A stretch of 42,781 bases of DNA, from positions 1 through 42,781 of the forward strand of contig BEHT01000031.1 of the NCBI GenBank assembly GCA_002898575.1, given 5' to 3'. The translations under genes were made by a program, and so were the position numbers. Shown here in pieces: positions 1-42,781 of this stretch (within the stretch, counting starts at the first letter, position 1; each line of letters opens with the position of its first letter). The notes under the pieces were generated by a model. The model was given only the letters and a program-made list of their open reading frames with translations. It made no database searches and was not told the origin of the DNA. The DNA is from a bacterium HR17 (GTDB lineage: Bacteria; Armatimonadota; Fervidibacteria; Fervidibacterales; Fervidibacteraceae).

Positions 1-1
1 G

Positions 2-313
2 CCCGTGCATGTCCACGAAGATGAGTGCCACGCCCGACGCAGTTGCAGGGTCGCGCCGCACAAAATCGGTGCGAACGCCCGCCTCGCAAAAACTTTGCAA
101 CAACATATCGCCAAACGCATCGGCGCCGACGCGCCCGATGAACCAAGTTTCCGCGCCCAAGCGGGCGCAGGCGACGACTTGGTTGGCACCTTTGCCGCCG
201 CACGCCATCTGAAAGCGAGTGCCCAGCACCGTTTCGCCAGGCGCCGGCAAGCGGGGCGTGAACGCCACCATGTCCATGTTGGCGCTCCCGACGACGACAA
301 TGCGCACCGCCAT
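2..313 (-). CDS. Ribokinase / PfkB-family carbohydrate kinase, N-terminal part (runs off the window)
   Basis: The reading frame starts at ATG 313 on the minus strand and is still open at the window edge, so only about 104 N-terminal residues are visible. PfkB-family kinases phosphorylate ribose or related sugars with ATP in the cytoplasm. The family signature is clear: an opening VVVGSANMDMV strand, then the glycine-rich GGKGANQVVACARLGA block that binds substrate, then the IGRVGADAFG segment. A ribosome site (AGGGGGC) lies about 8 bases before the ATG. It is the last visible gene of a three-gene minus-strand operon after the rhomboid and the secreted unknown, 13 bases behind the latter. The exact sugar cannot be decided because the C-terminal catalytic GAGD region is outside the window. 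Confidence 0.85.
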   Translation of the reverse strand, partial: MAVRIVVVGSANMDMVAFTPRLPAPGETVLGTRFQMACGGKGANQVVACARLGAETWFIGRVGADAFGDMLLQSFCEAGVRTDFVRRDPATASGVALIFVDMHG

Positions 314-326
314 CGCGTTGCCCCCT

Positions 327-1073
327 TCACTGTTTCGCCGCTGTGTCGGCGCTGTCCGACGAGGGTTTTTCGGGCGCTTTTTCGGTCCCTTTGTCAGACG
401 GCGGTTTGTCCGGCGTCGTTTTGTCCGGTGCTGCGCGGTCGGGTGTTTCCTTCTTTTCGGCGCTGGTGGGCGGCATCGGCGTGATGGGCACCGTCGTCGG
501 TTGTTCTGGGCGCATCAAAAAGGTCACCAATAGCCCCAGCGCCAAGTTGACATCAATCTGTCCCTTTGTCCGCACGACCATCACCCGTAGGGCTTGGGGG
601 CGTTCACGGGCGACGACGACAAACAGCCCGTTGCGGGGCGGCTCAATCATGACGAGCGTTTCGCGGTTGCCCTTACTGCTGCGGTTCCAAAAGACGCGCC
701 GCCACCCTTGCGCTTCCATCAGCCCTTGCTGCATTTTAATGGCATCGCTGACCGTCACACCCCGTTGGCTGATGTCGTATTCCACGAGCCACAAAGCGTC
801 CAGCGACGAGACCATGTTCTTCAAGTCCTCACCGCTCAGCACCTGCCCCGTCGCGTGCTGTAACCCGAAGTAGGACAACACTTGGGCGACGACGGGCAAC
901 AGGTCATCTTTGGTCAGGTGCAGTTCGGTGATGAGCGTGGCGGTCGTCGGGACAAAGATGCCCTGCGTCGGCTTGGGCGCGGGCTGTTCGGAGGGCGTAG
1001 CGGGTTGTTGGGCGCAAACCGCTGCCACCGCTGTGCAGACGACGACCGCGATGAAGGTAGGACGCACCATCAT
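327..1073 (-). CDS. Secreted protein of unknown function with a charged Pro/Lys/Asp tail
   Basis: This 248-residue protein is not confidently recognised. It opens with a signal peptide (MMVRPTFIAVVVCTAVAAVCAQ, cleavage probably after AVCA), so it should act outside the cytoplasmic membrane. Residues about 40-190 form a compact mixed domain with the order helix (LLPVVAQVLSYFG), strand (LDALWLVEYDIS), helix and paired strands (LFVVVARERPQALRVMVVRTKGQIDV). This is faintly reminiscent of DUF4252-type domains, but the match is too weak to assign. The last 50 residues are low complexity, with repeated DK(T/P)P units. Its ribosome site GAGGTGA overlaps the stop region of the rhomboid gene upstream, 8 bases away, so translation is probably coupled to it. 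Confidence 0.75.
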   Translation of the reverse strand: MMVRPTFIAVVVCTAVAAVCAQQPATPSEQPAPKPTQGIFVPTTATLITELHLTKDDLLPVVAQVLSYFGLQHATGQVLSGEDLKNMVSSLDALWLVEYDISQRGVTVSDAIKMQQGLMEAQGWRRVFWNRSSKGNRETLVMIEPPRNGLFVVVARERPQALRVMVVRTKGQIDVNLALGLLVTFLMRPEQPTTVPITPMPPTSAEKKETPDRAAPDKTTPDKPPSDKGTEKAPEKPSSDSADTAAKQ

Positions 1074-1081
1074 CGTTCACC

Positions 1082-2284
1082 TCACTTCACTCGTAGGCGG
1101 TCAATGGCGCTGCGCTCCGCCCGATATTGTGCCGCCAGTTGGTCCGCTAACGGTCGCCAAAGGGCGTGGGCAGGGTGCATCCAAAACCGCAGCAGCGCGT
1201 GCTGGGCACGGTCAATGCGTCCCATCCGCCAATACAACGCCACCGCCCGCAGCAAGGCGTAAGGGGCGCGGTCAAAATCCTCCCGTCCACCGAGCGATTC
1301 AAAAAGGTGTAACGCTTCGTCCCAGCACCGCACCCGCTCCAAATGCTCCGCCAGCGTTAACAGCACCGATGGCGATAAGGCAGCGACATGCGGGTGGTGC
1401 AAAACAGCCCACACTTGTCGGCAAGCGGTGTCACCCCAATCGCCGGCTGCGACTGCGTGGCGCACAGCCCTTTCCGCTGCGTGCGGTTGTCCCGCTTGCA
1501 GCCATGCGTGGGCGGCAGCCAGCCACGCAGCGGCATTTGAACCCTTAGTGGCAAGGGCGGCGGCGTGCCACCAGCGCGCCGCTTCGTCCCATGCGCCTCG
1601 CTGCGCGGCTGCCAGCGCCCGCGCCCGCAGCCGCTGCTGTTGTGCTTGTTGCCAACCCAACGCCCACGCGACCGCCCAACCCGCCGCCCACGCCGTCGTA
1701 TGGGCCCAAGCGGCATCGGCGCGTGACACGCCCAACCATTGCCCAACGCCCATCATTCCTTGCCCGATCAGCCACGCGAGGCTGAGGCAGCGGAGCGACA
1801 GACGGAATTGGCAGCCGACTTGCACGGCAGCATTAGGGCAGCACACCCCCGCTGCGCCCATTGCAAAGGCGACCCAAGCGGAGGCGCCGACCAACGGTGC
1901 GTCTAGCGCCTCGGGCATCCAGCGGTGGATAACTTGCCCCTGAACGGTGAGCGCCAACCACTGCGCCCCGACGCCACCGATGGCGAAGGGCAAACTGCCC
2001 CACGCCCTTTCAACATAACGGGCGAACAACCACAAGCCGAGCAAGTTGGCAAATAAGTGAAGGGCGTTGGCGTGCACCAACGGTGCCGTCACAATTGCCC
2101 ACATTGTGGGATGTGCCGGCACATAGCCCAACTGTGCCGCCCAGTTAGCGGCATTTTCGTTCATCCGTGCCGACAAGACCCATTGCGTGAGCGCTGCCAC
2201 CCCGATAGCGACCATCAGCGTGGTGGTCACGGGCGTGCGATCGTGTTGGTGCGGCACGACGGTGATGGGAACCGCTAACCGCAT
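1082..2284 (-). CDS. Rhomboid-family intramembrane serine protease with TPR-like C-terminal tail
   Basis: This 400-residue protein is a probable intramembrane protease. Residues 71-80 read HANALHLFAN and give His71, His76 and Asn80 with the spacing of the GlpG TM2 motif (145/150/154). The catalytic Ser135 is in GASA, where the usual second Gly of GxSG is Ala. His195 in AHTTAWAAG completes the Ser-His dyad. About six membrane helices span residues 20-220. The remaining 180 residues are helical, Ala/Trp-rich and TPR-like, probably a cytoplasmic protein-binding part. The start at 2284 was chosen because AGGGG lies 9 bases upstream and because the open frame beyond it runs into argF on the opposite strand. 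It is first in the operon with the secreted unknown and ribokinase. The substrate is unknown. Confidence 0.8.
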   Translation of the reverse strand: MRLAVPITVVPHQHDRTPVTTTLMVAIGVAALTQWVLSARMNENAANWAAQLGYVPAHPTMWAIVTAPLVHANALHLFANLLGLWLFARYVERAWGSLPFAIGGVGAQWLALTVQGQVIHRWMPEALDAPLVGASAWVAFAMGAAGVCCPNAAVQVGCQFRLSLRCLSLAWLIGQGMMGVGQWLGVSRADAAWAHTTAWAAGWAVAWALGWQQAQQQRLRARALAAAQRGAWDEAARWWHAAALATKGSNAAAWLAAAHAWLQAGQPHAAERAVRHAVAAGDWGDTACRQVWAVLHHPHVAALSPSVLLTLAEHLERVRCWDEALHLFESLGGREDFDRAPYALLRAVALYWRMGRIDRAQHALLRFWMHPAHALWRPLADQLAAQYRAERSAIDRLRVK

Positions 2285-2301
2285 CGTCAAGTCGCCCCTG
2301 A

Positions 2302-2333
2302 CAATTATGGCAGGGATGGCGATGCCATAATTG
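2302..2333. promoter_or_regulatory. Divergent promoter pair built on a perfect 11-bp inverted repeat
   Basis: CAATTATGGCA (2302-2312) and its exact reverse complement TGCCATAATTG (2323-2333) are separated by 10 bases. Each arm contains an extended -10 element, TGCCATAAT, pointing outward. The right arm reads towards argF (-10 at 2326-2331) and the left arm towards the rhomboid operon (-10 at 2309-2304). The predicted starts fall only about 11-13 bases before each start codon. No convincing -35 is present for either direction, which fits extended -10 promoters. The symmetry could also be an operator. The same TGCCATAAT occurs before thi4 at 38155. Confidence 0.6.
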
Positions 2334-2348
2334 CAAGCGGTGAGCGAG

Positions 2349-3293
2349 ATGAGTCTGTTGGGACGCGATTTTCTCTCTGTCGCCGACCTCACAGCGGATG
2401 AAACTCTTGCGCTTTTCGCGGCGGCGCAACGGTTCAAACGCCGCACCCCGAACGAACGCGAGCGGGCGTGCTTGACCGGCAAAGCCGTTGCCTTGCTATT
2501 TCAGAAACCGTCGTTGCGCACCCGTGTGACTTTTGAACTGGCAGTCGCACAACTGGGCGGTTATGCCGTCGTCTTGACGCAAGCGGAAGTCGGTTTAGGA
2601 CAGCGGGAAGCCGTCAAGGATGTCGCCCGTAACTTGGACCGTTGGGTCAACGCCATCGTCGCCCGTGTCTTCGCCCACGCCACTTTGGAAGAGATGGCGC
2701 GATGGGCGCAGGTGCCCGTCATCAACGCCCTGTCGGATAGGGAGCACCCCTGCCAAGCCCTTGCCGACCTGTTTACCCTTTGGCAGCGCTGGGGAGGCGA
2801 ACTAAAGGGGCACCGGCTCACTTTCATCGGCGACGGCTTCAATGTCGCTCACTCCCTCATGCTGCTTTGTGCCCTGTTGGGCGTCCATTGCACCATCGCC
2901 ACGCCCAAAGGCTACGAGCCGCAACCTGAGATCGTTCGCAAAGCCGAAGAATTGGCGCGAACCAGCGGTGCCCGCATCGCTGTCACCAACGACCCTGTCG
3001 CCGCTGTCCGCGACGCTGAAGCGATTTACACCGATGTGTGGACAAGCATGGGACAGGAAGACGAAGCCGAACGGCGCCGCCGTGACTTCGCCGCCTTTCA
3101 GGTCAACATGAACCTGCTGCGTCACGCCCCAGAAGGGGTCGCCGTGATGCACTGCTTGCCTGCCCATCGCGGCGAGGAGATCACCGATGAAGTGCTGGAC
3201 GCACCCTTTTGCCTTGCATGGGAGCAGGCGGAAAACCGCCTGCATGTTCAAAAGGCGTTGCTGGCGGCTACCGTCGGGGGGGCATTGCCATGA
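2349..3293 (+). CDS. argF: Ornithine carbamoyltransferase
   Basis: This 314-residue enzyme transfers the carbamoyl group of carbamoyl phosphate to ornithine to make citrulline in arginine synthesis, in the cytoplasm. All hallmark sites are visible: the carbamoyl-phosphate loop SLRTR near residues 54-58, HPCQ at 133-136, the GDGFNVAHS segment in the ornithine domain, and HCLPAHRGEEI from His268, whose Cys269 belongs to the ornithine site. Length is normal for the family. ATG 2349 was preferred over TTG 2331 and GTG 2340 because MSLLGRDFLSV matches the usual N-terminus and a GGTGAG site precedes it. No other arg gene is in the window. The stop overlaps the start of the next gene by four bases (ATGA), so the two are translationally coupled. 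Confidence 0.95.
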   Translation: MSLLGRDFLSVADLTADETLALFAAAQRFKRRTPNERERACLTGKAVALLFQKPSLRTRVTFELAVAQLGGYAVVLTQAEVGLGQREAVKDVARNLDRWVNAIVARVFAHATLEEMARWAQVPVINALSDREHPCQALADLFTLWQRWGGELKGHRLTFIGDGFNVAHSLMLLCALLGVHCTIATPKGYEPQPEIVRKAEELARTSGARIAVTNDPVAAVRDAEAIYTDVWTSMGQEDEAERRRRDFAAFQVNMNLLRHAPEGVAVMHCLPAHRGEEITDEVLDAPFCLAWEQAENRLHVQKALLAATVGGALP

Positions 3294-3742
3294 ACGCCGA
3301 ACATCCGCCCGACACTCTGGCGCAATTCACCAAAGTGTTTGCCTACCGCCCCAACGCCATTGTGCCCTACGCGCTGGGGTTGATGGCGGTGACGCTGATG
3401 GTGAGTTTCTTCTTTTGGGCGTTCGCCCGCTACGAGATGCTGACTGCCCGTGCTGCATCCCTGCTGACGATGCCCGTTGCGCTGATGGCTGCTTATACCC
3501 TGTATTTGTGGGTCGTCGCCAAAACAGCGCGGTTGGTCGTCACCGAGCACGGGCTCGTCTACAGCGACCGCTGGGTGCGCCGAGCCTTGCTGTGGTCGGA
3601 AATTAGCCACATCACCCGTTTCGTCATCCGAAGCAAAAAGGGCAAAGGCATCGCCCTCAAGTTGGGGCTGACAGGGCTGGAGAATTGGCAGGAACTGATC
3701 AACTTGGCGCGCGAACTCAGCGACGCGCAAATTCTGATCTAA
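3290..3742 (+). CDS. Membrane protein with a bacterial PH-like domain, unknown role
   Basis: This 150-residue protein has two membrane helices (about residues 23-45 and 55-78) followed by a segment typical of bacterial PH (bPH) domains: TARLVVTEHGLVYSD, then LLWSEISHI, then strands and a final amphipathic helix. It starts inside the argF stop codon (ATGA overlap) downstream of a G-rich ribosome site, so it is co-transcribed with argF. Co-transcription with argF does not by itself indicate an arginine role. No specific function can be assigned. Confidence 0.75.
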   Translation: MNAEHPPDTLAQFTKVFAYRPNAIVPYALGLMAVTLMVSFFFWAFARYEMLTARAASLLTMPVALMAAYTLYLWVVAKTARLVVTEHGLVYSDRWVRRALLWSEISHITRFVIRSKKGKGIALKLGLTGLENWQELINLARELSDAQILI

Positions 3743-3772
3743 CCCCGCACAATCGCAACAGAGGCGAACGCT

Positions 3773-4759
3773 ATGCATCGGCGTTGGCGAACCGTTTGCG
3801 GTGTAGTCGTGGCGCTAGGGCTCCTGAACGGGGTGACAATCGCCCGCACCGTTCGGGACGACTTGGGGCGCACCGTCACGGTACCCGCTCGCGTGCGCCG
3901 CATTGTCTCGCTGACGCCCGCCGCCACCGAAAGTCTGTTTGCCCTCGGGGCAGGCGAACGAGTTGTCGGCGTCTGCTCCGCGTGTGATTACCCGCCGTCG
4001 GTCAAAAAATTGCCTCAAGTCGGCGACTTTGCTAAGCCGAGTTTGGAGCGTATCGTTGCGTTGCGCCCCGACCTTATCGTCATCAGCAGCGCCACTATCC
4101 CGGCGGCGATAGCCGACGACCTGCAACGACGGGCGGGCGTGCCCGTGTTCGTCCTCCGCCCGCAAACCTTACAGGATGTCATGCGCGGGTTGGTGAAATT
4201 AGGCGATGTCGTGCACCGTCTGCGCCGAGCGCGCCAGTTGGTGGCACAGTTGCAAAGGCGCCTTGACGCCGTGACCCGGCAAATCAAGGCGCGGCAGCGG
4301 GGCAGGCTCCGCCCGACGGTCGTCGTGGAAATCGCTCCCCCTCCATCGCTGATGGTCGTCGGGTCGCGCAACTACATTGATGACGCCATCGCGCGCGCTG
4401 GTGGGCGCAACGCCTTCGCCGACGCCCCGCAACCTTTTCCCGTCGTCAGTTTGGAAGCGCTGGTGGCGAAAGACCCCGATGTGTATATCGTGGCGACGAA
4501 AAAGCCGTCGGAAGCGGTGCGCGATGCGGTGCGGCAGCGGGCGGGTTTTGGGGCGCTGCGGTGCGTCCGCGCCGGGCGCGTCTTCGCCGTTGACCCTGAC
4601 CTGCTGTTGCGCCCGACGCCTCGTCTCGTGGACGGCGTGGAGAAGTTGGCACAACTTTTGTGGCAAGGAGGTTTGCCCTTGAAGGCGACGCCACACCCCG
4701 CCGACAAACGCGCTCAAATGTTGGACGAAGTTGACCCGCAAGGTCTGGTGGCGCCGTGA
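3773..4759 (+). CDS. Periplasmic substrate-binding protein of the BtuF / FecB class
   Basis: This 328-residue secreted protein belongs to the cluster of ABC binding proteins for cobalamin, haem or siderophores. An N-terminal signal sequence (residues 1-24, ending GVTIA) is followed by the family opening VRDDLGRTVTVPARVRRIVSLTPAATESLFALG. Then come LPQVGDFAKPSLERIVALRPDLIV, a long connecting helix, and the second lobe with GSRNYIDDAIARAGG and DPDVYIVA. There is no lipobox cysteine, so it is probably soluble in the periplasm. BtuF-like cobamide binding is the nearest guess from these motifs, but ligand specificity cannot be read here. No BtuC-type permease or BtuD-type ATPase is adjacent. The next gene is an ABC ATPase of another class that starts on the stop codon of this gene. 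Confidence 0.8.
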   Translation: MHRRWRTVCGVVVALGLLNGVTIARTVRDDLGRTVTVPARVRRIVSLTPAATESLFALGAGERVVGVCSACDYPPSVKKLPQVGDFAKPSLERIVALRPDLIVISSATIPAAIADDLQRRAGVPVFVLRPQTLQDVMRGLVKLGDVVHRLRRARQLVAQLQRRLDAVTRQIKARQRGRLRPTVVVEIAPPPSLMVVGSRNYIDDAIARAGGRNAFADAPQPFPVVSLEALVAKDPDVYIVATKKPSEAVRDAVRQRAGFGALRCVRAGRVFAVDPDLLLRPTPRLVDGVEKLAQLLWQGGLPLKATPHPADKRAQMLDEVDPQGLVAP

Positions 4760-5496
4760 TGAACGACCGCTGGGCAGTCCGCTTGCACGATGTCTGGCGA
4801 GTGTTTCGCAGCTACCATGCTCAACCCCGCACGCTGAAGGAAGCGGTGTTGAGTTTGGGGCGCTGGCGCCCAAAGGAGGTCGTGGCGCTGCGCGGCGTCA
4901 CACTGGACATTTGCTTTGGCGAATTGGTCGGTGTCATCGGACGCAACGGCTCGGGCAAGACGACCTTGTTGGCGACCATCGCAGGCATTTATGAGCCGAC
5001 GCGGGGGCGCATAGAGACCTACGGGCGCGTCGTAGCGTTGTTAGGTGTAACAGGCGGGTTTCACCCCGAATTGACCGCTGAGGAAAACCTGCTGTTTGTC
5101 GGGACGGTGCTGGGCTTGCCTTTACGGGAAGTGCGGCGGCGGTTGCCCGCTATTTTCGCCTTCGCCGAATTGGAAGGGTTTGAGCAAGCGCCTATACGCA
5201 CCTACTCGCTGGGTATGGCGGTGCGGTTGGGTTTTGCGTTAGGCGTCCACTCCGAACCAGACATTTTGTTAGTGGATGAACAACTGCAAAACGCCGACGC
5301 CGCCTTCCAACGCAAAGCGCTGGACACCCTACAAACCCTGCAGCGGCAAGGCAAAGCCATCGTGCTGGTCACCCACGAGATGGCATGGGTGGAGCAGGTT
5401 GCGACCCGTGCTATTTGGTTGGAGAGAGGCAGCGTCGTGATGGACGGTAACCCCGCCCAAGTCGTCGCCAGTTACCTGCAACAAAGCCCGGTGTGA
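4759..5496 (+). CDS. ABC transporter ATPase of the polysaccharide-export (Wzt/TagH/RfbE) type
   Basis: This 245-residue protein has Walker A GRNGSGKT (residues 61-68), a signature loop reduced to TYSLGMAVRLGFAL, Walker B ILLVDE and an H-loop VTHEMAW. The start, with MxDVWRVFRSY and LKEAV before the core domain, and the SLGM signature are typical of ATPases that export O-antigen or teichoic acid. The usual DEVLAVGD after Walker B is here DEQLQNAD. There is no C-terminal carbohydrate-binding extension, and no ABC-2 permease partner is in the window. ATG 4759 overlaps the TGA of the binding-protein gene (TGATG); GTG 4756 is an alternative. Pairing with a BtuF-like protein is odd, so either the permease is elsewhere or the co-location is incidental. 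Confidence 0.82.
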   Translation: MNDRWAVRLHDVWRVFRSYHAQPRTLKEAVLSLGRWRPKEVVALRGVTLDICFGELVGVIGRNGSGKTTLLATIAGIYEPTRGRIETYGRVVALLGVTGGFHPELTAEENLLFVGTVLGLPLREVRRRLPAIFAFAELEGFEQAPIRTYSLGMAVRLGFALGVHSEPDILLVDEQLQNADAAFQRKALDTLQTLQRQGKAIVLVTHEMAWVEQVATRAIWLERGSVVMDGNPAQVVASYLQQSPV

Positions 5497-5562
5497 TCGG
5501 GAACGATCAGTCCCTTTTGCTCCGTCAAAAAGGCAGCGCTGCAAAAAGGAGGCGACCGACAG

Positions 5563-8500
5563 ATGTGGGCACGATGGCTGTCGTTAGTGCTTGCGGGGAC
5601 ACTGGGTGCTGCGCTCTCAGCGCGGTTTGCCTCGCAGACCGCTCCCCCATCGCCTTACCTTCCGTCCCCCCTTGACACGCAGGTGTTGGGGCAAACCCAT
5701 TGGCTCGCCGATACACCCGTCACTTTGACAGTCGTGACTTGGAACAGGCAAAAGCGACAACCTGTCAAAGCCCAAGTGCGTATCGCCGTCGGACAAAAAA
5801 CGGTGTTCGCCGGCGCGACAGACGAACGCGGCGTCGTCAACGCGCAGTTGCGTGCGCCCGCACAAACGGGCACTTACCCACTGACCGTCACGGTCAACTC
5901 GCCTATTGGCAACGACAGGGTGGAACAACCGGTCAGGGTTGAAGCGGCAGCGCAAATTCTGCTGACGACCGACAAACCGATTTACCAGCCGTCGCAAACG
6001 GTGCACATTCGCGCTTTGTGTTTGCGCCGACCCGACTGGCGACCTGTCGCCGATTTACCTTGCACCTTTGAAGTACGCGACCCCAAAGGCAACCTGGTCT
6101 TCCGCACCACCGAACGCACCTCACGCTTCGGCATTGCCGCCACACAATTTCCCATCGCTGACACCGTCACGCTGGGTGAATACCGCATCACCGCAAGTTT
6201 GAACGCCTTAAAGCCAACCAATCCCCAGCCCCAGGCTCTCAGCCCCCTCGCCACCGCGGAGAAAACGGTGCGCGTGGAGCGATATGTGTTGCCCAAGTTC
6301 AAGGTGACGGTGGAGACCGAAAAGCGTTTTTACCTGCCGGCAGAAACATTGCGCGGGACAATTTCGGCGGCTTACTTTTTTGGCAAGCCCGTCAGGCATG
6401 GCAAGGTCACTGTGCGCCTGAGCACTTTCGCCGCTGGATGGCACGACATCGCTGAACTGAGCGGCACGCTGGACGAGAAGGGCGTTTGGCAATTTGAGAC
6501 GCAGTTGCCCGAAAAATTTGTCGGTCTCCCATTAGAAAGCGGCAATGCGCTGTTACGCCTTGAAGCGACCGTCACCGACACCGCTGACCACAGTGAACGC
6601 ACCAGCCTCACGCTGCCCGTCAGCAGCGAACCGATCAACATTGCCGTCGTGCCCGAAAGCGCCACGCTCAAACCCGACCTACCGATGCGTCTGTTCATCG
6701 TGACGACTTACCCTGACGGAACACCTGCAAAGTGCCGATTTGAGGTCGTGGGGCAAGGGTTTGCGGTGAGAGGGGAGACGGATGCAGCGGGCATCGGGGA
6801 AGTGACGGTGCAGTTGAAGCCAGCGTCATTGCCGCAAGGCGGCAGAAAGGGGTCGGGGTTCGGTGCGCCCGCGCCGTTTGTCCGCCGGCTCTTCCGAGGC
6901 GAAGCCCAACCCGCCGCCACTGATGAACCCCACTTGCCTGTCACCGTGACGGTGATGGCAACGGACGAAAAAGGCAATCGGGCGCAAGTGCAGCGGGCAT
7001 TGGCGTTATCGGCGTCCGATGAAGCCGTCTTGCTGCGGGTGGACAAAGCCATCGCCAAAGTCGGCGACACCTTGCGCCTTGACCTTTTTGCCGTGTCCCG
7101 TGTCCCCCGTCCCATGTCCCCCGTTTTCGTCGACGCAATTGTGCATCGCCAAACGGCGCTGACGAAAACGGTGGAGTTGCATAACGGGCGCGGTTCTTTG
7201 GCTTTGACGCTGACACCCGACCTTGCGGGCACGCTCGTGTTGCACGCCTACCGCATCACCGCTGACGGCGACATCGTGCGCGATACGAAAGTCGTCTTTG
7301 TTGAACCCGCTAACGAACTGCGCGTCAAGGTCAACAGCGACAAAGTGACCTATCGTCCCGGCGAAACGGCACAAGTGCGCTTCACAGTCACCGACCGAGA
7401 CGGCAAACCGACCGTCGCAGCCTTGGGCATCGCGGTCGTGGACGAAAGCGTGCTTGCGTTGGCGGAGATGCAACCGGGCTTGGAGCGCCTTTATTTTGCG
7501 CTGGAGCAGGAGTTGTTGACGCCCCGATACGAGGTGCACGGATGGGATTTGCGCCCCATCTTGCTGAGGCGGGATGAAAGGCGCAAGGTGGAGGACGCAG
7601 TGCAGGTGCAGCGGATGGCGCAAATTTTGTTATCTGCGGTAGCGCCACCGTCGCCGCACACTTTGCGCGTCAGCACCTACGAGCGCAAAGCGCAGGAAGT
7701 GCGAGAGCGATGGAAAAAGTTCGTGGAAGATGCGGCGACCAAAATCCGCAAGGCGCTGGAGACCTACCGACACATGAAGGGCACTTATCCGCCTGCTGCC
7801 GAGGCGTTGAGCGAACTTGTGACGGCACGGTTGCTGACCGACAAAGACATTCGCGACCCGCTGGGCAATCCTTACCGCTTGGAAGCACTGGACAACTTCC
7901 GCTTGGGCTTTCGCCTTGAGTGCGCGGGCTTGGACGGCAAATTCGGCACCGACGACGACATCGTCGCCTTTGCGGACAGGGTAGGGCGTGAGGGCACAAT
8001 CCGCGTCCTCGCCCGCAACGAAGCCGTGTTTGTGGATGGAATTGCCTTTGGCGCTCCTGCTTTGGGCGCGACTGTCTTGCGCCTAGAGGCGGCAAAAGCG
8101 GCTCCTGCCCCCCGGTCCGTGTCTCCCGTCCCTGACGAAGTTCGCGTCCGCCAATTCTTTCCCGAAACGCTGTTTGTCAACCCGCAGGTCATCACGAACG
8201 AGAGGGGCGAGGCAGCGTTGAAGTTGCCGCTCGCTGACAGCATCACGACTTGGCGCCTAACAGCGCTGGGCAATTCGCTGGCGGGGCAGTTGGGTTCAAC
8301 GACACTGCCCATCCGCGTGTTCCAAGACTTTTTCGTGGACATTGACTTGCCCGTCGCTTTCACGCAAGGTGACGAAGTTTCCGTGCCCGTCGCGATTTAC
8401 AACTACCTTGCGCGCCCACAAACGGTGCGGCTACGGTTGGAAGTCGGTGACGGCTTTGAACTGCTCAGCGACCGCGAAATGCGCATCACGCTGCGACCTA

Positions 8501-10323
8501 ACGAGGTCACCTCTTGCCGCTTCCGCTTGAAAGCGGCGCGACTCGGCGCCCACGCCATCACCGTTTACGCCTACGGTGACGCGATGAGCGACGCTGTCAA
8601 GCGCACCGTTTCTGTGTTGCCTGACGGCAAGGAGTTTTGGCAAACGGTCAGCGACCAAATAACGGGACGCGTAAGGCGGACAGTGAGGGTGAAGATCCCG
8701 CGTGAGGCGATTGATGGGGCAAGTGGGTTGTTCGTCAAGGTGTATGCAGGCGCATTTGCGCAAGTGCTGGACGGCTTGGAAAACTTGCTGCGCATGCCCT
8801 TTGGCTGCTTTGAGCAGACCAGCAGCGTCACCTACCCGAATGTGCTCGTCCTGCGCTACCTAAAGCGGACCGGTAAGGCGCAACCTGAGACGGAAATGAA
8901 AGCGCGCCAATTCATCACGATTGGCTACCAACGGCTACTGACTTTTGAGGTGCGAGGCGGCGGTTTCAGCTGGTTTGGCGACCCGCCCGCCCACAAAGTT
9001 TTGACGGCTTACGGGTTGCTGGAATTTGCGGACATGAGCAAAGTTCACGAGATTGACCCGCAATTGATTGCCCGCACCACTTATTGGCTCGTCAGCCAGC
9101 AAAACGCCGATGGCTCATGGACGCCCGATGCCTTCGGTATCCGCGAGGGTGCTATCAACCGCCAAAACGATGTGTTGCGGGCGACGGCTTACATCGCTTG
9201 GGCGATCAGTGAGGCGGGGCGTGGGACGGGAGACGAGGGGCGAGTGAAAACGGCGCTGCAAAAGGCAATCGGTTACTTGGGCGAACACGCTCATGAAGCC
9301 GATGACGCTTACGCGTTAGCGGTCATGCTCAACGCTTTCATCGGGGCACGGGAATGGGGCGCGGGAGTCGGGACGCAGGGCAGCAAAGCGACGAAAAATT
9401 TGTCGGCGTTGATTGACCACATCGCAAAGCGCCTTGCAAGTATGGCGAAGGAAAGTGACGAGGTTGCCTACTGGGAGAGCAAAGCGCCGACACCGTTTCA
9501 TGGGCGCGGGCGAAGTGGCGATTTGGAGACGACGGCGTTGGCGACTTACGCGTTGCTGCGGCATGGCGGTTACCCGACCTTGATCAACAAAGCGCTGACT
9601 TACTTGGTGCGCAGTAAAGACGCCTTCGGGACATGGCAAACGACGCAGGCGACGATTTGGGCGCTGAAGGCGCTTCTCCTAGCGGCTGAAGGAGCAGGCG
9701 CGCCCGTCAACGGCACGCTTGTCGTGCGGGTCAACGGCGAACAGGTCGCTGAATGGCGCATCGTGCCTGAAAACGCTGACATCGTGCGCACAGTGGATGC
9801 GTCCAAGTTTGTGCGCGAAGAAAGCAACGAAGTGACGCTGGAATTTGCGCCAACGGATGAGAAGAGCCCCGCGTCCTTACTGTTTCAGGTGAGCGCTCGC
9901 TTTTACTTGCCTTGGGAACTTGTCCCGCCTGCACCTGAGGAGCCGTTGCAAGTGCGGGTCAACTACGACCGCACGGAGTTGCAAACGAACGAGACCGTCA
10001 CTTGTCGCGTGCAAGTGGCGAACCGTCGCCCGATGGCGGCGGAAATGGTCATCGTGGACATCGGCGTTCCCCCCGGCTTTGAAGTGCTGACAGATGACCT
10101 GGCAAACTTGGTGGGACGGAAAGTGCTACAAAAGTTTGAGTTGACGCCGAGACAAGTGATCTGCTACCTTGAACGCATTGATGGCGGCGCAACTGTTGCG
10201 TGGCAATTTCGGTTACGGGCAAAAATGCCTGTCCGCGCCAAAACGGGACGGACGACGGCTTACGAATACTATGCCCCGCAGGAACAAGTGATTGTGCCGC
10301 CTGTCACCGTCTCCGCCCGATAA
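5563..10323 (+). CDS. Alpha-2-macroglobulin family protein with thioester and a GspG-like insert in the bait region
   Basis: This 1586-residue secreted protein is a probable protease trap. A signal peptide without lipobox (residues 1-20) is followed by macroglobulin domains. The MG2 hallmark TDKPIYQP is at about 136-143, and VVDESVLAL at about 625-633 ends the segment before the bait region. The A2M core resumes with VRVRQFFPETLFVNP from about 862. The thioester motif GCFEQ has Cys1082 and Gln1085 and opens the alpha-helical thioester domain. The C-terminus ends in a receptor-binding-like domain (MVIVDIGVPPGFEVLTDDL, about 1490). Residues about 720-805 resemble the C-terminal domain of the type II secretion pseudopilin GspG (DPLGNPYRL, then DGKFGTDDDIV). 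AGGAGG precedes the ATG. There is no neighbouring pbpC, the common partner of many bacterial macroglobulins. Confidence 0.92.
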   Translation: MWARWLSLVLAGTLGAALSARFASQTAPPSPYLPSPLDTQVLGQTHWLADTPVTLTVVTWNRQKRQPVKAQVRIAVGQKTVFAGATDERGVVNAQLRAPAQTGTYPLTVTVNSPIGNDRVEQPVRVEAAAQILLTTDKPIYQPSQTVHIRALCLRRPDWRPVADLPCTFEVRDPKGNLVFRTTERTSRFGIAATQFPIADTVTLGEYRITASLNALKPTNPQPQALSPLATAEKTVRVERYVLPKFKVTVETEKRFYLPAETLRGTISAAYFFGKPVRHGKVTVRLSTFAAGWHDIAELSGTLDEKGVWQFETQLPEKFVGLPLESGNALLRLEATVTDTADHSERTSLTLPVSSEPINIAVVPESATLKPDLPMRLFIVTTYPDGTPAKCRFEVVGQGFAVRGETDAAGIGEVTVQLKPASLPQGGRKGSGFGAPAPFVRRLFRGEAQPAATDEPHLPVTVTVMATDEKGNRAQVQRALALSASDEAVLLRVDKAIAKVGDTLRLDLFAVSRVPRPMSPVFVDAIVHRQTALTKTVELHNGRGSLALTLTPDLAGTLVLHAYRITADGDIVRDTKVVFVEPANELRVKVNSDKVTYRPGETAQVRFTVTDRDGKPTVAALGIAVVDESVLALAEMQPGLERLYFALEQELLTPRYEVHGWDLRPILLRRDERRKVEDAVQVQRMAQILLSAVAPPSPHTLRVSTYERKAQEVRERWKKFVEDAATKIRKALETYRHMKGTYPPAAEALSELVTARLLTDKDIRDPLGNPYRLEALDNFRLGFRLECAGLDGKFGTDDDIVAFADRVGREGTIRVLARNEAVFVDGIAFGAPALGATVLRLEAAKAAPAPRSVSPVPDEVRVRQFFPETLFVNPQVITNERGEAALKLPLADSITTWRLTALGNSLAGQLGSTTLPIRVFQDFFVDIDLPVAFTQGDEVSVPVAIYNYLARPQTVRLRLEVGDGFELLSDREMRITLRPNEVTSCRFRLKAARLGAHAITVYAYGDAMSDAVKRTVSVLPDGKEFWQTVSDQITGRVRRTVRVKIPREAIDGASGLFVKVYAGAFAQVLDGLENLLRMPFGCFEQTSSVTYPNVLVLRYLKRTGKAQPETEMKARQFITIGYQRLLTFEVRGGGFSWFGDPPAHKVLTAYGLLEFADMSKVHEIDPQLIARTTYWLVSQQNADGSWTPDAFGIREGAINRQNDVLRATAYIAWAISEAGRGTGDEGRVKTALQKAIGYLGEHAHEADDAYALAVMLNAFIGAREWGAGVGTQGSKATKNLSALIDHIAKRLASMAKESDEVAYWESKAPTPFHGRGRSGDLETTALATYALLRHGGYPTLINKALTYLVRSKDAFGTWQTTQATIWALKALLLAAEGAGAPVNGTLVVRVNGEQVAEWRIVPENADIVRTVDASKFVREESNEVTLEFAPTDEKSPASLLFQVSARFYLPWELVPPAPEEPLQVRVNYDRTELQTNETVTCRVQVANRRPMAAEMVIVDIGVPPGFEVLTDDLANLVGRKVLQKFELTPRQVICYLERIDGGATVAWQFRLRAKMPVRAKTGRTTAYEYYAPQEQVIVPPVTVSAR

Positions 10324-10371
10324 CCGTTGCCTTGCTGCCGTCACACTGGACGGATTTCGTTCGCAGGTAAC

Positions 10372-10409
10372 GGGCGCCGCCCTGTCACAGAAGGCGGGGC
10401 TGAGCGCCC
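10372..10409 (+). other. Stem-loop after the macroglobulin gene
   Basis: GGGCGC (10372-10377) pairs with GCGCCC (10404-10409). Inside, CCGCC/GGCGG and CTGT/ACAG give a nested hairpin. It could weaken read-through from the macroglobulin gene into the LysR gene, but there is no T-run, so an intrinsic terminator is not supported. Just after it, TACAAT at 10413-10418 is a plausible -10 for the LysR gene, without a visible -35. Confidence 0.35.
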
Positions 10410-10469
10410 CCTTACAATTCTTGCCGCATCAGTAAAGCCGGAGCCGAGACCGTCAACAGGCTGGTGACG

Positions 10470-11399
10470 ATGATGGAGCACCCGAAGGTGCGCTTGGACT
10501 TTTGGCAGTTGGAGATTTTCTGCACGGTCGCAGAACAGCGGAGTTTTTCGCGGGCGGCGGAGGCGTTGTTTCTGTCGCAGCCGACGGTCACCGCCCACAT
10601 CGCGGCGCTGGAGAAACGCTTGGGCGTCAAACTGTTTGACCGCACGACGCGGCGCGTGACTTTGACCCCTGCTGGCAGGCTCCTTTACCGCCACGCCAAA
10701 ACGCTGCTGAGTGAACACAATCGGGCATTGCAAGAGTTGGCGCAATTCGTCGGCGGGTTGGCGGGGCGGTTGGTGTTCGGCGCCAGCACCATCCCAGGGC
10801 AATACATCCTGCCGCCTTTAATGGCGCAATTTCGTCGGCAATTTCCGTCGGTGCACATCGCGATGCAACTGGCTGCCAGCGGGCAAATCGTGGACGGGGT
10901 GCTGAACGGCGAAATGGAGTTGGGCATCGTCGGTGTCCGCCCGCGCGAACCGCTGCTGCGGATCATCCCGCTGTGGAGCGACGAAATCGTGCTCATCGTC
11001 CCGCCCGACCACGAATGGGCGGGGCGGGAACGCGTGCCCATCACTGAGTTGCTGACGCAGCCGCTGGTCGTCCGCGAGCAAGGTTCGGGGACGCGCTCGG
11101 CGTTGGAGCAATTTCTCGCTCACCATCACCTGTCGCTGCGGCGGATGAATCTCGTCGCGGAACTGGGCAGCACAGAAGCCGTTAAGCAATTCGTCGCTGC
11201 AGGTGGCGGCGTCGGAGCAGTGTCCATCCGCGCTGTGGAGTGCGAACGGGATTTACAAAAGTTGGCGGTCGTGCGGTTGCAAGAGGGAGGCATCGTCCGC
11301 CACTTTTACGGCGTCGTGTGGCGCGACCGCACGCTGTCGCCTGTCACCCGCGCCTTTCTGCGGTTCGTGAAAGCGCAGGCAGATGCGGACAGTCCCTGA
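10470..11399 (+). CDS. LysR-family transcriptional regulator
   Basis: This 309-residue regulator has the standard layout. A winged helix-turn-helix covers about residues 8-66 (FCTVAEQRSFSRAAEALFLSQ and LEKRLGVKLFDRTTRRVTLT). A linker helix and a type 2 periplasmic-binding-like effector domain follow from about 90 to 300, with SGQIVDGVLNGEMELGIVG. The sequence looks closest to the CysB/CbbR/YeiE branch, but the effector cannot be told. Starts possible are GTG 10464, ATG 10470 and ATG 10473. 10470 was chosen because AGG at 10458-10460 sits nine bases upstream. It does not face a divergent target gene, so the regulated locus is unclear. It converges with glnE ten bases away. Confidence 0.9.
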   Translation: MMEHPKVRLDFWQLEIFCTVAEQRSFSRAAEALFLSQPTVTAHIAALEKRLGVKLFDRTTRRVTLTPAGRLLYRHAKTLLSEHNRALQELAQFVGGLAGRLVFGASTIPGQYILPPLMAQFRRQFPSVHIAMQLAASGQIVDGVLNGEMELGIVGVRPREPLLRIIPLWSDEIVLIVPPDHEWAGRERVPITELLTQPLVVREQGSGTRSALEQFLAHHHLSLRRMNLVAELGSTEAVKQFVAAGGGVGAVSIRAVECERDLQKLAVVRLQEGGIVRHFYGVVWRDRTLSPVTRAFLRFVKAQADADSP

Positions 11400-11409
11400 A
11401 AGCGTATCG

Positions 11410-14232
11410 TCACGGCAGCGGGCTGCGCTGCCGCCAACGCTGACGGAAACGGTCAACGGCATCGTCAACAGGCACTAAATCCGTTTGGGTCAAGGGCGCA
11501 GGGTTGGAGTCCAACCACGCCAGCAACTTTTCGGCACGGTCGCCTAACACAAAGCGTGGCGGTGCATCGGGGTGCATCCAACTCAGCCACAACCGCAACT
11601 CCCGCAACCAGCGGTAAACGCGCAACGCTGATTGCCATGGCATCTCCCGCTCGGCGAGCCGTTGCAACGCCTGCAGGGTGGATGGAGTGCGCAACAGCGG
11701 ATCAATACATCCGTCACGCAATTGCCGTTCGGCGACTTGCAATTCAATGTCCCACAGGGCGCCATCGCTGTGTTTGAGGTCAACGACTTGAGCGGGTGGG
11801 CGATGTTCGGTGCGGATGCGCTCCAACAGGTGGCGCAACTCCGCCCACTCGGCGTCGCTCAACGGGCGTTCGTAAAGGCGCTGTGTGACGGCAGCGGTCA
11901 CAGCGTCACCGATGCATCTATCGCCCGCTGCCCATCGCAACCGCGTCCACGCCAACGCCATCCATGCTTCAAAGCGGTGCCCCGCAAATTCCTGCCACGC
12001 AGCCCAATCGCTGGTGAGGGCACCTTCCTGTCCCGTCGGGCGCAAGCGCAAATCCAAGCGGTAAGCAACCCCTTCATCGGTCAAATCGCCCAACAATGCG
12101 CGCAGCCGGCGCACCGTTTTGTCGGCGAGCAATTGGTCACCGGTGTGGGCAAAAACGCAGTCCAGATCCGAGCCGAAATGCAGCTCCCCGCTACCCCATC
12201 CACCCAACGCCAAAACTGCAAGGCGCAACGCAATCGGTTGGGTCAAAGCGTTGACAGCGGCGTCCACAAGGGCATCGGCGAGGTGCGCCAAAGCGCGTCC
12301 AATCGCATCACCGTTCGCCAAGCGGGACAAGTGCAAAAAGCCCAAATGCACCGCCCATCGCCCTTTGAGCCGTCGCAGCGTTCGGGGCAACTGCGTCGGG
12401 TCGGCGACGACTGCCGCTCGCACCAAGGCGCGCCATTGCGCCACATCGGGCAACGCGGGCGTGACGCCCGCCAACCAGCTTTCCAGCACTTCAGGATAGC
12501 GTTGCACCAGTTGACACAGCGGTTCGCTAAAGCATGCGACCAACGCCAACGCCCGCAGCGCCAACGGGTTGCTGCTCAAACTGTCGAGAACGGCGTGGCG
12601 CGGTCCGAGAGCGGCGATGAGGTTTTCCAGCCGCATCAACGCAGTGTCGGGGTCGGGCGTTTGGGCGAGGGCATCCAACACGCTGGGCAACACCCGCATG
12701 ACCGCAACGCGTTCGCGCCAAGGCAACCCCGCTGTCGCTTCGCCATGCACCAAACGGGCGAGACGGCGTCGGGCGTCTTGCGGTTGGGTGAAACCGTAAG
12801 CGCTTAACGAGCGGGTATCGGTTTCCAGCCCGCTGGCGATATGCAGCGCCAGCATCGTGCTCTCCGAAACGCCCAACGCCTTCGCCAACTCCGCCGTGAC
12901 GGCTTCGTAAATTTGGCGGACTGTTTGCGTGCAACGGGTGAAGGCGCAAAGCAGCGCGTCGCCCTTTGCCATGCCCATGCAGCGCGCCAAGCGGTTTAAC
13001 TCTCGTTCGTCGCTGGGTAGCGTTTGCAAGGGCAAATCTTCGGCGATTTGCAGCATGTGTTCCAAGCGGCGCAGAAAGAGGTAACTGTCCCGCAACGCAT
13101 GGGCTTCGCCAGCGGTGAGCAACTCGTGGTGTTGCAAGCGTTCCAAAGCGGTCAGCGTGTCCCGCACCGCAAGGTCGGGGAAGCGGTGGGCAAAGGCCAG
13201 TTGCAAAAACTGGACGGTCATCTCCACATCGCGGATGCCACCCAAACCGTGCTTGACAGCCCCGTCGGTCGCAAACGCGGCTTCAGAGCGCGCTTTGACG
13301 CGCAACAGCCATGCTAACTCCTCGGCTTCCAACGGGCTGCCGAAAACGAAGGCGTGACGGAATTGCTCAAAGCGTTGCGCTATTTGTGGGTCACCCGCAA
13401 TGGCACGGGCTTTCAGCAGCGCCAACCGTTCGCTGGGTTCGGCGTGGGCTTCGTAATAAGCAAAAGCGGCGTCCAGCGCTAAAGTCAGCGGCGCTGTCGC
13501 ACCGTAAGGGCGTAACCGCAAATCCACGCGGTAGAGGCGACCGTAATCGGTGACTTCGCTCAACGCCGTCACCACCTTGCGCGCCCATCGTTCGGCGACC
13601 GCGCTGTCGCCTTCGTGGAACAACACGAGGTCAATGTCCGAACTGTAGTTGAGTTCGCCCGCGCCCAACTTGCCGAAGGCGACGACAAGCACACGACAAC
13701 GGTCAGGCGCAATCAACGCCACGACCGCGTTGATCACCGCTTCGGCGAGCGCCGACAGTTCAGCGGTGACCGTCGGCACATCCATCAGCCCCAGCAAGTC
13801 GGCGGCGATAAGGCGCACCGTTTCGCGCCGACGGAACCGGCGCAGCGCATCCAGTTTGCTTGGGAGGGTGCGGAAGGGCGACAGGGCGGTGTCCGCTTCC
13901 GCTTGCAACTTCACCAACCCTTTCGGTGTCGCCAAGCGGTGGCGGTCAGTGAGCAGTTCCAAGTATTCGGGATGCAAAGCCAGTGTGCGGGCAGCAAAGT
14001 GGCTGCCGCCCAACACGGTGAGCAGCGCCTCCAGCGTCGCAGGGTCATCGGCGAGATACTCCAACACGGCAAGGGGTGTGCCCGCCGCTTCCACGAAGCG
14101 CGACAGGTGCGTTAGGGCGCTGTCAGGGTCAGGCGCAGCGTCCAGCGCTGCTGTCAACGCCGCGCACAAGCGGGGGCGCAGTGCGTCAGGCACGAATGCC
14201 AAAAGGCGTTCTCCCTGTTGTCGCCCGTTCAT
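11410..14232 (-). CDS. glnE: Bifunctional glutamine synthetase adenylyltransferase / deadenylylase
   Basis: This 940-residue protein controls glutamine synthetase by adding AMP to it and removing it, according to nitrogen status. Both nucleotidyltransferase domains are visible: GKLGAGELNYSSDIDLVLF near residues 185-205 (deadenylylase half) and LGGWGSGELHFGSDLDCVF near 670-690 (adenylylase half). Each carries the GSDxD-type metal pair and is followed by a helical GlnD-UR_UTase-like domain (GLGGIRDVEMTVQFLQL). The length is typical for the family. The start at 14232 was chosen because GGTGAG precedes that ATG, the same weak site as before argF. An in-frame ATG at 14298 would add 22 residues that reach into the region before tenA. 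It is divergent from tenA and convergent with the LysR gene. No glnA or glnB is in the window. Confidence 0.93.
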   Translation of the reverse strand: MNGRQQGERLLAFVPDALRPRLCAALTAALDAAPDPDSALTHLSRFVEAAGTPLAVLEYLADDPATLEALLTVLGGSHFAARTLALHPEYLELLTDRHRLATPKGLVKLQAEADTALSPFRTLPSKLDALRRFRRRETVRLIAADLLGLMDVPTVTAELSALAEAVINAVVALIAPDRCRVLVVAFGKLGAGELNYSSDIDLVLFHEGDSAVAERWARKVVTALSEVTDYGRLYRVDLRLRPYGATAPLTLALDAAFAYYEAHAEPSERLALLKARAIAGDPQIAQRFEQFRHAFVFGSPLEAEELAWLLRVKARSEAAFATDGAVKHGLGGIRDVEMTVQFLQLAFAHRFPDLAVRDTLTALERLQHHELLTAGEAHALRDSYLFLRRLEHMLQIAEDLPLQTLPSDERELNRLARCMGMAKGDALLCAFTRCTQTVRQIYEAVTAELAKALGVSESTMLALHIASGLETDTRSLSAYGFTQPQDARRRLARLVHGEATAGLPWRERVAVMRVLPSVLDALAQTPDPDTALMRLENLIAALGPRHAVLDSLSSNPLALRALALVACFSEPLCQLVQRYPEVLESWLAGVTPALPDVAQWRALVRAAVVADPTQLPRTLRRLKGRWAVHLGFLHLSRLANGDAIGRALAHLADALVDAAVNALTQPIALRLAVLALGGWGSGELHFGSDLDCVFAHTGDQLLADKTVRRLRALLGDLTDEGVAYRLDLRLRPTGQEGALTSDWAAWQEFAGHRFEAWMALAWTRLRWAAGDRCIGDAVTAAVTQRLYERPLSDAEWAELRHLLERIRTEHRPPAQVVDLKHSDGALWDIELQVAERQLRDGCIDPLLRTPSTLQALQRLAEREMPWQSALRVYRWLRELRLWLSWMHPDAPPRFVLGDRAEKLLAWLDSNPAPLTQTDLVPVDDAVDRFRQRWRQRSPLP

Positions 14233-14345
14233 AGCGTCGCTCACCGTTAGTTTTGCTTCGTGCGGCACCCGATGCGTTTGGGTCGTAAATGTTGACAAAC
14301 TTTCCGTGTGCCGTCACGCTCAGGGAAGCAGGGGGCGAAAGTGCC

Positions 14346-15008
14346 ATGCCCTTCACCCAACAATTGTGGCAGAGCATCGGCGCCATCTTTGCCCGAATCC
14401 TTGATCACCCGTTTTTGGCGGGGTTGACGGACGGGACTTTGGACGAAGACGCCTTCCGCTTCTATGTCGTGCAGGATGCCCTTTACCTGCGGGATTTTGC
14501 CCGCGGGTTGGCGGTGCTGGGGGCGAAAGCGCCCGACGACGAAGGGTTGGTGATGTTTTGCGACCACGCCAAAACCGCCATCGTCGTGGAACGGGCGCTG
14601 CACGAAAGTTTTTTCCGCGCATGGGGCATGAGCGCCGAGCAAGTGTGGGCGACACCGATGGCGCCGACCAATTTGCTCTACACGAGTTACCTGCTGCGGG
14701 TCGCCTACGAGCGCCCGTTTTACGAGAGCCTCGGGGCGTTTTTGCCCTGTTACTGGATTTACTGGGAAGTCGGCAAAGCCCTTGAGCAGCGGGGTTCACC
14801 CCATCCGCTTTATCGGCGCTGGATTGAGACTTACGCCAGCGCCGAGTTTGAGGGGGTCGTGCGCCAAGTCCTTGCCGTCACCGACCGCATCGCGGCGACT
14901 TTGACCGATGACCAACGCGCCGCGATGCGCCAGCATTTCGTCACGACAAGTCGCTTTGAGTGGCTCTTTTGGGACATGGCTTACCACCGCGAACAGTGGC
15001 GCATCTGA
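14346..15008 (+). CDS. tenA: TenA-family aminopyrimidine aminohydrolase (thiaminase II)
   Basis: This 220-residue protein hydrolyses aminopyrimidine breakdown products of thiamine so that the pyrimidine can be reused. With ATG 14346 as residue 1, the active-site residues fall at the numbers known from Bacillus subtilis TenA: Asp44, Tyr47, Tyr112, Cys135 (in FLPCYWIYWEVGK), Tyr139, Tyr163 and Glu205. The match supports both the function and the start. The earlier in-frame start at 14289 would add 19 residues. A ribosome site AGGGGGC precedes it. A KdsC-like phosphatase follows 21 bases on. Two other thiamine-related genes lie far downstream (33555 and 38200). No TPP riboswitch is seen in the 113-base gap before it. 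Confidence 0.92.
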   Translation: MPFTQQLWQSIGAIFARILDHPFLAGLTDGTLDEDAFRFYVVQDALYLRDFARGLAVLGAKAPDDEGLVMFCDHAKTAIVVERALHESFFRAWGMSAEQVWATPMAPTNLLYTSYLLRVAYERPFYESLGAFLPCYWIYWEVGKALEQRGSPHPLYRRWIETYASAEFEGVVRQVLAVTDRIAATLTDDQRAAMRQHFVTTSRFEWLFWDMAYHREQWRI

Positions 15009-15029
15009 GGGCGAAAGGAGCGATGGGCA

Positions 15030-15596
15030 TTGCCTTGGACGGAACGGTCGTTGCCCCCGACGGGATTGCAAGGTCTGCGGTTGCTGGTCATGGATGTGGA
15101 CGGCGTGTTGACAGGTGGCGAAATCGCGCTGTTGAGTAACGGCGCGGAAATGCGCCTGTTCAACTCGCAGGACGGCGTAGGGTTGATGGTGGCGCATTTG
15201 GCGGGGTTGCAAACGGCACTCATCACGGGGCGGGCAACGGAAGCCGTCCGCAAACGCGCCGAGGAAGTGCGCATCACGCATTTGGTCATGGGCACTTTCC
15301 AGAAGTTGCCGCCACTCCAGCAATTGTGCGACCAACTGCGGTTGCCCTTGGAGGCAGTCGCTTACATCGGCGACGATGTGCCCGATATCCCGCCGATGAA
15401 ACGCGCCGGCTTTGCCGTCGCTGTCGCTAACGCGGTGGACGAAGTGAAGCGGGTGGCGCATTACATCACGCAGCGGCGCGGCGGCGACGGCGCCGTGCGG
15501 GAAGTCGTGGAACTGATTTTGAAGGCGCAAGGTAAGTGGGAGCAAACGGTCGGTGCCTTCATCGGCGACGCTGAGTGGTTTTCGCCGATGCCGTGA
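15030..15596 (+). CDS. HAD-superfamily phosphatase of the KdsC type
   Basis: This 188-residue protein resembles 3-deoxy-D-manno-octulosonate 8-phosphate phosphatase (KdsC), a small cap-less HAD enzyme. Motif I is DVDGVLT with Asp22 and Asp24, motif II is ITGR (65-68), motif III Lys is probably Lys92 (FQKLPP), and motif IV is IGDDVPD (113-119). The FNSQDGVGL stretch (44-52) is also typical of KdsC. Other Kdo genes are absent here, so the sugar-phosphate substrate is uncertain. The start is TTG 15030, nine bases after AGGAG. An ATG seven bases earlier (15023) is in another frame and gives only a 39-codon reading frame. It is likely co-transcribed with tenA. Confidence 0.85.
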   Translation: MPWTERSLPPTGLQGLRLLVMDVDGVLTGGEIALLSNGAEMRLFNSQDGVGLMVAHLAGLQTALITGRATEAVRKRAEEVRITHLVMGTFQKLPPLQQLCDQLRLPLEAVAYIGDDVPDIPPMKRAGFAVAVANAVDEVKRVAHYITQRRGGDGAVREVVELILKAQGKWEQTVGAFIGDAEWFSPMP

Positions 15597-15619
15597 CATC
15601 AAAGGGCGATGCGTTCGGT

Positions 15620-16798
15620 TCACTCGGGCACTCGGCGGATTTCGGCGACGGTCATCTCGTAAAGGGTGCGCTTTTTGTCTTTGGCACGGGCGCGGACGAT
15701 GTACTGGTCGCGCCCGACTTTACGGTAACTCTCCAGCATGTTGCCCGCAAAGGCGCTAAGGATGCGTTCCTTCTCGCGCGGGTGCAGCCCTGTCAACTCT
15801 TGCAGCGTGACGGGGTTGAGGTCATCGGGCACTTCGTTAAGGCTTTCAAGGTGGGCGCGCAATCGGCGCAGCGCTTCCATGCACATCGTGCGACGGGCAA
15901 AATTCGTCGACGCGTAACTCCAACCGCCTGGCGCCAAGCCCAAGATTTGCAGGAGCGGGTCCAGCACATTGTTGATCGTCCATTCAATTTGCTGTAACCA
16001 GTGAGGCGGTCGCTCAAAGCGGCGGAGTTGATTAACGGTCGCCGTCAACACCCGTTGGTAATCAGGTGGCAAAGGTTGCGTGCCGGTCAGTTGGTAACCG
16101 CTGGCGGCTGCCATCTGCCCTGGCGGCGACGCCGTTTCGGTGATGGGCGTGCGAAACCGCACCGCACCGTCCACGACTTGCACCAGCGTTTGCTTGGTGT
16201 TGGGGTCATAGACGACGCGAAAACCGGTGCCCCGCACCGCTGCGACAGCGGTCGGGGTGCAGACCGTCGCTTGGGAGCGGACACCGAAAAATTGCGAGAC
16301 ATACGCGACCGCCGCGCCGAACCGCACCATGAACGAGCGGTCGCGCAAACCACCCCGCACGAAGTCCAATAGCCGCACCTCAAATTCGGTGTTCGGCTCT
16401 AACTGGATAGCGCTGCCATCGGGGAAGACCAAAGTCGCGGTGCCGTTAACGCCTGTTCGCACGACATCTTTGTCCCGCAGCGCCATGTCCATGCTGGCAA
16501 CGACCCAACGGTTACTGCCGCGTTGCAAGACCATGACCGAACCAGCGAAGGCGACCAAGGTTGCCTTGAACTCCTTCGCCTCTCGTCGCACGCCGTCGCC
16601 GACGAGGATGACGAGGAGGGCGACAACGATGAAGACAAGCGTTTTGACCCAACGGGGCACTTCCCGTAACCAGGCGAACCAGTCGCGGCGGCGTTTGCGA
16701 CGCTCTTTGCGGATGTGCTCTCGTTCGGCTTCTTTCAGGATCTCCGCCAACCGTTCGGCATCACTTTGGGGCTTGGTCTTGGCGGACCGGCGCCACAT
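15620..16798 (-). CDS. FecR-domain membrane protein, partner of the CHASE2 cyclase
   Basis: This 392-residue protein starts with a very basic cytoplasmic segment (KEAEREHIRKERRKRRRD), followed by one membrane helix near residues 51-70 (VKTLVFIVVALLVILVG) and an external FecR domain at about 80-210. The latter has the typical GNGTATL-like NGTATLVFPDGSAIQLEPNTEFEV and AVRGTGFRVVYDP blocks. The C-terminal 150 residues are mostly helical and unassigned. FecR domains usually sense or transmit envelope signals; here the partner is likely the cyclase rather than a sigma factor. AGGAGGTGA lies seven bases before ATG 16798. The start lies inside the cyclase gene (38-base overlap), so the two are co-expressed. 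Confidence 0.85.
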   Translation of the reverse strand: MWRRSAKTKPQSDAERLAEILKEAEREHIRKERRKRRRDWFAWLREVPRWVKTLVFIVVALLVILVGDGVRREAKEFKATLVAFAGSVMVLQRGSNRWVVASMDMALRDKDVVRTGVNGTATLVFPDGSAIQLEPNTEFEVRLLDFVRGGLRDRSFMVRFGAAVAYVSQFFGVRSQATVCTPTAVAAVRGTGFRVVYDPNTKQTLVQVVDGAVRFRTPITETASPPGQMAAASGYQLTGTQPLPPDYQRVLTATVNQLRRFERPPHWLQQIEWTINNVLDPLLQILGLAPGGWSYASTNFARRTMCMEALRRLRAHLESLNEVPDDLNPVTLQELTGLHPREKERILSAFAGNMLESYRKVGRDQYIVRARAKDKKRTLYEMTVAEIRRVPE

Positions 16799-18719
16799 CG
16801 CTCGTCACCTCCTGAGAGGCGTGACGGCGGCGGACAGCGAAAACCCGCACGGGTTGCGCCCGCCCCCGCACGGTCACGGAGCCTAAATCGGTGAACGCGA
16901 CCGCATCGCCCAACGCTTTTTCGGATTCATCCCGCACCGCCTCGCTGACGATGAGCGGGGCTTGAAAATCTTTGGTCATCGTTTGCAAGCGCGCCGCCAA
17001 GTTCACCGTGTCGCCCAACGCCGTGTATTGCACGCGTTGCGCTGACCCGATGTTACCGACCATCGCTTCGCCGACATGAACGCCGATACCGATGCGAAAA
17101 GTTGGCAACCCTTGTCGCTGCCAATGGACGTTCAACCGTTCTAACCGTTCCAGCATTTCCAGCGCGGACGCAACGGCAAGGGCGCTGAGGTTGGCGTCAT
17201 CGGGTAGAAACGGTCCAAACAGCCCCATGACAGCATCGCCGATGAACTTGTCCAGAACGCCCCGATGGTTCTGAACGGCTGCCGTCATCTCGGTCAGATA
17301 TTCGCGCATTTGTCGCACGACCAATTCGGGCGGGTTTTGCTCGGAGTAAGTCGTGAAACCGCGAATGTCGGAGAAGAGGACAGCGACGCGACGGCGCACC
17401 CCTTCCTGATGGGCAGTGGCAGGGTTTTGGACAATCTCTTCCACCAGTTCAGGGGCGACATAGAGCGAGAAGGTTTGGCGGATTTGACGCTTTTGTGCCT
17501 CTTCTTGCGCCAAGCGGTGTAAGCCCATTAGCAAAGTCGCACTCAACCATGCCATCAGGGGTGTGCCCCACTGCGGCAACCGTTGCCCCCACCAAAAGGC
17601 TCCCTCCATCGCAGCGATGAGTCCGAGCAGCGCCGCCGTCGCCCCAACGGTCGCTGGGCGCACGCCCATCGTCGTGTAAAGCCAACAAGGGGCGCCGACC
17701 GCTAACGCAATCAGTAGCCATTGCAGCGCAAGGGGCAAAGGGCGGACAGGCGGAAGGTGGAGCAAGTTGGCGAGGATTTCGGCGTTCAACTCCACGCCGC
17801 GCAGCCCGTTGTCCAGTGGGGTCGGGCGGATGTCGGTCGTGCCCGTTGCCGTTTCACCGACCAGCACAATTTTGCCCGCAAACTTTTCGGGCGGCATCGT
17901 TAACGCATCCACAAAACTGACCGTCGGCACGGATGCGCCTACTCCTGTAAAGCGGTCACTGCGCCGAGCGATAGGGCGCAAATGCAACACGCCATCGTCC
18001 AACGAGATCCGGCGCTGCCCCCACCGTAAGGTGAGCGGGTTTGGATGCACAGCGTCGTCCAGAGGCACGCCCTGCGCCACGCAAGCAACCGCCAACGCGA
18101 AATGCGGCATCAACTTCCCCGCGTTGGTCTGGCGCAACAGCACTGGTGCCCGATAAACGCCGTCAGGGTCGGCGTTGACATCAGCGTAACCGACGGCGAC
18201 AGCGGCATCCAACAGCGGCGACAATGGCGGTTGAAACGCGGCGGCGAAAGTGACGGGCAAAATGACACCTCGCGGTGCAGCGGGTAACTTCGTCATGAGG
18301 CGTTCCGTCGCTTGACGCCCCTGAGCGGAGAGGAGGCGACCCTGCCACTGGTAAAAGGGCAAAACGACCCGCCCATGGCGACGAAGGGCTTGGGCGAGCG
18401 CCTCATCGCCTGCCAGGTCGCGCTCATCGGGTTCAGCGAACAAAATGTCAATGCCGACGGCTTTCGCGTGCCGCAGGTGGTCTAAAAGTTCGGCGTAGCG
18501 GCGGCGCGACCAATAGCGCAAGCGCCCTAACCGTTGCACGCTCTTGTCATCAATGGCGACAATGACGATGTCGTCGGGGAACGCAGGGGGGCGCAACGCC
18601 GTTTGCCAGCGCCAGTGGACATCCATCAGCCAACGGCTCAAACTGGTGGTGACGCCCAACCCCTTCGCCGCCGCCATCACCAGTAGCACGCCGATAAGCC
18701 CCTGCTGCCATGTGGGCAT
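16761..18719 (-). CDS. CHASE2-domain adenylate/guanylate cyclase (class III)
   Basis: This 652-residue membrane protein joins an extracytoplasmic CHASE2 sensor (about residues 30-320, with DDIVIVAIDDKSVQRLGRL and VLVGETATGTTDIRPTPLD) to about three membrane helices (about 325-400) and a class III cyclase domain (about 430-620). The catalytic motifs are FSDIRGFTTYSE with the first metal Asp, DKFIGDAVMGLFG with the base-recognising Lys and second metal Asp, and YTALGDTVNLAARL with the transition-state Asn/Arg. The Lys and the LGDTVN context favour adenylate over guanylate, so cAMP is the likely product. It lies in an operon with the FecR gene. GAGGTGA precedes the ATG. The promoter region holds a consensus CRP-like site. 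Confidence 0.9.
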   Translation of the reverse strand: MPTWQQGLIGVLLVMAAAKGLGVTTSLSRWLMDVHWRWQTALRPPAFPDDIVIVAIDDKSVQRLGRLRYWSRRRYAELLDHLRHAKAVGIDILFAEPDERDLAGDEALAQALRRHGRVVLPFYQWQGRLLSAQGRQATERLMTKLPAAPRGVILPVTFAAAFQPPLSPLLDAAVAVGYADVNADPDGVYRAPVLLRQTNAGKLMPHFALAVACVAQGVPLDDAVHPNPLTLRWGQRRISLDDGVLHLRPIARRSDRFTGVGASVPTVSFVDALTMPPEKFAGKIVLVGETATGTTDIRPTPLDNGLRGVELNAEILANLLHLPPVRPLPLALQWLLIALAVGAPCWLYTTMGVRPATVGATAALLGLIAAMEGAFWWGQRLPQWGTPLMAWLSATLLMGLHRLAQEEAQKRQIRQTFSLYVAPELVEEIVQNPATAHQEGVRRRVAVLFSDIRGFTTYSEQNPPELVVRQMREYLTEMTAAVQNHRGVLDKFIGDAVMGLFGPFLPDDANLSALAVASALEMLERLERLNVHWQRQGLPTFRIGIGVHVGEAMVGNIGSAQRVQYTALGDTVNLAARLQTMTKDFQAPLIVSEAVRDESEKALGDAVAFTDLGSVTVRGRAQPVRVFAVRRRHASQEVTSDVAPVRQDQAPK

Positions 18720-18754
18720 GCCCTGTCACCTCAGCGAGGGAGGGAACCGATGCC

Positions 18755-18798
18755 GTTATGCCACAAACGCACGCTTACCTTCTGTGACGGCTGTCACA
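18755..18798 (-). promoter_or_regulatory. Cyclase promoter with a CRP-type operator (TGTGA-N6-TCACA)
   Basis: On the minus strand TGTGACAGCCGTCACA (18798-18783) is a perfect TGTGA-N6-TCACA palindrome, the consensus for CRP-type cAMP receptor proteins. Downstream, TGGCATAAC gives an extended -10 (CATAAC at 18760-18755). The predicted start is near 18748, which puts the site centre about 42 bases upstream, the position of class II CRP activation. No -35 hexamer is visible (AGAAGG at the expected place), as expected for an activator-dependent promoter. The palindrome begins one base past the stop of the upstream gene and might instead form a weak RNA hairpin. Confidence 0.5.
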
Positions 18799-18799
18799 C

Positions 18800-19369
18800 T
18801 TAACGAGGGGGTGGCAGCGGCTTGAACAACACTTCGCCCCGCTCTCGCAACGCCCGCAACTCGTCGGGCGTCACCGCCATCGTGGAGCCGTCGGCAAAGA
18901 GCAAGTAAATCTTGCCGTCGTGGCGTCCCTTTGCGGGGATGTCGTTGCCCGTGCCGGTGGCGTTGCGGCGCTTTTGAGCCGTCTCGTAGATGAGGACGAC
19001 CTTGCTTTGCGGATACATCTCAGGATGCCAACGGGGCGTTTGGTGCTCGGCGTCCCATGCGTAGGCGTTCATGGCGTAACCGTAGCCGCCTTGCGGTTCC
19101 AGTTTCGGGCAGCGGAAGACAAAGGGGCGCTGGCTGGGTGGGACGAATTCTTCCAGCGCATCGCACCAAGTTGGAGCGGGCGGGAGCAAGTTGTCGGAGC
19201 GTTCCAAGTAAAGTTGCAACGCCATCGCCAACCGCCCCAACCGCGACTCGCACAGTTTCGCCAGTTGCTCCTCCCGCTGCCGCTCCAAACGGGGGCGCAA
19301 CACCCGCAGCGATACGACCATGAGCGCGATGCCGATAACCACGATGAGGGCAACCGTGCTGCCACGCAT
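18800..19369 (-). CDS. Pilin-like protein with H-X9-DG motif
   Basis: This 189-residue protein has one N-terminal membrane helix (STVALIVVIGIALMVVSLRVL), a helical stretch (LESRL-like spine, residues 25-60) and a globular part that ends with HDGKIYLLFADG. That last segment is exactly the H-X9-DG motif of the DUF1559 family of prepilin-like proteins, abundant in Planctomycetota and Armatimonadota. The normal prepilin cleavage sequence (G followed by FTLIE) is missing, and no Glu5 equivalent can be found, so processing by a prepilin peptidase is doubtful. ATG 19369 follows GGGGTGA. It lies upstream of the cyclase gene on the same strand with an 80-base gap that contains its own promoter. Confidence 0.8.
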   Translation of the reverse strand: MRGSTVALIVVIGIALMVVSLRVLRPRLERQREEQLAKLCESRLGRLAMALQLYLERSDNLLPPAPTWCDALEEFVPPSQRPFVFRCPKLEPQGGYGYAMNAYAWDAEHQTPRWHPEMYPQSKVVLIYETAQKRRNATGTGNDIPAKGRHDGKIYLLFADGSTMAVTPDELRALRERGEVLFKPLPPPR

Positions 19370-19385
19370 GGTCACTCACCCCGCG

Positions 19386-19407
19386 TAAAATATGCGGCGG
19401 TCACCGC
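19386..19407 (+). promoter_or_regulatory. Putative -10 and small palindrome before the ornithine cyclodeaminase homologue
   Basis: TAAAAT (19386-19391) is a possible -10 for the plus-strand gene. GCGGTCACCGC (19397-19407) is a perfect 5-bp palindrome around a central C, just ahead of the ribosome site. A similar string, CAAAATATGGCGGGTGACC, occurs before the HerA gene at 31749. No -35 was found for either. The gap is only 52 bases and also has to serve the divergent pilin-like gene. Confidence 0.3.
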
Positions 19408-19421
19408 GAAAGGGGGCAACA

Positions 19422-20363
19422 ATGATGGCGCTGTTCGTGACCGAAGAGCAAGTCGCAGCGCTGCTGGATATGACGACGGCGCTGCATGCCGTTGAAGAGG
19501 TCATGCGCTTGCACGGGGAAGGCAAAGCCGTCAACCATCCCCGTCAACGGGTGCGACGCAACGGCGTATTGTTGCATTGGATGGGTGCGTCTGTGCCCGC
19601 ATGGGAGATGACGGCGTTCAAGGTTTACACACCCCGTTCGGCGCTCTTTTTCCTTTACGGCGCTGACGGCGAGTTGCTGATGGTGGCGCAAGCGGCGAAG
19701 TTGGGGCAAATCCGCACGGGTGCTGCATCGGGTGTGGCGACCAAGTTCATGGCACGCCCCGACGCCTGCACCGTCGGCATCATCGGCGCTGGCTTTCAAT
19801 CTGAAACGCAACTGCTCGCGCTCTGCCAAGTGCGTCCCGTCGAGCGCGTCTTCGTCTTCAGTCGCACGCCCGAACGGCGCGAACGGTTCGCGCAGACGAT
19901 GGGGCAGAGACTCAATTTGCCCGTGATTGCCGTGGGGTCGGCGGAAGCGGCGGTGCGCGACGCCGACATCGTCGTGACCGTTACGACTTCCAAAGACCCC
20001 GTGCTGCGCGGCGAGTGGTTGAAAGCGGGCACACACATCAACGCTGTCGGCAGCAACATGTTGGTGCGGCGGGAATTGGACGGCGAAGCGGTGAAGCGAT
20101 GCCATCGCATCGTCGTGGACGACCGTCAACAGGCGCAACACGAATGTGGCGACCTCCTGATGGCAGCGGAACGGGGCGATGTAGCGTGGGACCGATTGAC
20201 GGAGTTGGGCGAAGTCGTCGCAGGCAAAGCGCCGGGGCGTGGGAGCCCTGACGAAATCACGCTTTTTGAGTCGCAGGGCATCGCCTTATGGGATTTGGCA
20301 GTGGGCAAAGTCGTTTACGAACGGGCAACCGCGCAGGGCATCGGCATGCCTTTGTCTTTGTGA
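19422..20363 (+). CDS. Ornithine cyclodeaminase / mu-crystallin family protein
   Basis: This 313-residue NAD(P)-dependent protein belongs to the family that includes ornithine cyclodeaminase (ornithine to proline plus ammonia), alanine dehydrogenase, ketimine reductase and several imine reductases. The catalytic half shows FKVYTPRSALFFLY and the LGQIRTGAASGVATKFMAR block. The Rossmann half opens with VGIIGAGFQSETQL (GAGFQS nucleotide loop), followed by VFSRTPERRERFA and DADIVVTVTTSKDPVL. Length is normal. ATG 19422 follows AAGGGGGC; ATG 19425 is an alternative two-codon choice. The nearby argF and proB fit an ornithine/proline theme, but the substrate cannot be fixed from sequence because members of this family differ widely. 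Confidence 0.87.
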   Translation: MMALFVTEEQVAALLDMTTALHAVEEVMRLHGEGKAVNHPRQRVRRNGVLLHWMGASVPAWEMTAFKVYTPRSALFFLYGADGELLMVAQAAKLGQIRTGAASGVATKFMARPDACTVGIIGAGFQSETQLLALCQVRPVERVFVFSRTPERRERFAQTMGQRLNLPVIAVGSAEAAVRDADIVVTVTTSKDPVLRGEWLKAGTHINAVGSNMLVRRELDGEAVKRCHRIVVDDRQQAQHECGDLLMAAERGDVAWDRLTELGEVVAGKAPGRGSPDEITLFESQGIALWDLAVGKVVYERATAQGIGMPLSL

Positions 20364-20369
20364 GCAGGC

Positions 20370-20446
20370 TATAATTGCCGATGGGTTGCGGCGGCACTTT
20401 CAGCCCTTCGTGTAAGTGCCTGTAGGGACGCGCTAAGCAGCGCCCC
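20370..20446 (+). promoter_or_regulatory. Promoter and leader hairpin of the AmmeMemoRadiSam radical-SAM gene
   Basis: A perfect TATAAT lies at 20370-20375, seven bases after the stop codon of the preceding gene; no convincing -35 is present. It leaves a leader of about 90 bases. In the leader, GCGCT (20430-20434) pairs with AGCGC (20439-20443) around a 4-base loop, and GGG (20425-20427) with CCC (20444-20446) across a 2-base bulge. The hairpin ends 26 bases before the start codon. It resembles no riboswitch family I know. Confidence 0.4.
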
Positions 20447-20472
20447 GACGGCATACCAAGAGGTGAGCCGCG

Positions 20473-21603
20473 ATGGCGACCTTAGAACATCGCCGCCTGA
20501 AAGTCAAAGAGGTGCAGCAACTGCCCATCGCCCGAGTGCTCAAAGAGTTTTCCCGCGAAGGCGAACTTTATCGACGCTTGGACGATGGCAAGGTGGAATG
20601 TTTTGCTTGTGGGCACCGCTGCGTCATTTTTGACGGTTTGCCGGGTGTTTGTCGGGTGCGCTACAACGAAGGCGGCAAATTGTATGTCCCTTGGGGATAT
20701 GTCGGGGCGCTCCACCTTGACCCCATTGAGAAAAAGCCTTTTTTCCACGCCTACCCCGGCGCCAAAGCGCTGAGTTTCGGGATGCTGGGCTGTGACCTGC
20801 AATGCCCTTATTGCCAAAACTGGCAAATCAGCCAAGTGATGCGGGATGCGGTGGCGACGATGCTGGCAGACTTTACCCCCATCACGCCCGAAGAGTTCGT
20901 CCGCATGGCGCTCCGCTACAAGGCGAAGGTCCTGACCAGCACCTACAACGAGCCGCTCATCACCAGCGAGTGGGCGGTGGCGATTTTCCGCGAGGGCAAA
21001 AAGCACGGTTTGGTCGGCAGTTATGTCTCCAACGGCAACGCCACGCCCGAAGTCTTGGACTACATCCGCCCCTTCGTGGACCTTTACAAGATTGACCTGA
21101 AGTCCATGCGCGAACACAACTACCGCACATTGGGTGGCAAGTTGGAGACGGTGCTCAACACCATCCGATGGACTTGGGAACGGGGCTTTTGGGTGGAGGT
21201 TGTGACTTTGATCGTGCCCGCCTTCAACGACAGCGAAGAGGAACTGCGCGACGCCGCCCGTTACATCGCCTCCGTTTCACCCGACATCCCGTGGCATGTG
21301 ACGGCGTTCCATCCTGACTTCTTGATGACCGACCGCAGTAGCACGCCCGCTAAGACGCTTATCCGTGCCGCCGAAATCGGCTATGAGGAAGGTTTGAAGT
21401 TCGTCTATGCGGGCAACTTGCCAGGCATGGTCGGACCTTACGAGAACACCTACTGCCCCAAGTGCCACACCCTACTCATTGAGCGCTACGGGTTTCAAGT
21501 GCTCCGCTACCGCTTGAAGGACGGCAAGTGCCCCGATTGCGGTGAATCCATCCCTGGCATTTGGTGGAAAGAGGACGAAGTGCCGCACCACTGGCGACGG
21601 TGA
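20473..21603 (+). CDS. amrS: AmmeMemoRadiSam system radical-SAM enzyme
   Basis: This 376-residue protein matches the radical-SAM component of the AmmeMemoRadiSam system, whose reaction is not established. The iron-sulfur cluster motif is CDLQCPYC (Cys107, Cys111, Cys114), in the CxxxCxxC form. An N-terminal cysteine set (Cys43, Cys46, Cys50, Cys60 in CFACGHRC and GVC) and a C-terminal zinc-ribbon-like pair (CPKC and CPDCG) are characteristic of this subfamily, which resembles pyruvate formate-lyase activating enzymes. The TSTYNEPLITSEW segment is also typical. The AMMECR1 partner is at 33884-34519; the Memo partner is not in the window. GAGGTGAG precedes the ATG. mltG follows 42 bases on. Confidence 0.9.
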   Translation: MATLEHRRLKVKEVQQLPIARVLKEFSREGELYRRLDDGKVECFACGHRCVIFDGLPGVCRVRYNEGGKLYVPWGYVGALHLDPIEKKPFFHAYPGAKALSFGMLGCDLQCPYCQNWQISQVMRDAVATMLADFTPITPEEFVRMALRYKAKVLTSTYNEPLITSEWAVAIFREGKKHGLVGSYVSNGNATPEVLDYIRPFVDLYKIDLKSMREHNYRTLGGKLETVLNTIRWTWERGFWVEVVTLIVPAFNDSEEELRDAARYIASVSPDIPWHVTAFHPDFLMTDRSSTPAKTLIRAAEIGYEEGLKFVYAGNLPGMVGPYENTYCPKCHTLLIERYGFQVLRYRLKDGKCPDCGESIPGIWWKEDEVPHHWRR

Positions 21604-21645
21604 ACAAACACCCCTTGAACCTTTGAACGAAAGGGCTCTGTGGAA

Positions 21646-22665
21646 ATGGCACGCCGGCTTTTGGTGCTTATCGCCGTTGTCGCCGGGCTGACGCTGGGTT
21701 GGTGGTCATGGTTGCTGTTCGCACCCGTCGGACCCACTGGCACGGTGACTTTGACCGTTCATCGGGGCGACACCTTTGCTCAGGTCACGGCAGCGCTACA
21801 GCGCCTGGGGTTGCTTCGCAGCCGTTGGTGGTTTGAGCAATTGGCGCGATGGCATCGCTTGCCGCAGCGGTTGCGAGCGGGCATTTACCGCATCCCGACG
21901 CCCATCGCGCTGTGGCGGTTGGTGCGTTGGCTCACGGAAACGCGCCCCGAACTCATTCGCCTGACAGTATGGGAAGGGATGATGGCGCGGGAAATCGCGG
22001 AGCGCGTGGAGCGGTTGGGCTTGGGCAGCGCCGAACGGTTTATGGACATCGTGCGGAACCCCGAAGGCAAAGTTACCGTGCCGTTTCCTTGGCGGGGCGA
22101 TTTGGAAGGCGTGTTGTTTCCTGCCACCTATTCTTTGCCCCCGTTGCGCCCCGGCGAAGAAGCCTACATCGTCCAGCAGATGGTCAACGCCTTCGCACGA
22201 CGCTTTTGGCTCCCTTACCGCGATGACATCGTGCGCAGCCCCTTTTCGCTGCGGGAGTTAGTCACCATCGCATCGCTGGTGCAGTGGGAGGTCAAGTTGG
22301 ACGAGGAGCGCCCCGTCGTGGCGGGCGTGATCCTCAACCGGCTGCGGCGCAGGATGCGGTTGGAGATTGACGCGACGGTGCTTTACGCGTTGGGACAACG
22401 CAAGCGGCGGGTGCTTTACCGCGACCTGCAAGTCAATTCGCCCTACAACACTTACCGTTATGCGGGGTTGCCGCCAGGACCCATTTGCAGTCCGGGGTTG
22501 GCATCGTTGTTAGCAGCGCTGCGCCCCGCTCAAGTGCCCTACCTGTTCTATGTGGCACGGGGCGATGGGTCGCACATTTTCAGCCGCACTTACGCTGAAC
22601 ATTTACAAGCGGTAGCGGCTTACCGGCGGTGGCGCGAACAGCGCCGACACGACGCAACACCTTAA
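21646..22665 (+). CDS. mltG: Endolytic murein transglycosylase MltG
   Basis: This 339-residue single-pass membrane protein cuts nascent glycan strands and helps to set peptidoglycan strand length. One N-terminal helix (about residues 5-27) anchors it. Then come a LysM-like segment (VTLTVHRGDTFAQVTAALQRLGLL) and the YceG catalytic domain, with LEGVLFPATYSLP and ASLVQWEVKLDEERPVVAGVILNRL. Glu215 aligns with the catalytic glutamate of Escherichia coli MltG; the usual Glu two residues before it is Gln here. NSPYNTYRYAGLPPGPICSPG is the expected C-terminal signature. ATG 21646 has AAGGG ten bases upstream; GTG 21640 is an alternative. It converges with tRNA-Pro. Confidence 0.92.
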   Translation: MARRLLVLIAVVAGLTLGWWSWLLFAPVGPTGTVTLTVHRGDTFAQVTAALQRLGLLRSRWWFEQLARWHRLPQRLRAGIYRIPTPIALWRLVRWLTETRPELIRLTVWEGMMAREIAERVERLGLGSAERFMDIVRNPEGKVTVPFPWRGDLEGVLFPATYSLPPLRPGEEAYIVQQMVNAFARRFWLPYRDDIVRSPFSLRELVTIASLVQWEVKLDEERPVVAGVILNRLRRRMRLEIDATVLYALGQRKRRVLYRDLQVNSPYNTYRYAGLPPGPICSPGLASLLAALRPAQVPYLFYVARGDGSHIFSRTYAEHLQAVAAYRRWREQRRHDATP

Positions 22666-22675
22666 AAGCACCCAA

Positions 22676-22753
22676 TGGTCGGGGCGGCCGGACTTGAACC
22701 GGCGACCTTGGGCTCCCGATGCCCACGCGCTAACCAAACTGCGCCACGCCCCG
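22676..22753 (-). tRNA. tRNA-Pro (anticodon CGG)
   Basis: On the minus strand the gene folds into a full cloverleaf. The acceptor stem is CGGGGCG/CGCCCCG, the D-arm GCGC/GCGC, the anticodon stem TGGGC/GCCCA with loop ATCGGGA (anticodon CGG, reading CCG), the variable loop has five bases, and the T-arm is GCCGG/CCGGC with loop TTCAAGT. The discriminator is A and the CCA end is encoded (22676-22678). Confidence 0.95.
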
Positions 22754-22767
22754 ATAGGGCGTTACAC

Positions 22768-22796
22768 ATTTTAGCCTTGCCTTCGGTCAGCGTAAA
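22768..22796 (-). promoter_or_regulatory. Promoter of tRNA-Pro
   Basis: On the minus strand TTTACG (22796-22791) and TAAAAT (22773-22768) are spaced by exactly 17 bases. The predicted start is about seven bases further on, close to the tRNA 5' end at 22753. This is one of the few spots in the window with both hexamers. Confidence 0.55.
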
Positions 22797-22861
22797 CGCA
22801 CTGCGCTCAGAGTAGCGGGTTGTCAAATGTATCCTGCCGCACTTGGAAGGTGGTGAAAACG

Positions 22862-25063
22862 GTGAGGTTGTGGGACCGATGGCGACGAACGGTGGCGCTG
22901 CTGGGGGTCGTCCCGGCAGCGCTAACGGTTGCCTTCGCCCAAGGGTGGCAAATCCTTCGGAGTGAACCGATTGCGCCCGGCGTGTTTTGGCAGGCGCTAC
23001 AACGCCTGCAACCGCCGACTTGGGTCGGCGTCGTCCGCATTCCGTTGCCTTTGCCCGACACATTAGCGTTGACAGCGGCGCTGGGCGGTGGCAACCGTTT
23101 GGGGCGTCAACCCCTTTCGCACATCGCCCAGCGCGTGGAGGCGCAAAAGGGCTATGTCGCCGCCGCTATCAACGCCGACTATTTCAGCATGACAGCGACC
23201 AACTACAGCGGTGACCCGTTAGGCGTTCACATGCAAGACAGTGCGTTGGTCAGTCTGCCCACTGCCAACCGTTCAGCGTTGGTCGGTTTGCGCGATGGAC
23301 GCGTGCTGATCACGCGGTTTCAGGTAAACGCGCTCATCCAGTTTCCTGACGGCACGACGGCACCGCTGAATGGGCTGAATGAACCGCCTGTCCCAAACGG
23401 TTGGACTTTGTTCACGCCGACCTTTGGCGCGACGACGCAAACACCGCCGGGCACGACGGAAGTGATCGCGACGGCAGACTTACCTTTGCGCCCCAACACG
23501 CCGTTGACAGCGACGGTGCAAGCGGTGACTGAGACGGGTGGCGCCACCATCCTGCCTAACGGTGTCACGCTGGTAGTGACGGGGGACGCAACGGCAAAAG
23601 CGCGGGCTTTAGCGCAAGGGGCACAACTGCAGTTGCTGGTCAACCTGACGCCGCTGGACGCTTCCTTTGACCCGCGCCAAATGGTGTGGGCGGTCGGCGG
23701 CGGTCCGCGTCTGTTGCGTGACGGACAAATCGCGGTGGAGTATGCGCAGGAAAACTTCAATGCCAAATTCGCCGAGACAAAACATCCCCGCACCGCTGTC
23801 GGGCTCAAAGAAGATGCGCTGCTGTGGGTCGTCGTGGACGGGCGACAGCCGGGCTACAGCGAGGGGATGTCGCTTTACGAATTGGCGGAGTTTTTGCGCA
23901 ATGCGGGGTGCAAAGATGGGCTCAATTTGGACGGAGGCGGATCGTCCACGCTGCTGGTGCGCGGGTCGGTCGTCAACCGACCGTCGGACGGGCGTGAACG
24001 CCCCATCGTCAACGCTTTGCTGTTGCTCAACCTGTTTCCGCCTCAACCGCTGGTGCGCCTTTGGGTAGCAGCCCCTGAGGGGTGCTGGTTGGCAGGGAGC
24101 GTCGTGCCGTTGACGGTGCGGGGCGAAGATGCTGCCTACCGGCTGTTGCCCCTTGACGCAAACGCCGTGACGGTGCGTGTGGAGCCGTCGCTGGGCGAGT
24201 GGCGGTGGGACGGGAGCAACCTGCTTTTGCCGATGTGGTCGGGCAAAAACCCTCAAACCATCACCGTGCAAGTTGCCGCTCGCGACGGGACGGTGGCGCC
24301 CGCTACGCTGCGATTGTGTGTGCATCCCCAACCCGATGAGGTGCAGGTGATACCTAACCCGGTCGTCGTAGCGCCAGGGGCTGCAGTGCGGTTGCGGGTG
24401 CAAGCCTTCGGTCGCGAGCCATCGGGACTACGGATGCCGCTGCGGTTTGACCCTTTGGCGGTGCGGTGGCGCGTGGAGGGTGAGGTCGGGACGGTGCAAG
24501 ACGGCGTCTTCTGGGCGGCACCGCGCCCCGGCGAGGGAGCAGTGGAAGCGATGTTGAACGGTGTCACGGTGCGCGTGCCTGTCCGCGTTGGGGAAACAGA
24601 TTGGCAAACGCTGCACGAGTTGGACGATTTGAGCGGCGTTCAGGTGCAAACGACTCCCGAAACGGTCAAGGCGCAAGTAAGCGTCACGACGACAAACAAG
24701 CGCAGCGGTGCGGGCGCTGTGCGGGTGCACTACGACTTTTCGCAAGGCAAGCGGTTGCGGGCAGTGTATTTAGTGCTGAGACGGCAATTGCCGCACGGTG
24801 CCAAACAGTTGGCGCTGTGGGTTTACGGCGACGGCAATGGATGTTGGCTGCGAGCGCGATTACGGGACGCAACGGGCAAACTGGCGTTCGTGGATTTAGC
24901 GGCAGCCATCAACTGGCGTGACGCGTGGCGGGAGGTGCAAGCAGCGTTGCCATCGGGGTTGACAGAACCTGTCACGCTGGAAGCCATCTACCTTGTTGCC
25001 ATCCGCGATGACCATCACCCGAGCGGTGTCATCGTGCTGGACAGTTTGCGTGCCGGTTTTTGA
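22862..25063 (+). CDS. Secreted phosphodiester glycosidase (NAGPA / DUF2233 domain) with C-terminal beta domains
   Basis: This protein has about 733 residues and an N-terminal signal sequence (MRLWDRWRRTVALLGVVPAA..FAQ). The NAGPA domain covers about residues 90-400 and shows its hallmark blocks: AAINADYFS, VGGGPRLLRDG, HPRTAVGL and GLNLDGGGSSTLLVRG (NLDGGGSS from Asn355). The human family member removes N-acetylglucosamine from mannose-6-phosphate diesters; bacterial members act on cell-wall or exopolysaccharide sugars, so the substrate here is not known. The remaining 330 residues are Ig-like and beta-rich, ending in a jelly-roll-like segment that might bind carbohydrate. GTG 22862 was chosen because GGAAGGTGG lies just upstream; GTG 22853 and an upstream start at 22820 are possible. 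Confidence 0.85.
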   Translation: MRLWDRWRRTVALLGVVPAALTVAFAQGWQILRSEPIAPGVFWQALQRLQPPTWVGVVRIPLPLPDTLALTAALGGGNRLGRQPLSHIAQRVEAQKGYVAAAINADYFSMTATNYSGDPLGVHMQDSALVSLPTANRSALVGLRDGRVLITRFQVNALIQFPDGTTAPLNGLNEPPVPNGWTLFTPTFGATTQTPPGTTEVIATADLPLRPNTPLTATVQAVTETGGATILPNGVTLVVTGDATAKARALAQGAQLQLLVNLTPLDASFDPRQMVWAVGGGPRLLRDGQIAVEYAQENFNAKFAETKHPRTAVGLKEDALLWVVVDGRQPGYSEGMSLYELAEFLRNAGCKDGLNLDGGGSSTLLVRGSVVNRPSDGRERPIVNALLLLNLFPPQPLVRLWVAAPEGCWLAGSVVPLTVRGEDAAYRLLPLDANAVTVRVEPSLGEWRWDGSNLLLPMWSGKNPQTITVQVAARDGTVAPATLRLCVHPQPDEVQVIPNPVVVAPGAAVRLRVQAFGREPSGLRMPLRFDPLAVRWRVEGEVGTVQDGVFWAAPRPGEGAVEAMLNGVTVRVPVRVGETDWQTLHELDDLSGVQVQTTPETVKAQVSVTTTNKRSGAGAVRVHYDFSQGKRLRAVYLVLRRQLPHGAKQLALWVYGDGNGCWLRARLRDATGKLAFVDLAAAINWRDAWREVQAALPSGLTEPVTLEAIYLVAIRDDHHPSGVIVLDSLRAGF

Positions 25064-25105
25064 ACAGGCGCAGCGGGCAGCGTCCCACACGGAGGTGCGT
25101 CGGCG

Positions 25106-26503
25106 ATGCGCTTGCAGTTTTGCGGCGCGGCAGGAGAAGTGACGGGGTCGTGTCATTGGGTGCAGACCGACGAAGGGGCGTTCGTAATGGACTGCGGCAT
25201 GTTTCAAGGCGGTGAAGAGCGCCACTTGCGTAACCGCGAACCCTTTCCCTTTGACCCGACAGCGCTGACCGCTGTGTTGCTCAGCCACGCGCACCTTGAC
25301 CATTGCGGGCGGTTGCCGTTGCTGGTCAAGGCGGGGTTTCGGGGCAAGGTTTTTGCCACGCCCGCCACTTGCGACCTGACGAAAATCGTTTTGCTGGACG
25401 CAGCGAAACTGCAAGAAGAGGACGCAGCGTGGAAGATCAAGCGGCTGAAAAAGCGCGGTGAAGATTGGGCGTGGGTGGCGCCGTTGTTTACCGCTGCCGA
25501 TGCCGAAAAGGTTTTTGAGCGGTTTGAACCTGTGCCCTACGGCGAATGGGTAACGCTATCGCCATCGGTGCGGTTTCGCTTTCGCGAGGCGGGGCATTTG
25601 CTCGGTTCGGCAATGGTTGAGGTGCGATGGCGCAACGGCAATGCGGAACGGACTTTGCTGTTTACGGGCGATCTCGGGCAACCCAGTTTGCCCGTCTTGC
25701 GCGACCCTGAGAGGGTGGACGAAGCGGATTGGCTGCTGATGGAGAGCACTTACGGTAACCGCGACCACGCACCGCTGGGCGAATCCAAGACCCGCCTGTT
25801 TGCCATCGTGGACGAAACTTACCGTAAAGGCGGACGGGTGCTCATCCCCAGTTTTGCCGTCGGGCGGACGCAAGAGGTGCTCTATGCCCTCAATGAGTTC
25901 ATTGAGAGCGGGCAATTGCCGCCGCTGCCCGTGTTCGTAGATAGCCCGATGGCGCGGGAAGTGCTGCGGGTGTATCAGCGCTACCGCGACCTTTACGACG
26001 AAGCGGCGCAAGCACGGTTGCAACAGGGCGATGAACCTTTCACCTTTGCTGGTTTGCAATTCGTCGCGACGGTAGAAGAGAGCAAAACGCTCAACGAGTT
26101 GCGTGAGCCCTGCGTCATCATCGCCGGCAGTGGCATGTGCACGGGCGGGCGTATCAAGCATCATTTGCGGCATGGCATCGGCAATCCCAACAACGCCGTC
26201 GTGTTCGTCGGTTTCCAAGCGCGAGGGACTCTGGGACGGCAATTGGTGGACGGCGTTTCGCCCGTGCGTATTTTCGGCGAAATGCACGAGGTCAAAGCCC
26301 GCATCGTCTTGTTGGACGGCTTCAGCGCCCATGCCGACCGCACCGCGCTGCTCAACTGGGCAAGCCATTTTCGCCGACCGCCTGCACAAACTTTTTTGGT
26401 GCACGGCGAAAAAGACGCCGCGACAGAGTTGGCGACAGCGTTGCGACAGCGAAGTTGGCTGGTGCGGGTGCCGATGCAGGGCGAGGTAGTAGCGCTGGCG
26501 TGA
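25106..26503 (+). CDS. Metallo-beta-lactamase fold RNase of the beta-CASP (CPSF/YSH1-like) family
   Basis: This 465-residue protein is a zinc-dependent nuclease, probably acting on RNA. The metal-binding motif HAHLDH is at residues 61-66; later ligands are in AGHLLGSAMVEV and LLFTGDLG. The beta-CASP segment shows GGRVLIPSFAVGRTQEVLYAL, and motif B/C residues lie in IIAGSGMCTGGRIKHHL and FSAHADR with LVHGEKDAA at the end. This layout matches the bacterial proteins annotated as mRNA 3'-end processing factor or exonuclease of the beta-lactamase fold, distinct from RNase J. GGAGG precedes ATG 25106. It is likely co-transcribed with the glycosidase and the DUF2752 gene, with 42-base gaps. The cellular target is unknown. 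Confidence 0.92.
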   Translation: MRLQFCGAAGEVTGSCHWVQTDEGAFVMDCGMFQGGEERHLRNREPFPFDPTALTAVLLSHAHLDHCGRLPLLVKAGFRGKVFATPATCDLTKIVLLDAAKLQEEDAAWKIKRLKKRGEDWAWVAPLFTAADAEKVFERFEPVPYGEWVTLSPSVRFRFREAGHLLGSAMVEVRWRNGNAERTLLFTGDLGQPSLPVLRDPERVDEADWLLMESTYGNRDHAPLGESKTRLFAIVDETYRKGGRVLIPSFAVGRTQEVLYALNEFIESGQLPPLPVFVDSPMAREVLRVYQRYRDLYDEAAQARLQQGDEPFTFAGLQFVATVEESKTLNELREPCVIIAGSGMCTGGRIKHHLRHGIGNPNNAVVFVGFQARGTLGRQLVDGVSPVRIFGEMHEVKARIVLLDGFSAHADRTALLNWASHFRRPPAQTFLVHGEKDAATELATALRQRSWLVRVPMQGEVVALA

Positions 26504-26545
26504 AATTTTTCGGACAGGTCGCCCCCCAGCGGAGGCACGAAAGGG

Positions 26546-26974
26546 ATGGACGCTTGGCGGAAACGACGCATTGCCTTGCTGAGCGCGCTGACAGCGGGTA
26601 TGGTGGTGGCTTATGCGCTGCCGTCACTACCCGTTCGGGTGCCGCTGTGTGCCTTCAAGTTGCTGACGGGTTACCCGTGCGCGGGGTGCGGGTTGACGCG
26701 GTCTATCAGAGCGGCAGCGCATGGGCACTTCCGTGACGCCTTCGCGTGGCACCCGTTCGGCGTGCTGCTGTTCGCCGCTGTTTGGGTCATTGCGGCGCTG
26801 ATGGTGGGTGAACTGGTAACGGGCAAACCGCTGGCGTGGAGGGTGTGGTGGCACCGTTGGGGCATCACCCTCGCGTGGGGCACCGCCATTGCTCTGGCGG
26901 CGTTGTGGCTGTTGCGGCTTAGTTACTACCGCTACGGGCAGTGGCTGCCCATCCCATTGAAGGTGCCGCTGTGA
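26546..26974 (+). CDS. DUF2752 small membrane protein
   Basis: This 142-residue protein carries the DUF2752 signature: LCAFKLLTGYPCAGCGLTRS, a polar helix, and DAFAWHPFGVLL. About three membrane helices follow (about residues 10-30, 70-95 and 108-130). The function of the family is not known; the paired cysteines in PCAGCG are its most conserved feature. GGAGG lies upstream of ATG 26546. It converges with tgt with a gap of only three bases. Confidence 0.8.
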   Translation: MDAWRKRRIALLSALTAGMVVAYALPSLPVRVPLCAFKLLTGYPCAGCGLTRSIRAAAHGHFRDAFAWHPFGVLLFAAVWVIAALMVGELVTGKPLAWRVWWHRWGITLAWGTAIALAALWLLRLSYYRYGQWLPIPLKVPL

Positions 26975-26977
26975 CGG

Positions 26978-29833
<2,856 letters not shown>

Positions 29834-29854
29834 AGGAGGAGATGAGTCGCACTA

Positions 29855-30952
29855 ATGGCGCAAACGGTTGTCGTCAAAGTCGGCACTTCCACACTGACGG
29901 GAAACGGAGAAACGCTGGACACAGCCTTTATGGCGGAGTTGGTGCGGCAGATTTGCACCGCAATGGATGCGGGGCACCGCATCGTCTTGGTCACTTCGGG
30001 CGCCATCCGGTCGGGAATGGCGGCGCTGCACCTGAGCCCTCCGCTGAGCCTTGCTGAAAAGCAGGCGGCTGCTGCTGTCGGGCAATCGTTGCTGATGCAC
30101 ACCTATCGCGCGCTGTTCGCGCGGCACGGGCGGCAAGTCGGGCAAGTCCTGCTAACTCGCGCCGACATAGAAGACCGCGAGCGTTTCCTCAACGCCAAGC
30201 GCACTTTCCTGCAGTTACTGCGTTGGGGCGTTGTGCCTGTTGTCAACGAGAACGACACCGTTGCCGCCGACGAAATCCGTTTCGGTGATAACGATTTGCT
30301 GGCAGCGTTGACCGCGTTAGTCGTTGATGCCGATTTGGTGCTGTTGCTCAGCGATGTGGACGGGTTTTTTGTCCGGGAAGGCAACCAGCAGCGGTTGTTA
30401 GCAGAGGTGAGGGTGTTGGACGAAAAGGTGTGGCGCAGCGCCGGTCGGGCAGGGCGTTGGGGCACCGGCGGTATGGTGTCCAAGTTGCAGGCAGCGGAAG
30501 TGACGATGTACTGCGGCATTGCCCTCGTTTTGGCGAACGGGCGGGCGCCCGATGTCGTGCTGCGGGTGCTGCGGGGTGAAAAGGTCGGCACGCGGTTTGT
30601 GCCGGTTCGGTCGTTGCCGGCACGGAAACGGTGGTTGGCGTTCGCGCCTCGCGTGCGTGGCACCATCGTCGTCAACGAAGGGGCTAAGCAGCGTCTGTTG
30701 CACGGAAGCAGTCTGTTACCGGCGGGTATCGTGACAGCGGACGGTGATTTCGGTGCGGGTGACCTCGTTGCCCTCAAGGATGAACGGGGTAATTTGTTCG
30801 CTAAGGGGTTGACCAATTACTCTGCCGACCAAATTCGCCGCATCGCTGGCGTTCCCTCCCACCAAATTCCCCGCCTGTTGGGCGTGAACGGCAAAGATGA
30901 AGTGATTCACCGCGACAACCTCGTCGTGTTAGTGCCGCAAACGGCGCCGTAA
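29855..30952 (+). CDS. proB: Glutamate 5-kinase
   Basis: This 365-residue enzyme phosphorylates glutamate in the first step of proline synthesis. The amino-acid kinase domain opens with VVVKVGTSTLTG, continues with VLVTSGAIRSGM and VPVVNENDTVA, and binds nucleotide around LLLSDVDGFF and GTGGMVSKLQAA. A C-terminal PUA domain (about residues 278-360, GTIVVNEGAKQRLL and ADQIRRIAG) is present, as in the full-length bacterial form that is inhibited by proline. No proA is adjacent. The start is ATG 29855, 14 bases after AGGAGGA. A closer ATG at 29842 is out of frame, so initiation may be inefficient. Confidence 0.94.
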   Translation: MAQTVVVKVGTSTLTGNGETLDTAFMAELVRQICTAMDAGHRIVLVTSGAIRSGMAALHLSPPLSLAEKQAAAAVGQSLLMHTYRALFARHGRQVGQVLLTRADIEDRERFLNAKRTFLQLLRWGVVPVVNENDTVAADEIRFGDNDLLAALTALVVDADLVLLLSDVDGFFVREGNQQRLLAEVRVLDEKVWRSAGRAGRWGTGGMVSKLQAAEVTMYCGIALVLANGRAPDVVLRVLRGEKVGTRFVPVRSLPARKRWLAFAPRVRGTIVVNEGAKQRLLHGSSLLPAGIVTADGDFGAGDLVALKDERGNLFAKGLTNYSADQIRRIAGVPSHQIPRLLGVNGKDEVIHRDNLVVLVPQTAP

Positions 30953-30980
30953 TTTCCCTCGCTACAGGAGGTCAGGGCAA

Positions 30981-31718
30981 ATGGACGCGCTGGCGGCGTT
31001 GCTTGCGTTGACGGCGATGGAGGTTGTGCTGGGCATTGACAATGTCGTGTTCATTGCCATCGTCGCCGGCAAGTTGCCATCTGACCAACAGCCGCGAGCA
31101 CGGTTCGTTGGGTTGACAATTGCGCTATTGATGCGGATAGGGTTGTTGTTGACCCTCAAATGGCTGATGGGATTGACCAAACCGTTTGCCGTCGTTATGG
31201 GCGTGCCGCTGTCAGGCAAAAGCGTCATTTTGCTGTTAGGTGGGTTGTTCCTCATCGGCAAAAGCACCCACGAAATTTACACCAAACTGGAAGTTGGCAC
31301 CCATGAACGCAAGGTGACCGCTCCGCCCTCGTTTGGTTGGGCTGTCGTTCAAATTGTGCTGATTGACCTTGTGTTTGCGTTGGACTCGGTCATTACCGCT
31401 ATCGGAATGGCAAGGCATTTGTGGACGATGGTGGCGGCAATGGTCATTGCCATGGCGGTGATGCTTGTCAGTGCCGGTACGGTCAGTCATTTCATCAACC
31501 GACACCCGTCCCTAAAAATTTTGGCGCTGAGTTTCCTCATCCTCATCGGCGTGTTGCTGGTAGCGGAAGGGTTGGGTAAGCACCTTGATCGCGGCTACAT
31601 CTACTCCGCGATGGGCTTTGCGCTGCTGATAGAGTTGCTGGAAATGCGATTTCGCGCGGCGGCGCGACCCGCCACACTGCCCGAACCGCAGTTGCCGTCC
31701 TCATCCCCCAAGACATAA
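30981..31718 (+). CDS. TerC-family integral membrane protein
   Basis: This 245-residue protein has about seven membrane helices. It shows the two acidic TerC signatures: EVVLGIDNVVFIAIVAGKLP near the N-terminus and DLVFALDSVITAIGMA in the middle. These Asp residues are thought to form a metal path, and family members (Alx, MeeF/MeeY, TerC) export manganese or support metalation of secreted enzymes. Which metal is handled here cannot be told. The family member closest in outline is the short YoaE/YkoY-type without CBS domains. AGGAGGTCAGGGCAA leads to the ATG. It lies 28 bases after proB and is probably in the same transcript. Confidence 0.9.
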   Translation: MDALAALLALTAMEVVLGIDNVVFIAIVAGKLPSDQQPRARFVGLTIALLMRIGLLLTLKWLMGLTKPFAVVMGVPLSGKSVILLLGGLFLIGKSTHEIYTKLEVGTHERKVTAPPSFGWAVVQIVLIDLVFALDSVITAIGMARHLWTMVAAMVIAMAVMLVSAGTVSHFINRHPSLKILALSFLILIGVLLVAEGLGKHLDRGYIYSAMGFALLIELLEMRFRAAARPATLPEPQLPSSSPKT

Positions 31719-31771
31719 ACGGCGTGTGCCGTGCGCGCTATCCTGTCGCAAAATATGGCGGGTGACCGATT

Positions 31772-33529
31772 ATGCGACGGCTGCTGGGCGTCGTCACGCG
31801 CGGCTCCTTGACGGAAGGGCTGGAAATGAAACTGGCAGACGACTGCTCCATTGAGGACATCAAGGCAGGGAAATTCGTCGTCGTGGACGGCGCCAAATTG
31901 AACTTCTTTTCCCTCATCACCGATGTGCGGTTGGACGCGACAAACCCTGCAGTGTTGCAGAACCCGCCGGATGTGACGGACGATTTGGTGCGGGAAGTGC
32001 TCAACGGGACGGCGACTTACGCGACGGTCACGCTCAAACCCATGCTGGCGTTACCCCGCGAAAACGAGCGGGATGAGGGACCTAACCGTCGCGAGCCGCA
32101 GCCGGTCAAAACGGTGCCGCCCCATTTTTCGCCTGTCTACGAGGCGACGGCACACGATGTCAGCCGCATTTTCGGTAGCGAGGACATGGAACCGCGCGGG
32201 CGTTACTTTTGCATCGGGACACCCTTGGACATGGAGACACCCGTCTGCATAGACTTGCACCGCTTTGTGGAGCGCAGCAACGGCATCTTCGGGAAAACCG
32301 GCACCGGCAAGACATTCCTGACACGGCTGCTTTTAAGCGGACTTGTCCGTTGGGCAGCGTTGAGCAAAGGCAGGGTCGTGACGCTGGTCTTTGACATGCA
32401 TAACGAATACGGATGGAAAGCATTGAGAGAAACCGGCGGTGCCCGAGGGGAAGTGCCGGGGTTGCGTCAACTGTTTGGAAACCGCGTCGCCGTTTTCACG
32501 CTGGACCCCGAATCGTCCAAACGCCGTCAAGTCCCGGTGGACGATGTCGTCGTCATTTCCATGGACCAAATCACTGTGGACGATATCGCACCGTTGCAGG
32601 ACGAACTGCGGTTGCACCAAACAGCCGTGGAAGCGGCGCACCTCGTTTACACCAAGTTTCGGTCACGCTGGTTGGAGCAATTGCTGGAGTTCGGCGATAA
32701 CGGGCTGATCAAGGAGTTAGCGGAACAGATCGGGGCTAACCGTGAATCGCTGGCGGCACTTTACCGCAAACTCAGGCGGGTTGCAGATTTGCCTTTTATC
32801 GTCCCGTCAAACCGCAAACCGCCTCGCGATATCGTCAACACGATCATGCGCTATTTGCAACGGGGCATCCATGTCGTCTTGGAGTTTGGCAGCCACAGCA
32901 GCCTGTTGGCGTATCTACTGGTCGCCAATATTCTCGCCCGACGCATCCACGAGACTTATGTCCGCATGACGGAAGACTTTTTGGCGACGATGGATCCGAG
33001 GAAAGAGCCGCGCCAACTGGTGCTGGTCATTGAAGAGGCGCACAAATTTTTGAACCCGCAAGCCGCCAGACAGACGATTTTCGGCACCATTGCCCGCGAG
33101 ATGCGCAAATACTATGTCAGCCTTTTGATCGTAGACCAACGCCCCTCAGGGATTGACGACGAAATCCTGTCACAAATCGGGACGAAAATCGTCGCGCAAC
33201 TCAACGACGAGCGCGATATCCAAGCCGTTCTGACCGGAGTCGCTAACCCGATGGGGTTGCGGAGCATTCTGGCGAGTCTGGACTCTAAGCAGCAAGTGCT
33301 TGTGCTGGGACATGCCGTCCCCATGCCCGTCGTCCTCAAAGTCCGCGAATATGACGATTGCTGCGCGATGTTGAGCCGCGAGATCCCTGAGGCGTGGGAT
33401 GTCTACCAAGAGGCGGAATTTGAACAATTAGCGCAGAGCGGTGACGGGTTTGACGGCAACGGTGCCGACGGAGACCTTTACGGTGAGTTGACCGACGAAC
33501 GGTGGCTGGACACTTTCGGTGAAGGGTGA
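31772..33529 (+). CDS. HerA-type ATPase (DUF87 / FtsK-HerA translocase family)
   Basis: This 585-residue protein has an N-terminal HAS-barrel-like beta domain (residues 1-90, LLGVVTRGSLTEGLEMKL) and a RecA-like motor of the HerA family. Walker A is GKTGTGKT (174-181), Walker B is LVLVIEEAH (Glu421 and Glu422), and the DQRPSGID segment carries the likely arginine finger or sensor. HerA forms hexameric rings that translocate DNA, often with the nuclease NurA or another effector. No NurA, SIR2 or Mre11 gene is beside it here. The last 35 residues are acidic and Gly/Asp-rich. The promoter may be CAAAAT at 31749-31754. GGGTGA serves as the ribosome site. An MTH1187 gene follows 25 bases on. Confidence 0.87.
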   Translation: MRRLLGVVTRGSLTEGLEMKLADDCSIEDIKAGKFVVVDGAKLNFFSLITDVRLDATNPAVLQNPPDVTDDLVREVLNGTATYATVTLKPMLALPRENERDEGPNRREPQPVKTVPPHFSPVYEATAHDVSRIFGSEDMEPRGRYFCIGTPLDMETPVCIDLHRFVERSNGIFGKTGTGKTFLTRLLLSGLVRWAALSKGRVVTLVFDMHNEYGWKALRETGGARGEVPGLRQLFGNRVAVFTLDPESSKRRQVPVDDVVVISMDQITVDDIAPLQDELRLHQTAVEAAHLVYTKFRSRWLEQLLEFGDNGLIKELAEQIGANRESLAALYRKLRRVADLPFIVPSNRKPPRDIVNTIMRYLQRGIHVVLEFGSHSSLLAYLLVANILARRIHETYVRMTEDFLATMDPRKEPRQLVLVIEEAHKFLNPQAARQTIFGTIAREMRKYYVSLLIVDQRPSGIDDEILSQIGTKIVAQLNDERDIQAVLTGVANPMGLRSILASLDSKQQVLVLGHAVPMPVVLKVREYDDCCAMLSREIPEAWDVYQEAEFEQLAQSGDGFDGNGADGDLYGELTDERWLDTFGEG

Positions 33530-33554
33530 AAGCAGGACAAGGGGGAAAGACGCA

Positions 33555-33887
33555 ATGCCCAAGGTCGTCGCCGAGGTCAGCATCGTGCCGGTCGGAACGA
33601 AAGACACGGGTGTCAGCCGGTTTGTCGCTGCGGCGATTAAAGCCTTGGCGCAAGTCGCCGAAACGCAAGGGTTGCGCTACCAAGTCGGTCCGATGGGCAC
33701 CGCCATAGAAGGTGATTTGGACGCGGTCTGGCAAGCCGTGCGGGCGATGCAGGAAGCCGTCATCGCAGAAGGGGCACAGCGCATCCTGACGACTTTGCGC
33801 ATAGACGACCGCCGCGATAAACCCGAAAATTTGGAGCGCAAAGTGCGCGCGGTCGCCGAGCAAGGTGCCCCCATAGAGCGGCGTTAA
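33555..33887 (+). CDS. MTH1187-family thiamine-binding protein
   Basis: This 110-residue cytoplasmic protein has the MTH1187/YqgV ferredoxin-like fold seen in VVAEVSIVPVGTKDTGVSRFVA, YQVGPMGTAIEGDLDAVW and RILTTLRIDDRRDK. Family members bind thiamine or its pyrimidine part and are structurally related to YkoF. Their physiological role is not settled; buffering or delivery of thiamine precursors is a reasonable inference. The ATG follows AAGGGGG. It converges with AMMECR1: the stop codons overlap within GTTAAC at 33883-33888. TenA and Thi4 elsewhere in the window share the thiamine link. Confidence 0.85.
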   Translation: MPKVVAEVSIVPVGTKDTGVSRFVAAAIKALAQVAETQGLRYQVGPMGTAIEGDLDAVWQAVRAMQEAVIAEGAQRILTTLRIDDRRDKPENLERKVRAVAEQGAPIERR

Positions 33888-34519
33888 CCGCCGTTGGGCT
33901 TTGGCTCATCCACGCGTAGGACTTCCCTCACCTCGCCGTCGGGTGCGGTCTCTTCAAACACTTGCGCTTGGAAGGCGAAGACCTTGACATTGCCTTTGCG
34001 CCACGCGTCTTTCGGTAAACCGGCTTTGAGGCAGGTTTGTTCCAAAAAGGTCGTTGGGTCAAAGCCGTGCTCAACGGCGACCTGCGGTAGGAGCAAGCCC
34101 CGCTGCCAGTCGCTTTCTACCAGCAAGCCGTCACGGCCGATCTTAATGCGGTTGGGATACTCGCGGGGGTCGGTAACCTCTATCAGCCGAGGTGGCGTCA
34201 AGACGCTGACTTCTACGGTCGTGCGGGGCAATTCGTCTGCGGTCAAAGGCGGGAAGCGAGGGTCGCGGAACGCAGCGTTCAGCGCCGCTTCAATCGTCGC
34301 TGCCACGAGAGGCTTGATGGGTAACGGCACGCCGACGCAACCGCGCAGCGTTTTCGTCCCGTTGTCAACGCGGTGCAAAGTCACAAAAACGCCGCACGGG
34401 CGTTTGAGCGCTTCAGGGGTGTCAGGAGGCGGCGAAATTGTCGCGCCCGTTTGCAACGCCGTTGCGATCGCACGGCGCGCCAGTTTGATCAAAAAGCGCC
34501 CGTGTTCTAAGGTTAACAT
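33884..34519 (-). CDS. amrA: AMMECR1-domain protein (AmmeMemoRadiSam system protein A)
   Basis: This 211-residue protein is a complete AMMECR1 domain. It shows the invariant LRGCVGV block (KTLRGCVGVPLPIKPLV), then AALNAAFRDPRFPPLTADEL, then VEVSVLTPPRLIEV and IKIGRDGLLVE, and ends with WRKGNVKVFAFQAQVFEE. The biochemical role is unknown. In bacteria and archaea it pairs with a Memo-like protein and a radical-SAM enzyme, and that radical-SAM partner is at 20473-21603. ATG 34519 was chosen because AGGAGGT is seven to eight bases upstream; a GTG nine bases earlier overlaps that ribosome site. Stop codons overlap with the MTH1187 gene on the other strand. Confidence 0.92.
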   Translation of the reverse strand: MLTLEHGRFLIKLARRAIATALQTGATISPPPDTPEALKRPCGVFVTLHRVDNGTKTLRGCVGVPLPIKPLVAATIEAALNAAFRDPRFPPLTADELPRTTVEVSVLTPPRLIEVTDPREYPNRIKIGRDGLLVESDWQRGLLLPQVAVEHGFDPTTFLEQTCLKAGLPKDAWRKGNVKVFAFQAQVFEETAPDGEVREVLRVDEPKPNGG

Positions 34520-34636
34520 CGGCGCCACCTCCTTTCAGGCGCTATCAAGACACCCGTGACTTGACCAAACCTTCCGCAGGCGTGACAACCTTTGCTATTG
34601 GCTTACCGACGCCAACAAGGTAAGGAGGGATGGGCG

Positions 34637-35863
34637 TTGGCTGAGCGCAAAGTGCGCATCGGTCTGATCGGCGTAGGGTTTGCCGCCCGCTTTCATTTTG
34701 ATGCACTCAAAACGATCCCGTACGCCGAGGTCGTCGCCGTCGCGTCCCGCACGAAAGAGAAAGCCGAAGCCTTTGCCCGCGAGCGAGGTGTCCCTGACGC
34801 CTACGACGATTATCGCCGCCTGTTAGACCGCAAGGACATTGACTTGGTGGATGTCGTCACGCCCAACTACGCCCACAAACAGCCCGTCATTGACGCCGCC
34901 GAGGCTGGCAAGCATGTCGTCGTGGAGAAACCCTTGACAGGTTACTTTGGCGAGGACATCGCCGACGACACGGGGCTCGTCGGGGAGCGGGTCAGCAAGC
35001 GGGAGATGTTTGCCAAGGCTGTCGCCAACGCCCAAGCGATGGTGGATGCCTGTCAACGCAACGGGGTGAAATTGGGTTACGCCGAAAATTTTTGCTACGC
35101 GCCGACGGTGCAAAAGGCGTTGCGATTGTTGGACGCCGCCGATGCCATCGTCCTTTACATGCGGGGCGAGGAAGCCCACAGCGGGTCGCATTCGCCTTAC
35201 TCTATGCAATGGCGGACTTCGGGAGGTGGGGCGTTGCTGCGGCTGGGGTCCCACCCGTTGGGCGCGATGCTGTTCGTCAAGCGCCGTGAGGGGTTGCGGC
35301 GTTTGGGCAAGCCCATCCGCCCTGTCGCCGTCACAGCCCGCGTCGCCAACCTGACGAAAGTGCACGGATTCGCCGATAAACCCCGAAACTACCTTGTGAC
35401 AGGGTGGAAGGATGTGGAAAACTGGGGTTCGCTCGTCGTGGAGTTTGAAGACGGTTCCGTCGGCGTCCTAACGGCACATGACACCTGCTTGGGCGGCATC
35501 TACAATGTCATGGAGTTCTTCGCCGACAACTGCCGCATCATCTGCCACATCAACCCCAACAACCCGTGCGTGGCGTATGCGCCAGAACCGCATATTTTTG
35601 AGCGCGAATACATCGCCGAAAAGTTGGAGACAAAAGCAGGCTGGAGCTTCCCGTCCGTCAACGAGGACTTCATGAACGGCTACCCGCAGGAAATGGAGGA
35701 CTTCGTGCGTTGCGTCTTGGAACCCGAACGGCAGCCGCTGTCCGACGGTGAATTGGGGTTGGATGTCGTGCGAGTTACCTACGCTGCCTACTGGTCCGCT
35801 GAAGCGGGACAGCGAATCAGGCTGCTTCAGGCGGAGGAGGTGGGCTCGGCGGTCGCTTGCTGA
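34637..35863 (+). CDS. Gfo/Idh/MocA-family oxidoreductase
   Basis: This 408-residue protein is an NAD(P)-dependent dehydrogenase, probably acting on a sugar or cyclitol. The Rossmann domain begins VRIGLIGVGFAARFHFDALK and includes VDVVTPNYAHKQPVIDAAEAGKHV, which ends in the catalytic EKPL motif (VVVEKPLTGY). The C-terminal beta-sheet domain has GGGALLRLGSHPLG with the conserved His region. An unusual insertion (FGEDIADDTGLVGERVSKREM) follows EKPL. The start is TTG 34637, nine bases after AAGGAGGG. An ATG seven bases earlier (34630) is out of frame and stops after four codons. It is a single gene facing away from AMMECR1. Substrate is unknown. Confidence 0.88.
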   Translation: MAERKVRIGLIGVGFAARFHFDALKTIPYAEVVAVASRTKEKAEAFARERGVPDAYDDYRRLLDRKDIDLVDVVTPNYAHKQPVIDAAEAGKHVVVEKPLTGYFGEDIADDTGLVGERVSKREMFAKAVANAQAMVDACQRNGVKLGYAENFCYAPTVQKALRLLDAADAIVLYMRGEEAHSGSHSPYSMQWRTSGGGALLRLGSHPLGAMLFVKRREGLRRLGKPIRPVAVTARVANLTKVHGFADKPRNYLVTGWKDVENWGSLVVEFEDGSVGVLTAHDTCLGGIYNVMEFFADNCRIICHINPNNPCVAYAPEPHIFEREYIAEKLETKAGWSFPSVNEDFMNGYPQEMEDFVRCVLEPERQPLSDGELGLDVVRVTYAAYWSAEAGQRIRLLQAEEVGSAVAC

Positions 35864-35891
35864 TTTGAGGCAGTGACGGCGCAGGGTGCGA

Positions 35892-35912
35892 CCGCCATAA
35901 AATAAAAGGCGG
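35892..35912 (+). promoter_or_regulatory. Putative promoter of the histidine kinase inside an inverted repeat
   Basis: CCGCC (35892-35896) and GGCGG (35908-35912) flank an A-rich loop that contains CATAAA (35896-35901) or TAAAAT (35898-35903) as a possible -10. GTGACG at 35873-35878 is 17 bases before CATAAA. The arrangement, a -10 held between repeat arms, recalls the argF region, though the arms differ in sequence. Confidence 0.35.
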
Positions 35913-35942
35913 GTGCAACGCGCCGCAAAGGGGGCATTTGCT

Positions 35943-37685
35943 GTGGCATCGCAGCCGCTCGCGCAGTCACATAATGAAGAAGTCGCATTGCAACGAGCAT
36001 ATCGGTTTCTGAGCGCTTTGCCCGACACGGAGGCGCTGCTGCGGGCGACTCTGGAAGAAGCCTTAGAAGCCGTGCAGGCGACACGGGGCACGATTGCCTT
36101 AATGGACTACCGCACGGGAGAATTGGTCATCCGTGTCGCCGTCGGAACGGGCTGGACAGAAGAACACATTGGGCTGCGGTTGAAAGTGACGGACGAGCCG
36201 GGTGGCAGTATTTCCGGCTATGTGGCGGCAACGGGGCAGCCCTACACCTGCGGGGATGTGACCAAAGACCCCCACTACTACCCGTTGTTTGCTGACACCC
36301 GCAGCGAGTTGGCGGTGCCGCTGATCGGCAGGGGGCACAAAGTGTTGGGGGTGCTCAATGTGGAGAGCGAGAAACCCAACGCGTTCACCGATCAAGACAC
36401 CCGCATCCTCACGGCGTTGGCGTCAGTGGCGTCCTTTGCCCTCTCCGCTGCCGACTACCATAACCGCGAACGCGCGCTGATTGAGTTGGGCAAGGAACTG
36501 GCGGCAGCGACGGAGATTGAGACTTTGTTGGAACGCGTCGCGGAAGTTGCCGCACAAGTGTTGGACGCCGACGACTGTTCCCTGTTTTTGCTGGACAAAT
36601 CGTTGAACCAATTGGTGTTGCAAGCGTCGCGGGGGCTGCTGCGCCAGTTCGTCGGTCAAGCCTCTTACCGCGTCGGGGAAGGGCTGACGGGATGGGTCGC
36701 TTTGCACGGTAAGCCTATCCGCACCGACGGGGTCGTGAGCGACCCGCGATGGAAGGGGCTTTATACCGAGTTGCTGCCGGAAGAAATCAGCGCCTTCATG
36801 GCGGTCCCCATTCGGGGACGCAACGGCGTTTTGGGGGTGCTACGAGTCGTTCGGCGCCGGTCGTCCCCGTTGGCGCCCCACTACCTGTTCACCGAAGAGG
36901 ATGAAGAACTGCTTTCCATGCTTGCCAGCCAAGTCGGGGCAGCGCTGGAGCGGGCGGAGTTACAAGAACGCTTGTTTACGATGGAGCATATCGCCGCTGT
37001 CGGCGAATTGGCGGCGCGGATCGCCCATATGATCGGGAACAAGATTTTTGCCCTGAAAGGGGCTCTTAAAGAGGTGCTATTGCGCCTCGAGGCTGTTCGG
37101 CTGCCGGAGGATGTCCGCCGCATTTTTCAAAGCATGGAACGCAACCTCTTTGAGGTGGAAACGCTTCTTCAAGAGTTACGCGATTTCGTCAAAGCGACTC
37201 AGTTAAACTTGCAACCGCTGTGCCTGTCCGACTTAGTGCGGGAGTTGGTGCAAGAGACCGCTCAACGGTTACCCCATTTGCAGTTTGAACTGCGCTTAGA
37301 CGAGCAACCTGTTTGGGTGCGGGGCGACCCTGAAAAACTGCGCAGCGTCGTGGAAGAGTTGCTGGAAAATGCGTCTCACTTTCTGAAAGAGGGCGACACG
37401 GTCGTCCTTCACTTGTCCGTTGACCAATGGTTCTCGGGACGCAAAATCGCGCGATTGATTGTCCAAGACTCTGGACCGGGCGTTCCCGAACGCTTGAAAG
37501 AACAAATCTTTCAACCGTTTTTCTCCACGCGGGCGAAAGGGATGGGGTTGGGGTTAGCGATCGTCAAGGGTATCATTGAAGCACACGGCGGCACGATTGA
37601 AGAACGCGGGCGCGAAGGGGAAGGAGCAAAGTTCATCATCACCCTGCCTGTCATTGATCCCCCATCCAAAGGAGGGACGCGATAA
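35943..37685 (+). CDS. Soluble GAF-GAF sensor histidine kinase
   Basis: This 580-residue kinase has no membrane helix. Two GAF domains lie at about residues 30-175 (TIALMDYRTGELVIR, GGSISGYVAATGQ) and 185-345 (DDCSLFLLDKSLNQL, GEGLTGWVALHGK). The dimerisation helix holds the likely phospho-acceptor His362 in VGELAARIAHMIGNK; the usual HE-x-R/N-P is HMIGN here. The ATPase domain shows VVEELLENASHF (N box), VQDSGPGVPERL (G1), FFSTRAKGMGLGLAIVKGI (F and G2). GTG 35943 was chosen because AAAGGGGGC is upstream. The response regulator gene begins on the next base after its stop, so they form a two-component pair. The signal bound by the GAF domains is unknown. Confidence 0.88.
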   Translation: MASQPLAQSHNEEVALQRAYRFLSALPDTEALLRATLEEALEAVQATRGTIALMDYRTGELVIRVAVGTGWTEEHIGLRLKVTDEPGGSISGYVAATGQPYTCGDVTKDPHYYPLFADTRSELAVPLIGRGHKVLGVLNVESEKPNAFTDQDTRILTALASVASFALSAADYHNRERALIELGKELAAATEIETLLERVAEVAAQVLDADDCSLFLLDKSLNQLVLQASRGLLRQFVGQASYRVGEGLTGWVALHGKPIRTDGVVSDPRWKGLYTELLPEEISAFMAVPIRGRNGVLGVLRVVRRRSSPLAPHYLFTEEDEELLSMLASQVGAALERAELQERLFTMEHIAAVGELAARIAHMIGNKIFALKGALKEVLLRLEAVRLPEDVRRIFQSMERNLFEVETLLQELRDFVKATQLNLQPLCLSDLVRELVQETAQRLPHLQFELRLDEQPVWVRGDPEKLRSVVEELLENASHFLKEGDTVVLHLSVDQWFSGRKIARLIVQDSGPGVPERLKEQIFQPFFSTRAKGMGLGLAIVKGIIEAHGGTIEERGREGEGAKFIITLPVIDPPSKGGTR

Positions 37686-38147
37686 ATGGGGCGTATCTTG
37701 GTCGTAGACGACGAGGAACTGGCACGGGAAGCCATCCGCATGCGCTTGGAACGCGACGGTCACGAAGTGGACACAGCCGCCAGCGAATCGGAAGCCATTG
37801 AGAAAATTCGCACCGCTAACCCGCCTTACGATGTCGTCGTGACCGACATGGTGATGGAGAGCGAAAACAGTGGGATGGAAGTGCTTAAGGCGGCGCTGCT
37901 GCGGGATGTCCTGACCGAAGTGATTGTGTTGACGGCTTACGGCAGCGTCGCCAACGCCGTGGAGTGCCTAAAGCGTGGTGCCTTTGACTATGTGGAAAAA
38001 AACATCCCTGGCGTGGATGTTTACGACTTGCTTGCCCTGAAAGTGGATCGGGCGATGGAACACCGTTCGGAATCGCTGGCGCTCCTCAAGCGTTGGCACT
38101 CCTACCAACAGCCGCTCGTCGCTCAGGAGGACGTCGTCACGGACTAA
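37686..38147 (+). CDS. Single-domain response regulator
   Basis: This 153-residue protein is a receiver domain with a short C-terminal helix and no DNA-binding domain. Conserved sites are the acidic pair in LVVDDEE, the phospho-acceptor Asp54 in VVVTDMVM, the switch Thr in VIVLTAYGSV and the Lys in DYVEKN. The ribosome site AAAGGAGGG lies inside the end of the kinase gene, and the ATG follows its stop directly. Output must occur by protein contact. The C-terminal helix (about residues 120-145) may serve dimerisation. Confidence 0.88.
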   Translation: MGRILVVDDEELAREAIRMRLERDGHEVDTAASESEAIEKIRTANPPYDVVVTDMVMESENSGMEVLKAALLRDVLTEVIVLTAYGSVANAVECLKRGAFDYVEKNIPGVDVYDLLALKVDRAMEHRSESLALLKRWHSYQQPLVAQEDVVTD

Positions 38148-38154
38148 GGGTAAG

Positions 38155-38163
38155 TGCCATAAT
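38155..38163 (+). promoter_or_regulatory. Extended -10 promoter of thi4
   Basis: TGCCATAAT is identical to both arms of the argF divergent promoter. It lies eight bases after the response-regulator stop and about 37 bases before ATG 38200, so thi4 can be expressed separately from the two-component genes. The 52-base gap is too short for a TPP riboswitch, and none is seen. Confidence 0.5.
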
Positions 38164-38199
38164 GAAAAATGACAACGCTCACAAGGAGGCTGATGGCTG

Positions 38200-38988
38200 A
38201 TGTCCCTGTTTAAACCCGTTGATGAGAAAGAAGTCACCCGCGCTATCGTGCGGGGTTACCTGCGCCAGTTGGAAGACTACGCGGAAAGCGATGTCATTGT
38301 CGTCGGCGGCGGACCGGCAGGGCTGATGGCAGGACGGGAACTAGCGCGGCAAGGTTTTAAGACGCTCATCGTTGAGCGCATGAATTACCTCGGCGGCGGA
38401 TTTTGGATCGGCGGTTACTTAATGAACAAAGCGACCTTCCGCGAGCCGTCGCAAGAGGTCTTGGATGAGCTGGGCGTGCCTTACGAGCAAGCATCGGATG
38501 GGCTTTATGTCGCCGATGCCCCTCATGCCTGCTCCAAACTCATCGCTGCCGCCTGTGACGCCGGCGCGAAGTTCGCTAACATGAGCATCGTGGAAGATGT
38601 CATCCTGCACGAAGGGCGGGTCGCCGGCGTCGTCGTCAACTGGACGCCGGTCACCAAGTTGCCCCGCGAAATTACCTGCCTTGACCCCATCGGATTGCAA
38701 ACGCGTTTGGTCATTGATGCCACTGGACACGACGCGTCGGTCGTCAAAGCGCTGGAAAAGCGGGGGCTGCTGAAGGTGCCCGGCATGGGCGCGATGTGGG
38801 TGGAGCGCAGCGAGGACGCTGTCGTGGAGCACACCGGGGAAATCTTCCCCGGCTTGATTGTCGCCGGCATGGCGGTCGCCGAAGCCTACGGTTTGCCCCG
38901 CATGGGTCCGACCTTTGGTGCCATGCTGCTGTCGGGCAAGCGAGCCGCCGAAGTGGCGGCAGAAATCCTCGCCGGCGCCCGCGTCTGA
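38200..38988 (+). CDS. thi4: Thi4-family thiamine thiazole synthase with active-site cysteine
   Basis: This 262-residue FAD/NAD-fold protein makes the thiazole part of thiamine from NAD and glycine. The dinucleotide loop is [17 protein letters not shown], followed by [14 protein letters not shown]. Near the end, [20 protein letters not shown] is typical. The sulfur-donor position, two residues before the DP pair, is Cys160 (EITCLDP), as in the yeast enzyme (Cys205) and unlike the His of methanogen Thi4. That suggests a single-turnover, cysteine-sacrificing enzyme, by analogy only. AAGGAGG is ten bases before ATG 38200; an out-of-frame ATG lies at 38193. No thiE, thiD or thiC is in the window. 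A bidirectional terminator follows. Confidence 0.92.
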
Positions 38989-39016
38989 CCGCCACTATCT
39001 TAGAGGGCGACGCTTC

Positions 39017-39050
39017 AACGCCCGCAAGGGGCTTATCCCTTGCGGGCGTT
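39017..39050. terminator. Bidirectional terminator hairpin between thi4 and the PHP hydrolase
   Basis: AACGCCCGCAAGGG (39017-39030) pairs perfectly with CCCTTGCGGGCGTT (39037-39050) around the loop GCTTAT, a 14-bp stem. A short T-run (TTTT, 39056-39059) follows on the plus side after GTCAC. It sits between two convergent genes and begins one base from the minus-strand stop codon at 39052. Confidence 0.8.
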
Positions 39051-39051
39051 G

Positions 39052-41526
39052 TCACTTTTGAGGCGGATCAAACTGCCCGTTGCCGTCGCGGTCCACCCAA
39101 ATCGGGTTGGTCACTGCCATCGGGACGACGCGGTAGGTCGTGCCTTCAAAGGTGCGAAAGGGACGCAAAATCGGTTTCAACCCGCCTTCGCGCCCCCGCA
39201 CGAAGACGACATACCAAGTGTCGCGGCGCGGGCGCACCTTCGCCGTCCCTCGCCAATCCAAGGCTGACGCTGGACGCGGCAATTGCCATCGCTTGATAGC
39301 GATCCCGTTGGCGATCAATTCCACCTCGTCCACCGCCACCCAGTTAGGCGCTTGCACCCGCACTTGGACCGTTAAATCGCCCTGCGGTTTGCTCACCAAT
39401 GCCCCGATCGGGTGCCCCTCTACGCTGAAGGTCACAAACGGACCGAGGCTGACGACCACGCGCCCCTGCTTGACGGCTTGCACCAACGCCGTCGCCGTCA
39501 CCTGTTGTGGATCGTCCGTACCGACAAAAACGAAGTTGCGGGCGTAACCGACTTCATCGTGGGTGAGCGTGTGGCTGTCTGAACCCGCCGTCGCCGCGAT
39601 GCGGTAGCCGTGATTGAGCAACCCAAACCAGTCGCGAAAAAGCGTGTTCAAATCCGTTTGCGCCTTGCCGTTGAACAACTCCATCGCGTCAAAGTTCAGC
39701 GAAAAACCCGCTTTCGTCGCCGCGCAAGTTTGTGGGTCAAAACCGAAGGGCGTGAAGTAGGCAAGTGCACCGAAGCGGGGATGGTTGACAATCAGCAACG
39801 GTTGCGTCGGCAGGTTGCGCACCTCGGTGAAAATTTGTGCGGGCGTTTTGCCTTGCCACTGCACTGCGCCGTTACCTGGCTTGGTCGGGTCAACGGGCAG
39901 CGGAAAGGCGTTGTAGTGCCCCATACCCCGCGTCGTGATTTCCTGTCCCGCCACTCCCGTCAGCCACCGCTGTAACTTCAACTGCCGAATGAAGGGCAAG
40001 GGGTCGGTGACGAAATCGTGATCAGTGACGGCGGCGAACTCCACGCCTTCAGCAGCGCAACTGATGAGACGGTCTTCAGGTGACACGGCGCTGTCAAAAC
40101 TGTTGCTGCAGTGGATGTGAAAATCGGCGCTGATCCAGCCTGTCGTATCCACGCTGCGTTTTAATCGCAGCACAATGCGCACCGGCTTTTGTTCGGGCAC
40201 ATGCACCTCCGCCGTCGCCGCATCGTATTCCAGCCCTCGCGAGGCGTAGACCCGATAGCGCCCTGGCGGGATAGGACGGGTCCCTTGACCCGTCGCTGTG
40301 AGCACATAGTTCTCGGCACCCGCTGCCAAAAAGTTTGGCCCGAAATCGGGCGTTGCCGTCCCGTTAACGCCGAAAAAAGTCAACCGCGCAGGCAGGAGGT
40401 CGTTTGTGTCCGCGTCCCGCACCTCAAACAACACGACGCCTGCCCCGCTGACAAGCAGCGAGATGGGGCGCGCCTTTAGCGTTGGCAGCGTCACGCAGGC
40501 GTCGCGCAGGCTCAACCGCGCGGCATGCATCGCCCGAAACCGATAAGTGCCCGCTGGTAGCCAAAAAGTGAACCTGCCCGTTGCATCCGTGTGGGTCGTC
40601 GCCATCAGCGGTTCGGGTTCCTGTTTGGCTTTGCGGGCGCGTTGCGTCTCCGCCCGTTCTGTAACGACGCGAATGCCTGCGACAGGTTTGCGCGTCACGC
40701 GCGACCGCACGACGCCAGCGATTGCGTGCAACTGTTTACCCTGCAGCGTCCACGCGATACGGGCGACTGCGGCTAAAGTGGGCGCGACGATGAAATAGCG
40801 TTCGTAAGTGATGGCTTGCCGCGGCAACAGATCAACCGTGACGGCGATCGGGTCGCTCCAACCCAGCCCGTTGATGATGCGGGCGGGTCCGCGTGGTGTG
40901 CACCATGCGTAAGCGATACCGTAACCTTCCGCACCGACCCAGTCCAGCATCGCCGTCCGCCGTTGCACGCCAAAACCAAACAGCGGCGCAAACGCCCTTG
41001 CATTGCCCCACTGAATCGCGTCGCCCATATCAAACCGTTCCAACACTCTGTCCGCTGTGTTGACGACGGTCGTGCGGATGAGCACTAGCGGTTTGCCCGC
41101 CTCCAACCGATAGACCGTCGTCACCCTCAACGACCCATCTTCGCTGTCCACGCCCTCAGCGACGACTTCCGCGACACCGTCGCGCCCATCCTGCGCGATG
41201 CGCACCCTTTCATAGCGTCCTTGTCGGGGGTAGCGACCGAGGAACAGTGTGATTTGGTCTAACGCATCCGCACCGCGCGTTTGCGCGTTCGCCAACGCCA
41301 CATCCACGATGTTGCCGCCGCTGGCAGCGCTGCGGTGCGCATGACGCGCCGCTGAGATGACGACCGTAAGGTGCTCGTTCCGCAACACGATGTCGCCGAC
41401 CCTGCCCCCTGCTCGTCGGGTCGGCGGCAAATCCGTCGGCGCTTCGGCGATGAACGCCCGCACTTGCGCGACGCCCAGCGAGACTGCGATCGCTAAGACG
41501 CCCAAAGTCCAACCCAACCGCCGCAT
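39052..41526 (-). CDS. Secreted CehA/McbA-family PHP metallohydrolase with carboxypeptidase-regulatory domains
   Basis: This 824-residue protein starts with a signal sequence (MRRLGWTLGVLAIAVSLGVAQ). Residues about 30-260 form a beta-rich domain of unknown role. Two or three small carboxypeptidase-regulatory-like beta domains follow at about 270-470 (GVVRSRVTRKPVAGIRVV, DATGRFTFWLPAGTYRFRA, IPPGRYRVYASRG). The PHP metal-dependent phosphoesterase domain spans about 480-700, with DFHIHCSNSFDS, AAVTDHDFV, NHPRFG and AGSDSHT supplying metal ligands. Family members hydrolyse carbamates or phosphate esters, but the substrate here is unknown. The tail DRDGNGQFDP looks like a calcium loop. GGTGA precedes the ATG. 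nadD ends nine bases upstream, so they share a transcript. Confidence 0.87.
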   Translation of the reverse strand: MRRLGWTLGVLAIAVSLGVAQVRAFIAEAPTDLPPTRRAGGRVGDIVLRNEHLTVVISAARHAHRSAASGGNIVDVALANAQTRGADALDQITLFLGRYPRQGRYERVRIAQDGRDGVAEVVAEGVDSEDGSLRVTTVYRLEAGKPLVLIRTTVVNTADRVLERFDMGDAIQWGNARAFAPLFGFGVQRRTAMLDWVGAEGYGIAYAWCTPRGPARIINGLGWSDPIAVTVDLLPRQAITYERYFIVAPTLAAVARIAWTLQGKQLHAIAGVVRSRVTRKPVAGIRVVTERAETQRARKAKQEPEPLMATTHTDATGRFTFWLPAGTYRFRAMHAARLSLRDACVTLPTLKARPISLLVSGAGVVLFEVRDADTNDLLPARLTFFGVNGTATPDFGPNFLAAGAENYVLTATGQGTRPIPPGRYRVYASRGLEYDAATAEVHVPEQKPVRIVLRLKRSVDTTGWISADFHIHCSNSFDSAVSPEDRLISCAAEGVEFAAVTDHDFVTDPLPFIRQLKLQRWLTGVAGQEITTRGMGHYNAFPLPVDPTKPGNGAVQWQGKTPAQIFTEVRNLPTQPLLIVNHPRFGALAYFTPFGFDPQTCAATKAGFSLNFDAMELFNGKAQTDLNTLFRDWFGLLNHGYRIAATAGSDSHTLTHDEVGYARNFVFVGTDDPQQVTATALVQAVKQGRVVVSLGPFVTFSVEGHPIGALVSKPQGDLTVQVRVQAPNWVAVDEVELIANGIAIKRWQLPRPASALDWRGTAKVRPRRDTWYVVFVRGREGGLKPILRPFRTFEGTTYRVVPMAVTNPIWVDRDGNGQFDPPQK

Positions 41527-41535
41527 GTTTTCGCT

Positions 41536-42234
41536 TCACCCCTTCCGCAGAAACTTTGCGACGGCAGACGGAACAAGGTCATCCACGCTTTCGCCCCGTT
41601 CTAACCGCTGGCGCACCAGCGTGGACGAAATCCAACGGATGGACACATCGGACGGTAGAACGCTAATGCGATGCGCAAACGGCTGCACTTCAGGGCGTTC
41701 CAGAAATTGCCGCACCGTTGGTTCGTCCGCATCGCCGCGGGGCATGACCGCCAAGTGCGCGAGGGCGAAAAATTGCTGCAGCGCTTGCGACATCGGGACA
41801 TCAGGGTAAAATCGCGGCTCAAAAAGCCGCACCAGTGTGTCGTAGCCGACGAGAAACCAAATTTGCGTCCCAGCAGGGTAAGAGTCGGCGATGGCTTGTG
41901 CCTTCTCTACAAAGCGCCCATGACTGCACGCCGCCACCGACCAATCGGACCGCTCTTGCGCCAGCGCTGTCATCATCGCCAACCGCTCGGTCAGCGCAAA
42001 GCCAAACAGCGGTTTGTCCACATTGACGACCGCCAGCAGCAACAAGATCTCATGCAGGTGCAAATGCGCCTGCGCGATTTCGCACAAGCGCACATGGGCA
42101 ATCGTCGGCGGGTTGAACGACCCCGAAAAAACACCCAATTGCTGCCCTGCCTGCGTGACACCTTGCGGGGCGCGGTGGACAAACAGCAATTGCGGCTTCG
42201 GTGATTGCGCCAAAGTTAGCAGTTGCGTTTCCAT
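41536..42234 (-). CDS. nadD: NadD-like nicotinate-nucleotide adenylyltransferase
   Basis: This protein of about 232 residues is a nucleotidyltransferase of the NadD/CoaD fold, which joins AMP to nicotinate mononucleotide in NAD synthesis. The ATP-binding motif is GVFSGSFNPPTIAHVRL (residues about 37-53; GSFNPPTIAH corresponds to the usual GSFNPPHxGH). The closing motif is ISSTLVRQRL. QIWFLVGYDTLVRLF matches the middle of the family. The usual second His of the GSFNPPHxGH motif is Thr here, so activity towards nicotinate mononucleotide should be checked. ATG 42234 follows AAGGTGG by eight bases; ATG 42240 is also possible. The open frame continues upstream through the repeat array, but that is not coding. 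It precedes the PHP hydrolase gene. Confidence 0.8.
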   Translation of the reverse strand: METQLLTLAQSPKPQLLFVHRAPQGVTQAGQQLGVFSGSFNPPTIAHVRLCEIAQAHLHLHEILLLLAVVNVDKPLFGFALTERLAMMTALAQERSDWSVAACSHGRFVEKAQAIADSYPAGTQIWFLVGYDTLVRLFEPRFYPDVPMSQALQQFFALAHLAVMPRGDADEPTVRQFLERPEVQPFAHRISVLPSDVSIRWISSTLVRQRLERGESVDDLVPSAVAKFLRKG

Positions 42235-42270
42235 CGCCATCTCCACCTTACTTACCGATGCGGCAATGCA

Positions 42271-42781
42271 TCGGAGGGCGCGTCTTTTGACGCGCCGTTT
42301 GCTTTTCGGCGGCTCAGAGAGCCGCCCTCCGAACAAAGCAGCGTTTCGGAGGGCGCGTCTTTTGACGCGCCGTTTGCTTTTCGGCGGCTCAGAGAGCCGC
42401 CCTCCGAACAAAGCAGCGTTTCGGAGGGCGCGTCTTTTGACGCGCCGTTTGCTTTTCGGCGGCTCAGAGAGCCGCCCTCCGAACAAAGCAGCGTTTCGGA
42501 GGGCGCGTCTTTTGACGCGCCGTTTGCTTTTCGGCGGCTCAGAGAGCCGCCCTCCGAACAAAGCAGCGTTTCGGAGGGCGCGTCTTTTGACGCGCCGTTT
42601 TCTCGCTTTTCGGCGGCTCAGAGAGCCGCCCTCCGAACAAAGCAGCGCTTCGGAGGGCGCGTCTCCGACGCGCCGTTTTCTCGCTTTTCGGCGGCTCAGA
42701 GAGCCGCCCTCCGAACAAAGCAGCGTTTCGGAGGGCGCGTCTTTTGACGCGCCGTTTGCTTTTCGGCGGCTCAGAGAGCCG
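42271..42781. repeat. Tandem array of 75-78 bp units made of nested inverted repeats
   Basis: Seven units begin at 42271, 42346, 42421, 42496, 42571, 42650 and 42728; the last is cut by the window end. Units 1-4 are 75 bases, unit 5 is 79 and unit 6 is 78. Each unit contains GGCGCGTC/GACGCGCC around a loop of TTTT (TCC in unit 6), and GGCGGCTC/GAGCCGCC around AGA. An outer pair TCGGAGGGCG/CGCCCTCCGA encloses both hairpins. Changes among units are confined to loops and linkers. Because 75 is divisible by three, both strands are open for long stretches, but no gene is supported. The array lies just upstream of nadD; a 30-base gap separates it from the start codon. Confidence 0.95.

Follow-up and report, generated by a model that had tools for sequence, protein, structure and literature searches.

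A consensus CRP-type palindrome before a CHASE2 adenylate cyclase gene in bacterium HR17 as a candidate class II operator

Introduction

Does a consensus CRP-type palindrome that lies directly before an adenylate cyclase gene in bacterium HR17 (Armatimonadota) work as an operator, such that cyclic AMP would raise the expression of an enzyme that makes it? In E. coli, class II CRP promoters carry TGTGA-N6-TCACA near -41.5 and have no good -35, and an earlier sequence-only reading of this locus had proposed the same geometry here. The window (the whole stretch of DNA that was analysed, 42,781 nucleotides of contig BEHT01000031.1) holds the locus on its minus strand, with these features:

18783..18798, minus strand: CRP-like palindrome TGTGACAGCCGTCACA, candidate operator, intergenic, centre at about -42.5
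18754..18762, minus strand: extended -10, TGG-CATAAC, predicted start near 18747
16761..18719, minus strand: P0001, CHASE2 and class III adenylate cyclase, 652 aa (Pfam CHASE2 E 2e-51, Guanylate_cyc E 4e-20)
15620..16798, minus strand: FecR-domain protein, 392 aa, second gene of a putative operon; an overlapping pair also occurs in the relative SKYB58 (63% identity)
18800..19369, minus strand: upstream co-directional gene, about 190 aa, no Pfam match; its TAA (18800-18802) is 1 base from the palindrome

Results

The palindrome and the cyclase promoter

A pattern search for exact TGTGA-N6-TCACA revealed a single occurrence within the window, TGTGACAGCCGTCACA, located in the 80 bases (18720-18799) that separate the CHASE2 adenylate cyclase gene from the stop codon of the gene before it, so that the minus strand reads TAA-G-TGTGACAGCCGTCACA-22 bases-CATAAC-leader-ATG 18719. 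The match to the consensus is exact, and the sequence-only reading had both the sequence and the coordinates of this site right. Judged by its domains and catalytic residues, P0001 is a CHASE2 class III adenylate cyclase: among solved structures its best matches are bacterial adenylate cyclases, and the adenine-type Lys and the metal Asp are aligned (FSDIRGF, DKFIGDAVM). The cyclase gene shares 38 bases (16761-16798) with the FecR-domain gene, an arrangement kept in SKYB58. A 275-aa open reading frame at 14796-15623 was considered as a further operon member and dropped, since over that stretch the coding model favours the other strand.

The hexamer CATAAC lies at 18759-18754, directly preceded by TGG and 22 bases after the palindrome. 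Placing this hexamer at -12 to -7 puts +1 at 18747 and the palindrome centre at -42.5, 1 base off the textbook -41.5, and leaves a leader of about 27 bases that contains GAGGTGA before ATG 18719. The promoter thus has a -10 and no -35: the promoter scan returned none at the cyclase, and the best hexamer at a 16-18 base spacer was CAGAAG. These values agree with the earlier proposal of a centre some 42 bases upstream of the extended -10 start with no -35 present.

Counts of the motif in the genome

It is somewhat unlikely, in our judgement, that the palindrome is there by chance, with the cyclase transcribed constitutively from an extended -10 promoter independent of any -35 and of CRP proteins. 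The genome-wide counts favour this reading. Across the whole 3.15 Mb genome (G000), exact sites number three, which equals expectation (1.8-2.8, with 2.8 by the first-order model), so the count is ordinary and shows no enrichment; a reversed-pattern control gave 0 exact matches. The chance estimate of the sequence-only reading is accordingly fair for a single position but does not carry over to the genome, where the count is not raised. Against chance, each of the three exact sites falls in intergenic DNA ahead of a gene, with an intergenic share of 7-14% in the sampled DNA and with intergenic calls that rest on a simple coding model built for this analysis. A chance site would also need to land before one of only three cyclases, as the genome has two further class III cyclases besides P0001; neither of these adjoins a site with at most one mismatch among 50 of the 54 such sites listed.

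The 12-base form TGTGAC-N4-GTCACA occurs twice in the genome (in the window and on contig C28) versus 0.23 expected. Sites with at most one mismatch outnumber those of the reversed pattern in this genome (54 vs 31) and in the relative G002 (48 vs 29) but not in G003 (21 vs 22); a regulon, should one exist, is therefore small and poorly delimited. Just past one of the exact palindromes lies a tandem array of a 77-base unit (L001 1635-2257; 8.1 copies, 95% matches).

Orthologous cyclase promoters

Cyclase orthologues were found in SKYB58 (the same genome as G002; 58-60% identity) and in G001 (52%). The palindrome is missing before both, which went against the conservation that the sequence-only reading had named as a check and which makes the site look species-specific; that the -10 is conserved in orthologues and the palindrome is not also favours a chance origin. 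Upstream of the SKYB58 orthologue TGTGGCATAAYGGCA is conserved, and TGTGGCATAATGGCA is kept there despite a different upstream gene, with TTGAAA 18 bases before the -10 hexamer. In G001, TGGCATAATG lies about 200 bases before the cyclase start codon and is preceded by TTTACA across a 17-base spacer. Both orthologues therefore retain the extended -10 and pair it with a -35 box that matches at 5/6 positions, and the three cyclase promoters share a -10 that comes with a palindrome and no -35 here and with a -35 and no palindrome in the relatives. This alternation over a shared -10 fits a species-specific switch to activator dependence. SKYB58 has a TGTGAC half-site within 1 base of the aligned palindrome position; it could be the relic of a palindrome, an early stage of one or a coincidence. 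In G004, a CHASE2 cyclase that is more distant (L025) has an upstream region too diverged for alignment, and near the 83-aa gene in the relatives there was no palindrome with two or fewer mismatches.

The same motif elsewhere in the genus

For palindromes with no or one mismatch in this genome and in two genus relatives, we scored -10 elements by their distance from the site. Strong -10 elements at a gap of 21-22 numbered six versus a mean of 0.7 per gap, and with exact palindromes only and the window excluded, -10 elements (at least 5/6) at this gap numbered 3 versus 0.15 expected from the other gaps. When the letters of the hexamer were reordered, 1 of 19 other orders matched this result. 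Few sites are involved and the criterion was fixed once some of them had been seen, so the support from spacing is moderate.

Among these sites, an Flp pilin gene of G003 is preceded by the palindrome (L193 1201-1216) at a 21-base gap to CATAAT, and a Tad pilus protein gene of G002 by a one-mismatch site (L167 1201-1216) at a gap of 21 to TGG-CATAAT, each centred at -41.5; a link between cAMP and pili is possible from this pair. No such palindrome precedes the Flp pilin genes of G000 and G001, and the one exact site of G001 is intragenic. In G002, an exact palindrome precedes a NusG-like gene at a gap of 21-22 and lies inside the end of the preceding gene, and on contig C279 a further exact site is followed by TGC-TATAAT at a gap of 21-22, with no clear gene called close behind. 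Gene calls in the relatives come from coding models retrained for each of them, as the G000 model was unsuited; that of G003 is weak. SKYB58 also carries two exact palindromes about 680 bases apart (L042 1501 and 2179, the first being L195 1268) that flank a NusG-like gene, near a stretch related to a protein from the C28 polysaccharide locus of the genome studied here.

The C28 site TGTGACTTCTGTCACA (L131 1201-1216) and a one-mismatch site in G002, TGTGATTTCAATCACG (L098 2001-2016), both precede genes for nucleotide-sugar dehydrogenases that share 75% identity. A footprint kept before orthologous genes speaks for use of the motif in the genus and for a connection with surface polysaccharide. 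The sequence-only reading had suggested looking for the site before other genes; it is indeed there, with class II-like spacing that recurs at exact sites in the genus, and both this recurrence and the conserved footprint speak against chance.

Activation or repression

A genuine CRP-type operator could instead repress, by covering the -35 region and blocking polymerase, which would make the cAMP feedback negative; we consider this improbable. It draws on the placement of the exact sites, all three of which overlap the -35 region in this genome (centres -35.5 to -44.5, the other two at -44.5 and -35.5 unlike the -42.5 of the cyclase), and on the C28 promoter, where a good -35, TTGACG, follows the palindrome immediately and no activator would therefore be needed. 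The cyclase, however, has no -35 to block, and its palindrome-free relatives have one, such that a gain of activator dependence fits better. As the -35 is absent at the cyclase, activation is favoured over repression, and we infer both this direction of control and the identity of the regulator.

Candidate regulators

The genome encodes three CRP/FNR proteins (P0003, P0004 and P0005). In CRP, cAMP is contacted by E72, R82, S83, T127 and S128. P0003 (233 aa) combines a cNMP-binding domain (PF00027, E 2e-23) with a Crp-type helix-turn-helix (PF13545, E 3e-12) and is 31% identical to E. coli CRP; E72, R82, S83 and T127 are aligned and S128 is replaced by Asp. Its recognition helix reads RETASR versus RETVGR in E. 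coli, with R180, E181 and R185, the residues named as DNA-reading in CRP (PMC10127613), all aligned. A regulator of the crp/fnr type that the sequence-only reading had proposed to look for is thus present, with cAMP-binding and TGTGA-reading residues. The best solved relative of P0003 is a Crp-family regulator (4ev0), and its score lies below the curated CRP equivalog cut-off (PRK11753, 75.9 bits vs 266); by sequence, P0003 is CRP-like and no orthologue of E. coli CRP. Within 250 bases upstream of its own gene there is no site with three or fewer mismatches. Contig C24 encodes a 752-aa protein with three cyclic-nucleotide-binding domain matches (L104 1251-3509).

An orthologue of P0003 is present in G001 (54%) and keeps RETASR; none was found in G002 or G003, each about 62% complete, or in G004, so the pairing of regulator and site is one that we infer. 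This distribution would suit a reader other than P0003 that does not sense cAMP, namely the FNR-like P0004 or P0005: G002 has palindromes and a P0004 orthologue, and its P0003 orthologue was not found. Such a reader is nevertheless very unlikely, as R180, the residue by which the first G of TGTGA is read, has no equivalent in P0004, and neither R185 nor R82 has one in P0005.

An RNA hairpin or terminator ending the upstream gene, to which a palindrome starting 1 base past the stop codon and a local fold with a 6-bp stem and a 4-base loop (-7.2 kcal/mol, z -2.6) might point, was rejected as extremely improbable, since there is no T run and no terminator match, the fold is not dominant in a longer transcript (z -0.3), and any such DNA palindrome folds.

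Discussion

The sequence itself shows the palindrome, its distance from an extended -10 that is conserved, the lack of a -35 and a regulator that carries the residues needed. The palindrome is probably a functional CRP-type operator. The account we lean towards, with a confidence that falls just short of even, is that it is an operator for a CRP-family regulator, likeliest P0003, through which cAMP-bound P0003 activates the cyclase-fecR operon in class II fashion within a species-specific positive loop. P0003, encoded elsewhere in the genome, would bind the -35 region of the cyclase-fecR promoter when loaded with cAMP and recruit RNA polymerase as at class II sites. cAMP made by P0001 or by the two other cyclases would then lead to more cyclase expression, and the loop would sit within a small regulon that may cover a polysaccharide gene here and Flp/Tad pilus genes in the relatives. 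Against this account stand the chance-level count of exact sites, the lack of the palindrome before both cyclase orthologues, before the Flp pilin genes of G000 and G001 and near the 83-aa gene in relatives, the different spacing at the other two exact sites of G000, the single intragenic exact site of G001 despite its P0003 orthologue, the P0003 orthologues not found in the incomplete G002 and G003, and the lack of a site before the P0003 gene. A positive cAMP loop is plausible from the sequence; since two other class III cyclases are present, a feedback loop presupposes that P0001 supplies the cAMP. That the operon moved from -35-driven to CRP-driven expression by way of a perfect operator, yielding a cAMP switch that amplifies itself and controls a regulon of surface lifestyle, is a bolder version that we hold to be unlikely.

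If true, this account would provide a testable cAMP-CRP regulon in Armatimonadota, a phylum for which a limited literature search gave nothing relevant, as well as a clear case of regulator dependence that differs between close species while the -10 is kept. Positive feedback of a cyclase on its own gene would be predicted to give switch-like behaviour.

Comparison with known systems

The cyclase promoter resembles E. coli class II promoters in having the consensus site and no good -35; its centre, predicted at -42.5, would lie near their -41.5, and P0003 shares only 31% identity with E. coli CRP. In E. coli, CRP-cAMP exerts negative feedback on cyaA, which encodes a class I cyclase. The locus here shares with cyaA a CRP-type control on an adenylate cyclase gene, whereas the feedback predicted here is positive and acts on a class III CHASE2 cyclase.

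The closest parallel lies in Sinorhizobium meliloti, where the CHASE2 cyclases CyaD1, CyaD2 and CyaK feed the CRP-family activator Clr (PMC5498481, PMC10127613, PMC13001267). Targets of Clr include the cyclase gene cyaF2, the FecR-domain gene SMc02177 and exopolysaccharide synthesis, and at most Clr-activated promoters the distance from site to start is -42 to -76 (PMC5498481, PMC10127613, PMC13001267). The overlap of a CHASE2 cyclase gene with a FecR-domain gene in our locus recalls this system. Clr reads TGTT-N8-AACA-type sites and is without E181, whereas P0003 has RETASR and the site here is of the E. coli consensus type. Because Clr activates cyaF2, which has a Clr site (PMC5498481), the predicted loop is of a known kind; each of its components is known, and for cyaF2 the control of a cyclase gene by a CRP-type protein has already been reported. 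Compared with the Clr system, the site described here stands on the CHASE2 cyclase operon itself, and in a different phylum.
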